Assembly: GCA_020051025.1 (NCBI GenBank)
Contig: JAGVJS010000303.1
Coordinates: forward strand, 1 to 8,162
Direction: 5' to 3'
Length of the DNA stretch: 8,162 nucleotides
DNA from: Sphingobium sp.
GTDB taxonomy: Bacteria > Pseudomonadota > Alphaproteobacteria > Sphingomonadales > Sphingomonadaceae
Position 1 is the first letter of the stretch; every line of letters starts with the position of its first letter. The notes beneath the pieces are model-generated. The model saw only the letters and a list, made by a program, of their open reading frames with translations. It had not been told where the DNA came from and ran no database searches. A program made the position numbers and the translations under genes. Positions 1 to 8,162 of this stretch are shown here, one piece after another.

Positions 1-23
1 ATGGCAGGGCGCTCTCCTGCCGG
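1..23. other. Host flank before the tRNA
   Basis: Short chromosomal sequence left of the insertion target. A 6-bp stem (GGCAGG at 3-8 with CCTGCC at 16-21) could form a small hairpin, but there is no T-run and no gene can be assigned. Confidence 0.4.
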
Positions 24-97
24 GCGGGTATAGCTCAATGGTAGAGCACTAGCCTTCCAAGCTTGTGATGCGGGTTCGATCCCCGCTACCCGCTCCA
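24..97 (+). tRNA. tRNA-Gly (anticodon UCC)
   Basis: Cloverleaf drawn by hand. The acceptor stem 24-30 pairs with 87-93, followed by discriminator T94 and an encoded CCA at 95-97. The D stem is 33-36/44-47. The anticodon stem is 49-53/61-65 with a seven-base loop at 54-60 and anticodon TCC at 56-58. The variable loop is four bases and the T stem is 70-74/82-86 with loop TTCGATC. One defect is visible: T50 faces T64, the second pair of the anticodon stem, while all other stem pairs are Watson-Crick. The gene borders the integrase, so it is almost certainly the integration target, and the mismatch may come from recombination replacing its 3' half. No T-rich terminator follows it on the plus strand. 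Confidence 0.95.
54..97. other. Putative attL core in the 3' half of the tRNA gene
   Basis: A tyrosine integrase gene ends 17 bases beyond the tRNA CCA and points towards it, the classic arrangement of an element inserted in a tRNA gene. Such elements carry a copy of the tRNA 3' part and restore the gene on insertion. The T50/T64 mismatch suggests that the 5' and 3' halves have different origins, placing the crossover between 50 and 64, most likely in the anticodon loop. The exact core cannot be fixed without the other end (attR), which is outside the window. Confidence 0.55.
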
Positions 98-114
98 GCA
101 AAAAATCCCAGAAA

Positions 115-1350
115 TCAGCCGTTTTTTCCGCCTTCCACTAGGCGAAGGCCTTTGCCGGCTGCGGTAACGGTGCGGTAAGCGTCGGGCGACAGTGCCTCGA
201 TTTCGCCAATGATCTCTTCCGTTGCGCCTAGGACCATGCCCAGATTTGCGGGGTCGGGGATCGCGTAAATGTCGCTGGTTGCGAAAGGGACGTGGCCCAG
301 CATGATCTCGCCTTGCCGCCAGTTCGCCTCACCAATGCGTCGGCGCACCAGCGTTGCCATCGATCGACGAATCAGCTTCGGCCCGGCCTGCCTGTCCTCG
401 GGCAGGCCCAGGTGCGCGCGCATCTTGTCCCACGAATTGCGGATGGTGCTGACCGGGATCCAAAGATCGTCCATCCCGTCGAGCAACGGGGCGCATTGGG
501 CGGCGATCGGGACCATAGGCTGACGCTTGTTCGTTCGAAGGCGGCGGGCCGGGTTCAGATCCAGCACGCGCGCGTCAGCGTGCCACTGGTCGCGCTTGAC
601 GGCCAGCACGGTTTCGGGGCGCGCCCAGCTCGCGACGGCCAGCTGAAGGTAGCGCAACAGGTTCGTCCTGGTCGCCGCGATCATGGCGCGTTCTTTGTCA
701 GAGCGGCCGCCGTCGGGCCGCAGGCAATAGTCGAACATCGCGGCGATCGTCTTGACGTCGGCGCGATAGGTGGGCGACCGTGCGACATCGACCTGCTGGC
801 GGGCCTTGAACTGCGCTTTCTGACCGGGCGTTGCATTGATCGCGGCGGCAAACTGCATCACGCTACCCTCGACATGCGCGAGCGATCTTTCGCGCAGATA
901 TTCGCCTTTGCTGCTTGTGACAGGCCGCTTGAGTGCCCACGCGCGAAATTTGTTGATCCACGGTTCGTTGATGGCGGCGCACACGACCTTGGCGTCCGTT
1001 TCGGCCACATAGTCGATGATGTGCGCCAAGCGGTGCCGCGCGGCTGCTTCGCTGGCCTTGCCCTCGATCAGGATGAGATAGTCGGCAATCGCATCGGCGA
1101 CGGTCGGGGATGCCTCATGTTCCCACGGTCGATGGCAATGCGGGCACATGCGGTGCCCGGTCTGGGTTAGGTAGTGGCGATCGAGCGCGATGCGCCCTTC
1201 CGCAACATCGTCCGTGCCCGCGCTAATGGATCGCTCGCGTCGCCGCTCCGAATCGTACCAGACGATTTCAAGGTTGGCTCGGCCGGCGCGGCGATGGAGC
1301 GCAAAGTCTCCGCGCTGGTAGAGCGGCTTCGGGCGCTTCGTTGCAGGCAT
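115..1350 (-). CDS. int: Tyrosine recombinase (phage integrase)
   Basis: A 411-residue site-specific recombinase that would insert and excise the element at the adjacent tRNA. The N-terminal part (about 10-60, with YQRGDF and a VWYD segment) looks like the arm-binding region of this family. A core-binding domain (about 80-210) and a C-terminal catalytic domain follow. Visible active-site candidates are R244 (WARPE), K275 (RTNKRQ), R328, H353 (MLGH) and nucleophile Y362. The usual His of the HxxR box is Lys325 (KLIR). Residues 66-78 hold a CPHC motif with nearby histidines, possibly a small metal knuckle. ATG at 1350 is chosen for the AGAGGA four bases upstream. It is the last gene of the leftward operon and its first about 180 bases overlap the preceding ORF, so expression probably depends on the operator-controlled promoter near 5155. 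Confidence 0.93.
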   Translation of the reverse strand: MPATKRPKPLYQRGDFALHRRAGRANLEIVWYDSERRRERSISAGTDDVAEGRIALDRHYLTQTGHRMCPHCHRPWEHEASPTVADAIADYLILIEGKASEAAARHRLAHIIDYVAETDAKVVCAAINEPWINKFRAWALKRPVTSSKGEYLRERSLAHVEGSVMQFAAAINATPGQKAQFKARQQVDVARSPTYRADVKTIAAMFDYCLRPDGGRSDKERAMIAATRTNLLRYLQLAVASWARPETVLAVKRDQWHADARVLDLNPARRLRTNKRQPMVPIAAQCAPLLDGMDDLWIPVSTIRNSWDKMRAHLGLPEDRQAGPKLIRRSMATLVRRRIGEANWRQGEIMLGHVPFATSDIYAIPDPANLGMVLGATEEIIGEIEALSPDAYRTVTAAGKGLRLVEGGKNG

Positions 1351-1508
1351 AGGTTCCTCTGGTAGTCAGCAGCGGCTTGCGTCAGCATGTCATAGGCGCC
1401 GCTTGCGACCAGCAGGTCAAGATCGTTGGGTGAAAGCTGAATGCCCTTACCCTGTTCCAGTCGCCTGGACAGGCGGCGCAACAGGTCGGGTGGGGTAGGG
1501 GCGTTCAT
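1167..1508 (-). CDS. Small hypothetical protein overlapping the integrase start
   Basis: A 113-residue reading frame of unknown function. Its ATG overlaps the previous gene's stop in an ATGA, and AAGGA lies about eight bases upstream, so initiation here is well supported. The first 52 residues (MNAPTPPDLLRRLSRRLEQG onward, with SPNDLDLLVASGAYDML) are unique and look like a folded helical protein. The remaining about 60 residues lie inside the integrase gene in another frame and are rich in Ser, Arg and Ala, as expected of a frame constrained by another protein. The true product may be essentially the N-terminal part, the rest being read only until a stop occurs. An alternative is that an indel removed an earlier stop. 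Translation through the integrase start may couple the two genes. Confidence 0.55.
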   Translation of the reverse strand: MNAPTPPDLLRRLSRRLEQGKGIQLSPNDLDLLVASGAYDMLTQAAADYQRNLCLQRSARSRSTSAETLRSIAAPAEPTLKSSGTIRSGDASDPLARARTMLRKGASRSIATT

Positions 1509-2014
1509 GCGGCGATCCTTTTGGCCCGATCCCGGCGAATATGCTGGTCGACATAATGGGCGACCCCAGGCCGGTCACTGCAGGGCAGATCGCGGCGATA
1601 CCAGTCTAGCAGGTCGGCGAAGCACCAATAGCGTTCCCATTCGGTGAAGAAGGGCGCCGTGGCGTCGCCGTAGCGGGCCGTCATTTCGGCCATGGGCATG
1701 TCCTGCGCCCAAGCCCCCTTCACGCTGCTGTCCGAGGCGGCGAAGGCGCGGCGCATGGCGCGTTCGGCCCGGCGGGTGCTTTCCTCCAGTGCTTCGACCT
1801 TCTCGGTCAGAGTCGCCGGCTCGGCCTTGACACATTCCAGCGTGACGACCCAGCGCCAGTCCGCCGCGATGGCACGCCAGACGCGGATTTCCTGCGCCGC
1901 CTGATCGGCCGAGAGCTTGCCCGCCTCAATCAGCGTCGGGTATTGCGCCTCGCGGCGTTGGACGGCGGCGGTGGCCTCATCGGCTAGCGGCGCGTAGCGA
2001 TCAAGCCCGGTCAT
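1505..2014 (-). CDS. Hypothetical phage protein, 169 aa
   Basis: I cannot assign a function. The product is 169 residues and soluble, with a helical N-terminal half (about 5-95, containing RREAQYPTLIEAGKLSADQA and an Ala/Glu/Arg-rich probable coiled stretch at 70-95). The C-terminal half is aromatic-rich (FFTEWERYWCFADLLDWYRR, about 121-140) and the tail is basic. There is no signal peptide or membrane segment. The ATG overlaps the upstream stop as ATGA, with only a weak AGG upstream, suggesting translational coupling. It sits between the methyltransferase group and the integrase, where temperate phages of high-GC alphaproteobacteria often carry small accessory genes. Confidence is high that it is a gene and low for any role. 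Confidence 0.8.
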   Translation of the reverse strand: MTGLDRYAPLADEATAAVQRREAQYPTLIEAGKLSADQAAQEIRVWRAIAADWRWVVTLECVKAEPATLTEKVEALEESTRRAERAMRRAFAASDSSVKGAWAQDMPMAEMTARYGDATAPFFTEWERYWCFADLLDWYRRDLPCSDRPGVAHYVDQHIRRDRAKRIAA

Positions 2015-2277
2015 TGGACGCGCCTGCCCGTATCGACGCCGAGAGACTTAACCGACGTTGCCGTAGCATCCAGCACTTCGCAATCAGCGCGATCGAGATG
2101 CACCACGATCGCCAAGGCTTGGCTCAGTTCGTGATCTCCAACGATCATCGCGTCGTTCACCGTCCCCTTATGCGAAATGATTATTGATATTTCCGCCTCG
2201 ACGTCGGCTGGCATGACACCATGGAGATTATCGATCGCGGCGGCCGCCATTTGAAGGAGCTGATCTCGCAGCGTCAT
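2011..2277 (-). CDS. Hypothetical protein, 88 aa
   Basis: Unknown function. The frame is open further upstream (an ATG at 2364), but I chose ATG at 2277 because it forms an ATGA overlap with the methyltransferase stop, like the other junctions, and has AAGGA seven bases upstream. The longer version adds a 29-residue Arg-rich extension read inside the methyltransferase gene. The product starts MTLRDQLLQMAAAAIDNLHG, followed by an alternating hydrophobic stretch (EAEISIIISHKGT, about 32-44) and a helical part (SQALAIVVHLDRADCEVLDA, about 56-75). This is compatible with a small alpha/beta fold. No motif is recognised. Its position directly behind the methyltransferase may mean an accessory role, which is only inference. 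Confidence 0.72.
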   Translation of the reverse strand: MTLRDQLLQMAAAAIDNLHGVMPADVEAEISIIISHKGTVNDAMIVGDHELSQALAIVVHLDRADCEVLDATATSVKSLGVDTGRRVQ

Positions 2278-4010
2278 GCCGCCATCCTTTCCACTTCGCC
2301 GTCGCTGGCGACGTTCGCTCGGGCCAGCGCTTCGGACATGACAGGGGATACGCTGTTGCCGCACATGCGGACCTGCGCCGTCTTGGTGAGCGGGCGGCCG
2401 TTGACCATCAGATCGATGATGTAATCAGGCGGGAAGCCCTGCGCGGCGAACAGCTCGCGCGGCGTCAGCATCCGCATGCCGATATCGACGATGACATAGT
2501 CTTCACCGCCGATCGTCACGACTACCAAGCCGAAGCGGTCCTTGGTTGTGACGGCGCCCAGCGGGCCGCCCAGTCCGTGACCATCCTGCTCATTGCCGTA
2601 ATATTTGACCAGGAAGGCGCGGACCTCCCTAAAGTGGCCGCCGCCGCTTGTCAGGGTGCCGATAGGCGCGTCATTGCCCTGTCCCACGCAGTTGTTGCGC
2701 AGCTTGACCAGATGGCTGGCCACGACGCCCTGTTGCGTCCCCCGCGCCGTGATGGTGCTGACAGGCGTTTGCGCGCTATGCCCGGCATGCAGGCCGCCGC
2801 GCGGCATCGTGTTGTGCTGCGCCATGAAGGCAGCGACCAGATATTGATGCGCGCCACCAGCGGTGATGGTGTGTGTCGGTTCGCCAGCGTCGGTGTGGGG
2901 CTTGCCGCTGTTGCGCATCGTCATGACGTGCGGAGCGATCAGCGCGATTTCTCCCCGGTGCGCGCCTGTGATGGTCGGGATCGGTTCGCCCGGCGCGTAG
3001 TTGCGGTCGGCGCTGCCATGGTGCGTCAGGGGCATGAAGAATGGCGTCACGACGGCGAACTCGCCGCCCTTGGCCGTCGTGATAGTGCGCAGCGGTTCGT
3101 CACCGGCATAGACGCGCCCTGCGCCCCATGTGCCGTTGCAGACCGGCACGATGAACGGGTGCGGCGCATTGATGACATAGCGCATGATGCCGGCGGCAAT
3201 GCGGCGGCAGGTGGCATCCTTCAGCGGCCGCGCGCGGGTGAAGATCGACGGGCACGGGATGCTCCAGTCGATGATCTCCGCCGCCGTGCGCCATGGCAGC
3301 AGCTGGCCAGCCTCCACCGACGCGGTGCCGGGCTTGCCATGGGTCGGCCGGGGCCAGACGATCTTCTGACCGTCGCAGCGGGCGATCATGAAGAGGCGTT
3401 TGCGTGAGGTCGGCGCGCCATAGTCGCAGGCGCGCAGCTCCTTCCATTCGACGCGGTATCCGGCGCGGCGCAGCTTCGCCACCCACAGGTCGAACGTCTT
3501 GCCCTTCGCCTTGGGGCATGGGCGGCCGTCATCGGCCAGCGGCCCCCATGTCCGGAATTCCTCGACATTTTCCAGCATGATGATCGCCGGGCGCAGTGTC
3601 GGCCCGAGACGGTCGATCCAGTGATGCACGACCCATGCAAGGTCGCGGATATTCTTTTCGACCGGCTTGCCGCCCTTCGCCTTGCTGAAATGCTTACAGT
3701 CGGGTGAGAACCAGGCGAGCCGCACCGGACGCGGGCGCATGTCGCCATTGTCGTTGGCGAAGGTTACCGCCTCCAGCGGATCGACCGCCCAGACGCTCTG
3801 GCACAGATGCCGCGTCGTCGGGTGATTGGCGGCATGCATCGCCACCGCCTCGGGATCATGGTTGACGGCAACGTCGACCTGCCGGCGCAGCGCCAGCTCG
3901 ATCCCGGTCGAGGCGCCGCCGCCGCCGGCGAAGTTGTCGACGATGATGCCGTCGTTCCAGTCGCGCGCAGGTGCGGCGCGATCGAGGTCGATCAAGAGAG
4001 CGCTGCTCAT
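2274..4010 (-). CDS. DNA (cytosine-5) methyltransferase
   Basis: A 578-residue C5-cytosine DNA methylase that would transfer a methyl group from S-adenosylmethionine to cytosine in a specific sequence. Visible motifs are motif I DNFAGGGGAS (25-34, cofactor loop), motif IV SPDCKHFS with catalytic Cys105, motif VI ENVEEF (147-152), motif VIII TSRKRLF (201-207), motif IX LTPRELFAAQGFP (515-527) and motif X GNSVSPVMSEALA (551-563). The target-recognition region between VIII and IX is long and holds six units of the pattern Pro-x-x-(x)-T-I/L/V-T, with prolines at 306, 343, 378, 416, 449 and 483. ATG at 4010 has GAGGAG eight bases upstream and an ATGA overlap with the previous stop. No restriction nuclease is adjacent, so this is probably an orphan enzyme that protects phage DNA or alters expression. 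Its recognition sequence cannot be read from the protein. Confidence 0.95.
   Translation of the reverse strand: MSSALLIDLDRAAPARDWNDGIIVDNFAGGGGASTGIELALRRQVDVAVNHDPEAVAMHAANHPTTRHLCQSVWAVDPLEAVTFANDNGDMRPRPVRLAWFSPDCKHFSKAKGGKPVEKNIRDLAWVVHHWIDRLGPTLRPAIIMLENVEEFRTWGPLADDGRPCPKAKGKTFDLWVAKLRRAGYRVEWKELRACDYGAPTSRKRLFMIARCDGQKIVWPRPTHGKPGTASVEAGQLLPWRTAAEIIDWSIPCPSIFTRARPLKDATCRRIAAGIMRYVINAPHPFIVPVCNGTWGAGRVYAGDEPLRTITTAKGGEFAVVTPFFMPLTHHGSADRNYAPGEPIPTITGAHRGEIALIAPHVMTMRNSGKPHTDAGEPTHTITAGGAHQYLVAAFMAQHNTMPRGGLHAGHSAQTPVSTITARGTQQGVVASHLVKLRNNCVGQGNDAPIGTLTSGGGHFREVRAFLVKYYGNEQDGHGLGGPLGAVTTKDRFGLVVVTIGGEDYVIVDIGMRMLTPRELFAAQGFPPDYIIDLMVNGRPLTKTAQVRMCGNSVSPVMSEALARANVASDGEVERMAA
2547..3095 (-). 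repeat. Six protein-level repeats in the methyltransferase target-recognition region
   Basis: Units begin at residues 306 (PLRTITTAKGGE), 343 (PIPTITGAHRGE), 378 (PTHTITAGGAHQ), 416 (PVSTITARGTQQ), 449 (PIGTLTSGGGHF) and 483 (PLGAVTTKDRFG). Spacings are 37, 35, 38, 33 and 34 residues. Each is followed by a hydrophobic strand such as FAVVTPFF, IALIAPHV or YLVAAFMA. The DNA is not obviously repetitive, so the duplications would be old. One or two PxxTITT motifs ahead of motif IX are normal in this enzyme family. Six regular copies suggest a solenoid-like or multi-module recognition domain, which is inference. Confidence 0.8.
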
Positions 4011-4219
4011 GGTTTAAGCTCCTCAATCGGGCTGACCATGAAATGCCCGACGCCTTTGACCATCCGCGCTATTGTCACCTCGGAGATGGTTGAAAGGTCT
4101 ATCGCCCCGCCCCCGTGCCGCACGGAAACATGATTGATTTCGACGCAGGGACAGGAGCCGGCGAAGCCAGAGCGCCCCAAGGGCGCCCCACTGCCAGCGA
4201 AAATGTTCGCGTGCGTCAT
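4007..4219 (-). CDS. Hypothetical protein, 70 aa
   Basis: Unknown small protein just before the methyltransferase. ATG at 4219 is preferred over the one at 4243: it overlaps the upstream stop in an ATGA and has GGAGG six bases upstream. The sequence starts MTHANIFAGSGAPLGRSGFA, has a Cys-Pro-Cys at 23-25 in GSCPCVEINH, a His/Gly segment (VSVRHGGGAIDLS, 32-44) and ends in VGHFMVSPIEELKP. No domain is recognised. The two close cysteines and the histidines could bind metal, but nothing proves it. Its stop overlaps the methyltransferase start, so the two are translationally coupled. Confidence 0.7.
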   Translation of the reverse strand: MTHANIFAGSGAPLGRSGFAGSCPCVEINHVSVRHGGGAIDLSTISEVTIARMVKGVGHFMVSPIEELKP

Positions 4220-4458
4220 GGCTGGCCCTCCGAAATTGCGCATTCTCGCGAGATGAAAGTTTCGAGCGCGTCCATGGCGAGGTCTTCGGCATCAATGGCT
4301 TCGTCGCAGGCCTTCTTGGCGGATGAAAGCGTAGCTTCGGCCTGATCGACAGCCTTGATAGCGCGCAGATGTGCGACCTTGGCGCGGCGCACATCGTCGC
4401 AAAGATCGATGAAACTGCGCCCTCCCTTGTTCGCCAACGCGAGTTCAGCGGGGCTCAT
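4216..4458 (-). CDS. Small helical/coiled-coil protein, 80 aa
   Basis: Unknown function. Almost the whole of the 80-residue chain looks alpha-helical. Residues about 20-70 (for example DDVRRAKVAHLRAIKAVDQA and EATLSSAKKACDEAIDAEDL) are rich in Ala, Lys, Asp and Glu with hydrophobic residues at heptad-like spacing, suggesting a coiled coil that may oligomerise. No signal peptide or membrane segment is present. ATG at 4458 overlaps the preceding stop as ATGA and has GGAGG eight bases upstream, a strong site. Conserved order and tight packing argue for a real gene. Small charged coiled-coil proteins in early phage operons are often inhibitors or adaptors, but no specific role can be given. Confidence 0.78.
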   Translation of the reverse strand: MSPAELALANKGGRSFIDLCDDVRRAKVAHLRAIKAVDQAEATLSSAKKACDEAIDAEDLAMDALETFISRECAISEGQP

Positions 4459-4961
4459 AGCGCCAGCCTCCGTTCGATCAGGTCGGCAGGCAGGCCAGTC
4501 ACGCGCTCCAGTTCGGCACGGAAGGCGTCGCGGGCCATGGACTGGTTTTCCAGTTCGCCGGCATATTGGCCGACCATGGCCGTGTCGGTCGCGGTGCGCG
4601 CAGCGAGACTGGCCACATGGCCGGAAACCATTTCCAAATGCAGTCCGGCAAGGCCGAGCGATGTAAGATGGTGAGACAGACCTGAGGGACGCCCTGCGTC
4701 GCGGCTCGACGGAGTGACGTCGCTGTTGCTGATGTAAAGGCCCCGGAAACCGCGTGCGCCCAGATCAAGCCGCGTTGGCTGGAACCCCGCATAGCCCATT
4801 GCGGTCTCCAAGCTACGCGGTGAACCGGCGTCATGGCCACGCATGCGACACCACTGCGAAAAACTCTCATGCAGTGCGTCGAGGCTGACATTTGCCCCTT
4901 CGCTATCTTGCGTGTGGGCGGCCAGATATGTGCGCAGGAGCGCAAGCGTCGGGCCGCTCAT
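4455..4961 (-). CDS. Winged-helix-like DNA-binding protein (resembles a primase C-terminal domain)
   Basis: A 168-residue protein. Residues about 7-77 read like the winged-helix module that ends phage P4/D5-type primase-helicases: a helix (LALLRTYLAAHTQ), VSLDALHESFSQWCRMRGHD, a helix with SLETAMGYAGF, and a wing with RLDLGARGFRGLYI. In that family the module follows a primase and ATPase, but none is present here, so it stands alone. The C-terminal half (90-168) is helical, without a recognised domain, ending ERVTGLPADLIERRLAL. ATG at 4961 overlaps the stop of the small membrane protein as ATGA and lacks a good Shine-Dalgarno, so it probably depends on coupling. A role in replication or transcription is plausible. 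The fold match is by eye. Confidence 0.72.
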   Translation of the reverse strand: MSGPTLALLRTYLAAHTQDSEGANVSLDALHESFSQWCRMRGHDAGSPRSLETAMGYAGFQPTRLDLGARGFRGLYISNSDVTPSSRDAGRPSGLSHHLTSLGLAGLHLEMVSGHVASLAARTATDTAMVGQYAGELENQSMARDAFRAELERVTGLPADLIERRLAL

Positions 4962-5104
4962 GCCCAGATCGCCCAGGCAACAAGGGCGACCGACCCGACG
5001 AGGGCGGCCAGCGACACGATCATATAGAGGAATGCGTTAATCTCAGCTTCAAGCGACCGGTCGATGGCCGCCTGCTGTTCGGGCGAGAAATCGGAGTAGG
5101 GCAT
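4958..5104 (-). CDS. 48-residue single-pass membrane protein
   Basis: A short gene easily missed by length cut-offs. The N-terminal part is polar (MPYSDFSPEQQAAIDRSLEA). One hydrophobic segment of about 23 residues (25-47, containing FLYMIVSLAALVGSVALVAW) ends almost at the C terminus. GGGAGG lies six bases before the ATG, the strongest ribosome site in the operon, and the stop overlaps the next start as ATGA. The promoter is just upstream at 5131-5160, so this is the first gene of the leftward operon. Known small phage membrane proteins in such positions act in superinfection exclusion, as holin-like proteins or as modulators of host proteases. Which, if any, applies here is unknown. Topology is probably N-terminus in the cytoplasm. 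Confidence 0.8.
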   Translation of the reverse strand: MPYSDFSPEQQAAIDRSLEAEINAFLYMIVSLAALVGSVALVAWAIWA

Positions 5105-5130
5105 TGGTGCCTCCCGTTGGTGACGGAAGG

Positions 5131-5160
5131 CATAAACACCATATCGGTGTTACATGTCAA
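5131..5160 (-). promoter_or_regulatory. Promoter of the leftward operon (PL-like), overlapped by operators
   Basis: On the minus strand a perfect -35 box TTGACA lies at 5160-5155. It is followed after 18 bases by TTTATG at 5136-5131, or after 17 bases by GTTTAT, as the -10. The -35 begins within the last base of the operator at 5160..5174, and the other operator (5136..5150) fills most of the spacer and touches the -10. A repressor on either site would block polymerase. The first gene starts 27 bases beyond the -10. Confidence 0.7.
5136..5150. promoter_or_regulatory. Repressor operator, site OL1
   Basis: ACACC-ATATC-GGTGT, a hyphenated dyad. The half-sites match those in front of the Cro-like gene. 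It overlaps the spacer and -10 of the leftward promoter. Assignment to the S24 repressor rests on the same motif occurring at that gene's own upstream region. Confidence 0.8.
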
Positions 5161-5174
5161 CACCGATATGGTGT
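5160..5174. promoter_or_regulatory. Repressor operator, site OL2
   Basis: On the minus strand it reads ACACC-ATATC-GGTGT, identical to the neighbouring site and inverted relative to it. Centres are 24 bp apart. It abuts the -35 box of the leftward promoter, sharing one base with it. Confidence 0.8.
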
Positions 5175-5576
5175 TTAATCGTCGTATACTTCATCTGGCC
5201 ACCAATCGGCATCGTCAGAACCGGGAGGCGGCCAATCGAATGCTCGTGAATCATCTGGTGTCGGCAGCACCGGCTCGGTGCCATCCGTATGAACACGAAT
5301 GATCGCGCCCCACTGCGCCGTCTCTTGAAAGATCGCCGACACGCCGCCTCGGCTCATTGCCGATCCGATCAATTGCGCCCGTTCGGCGCGAACATAGCCA
5401 ATCTGGATTTGCCGATTTGAAAAAACGGCTATTGCACGGGGATCGACAGGGTTCCTCGGTTCAGGAACCAAGTGCACTGGTTCGCCCGGCAAGCATAGTG
5501 CGATCTCGAAGCGCCTTGCCGGTCCTTTCTTGTTTGGATGGTCAGCGCCGACAACGGCCAGCGACAGTCGTTTCAC
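5175..5576 (-). CDS. Stand-alone HIRAN-domain protein
   Basis: A 133-residue protein. Residues about 5-90 fit the HIRAN domain: VVGADHP at the start, FEIALCLPGEPVHLVPEP, the conserved RNPVDPRAIAV (41-51, with N42, D45 and A48) and IQIGYVRAERA (57-67). HIRAN in eukaryotic HLTF/Rad5 binds single-stranded 3' ends at stalled forks. Bacterial stand-alone copies are predicted to sense damaged or branched DNA. After about residue 100 the chain is Pro/Asp/Trp-rich and ends in an acidic tail (DDADWWPDEVYDD), perhaps a partner-binding or DNA-mimicking segment. It starts with GTG overlapping the repressor stop as GTGA, so it should be co-transcribed with the repressor and expressed in the lysogen. No helicase or nuclease is fused or adjacent. 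Confidence 0.85.
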   Translation of the reverse strand: MKRLSLAVVGADHPNKKGPARRFEIALCLPGEPVHLVPEPRNPVDPRAIAVFSNRQIQIGYVRAERAQLIGSAMSRGGVSAIFQETAQWGAIIRVHTDGTEPVLPTPDDSRAFDWPPPGSDDADWWPDEVYDD

Positions 5577-6247
5577 ATCTCGCGCCCAAACCAGATAGCG
5601 CGGCCATGTATGCGCAGTTCGTCGGCCGCAACGTCGAAGTCGGGCCCACCAGCAACCTTATTATCGGACGATATCATCAACCGGCCCGACCCTGCTGCGC
5701 GCAGCCGCTTCAGTCCATGGGCGCCGAAGTGATCAATCCAGTAAATTCCATGCATCCGCGTCAAGGCGCGATCGGCCGTATCAATTAATACCCGGTCTCC
5801 TGTGCGCAACGTAGGCTCCATGCTGTCGCCAATACCCCGGATCTGGCGGAGAAAATGAAATGGCGATCGCGTGAGGATGCGGAGCAGCCCAAGGTCCCAT
5901 TTCACTGGTTCTTCTTCAATCATGTCTTCGATGAGGGTGCCCGGTCCCATCGACACGGAAAGATCCAGAGAAATGATATCTACCGTTCCATCGTCGGCGG
6001 ATGCGCTGCGTGTTGGCAGTCGATCCGAGAGGATATAGCCGTCGTTTGCGGCGCCAGGTGTGATTATATCGCCAACCGGTACGCCGAATGCGGTTGCCGC
6101 CTTCTCGATCCAATCGGTGTTGAGGCCGCGCATCCCCTTTTCTAGTCGCTCGATCTGCTGGGGCGTGGTGCCCATTCGCTTGGCCAGTTCCGGCCGCGCC
6201 CAGCCCTTTGCCTCCCGAAAAGCAGCAATGTTGTTGGCAATTGTCAT
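5573..6247 (-). CDS. CI-like phage repressor (XRE HTH plus S24 peptidase)
   Basis: A 224-residue lysogeny repressor. Residues about 3-60 form an XRE helix-turn-helix (NNIAAFREAKGWARPELAKR, then TTPQQIERLEKGMRGLN). A linker leads to a LexA/S24-type peptidase and dimerisation domain (about 130-224) with GIGDSMEPTLRTGDRVLID, catalytic Ser142, and Lys180 in GLKRLR, a 38-residue spacing close to LexA. The usual Ala-Gly cleavage pair in the SAGxG-like segment appears as Met100-Gly101 (SVSMGPG). The frame is open far upstream, but ATG 6247 is chosen because the HTH starts there, GAGG precedes it and the operators lie just upstream. It is divergent from the Cro-like gene and coupled to HIRAN. It should bind the five operators and probably autoregulates. 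Confidence 0.93.
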   Translation of the reverse strand: MTIANNIAAFREAKGWARPELAKRMGTTPQQIERLEKGMRGLNTDWIEKAATAFGVPVGDIITPGAANDGYILSDRLPTRSASADDGTVDIISLDLSVSMGPGTLIEDMIEEEPVKWDLGLLRILTRSPFHFLRQIRGIGDSMEPTLRTGDRVLIDTADRALTRMHGIYWIDHFGAHGLKRLRAAGSGRLMISSDNKVAGGPDFDVAADELRIHGRAIWFGREM

Positions 6248-6257
6248 GCTTCCTCTT

Positions 6258-6272
6258 GCACCAAATTGGTGC
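6258..6272. promoter_or_regulatory. Repressor operator, site OR3 (nearest the repressor)
   Basis: GCACC-AAATT-GGTGC, an exact palindrome around its central A. It begins 11 bases before the repressor start codon, a position suited to negative autoregulation. Confidence 0.78.
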
Positions 6273-6283
6273 CGCACGCCCAT

Positions 6284-6298
6284 ACTCCAAATTGGTGT
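6284..6298. promoter_or_regulatory. Repressor operator, site OR2
   Basis: ACTCC-AAATT-GGTGT, one half-site base off the others. Its last base is the first base of the -35 box TTGACA of the rightward promoter. It lies 26 bp centre to centre from the site at 6258. Confidence 0.72.
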
Positions 6299-6327
6299 TG
6301 ACAGGATGGTGTTGTTAGCACCATATC
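6298..6327 (+). promoter_or_regulatory. Rightward early promoter (PR-like)
   Basis: A perfect -35 box TTGACA lies at 6298-6303. The -10 is weak: CATATC at 18-base spacing (6322-6327) or CCATAT at 17. It lies inside the operator at 6318..6332, so repressor binding would cover it. The Cro-like gene starts about 21 bases downstream. The repressor's own promoter on the other strand is not clear: TTGGAG at 6291-6286 is a weak candidate. Confidence 0.6.
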
Positions 6328-6332
6328 GGTGT
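6318..6332. promoter_or_regulatory. Repressor operator, site OR1
   Basis: GCACC-ATATC-GGTGT overlaps the -10 of the rightward promoter. The central ATATC is shared with the two sites near 5140, which may form one affinity class, while the two AAATT sites nearer the repressor form another. It lies 34 bp centre to centre from the site at 6284. An extra GGTGT half-site occurs at 6308-6312. Confidence 0.8.
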
Positions 6333-6348
6333 CGCACGGAGGAATTAG

Positions 6349-6627
6349 ATGCAGCTTCAAGACTGGTTGACCATGAAAGGCCTGAGCAATCCGCAGTTCG
6401 GCAAGGCGATTTCTCGCACTGCCGAAGCGGTCCGCCGCTATGCCAGTGGCGAGCGCATCCCTGATCGCGACACGATGACCGCAATCGTGCGGGAAACGGA
6501 CGGCGCTGTGATGCCAAACGATTTCTACGGCGTTGATCATGACGAGGCTGGTAGCGCCGAAGTCGAGCTGTCGTCGCCCGGCAAAAACAACGATCTTGCC
6601 GCAGCGCAGCAAAGCGAGGCGGCGTGA
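6349..6627 (+). CDS. Cro-like HTH regulator
   Basis: A 92-residue protein divergent from the repressor, in the position of Cro. Residues 1-60 form a compact helix-turn-helix: MQLQDWLTMKGLSNPQFGKA, then a recognition-type helix (TAEAVRRYASGERIP) and a closing TDGAVMPNDFYG. The C-terminal 30 residues are polar, acidic and probably disordered. GGAGGA lies five bases before the ATG. It is probably the first gene expressed when the repressor is lost, and would counter repressor synthesis by binding the same operators. That role rests on position and fold type. YdaS-type or other small XRE-like families are alternatives. Confidence 0.85.
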   Translation: MQLQDWLTMKGLSNPQFGKAISRTAEAVRRYASGERIPDRDTMTAIVRETDGAVMPNDFYGVDHDEAGSAEVELSSPGKNNDLAAAQQSEAA

Positions 6628-7130
6628 TGTCTCGCACCATCGTCCTTTCACCTGAACAGCAGTCCGGCAAAGCGGCATTCGCAGCCAGCGTCAAAGCGTT
6701 CGGCGGGCAAGAAGCCGCAGCGTCCGAAACTGGCGTTCGTCGCCAGAAAATCAGCGACATGGGCCTGCGTAACATCGCCGAATTTCCCACGCTCGACCTG
6801 ATCGACGCGCTGGAAGATCGCACGGTCGGCCTGCCTGGCTGGCCCCATGTCACTCACTGGTTGTGCCATCGCCGTGGTGGCGTGTTCGTGCCGCTTCCCC
6901 AAGGTGAAGATGACGCCGATGGCATGATGGTCACCGTCGCCGAACTGGCCGGTGAGCTGGGCGACGTGTCCCGCGCCATTTCCGAAGCGGTCTGCGCCTC
7001 TGGCGATGGTGGTCGCGATGTCACGGGCGCCGAAGCCGCCGCCGCGCTGGCTGAGCTGGACGGCCTCGATCGCACATCGGCGCAGCTGCGCCTGAAACTT
7101 CTTTCCAAAATGCAGGGAGAGCCGAAATGA
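6627..7130 (+). CDS. Putative phage CII-like regulatory protein, 167 aa
   Basis: Second gene of the rightward operon. ATG 6627 shares its A with the stop of the preceding gene (TGATG). A GTG three bases earlier (6624) is possible but less likely, and GAGG precedes both. Residues about 13-60 look like a divergent HTH: SGKAAFAASVKAFGGQEAAA, TGVRRQKISDMG, then EFPTLDLIDALEDRT. VTHWLCHRRGGVFVPLP (75-91) follows, reminiscent of the regulatory CII family of P2-like and other phages. The C-terminal part (100-165) is helical with Ala/Glu-rich stretches and may mediate oligomerisation. A role in the lysis-lysogeny decision or early activation is inferred from context. The family match is by eye and uncertain. 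Confidence 0.78.
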   Translation: MSRTIVLSPEQQSGKAAFAASVKAFGGQEAAASETGVRRQKISDMGLRNIAEFPTLDLIDALEDRTVGLPGWPHVTHWLCHRRGGVFVPLPQGEDDADGMMVTVAELAGELGDVSRAISEAVCASGDGGRDVTGAEAAAALAELDGLDRTSAQLRLKLLSKMQGEPK

Positions 7131-7804
7131 ACGATTTGAGCGGTTTTCGTCCTTTTAGCCTGGGCGTCTTTCGTGACGCGCTGATGGGCGGCGGCATCTA
7201 TCAGGGCGCACAGCTGATCATCGCCTGCCAGATCAAGCATCTTGGCTGTGTCGAGGCGCGGGCGTCCAGCAAGGGCGCGGTCGCGCTGGCAGACTGGCTG
7301 ATCGCTAAGGCCGATTTCATCGATCGCCCGAAGCCGGGCTGCCATCCGCTCAACAGTGGCACGACGATCGAGCGTATCCTCGCTGGCGACATCCTGCCCG
7401 AAGAAGAATTCGCGCTGTCGCTCGCCGAGGCGACAGAAGGCGCGGTGCTGCCCGAGATGTTCGGACTGCCCACAGATACAGGATCTTCCGCGTCGGGGAC
7501 TTCCCCCCTGACCACCGACGCGGGGGAGAAGGCGTCGGAGCCGGTGGAATTCACCCCTGACCCGGCTTCGGCGCCTTCATTGATTGGGAATTTGCCACCG
7601 CTTGGCGTGCTGGGCGGGCAGTTGCCTTCGGGTCGGCTGTTCCACCCGATCGCGGATGGCCGCTTTCCCGGCGGCTTCGTGCTTACTGGGTGCGGCATCG
7701 CGATCAACCTGGACGAAAGCACCGCCACTGCCCTGCGCGACGCGGTCACCGCCGGGCTGGATCATCTGCGCAGCGCGCGCACGGGTCGGAGGGCCGCCGC
7801 ATGA
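7127..7804 (+). CDS. Hypothetical phage protein with a Cro-like segment, 225 aa
   Basis: ATG overlaps the previous stop as ATGA and GGGAG lies seven bases upstream. Two folded parts are separated by a Ser/Thr/Pro/Glu-rich, probably disordered linker (about 114-150). In the first part residues 79-113 (TTIERILAGDILPEEEFALS, then ATEGAVLPEMFG) match the second half of the Cro-like protein two genes upstream: G-x-x-x-P, then T-x-G-A-V-x-P-x-x-F at the same spacing. It therefore probably contains a degenerate HTH of the same lineage. The second part (about 150-225) has a strand-rich stretch (RLFHPIADGRFPGGFVLTG, then IAINLDESTATALRDAVTAG) and a basic tail. The function is unknown. A regulator or replication accessory protein is possible. 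Confidence 0.78.
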   Translation: MNDLSGFRPFSLGVFRDALMGGGIYQGAQLIIACQIKHLGCVEARASSKGAVALADWLIAKADFIDRPKPGCHPLNSGTTIERILAGDILPEEEFALSLAEATEGAVLPEMFGLPTDTGSSASGTSPLTTDAGEKASEPVEFTPDPASAPSLIGNLPPLGVLGGQLPSGRLFHPIADGRFPGGFVLTGCGIAINLDESTATALRDAVTAGLDHLRSARTGRRAAA

Positions 7805-8162
7805 TCGTGCAGGACAAGGTGCTGACGGCATGGCTGGCAACGGCCAAGCATGGCGAAACGATGGTCTATGCGCGGGCGACAGCGCTGCCGGCAGGATCAA
7901 GCGTGGCGAAACGGCTGCGCGCACTGGCCGAGGCCGGCCATGTCGTATTGAGCCAGGAACGGCGGGAGCATGGACCGGGCGATGAGAATTTCCGGTACAT
8001 CGTCAAGCGCACGGCGGTGCAGTTGCCCGCCCCGGACGGATCGCTGAACGTGATAGGTTTGCGGCCGATGTCCGCCTGCAAGCCGCAGGACAAGCGCACG
8101 GGCGCGTGTGCGGCGGTCGCTCGCGATATCGCGCCGCATGTCCGGTCGATCCTGGCCGAGGG
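7801..8162 (+). CDS. Partial gene, winged-helix-like protein (cut by window edge)
   Basis: Starts with ATG 7801 overlapping the previous stop (ATGA) with GGAGG eight bases upstream, and stays open for 120 codons to the end of the window. The N-terminal about 75 residues look like a winged helix: MIVQDKVLTAWLATAKHGET, ALPAGSSVAKRLRALAEAGH, VVLSQERREHGPG, then FRYIVKRT as a wing strand. The rest (76-120) is basic with two cysteines. It continues the rightward early operon, where replication or recombination genes are expected, but no such domain is visible in the part present. Confidence 0.75.
   Translation, partial: MIVQDKVLTAWLATAKHGETMVYARATALPAGSSVAKRLRALAEAGHVVLSQERREHGPGDENFRYIVKRTAVQLPAPDGSLNVIGLRPMSACKPQDKRTGACAAVARDIAPHVRSILAE

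Follow-up and report, generated by a model that had tools for sequence, protein, structure and literature searches.

In phage lambda, the cII gene lies to the right of cro. An excerpt of one account of that phage places the repressor gene between the OL and OR operator clusters, with accessory genes on the repressor transcript and cro rightward (PMC11077077). In phage 434, an excerpt of another account describes hex as the second gene of the repressor transcript, with what appears to be an overlap between the two genes, and reports that its product, Hex, blocks RecA-stimulated cleavage of the 434 repressor (PMC3564112). Lambda-like immunity is already known; what is new in the region described here is a HIRAN gene, two-ended switching in these prophages, and a proposed lock at the RNA level. 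Among the matches listed in a search of titles and the openings of abstracts, there was no description of this sphingomonad immunity region and no phage example of a read-through translation lock.

The region was studied in a stretch of 8,162 nucleotides of Sphingobium DNA, the whole of which is referred to below as the window. On its minus strand is a CI-like repressor gene (5573..6247), encoding an HTH and an S24 peptidase-like domain (PF01381, PF13560, and PF00717; phrog_4, 1.7e-28), followed by a HIRAN-domain gene (5175..5576; PF08797 at 36.1 bits against a cut-off of 24.7; phrog_27141, 4e-34) whose start overlaps the repressor stop by 4 bases. Rightward, on the plus strand, are a small, weakly supported Cro-like HTH protein (6349..6627; HTH_31, E 0.025, under the cut-off) with no match in PHROG and a CII-like activator (6624..7130; phrog_101, 8.8e-18; PF06892 at 24.6 bits, cut-off 26). 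Leftward, the first gene after the predicted promoter PL is an open reading frame of 48 amino acids (4958..5104, minus strand) that has a C-terminal half hydrophobic by eye and matched nothing in Pfam or PHROG. The repressor residues Ser142 and Lys180, candidates for the Ser/Lys dyad of RecA-stimulated self-cleavage, are invariant across 30 aligned sequences, window included. At the expected S24 cleavage site, residues 100-101, all 30 of these sequences have Met-Gly; in known S24 repressors, this position is Ala-Gly or Cys-Gly.

As in lambda, the repressor gene is between two operator clusters on predicted promoters PL and PR, an accessory gene follows it, and a CII-like gene lies rightward beyond a weakly supported Cro-like one. 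The lambda-like arrangement of the first-pass annotation was borne out, in the order OR, cI, accessory gene, OL. There are also differences. Where lambda carries rexAB, the window has the HIRAN gene: a Pfam search of the rex position found neither RexA nor RexB, and HIRAN was the one Pfam family that the gene there matched at E 0.1. Lambda has three OL and three OR operators, and the window two and three. Here, the HIRAN stop codon adjoins the operator OL1, a generic terminator scan of positions 4900-6700 turned up nothing resembling a terminator between HIRAN and OL, and a leader hairpin is predicted to cover the ribosome-binding site of the first PL gene. With 434 hex, the HIRAN gene shares its place as second gene after the repressor and its overlap with the repressor gene; the gene itself is different, encoding a HIRAN protein, and the likeness is one of position.

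Related loci were gathered around the repressor. Named repressor relatives came from Sphingobium, Novosphingobium, Sphingomonas, and their kin, and relatives on viral contigs were the best 80 of 130. The starting set of the window plus 138 loci was reduced to 117 once duplicates, and loci lacking a usable match to the repressor, had been removed; 69 of these have HIRAN, 67 have enough sequence beyond it, and 65 entered the comparison of both ends by 15-mers. The leader analysis used 56 loci with a TTGAC and 55 with a callable start (L128 was dropped), and every set includes the window. A HIRAN gene downstream of the repressor on the same strand was thus present in 69/117 nonredundant loci: in 53/58 whose repressors are at least 45% identical to the closest among ten query repressors, 14/21 at 38 to 45%, and 2/38 below that. 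The gap between the repressor and HIRAN genes ranges from -3 to 2201 bases, and cargo genes can fit in it, as seen in L009.

All five 15-base dyads that the first-pass annotation had placed at 5136, 5160, 6258, 6284, and 6318 were there, and each is an exact match to RCWCCAWATYGGTGY. Allowing up to three mismatches, a scan of both strands of the window gave 14 matches against 2.8 expected, and none of 200 shuffles gave 14 or more. The host genome was also scanned (2,442,578 bases in 433 contigs, 60.9% complete, the window being contig C98): the exact form occurred nowhere else, and the five window sites are its only matches. Single-mismatch matches outside the window occurred at three further places (C162, C214, and C238). 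At up to two mismatches, the genome held 108 matches versus 18 for a reversed control pattern, and for that reason we regard the loose motif as unspecific and the exact motif as specific. Across seven virus records of 8 to 48 kb, one of which (L008) is the window's own element, every exact half-site match fell within the two clusters, and at one mismatch 0 to 3 half-site matches per record fell outside them.

These operators, which had been described as sitting on the leftward promoter and on the divergent region between the repressor and the Cro-like gene, overlap two predicted promoters with TTGACA boxes. OL1 (5160..5174, minus strand) adjoins the HIRAN stop codon (5175-5177) and overlaps the predicted PL -35 element (TTGACA, 5155..5160, minus strand) by one base, the last of OL1 and the first of the hexamer. 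OL2 (5136..5150, plus strand) is an inverted copy of OL1 that occupies the PL spacer and touches the predicted, weak -10 element (GTTTAT, 5132..5137, minus strand, at 17-nt spacing). Extended by one base on each side, the OL sites become 17-base dyads of the form AACACC-N5-GGTGTT, and together they make a perfect inverted repeat with centers 24 bp apart. The OR operators, all on the plus strand and spaced by 26 and 34 bp, are the one closest to the repressor start (6258..6272), a middle one (6284..6298) that ends on the opening base of the PR -35 element predicted on reading the sequence (TTGACA, 6298..6303, plus strand), and a third (6318..6332) lying over the predicted PR -10 element (near 6321-6327). 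The OR positions of the two classes of operator center, ATATC and AAATT, are kept in six close relatives (L085, L086, L087, L088, L089, and L014), with GATAT at the Cro-proximal OR site and AATTT or AAATT at the next; in more distant relatives, the centers vary widely. The two classes may set an order of affinity among the sites, as the first-pass annotation suggested.

Conservation supports the placement of PL. In 56/67 loci, compared to 27/1426 control windows, the 75 bp that follow the HIRAN stop contain a TTGAC in the expected orientation, and seven of the 11 loci without it (L027, L041, L042, L116, L117, L119, and L133) show operators and a leader hairpin by eye. Counted from TTGAC in the 56 loci, the -10-like columns are at index 23-28, and the best -10 begins at index 23-25 in 42/56. 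The -10 boxes of both PL and PR are weak, and a generic promoter scan of positions 4900-6700 returned two promoter-like matches, neither at PL nor at PR, a result we retain as evidence against strong sigma-70 promoters at these predicted sites.

If one repressor reads both clusters, the operators at the two ends of a locus should resemble each other more than those of different loci. Each upstream region was compared with the 100-base stretch that spans and follows a HIRAN stop, and the best 15-mer match averaged 13.71/15 within the 65 loci, compared to 11.73 between loci and 11.95 for control windows taken 200 to 900 bases further on in the same locus. None of 20,000 shuffles reached 13.71 (maximum, 12.22), a significance that is overstated because the loci are related (for example, L088, L089, and L014) and not independent. 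Matches of at least 13/15 were found in 60/65 own-locus pairs versus 240/3452 ordered cross-locus pairs with dissimilar HTH domains; cross-locus pairs with similar HTH domains had them in 294/360 cases, and all cross-locus pairs in 615/4160. Very probably, judging from these sequence comparisons, one repressor governs both ends, and the first-pass claim that a single repressor controls both arms has gained strong support from the 60 own-locus matches and from the switching of both ends with the HTH. The operator regulon is real and is present across the family.

We predict with considerable confidence that the cassette's repressor binds all five sites and is likely to shut PL and PR together, and we propose an RNA-level lock in addition. 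Bound at both clusters, the repressor would silence the two promoters jointly, in the manner of lambda CI at OL and OR, and it would regulate its own gene through the OR site closest to the repressor start. Looping between OL and OR may also occur. The distance between the clusters, 1.12 to 3.33 kb in 47 loci (including L044, a locus with a weak, doubtful class call that was kept for distances and left out of class counts), would allow a loop. The same range argues for no fixed geometry, and no sequence feature requires a loop, points that favor a reading in which the clusters bind repressor independently and the second cluster merely represses PL. Against this is the presence of at least two operators at each end, which an excerpt on lambda gives as a layout that permits looping (PMC11077077); we judge independent binding to fall just short of an even chance.

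The mRNA of the repressor and HIRAN genes would run through OL into the PL genes, and it is because this message would enter PL with no terminator found on the way that a lock at the RNA level is proposed. In IS10 and IS50, read-through mRNA folds over the ribosome-binding site, while mRNA from the element's own promoter is without the upstream arm. The predicted fold here is alike in covering the ribosome-binding site in read-through RNA, and different in what it would guard: the insertion sequences shield a transposase against external promoters, and here an early phage gene would be shielded against the repressor operon of the same phage. In the window, the PL leader hairpin (5108..5132, minus strand; -16.2 kcal/mol; z scores of -4.1 and -4.2) consists of 10 pairs between a 5' arm at 5132-5123 and a 3' arm at 5117-5108, with a loop at 5122-5118. 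The Shine-Dalgarno sequence GGGAGG (5115-5110) of the first PL gene is within the 3' arm, and the inferred transcription start, near 5125-5123, falls in the 5' arm. In read-through mRNA, the hairpin would bury the ribosome-binding site of the first PL gene; an mRNA begun at PL would start inside the 5' arm, lose the hairpin, and be translatable.

Predicted hairpins over the Shine-Dalgarno sequence recur across the family. A helix of at least 4 pairs whose 5' arm begins between index 25 and index 33, counted from TTGAC, was found in 49/55 loci, and the distance from TTGAC to the 5' arm is nearly fixed while loop length varies from 4 to 74 nt. Helices of at least 6 pairs over the Shine-Dalgarno sequence were present in 47/55 leaders versus 82/400 other starts in the same loci, and helices of at least 7 pairs in 37/55 versus 34/400. 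The three pairs just inside the Shine-Dalgarno sequence form in 114/147 cases, compared to a mean of 69.8 and a maximum of 86 in 5000 shuffles; with identical arm pairs counted once, they form in 58/81. Rfam searched at the gathering threshold in the window and six relatives returned one tRNA and no family at the leader. The long-loop leaders of seven loci (L031, L033, L101, L102, L112, L038, and L040) have a common inner stretch, GTGAGCCGMAAGCGCAGACC, despite operators of different classes.

Whether this hairpin acts as a lock depends on where the PL transcript begins. Since the -10-like columns are at index 23-28, we infer a start near index 35-37; a purine is present there in 56/56 loci, and an A is at index 35 or 36 in 43/56, both being weak tests. 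Index 31-34 is all pyrimidine in 36/56 loci, compared to 8/224 control tetramers further on. No more than 4 pairs remain in 47/49 loci if transcription starts at index 35, in 32 if it starts at index 34, and in 20 if it starts at index 33, and these differences make the exact start matter for the lock. The median predicted openness of the Shine-Dalgarno sequence in 55 loci was 0.04 in read-through RNA and 0.29 in RNA from index 36, and for 200 control starts it was 0.30 in full and 0.38 trimmed. Openness below 0.2 in read-through RNA was found in 45/55 leaders versus 60/200 controls, and a gain of more than 0.3 on trimming in 14/55 versus 26/200.

We favor the reading of the hairpin as a lock against read-through translation, giving it about an even chance. 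Its competitor is that the hairpin is a conventional element at the 5' end of PL mRNA, a stabilizer or the target of a regulator, that is whole in PL transcripts. The hairpin does lie at the extreme 5' end of the leader, a start one or two bases earlier than the inferred one would keep more of the stem, and trimming at index 36 left the site shut (openness below 0.2) in 16/55 leaders, and openness was lost in four. An ordinary element does not readily account for the placement of the 5' arm, which begins at index 29-32 in 39/49 loci, just past the -10-like columns, and of which a start at index 35 would leave no more than 4 pairs in 47/49. Nor does it fit the PR leaders, for which no upstream transcript is expected and which mostly have no such hairpin: among the 17 callable ones (of 69 loci), helices of at least 6 pairs were found in four, all with start calls long or doubtful by eye, and helices of at least 7 pairs in two. 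We consider the ordinary element a substantial possibility, somewhat below even. Joining the two levels, we suggest tentatively, with nearly but not quite even expectations, that sphingomonad prophages carry a portable two-layer immunity module, in which a PL translation lock gated by the start site is combined with HTH-linked operators at two ends and HIRAN occupies the rex position.

The sharing of operators by the two ends of a locus might instead reflect solely the inheritance of the whole segment as a block. With hand-drawn patterns, 46 loci could be sorted into nine operator classes, and more classes are visible by eye among 22 loci. The nearest neighbor by HIRAN shares the operator class in 20/40 cases, above the roughly 7/43 expected of a random neighbor, which is what block inheritance would lead one to expect, and the nearest neighbor by S24 shares it in 19/43; by HTH the figure is 43/43, a result that is not fully blind because the class patterns were drawn by hand, although the 15-mer comparison is blind. 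In that comparison, pairs with similar HIRAN and dissimilar HTH domains averaged 11.60 (390 ordered pairs) and pairs with similar S24 and dissimilar HTH domains 11.58 (429 ordered pairs), both at the background of 11.73, whereas similar HTH with dissimilar S24 domains gave 13.41 (170 ordered pairs). Since loci alike in HIRAN or S24 and different in HTH match no better than background, the middle of the segment does not travel with its ends, and block inheritance as the sole cause is improbable. A reading in which the operators belong mainly to Cro or some other regulator of the phage, the repressor using other sites, can draw on the Cro-like frame that separates the OR cluster from the CII-like gene, but operator class follows the repressor HTH in every one of the 43 nearest-neighbor tests and Cro and CI of lambda bind shared sites (PMC11077077), leaving this the least probable of all.

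Comparing the clusters in related prophages, as the first-pass annotation had proposed, we found that both ends change with the repressor HTH. There are 128 pairs of loci with S24 domains more than 60% identical and different operator classes, and 87 pairs of the same class with S24 domains less than 50% identical. L027 amounts to a natural swap: its S24 domain is 81% like that of the window, its HTH is different, and its operators are different at both ends. In L046, L091, and L121, an operator pair lies beyond an extra gene (identified by eye) that follows HIRAN; in L155, no OL was found in the stretches examined. These patterns indicate that operator identity is decided by the HTH and not by the intervening DNA, and because OL lies beyond the S24 domain, the cargo, and HIRAN, selection for a single repressor that reads both clusters is the best explanation of its match to the HTH. 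The family thus offers a natural collection of matched repressor and operator specificities, nine classes called and others seen by eye, on a common scaffold. Nature has swapped the DNA-reading domain together with both distant clusters, which makes specificity and long-range coupling directly testable. The leader lock, if real, would explain how the repressor operon can be transcribed toward a lytic promoter without a terminator.

HIRAN domains are known from eukaryotic replication-fork repair, and a HIRAN protein is now placed beside the repressor of a lysogeny switch. An AlphaFold model of the protein (mean pLDDT, 82.1) matches human HLTF HIRAN structures (4s0n_B; Foldseek E, 8.0e-6; TM, 0.52). 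Common to the two are the PF08797 match above cut-off and the fold; here, the domain is a stand-alone phage protein of 133 amino acids without a helicase, and its DNA-binding role is putative. The gene would be placed for expression from the repressor mRNA in the lysogen, and by analogy its position suggests either a Hex-like role in guarding the repressor or a Rex-like role in exclusion. Across 65 loci, HIRAN similarity is correlated with S24 similarity (Mantel, 0.41), and HTH similarity with that of its own S24 domain less so (0.12). The HIRAN-S24 value is 0.81 when the genes adjoin (HTH-S24 then being 0.58) and 0.40 across at least 900 bases of cargo. We considered coevolution of HIRAN and S24 as a sign of functional coupling and do not claim it, because the correlation is stronger for adjoining genes than for those far apart; linkage or shared lineage would also give such a correlation.

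Extra genes are found between the two operator clusters in L009, within the gap between the repressor and HIRAN genes (about 6698-7330), and in L091, after HIRAN; by eye, their products are secreted- or lipoprotein-like. The position is likely a slot for lysogenic-conversion genes. Leftward of PL and on the PL strand, the window carries a C5 cytosine DNA methylase gene (2274-4010, minus strand; PF00145, phrog_116). Near its beginning, a tRNA-Gly gene (TCC; 24-97, plus strand) stands beside an open reading frame of 411 amino acids (115-1350, minus strand) that had no Pfam or PHROG match and yet is tyrosine recombinase-like by eye; this end of the window is probably the attachment end of the element.
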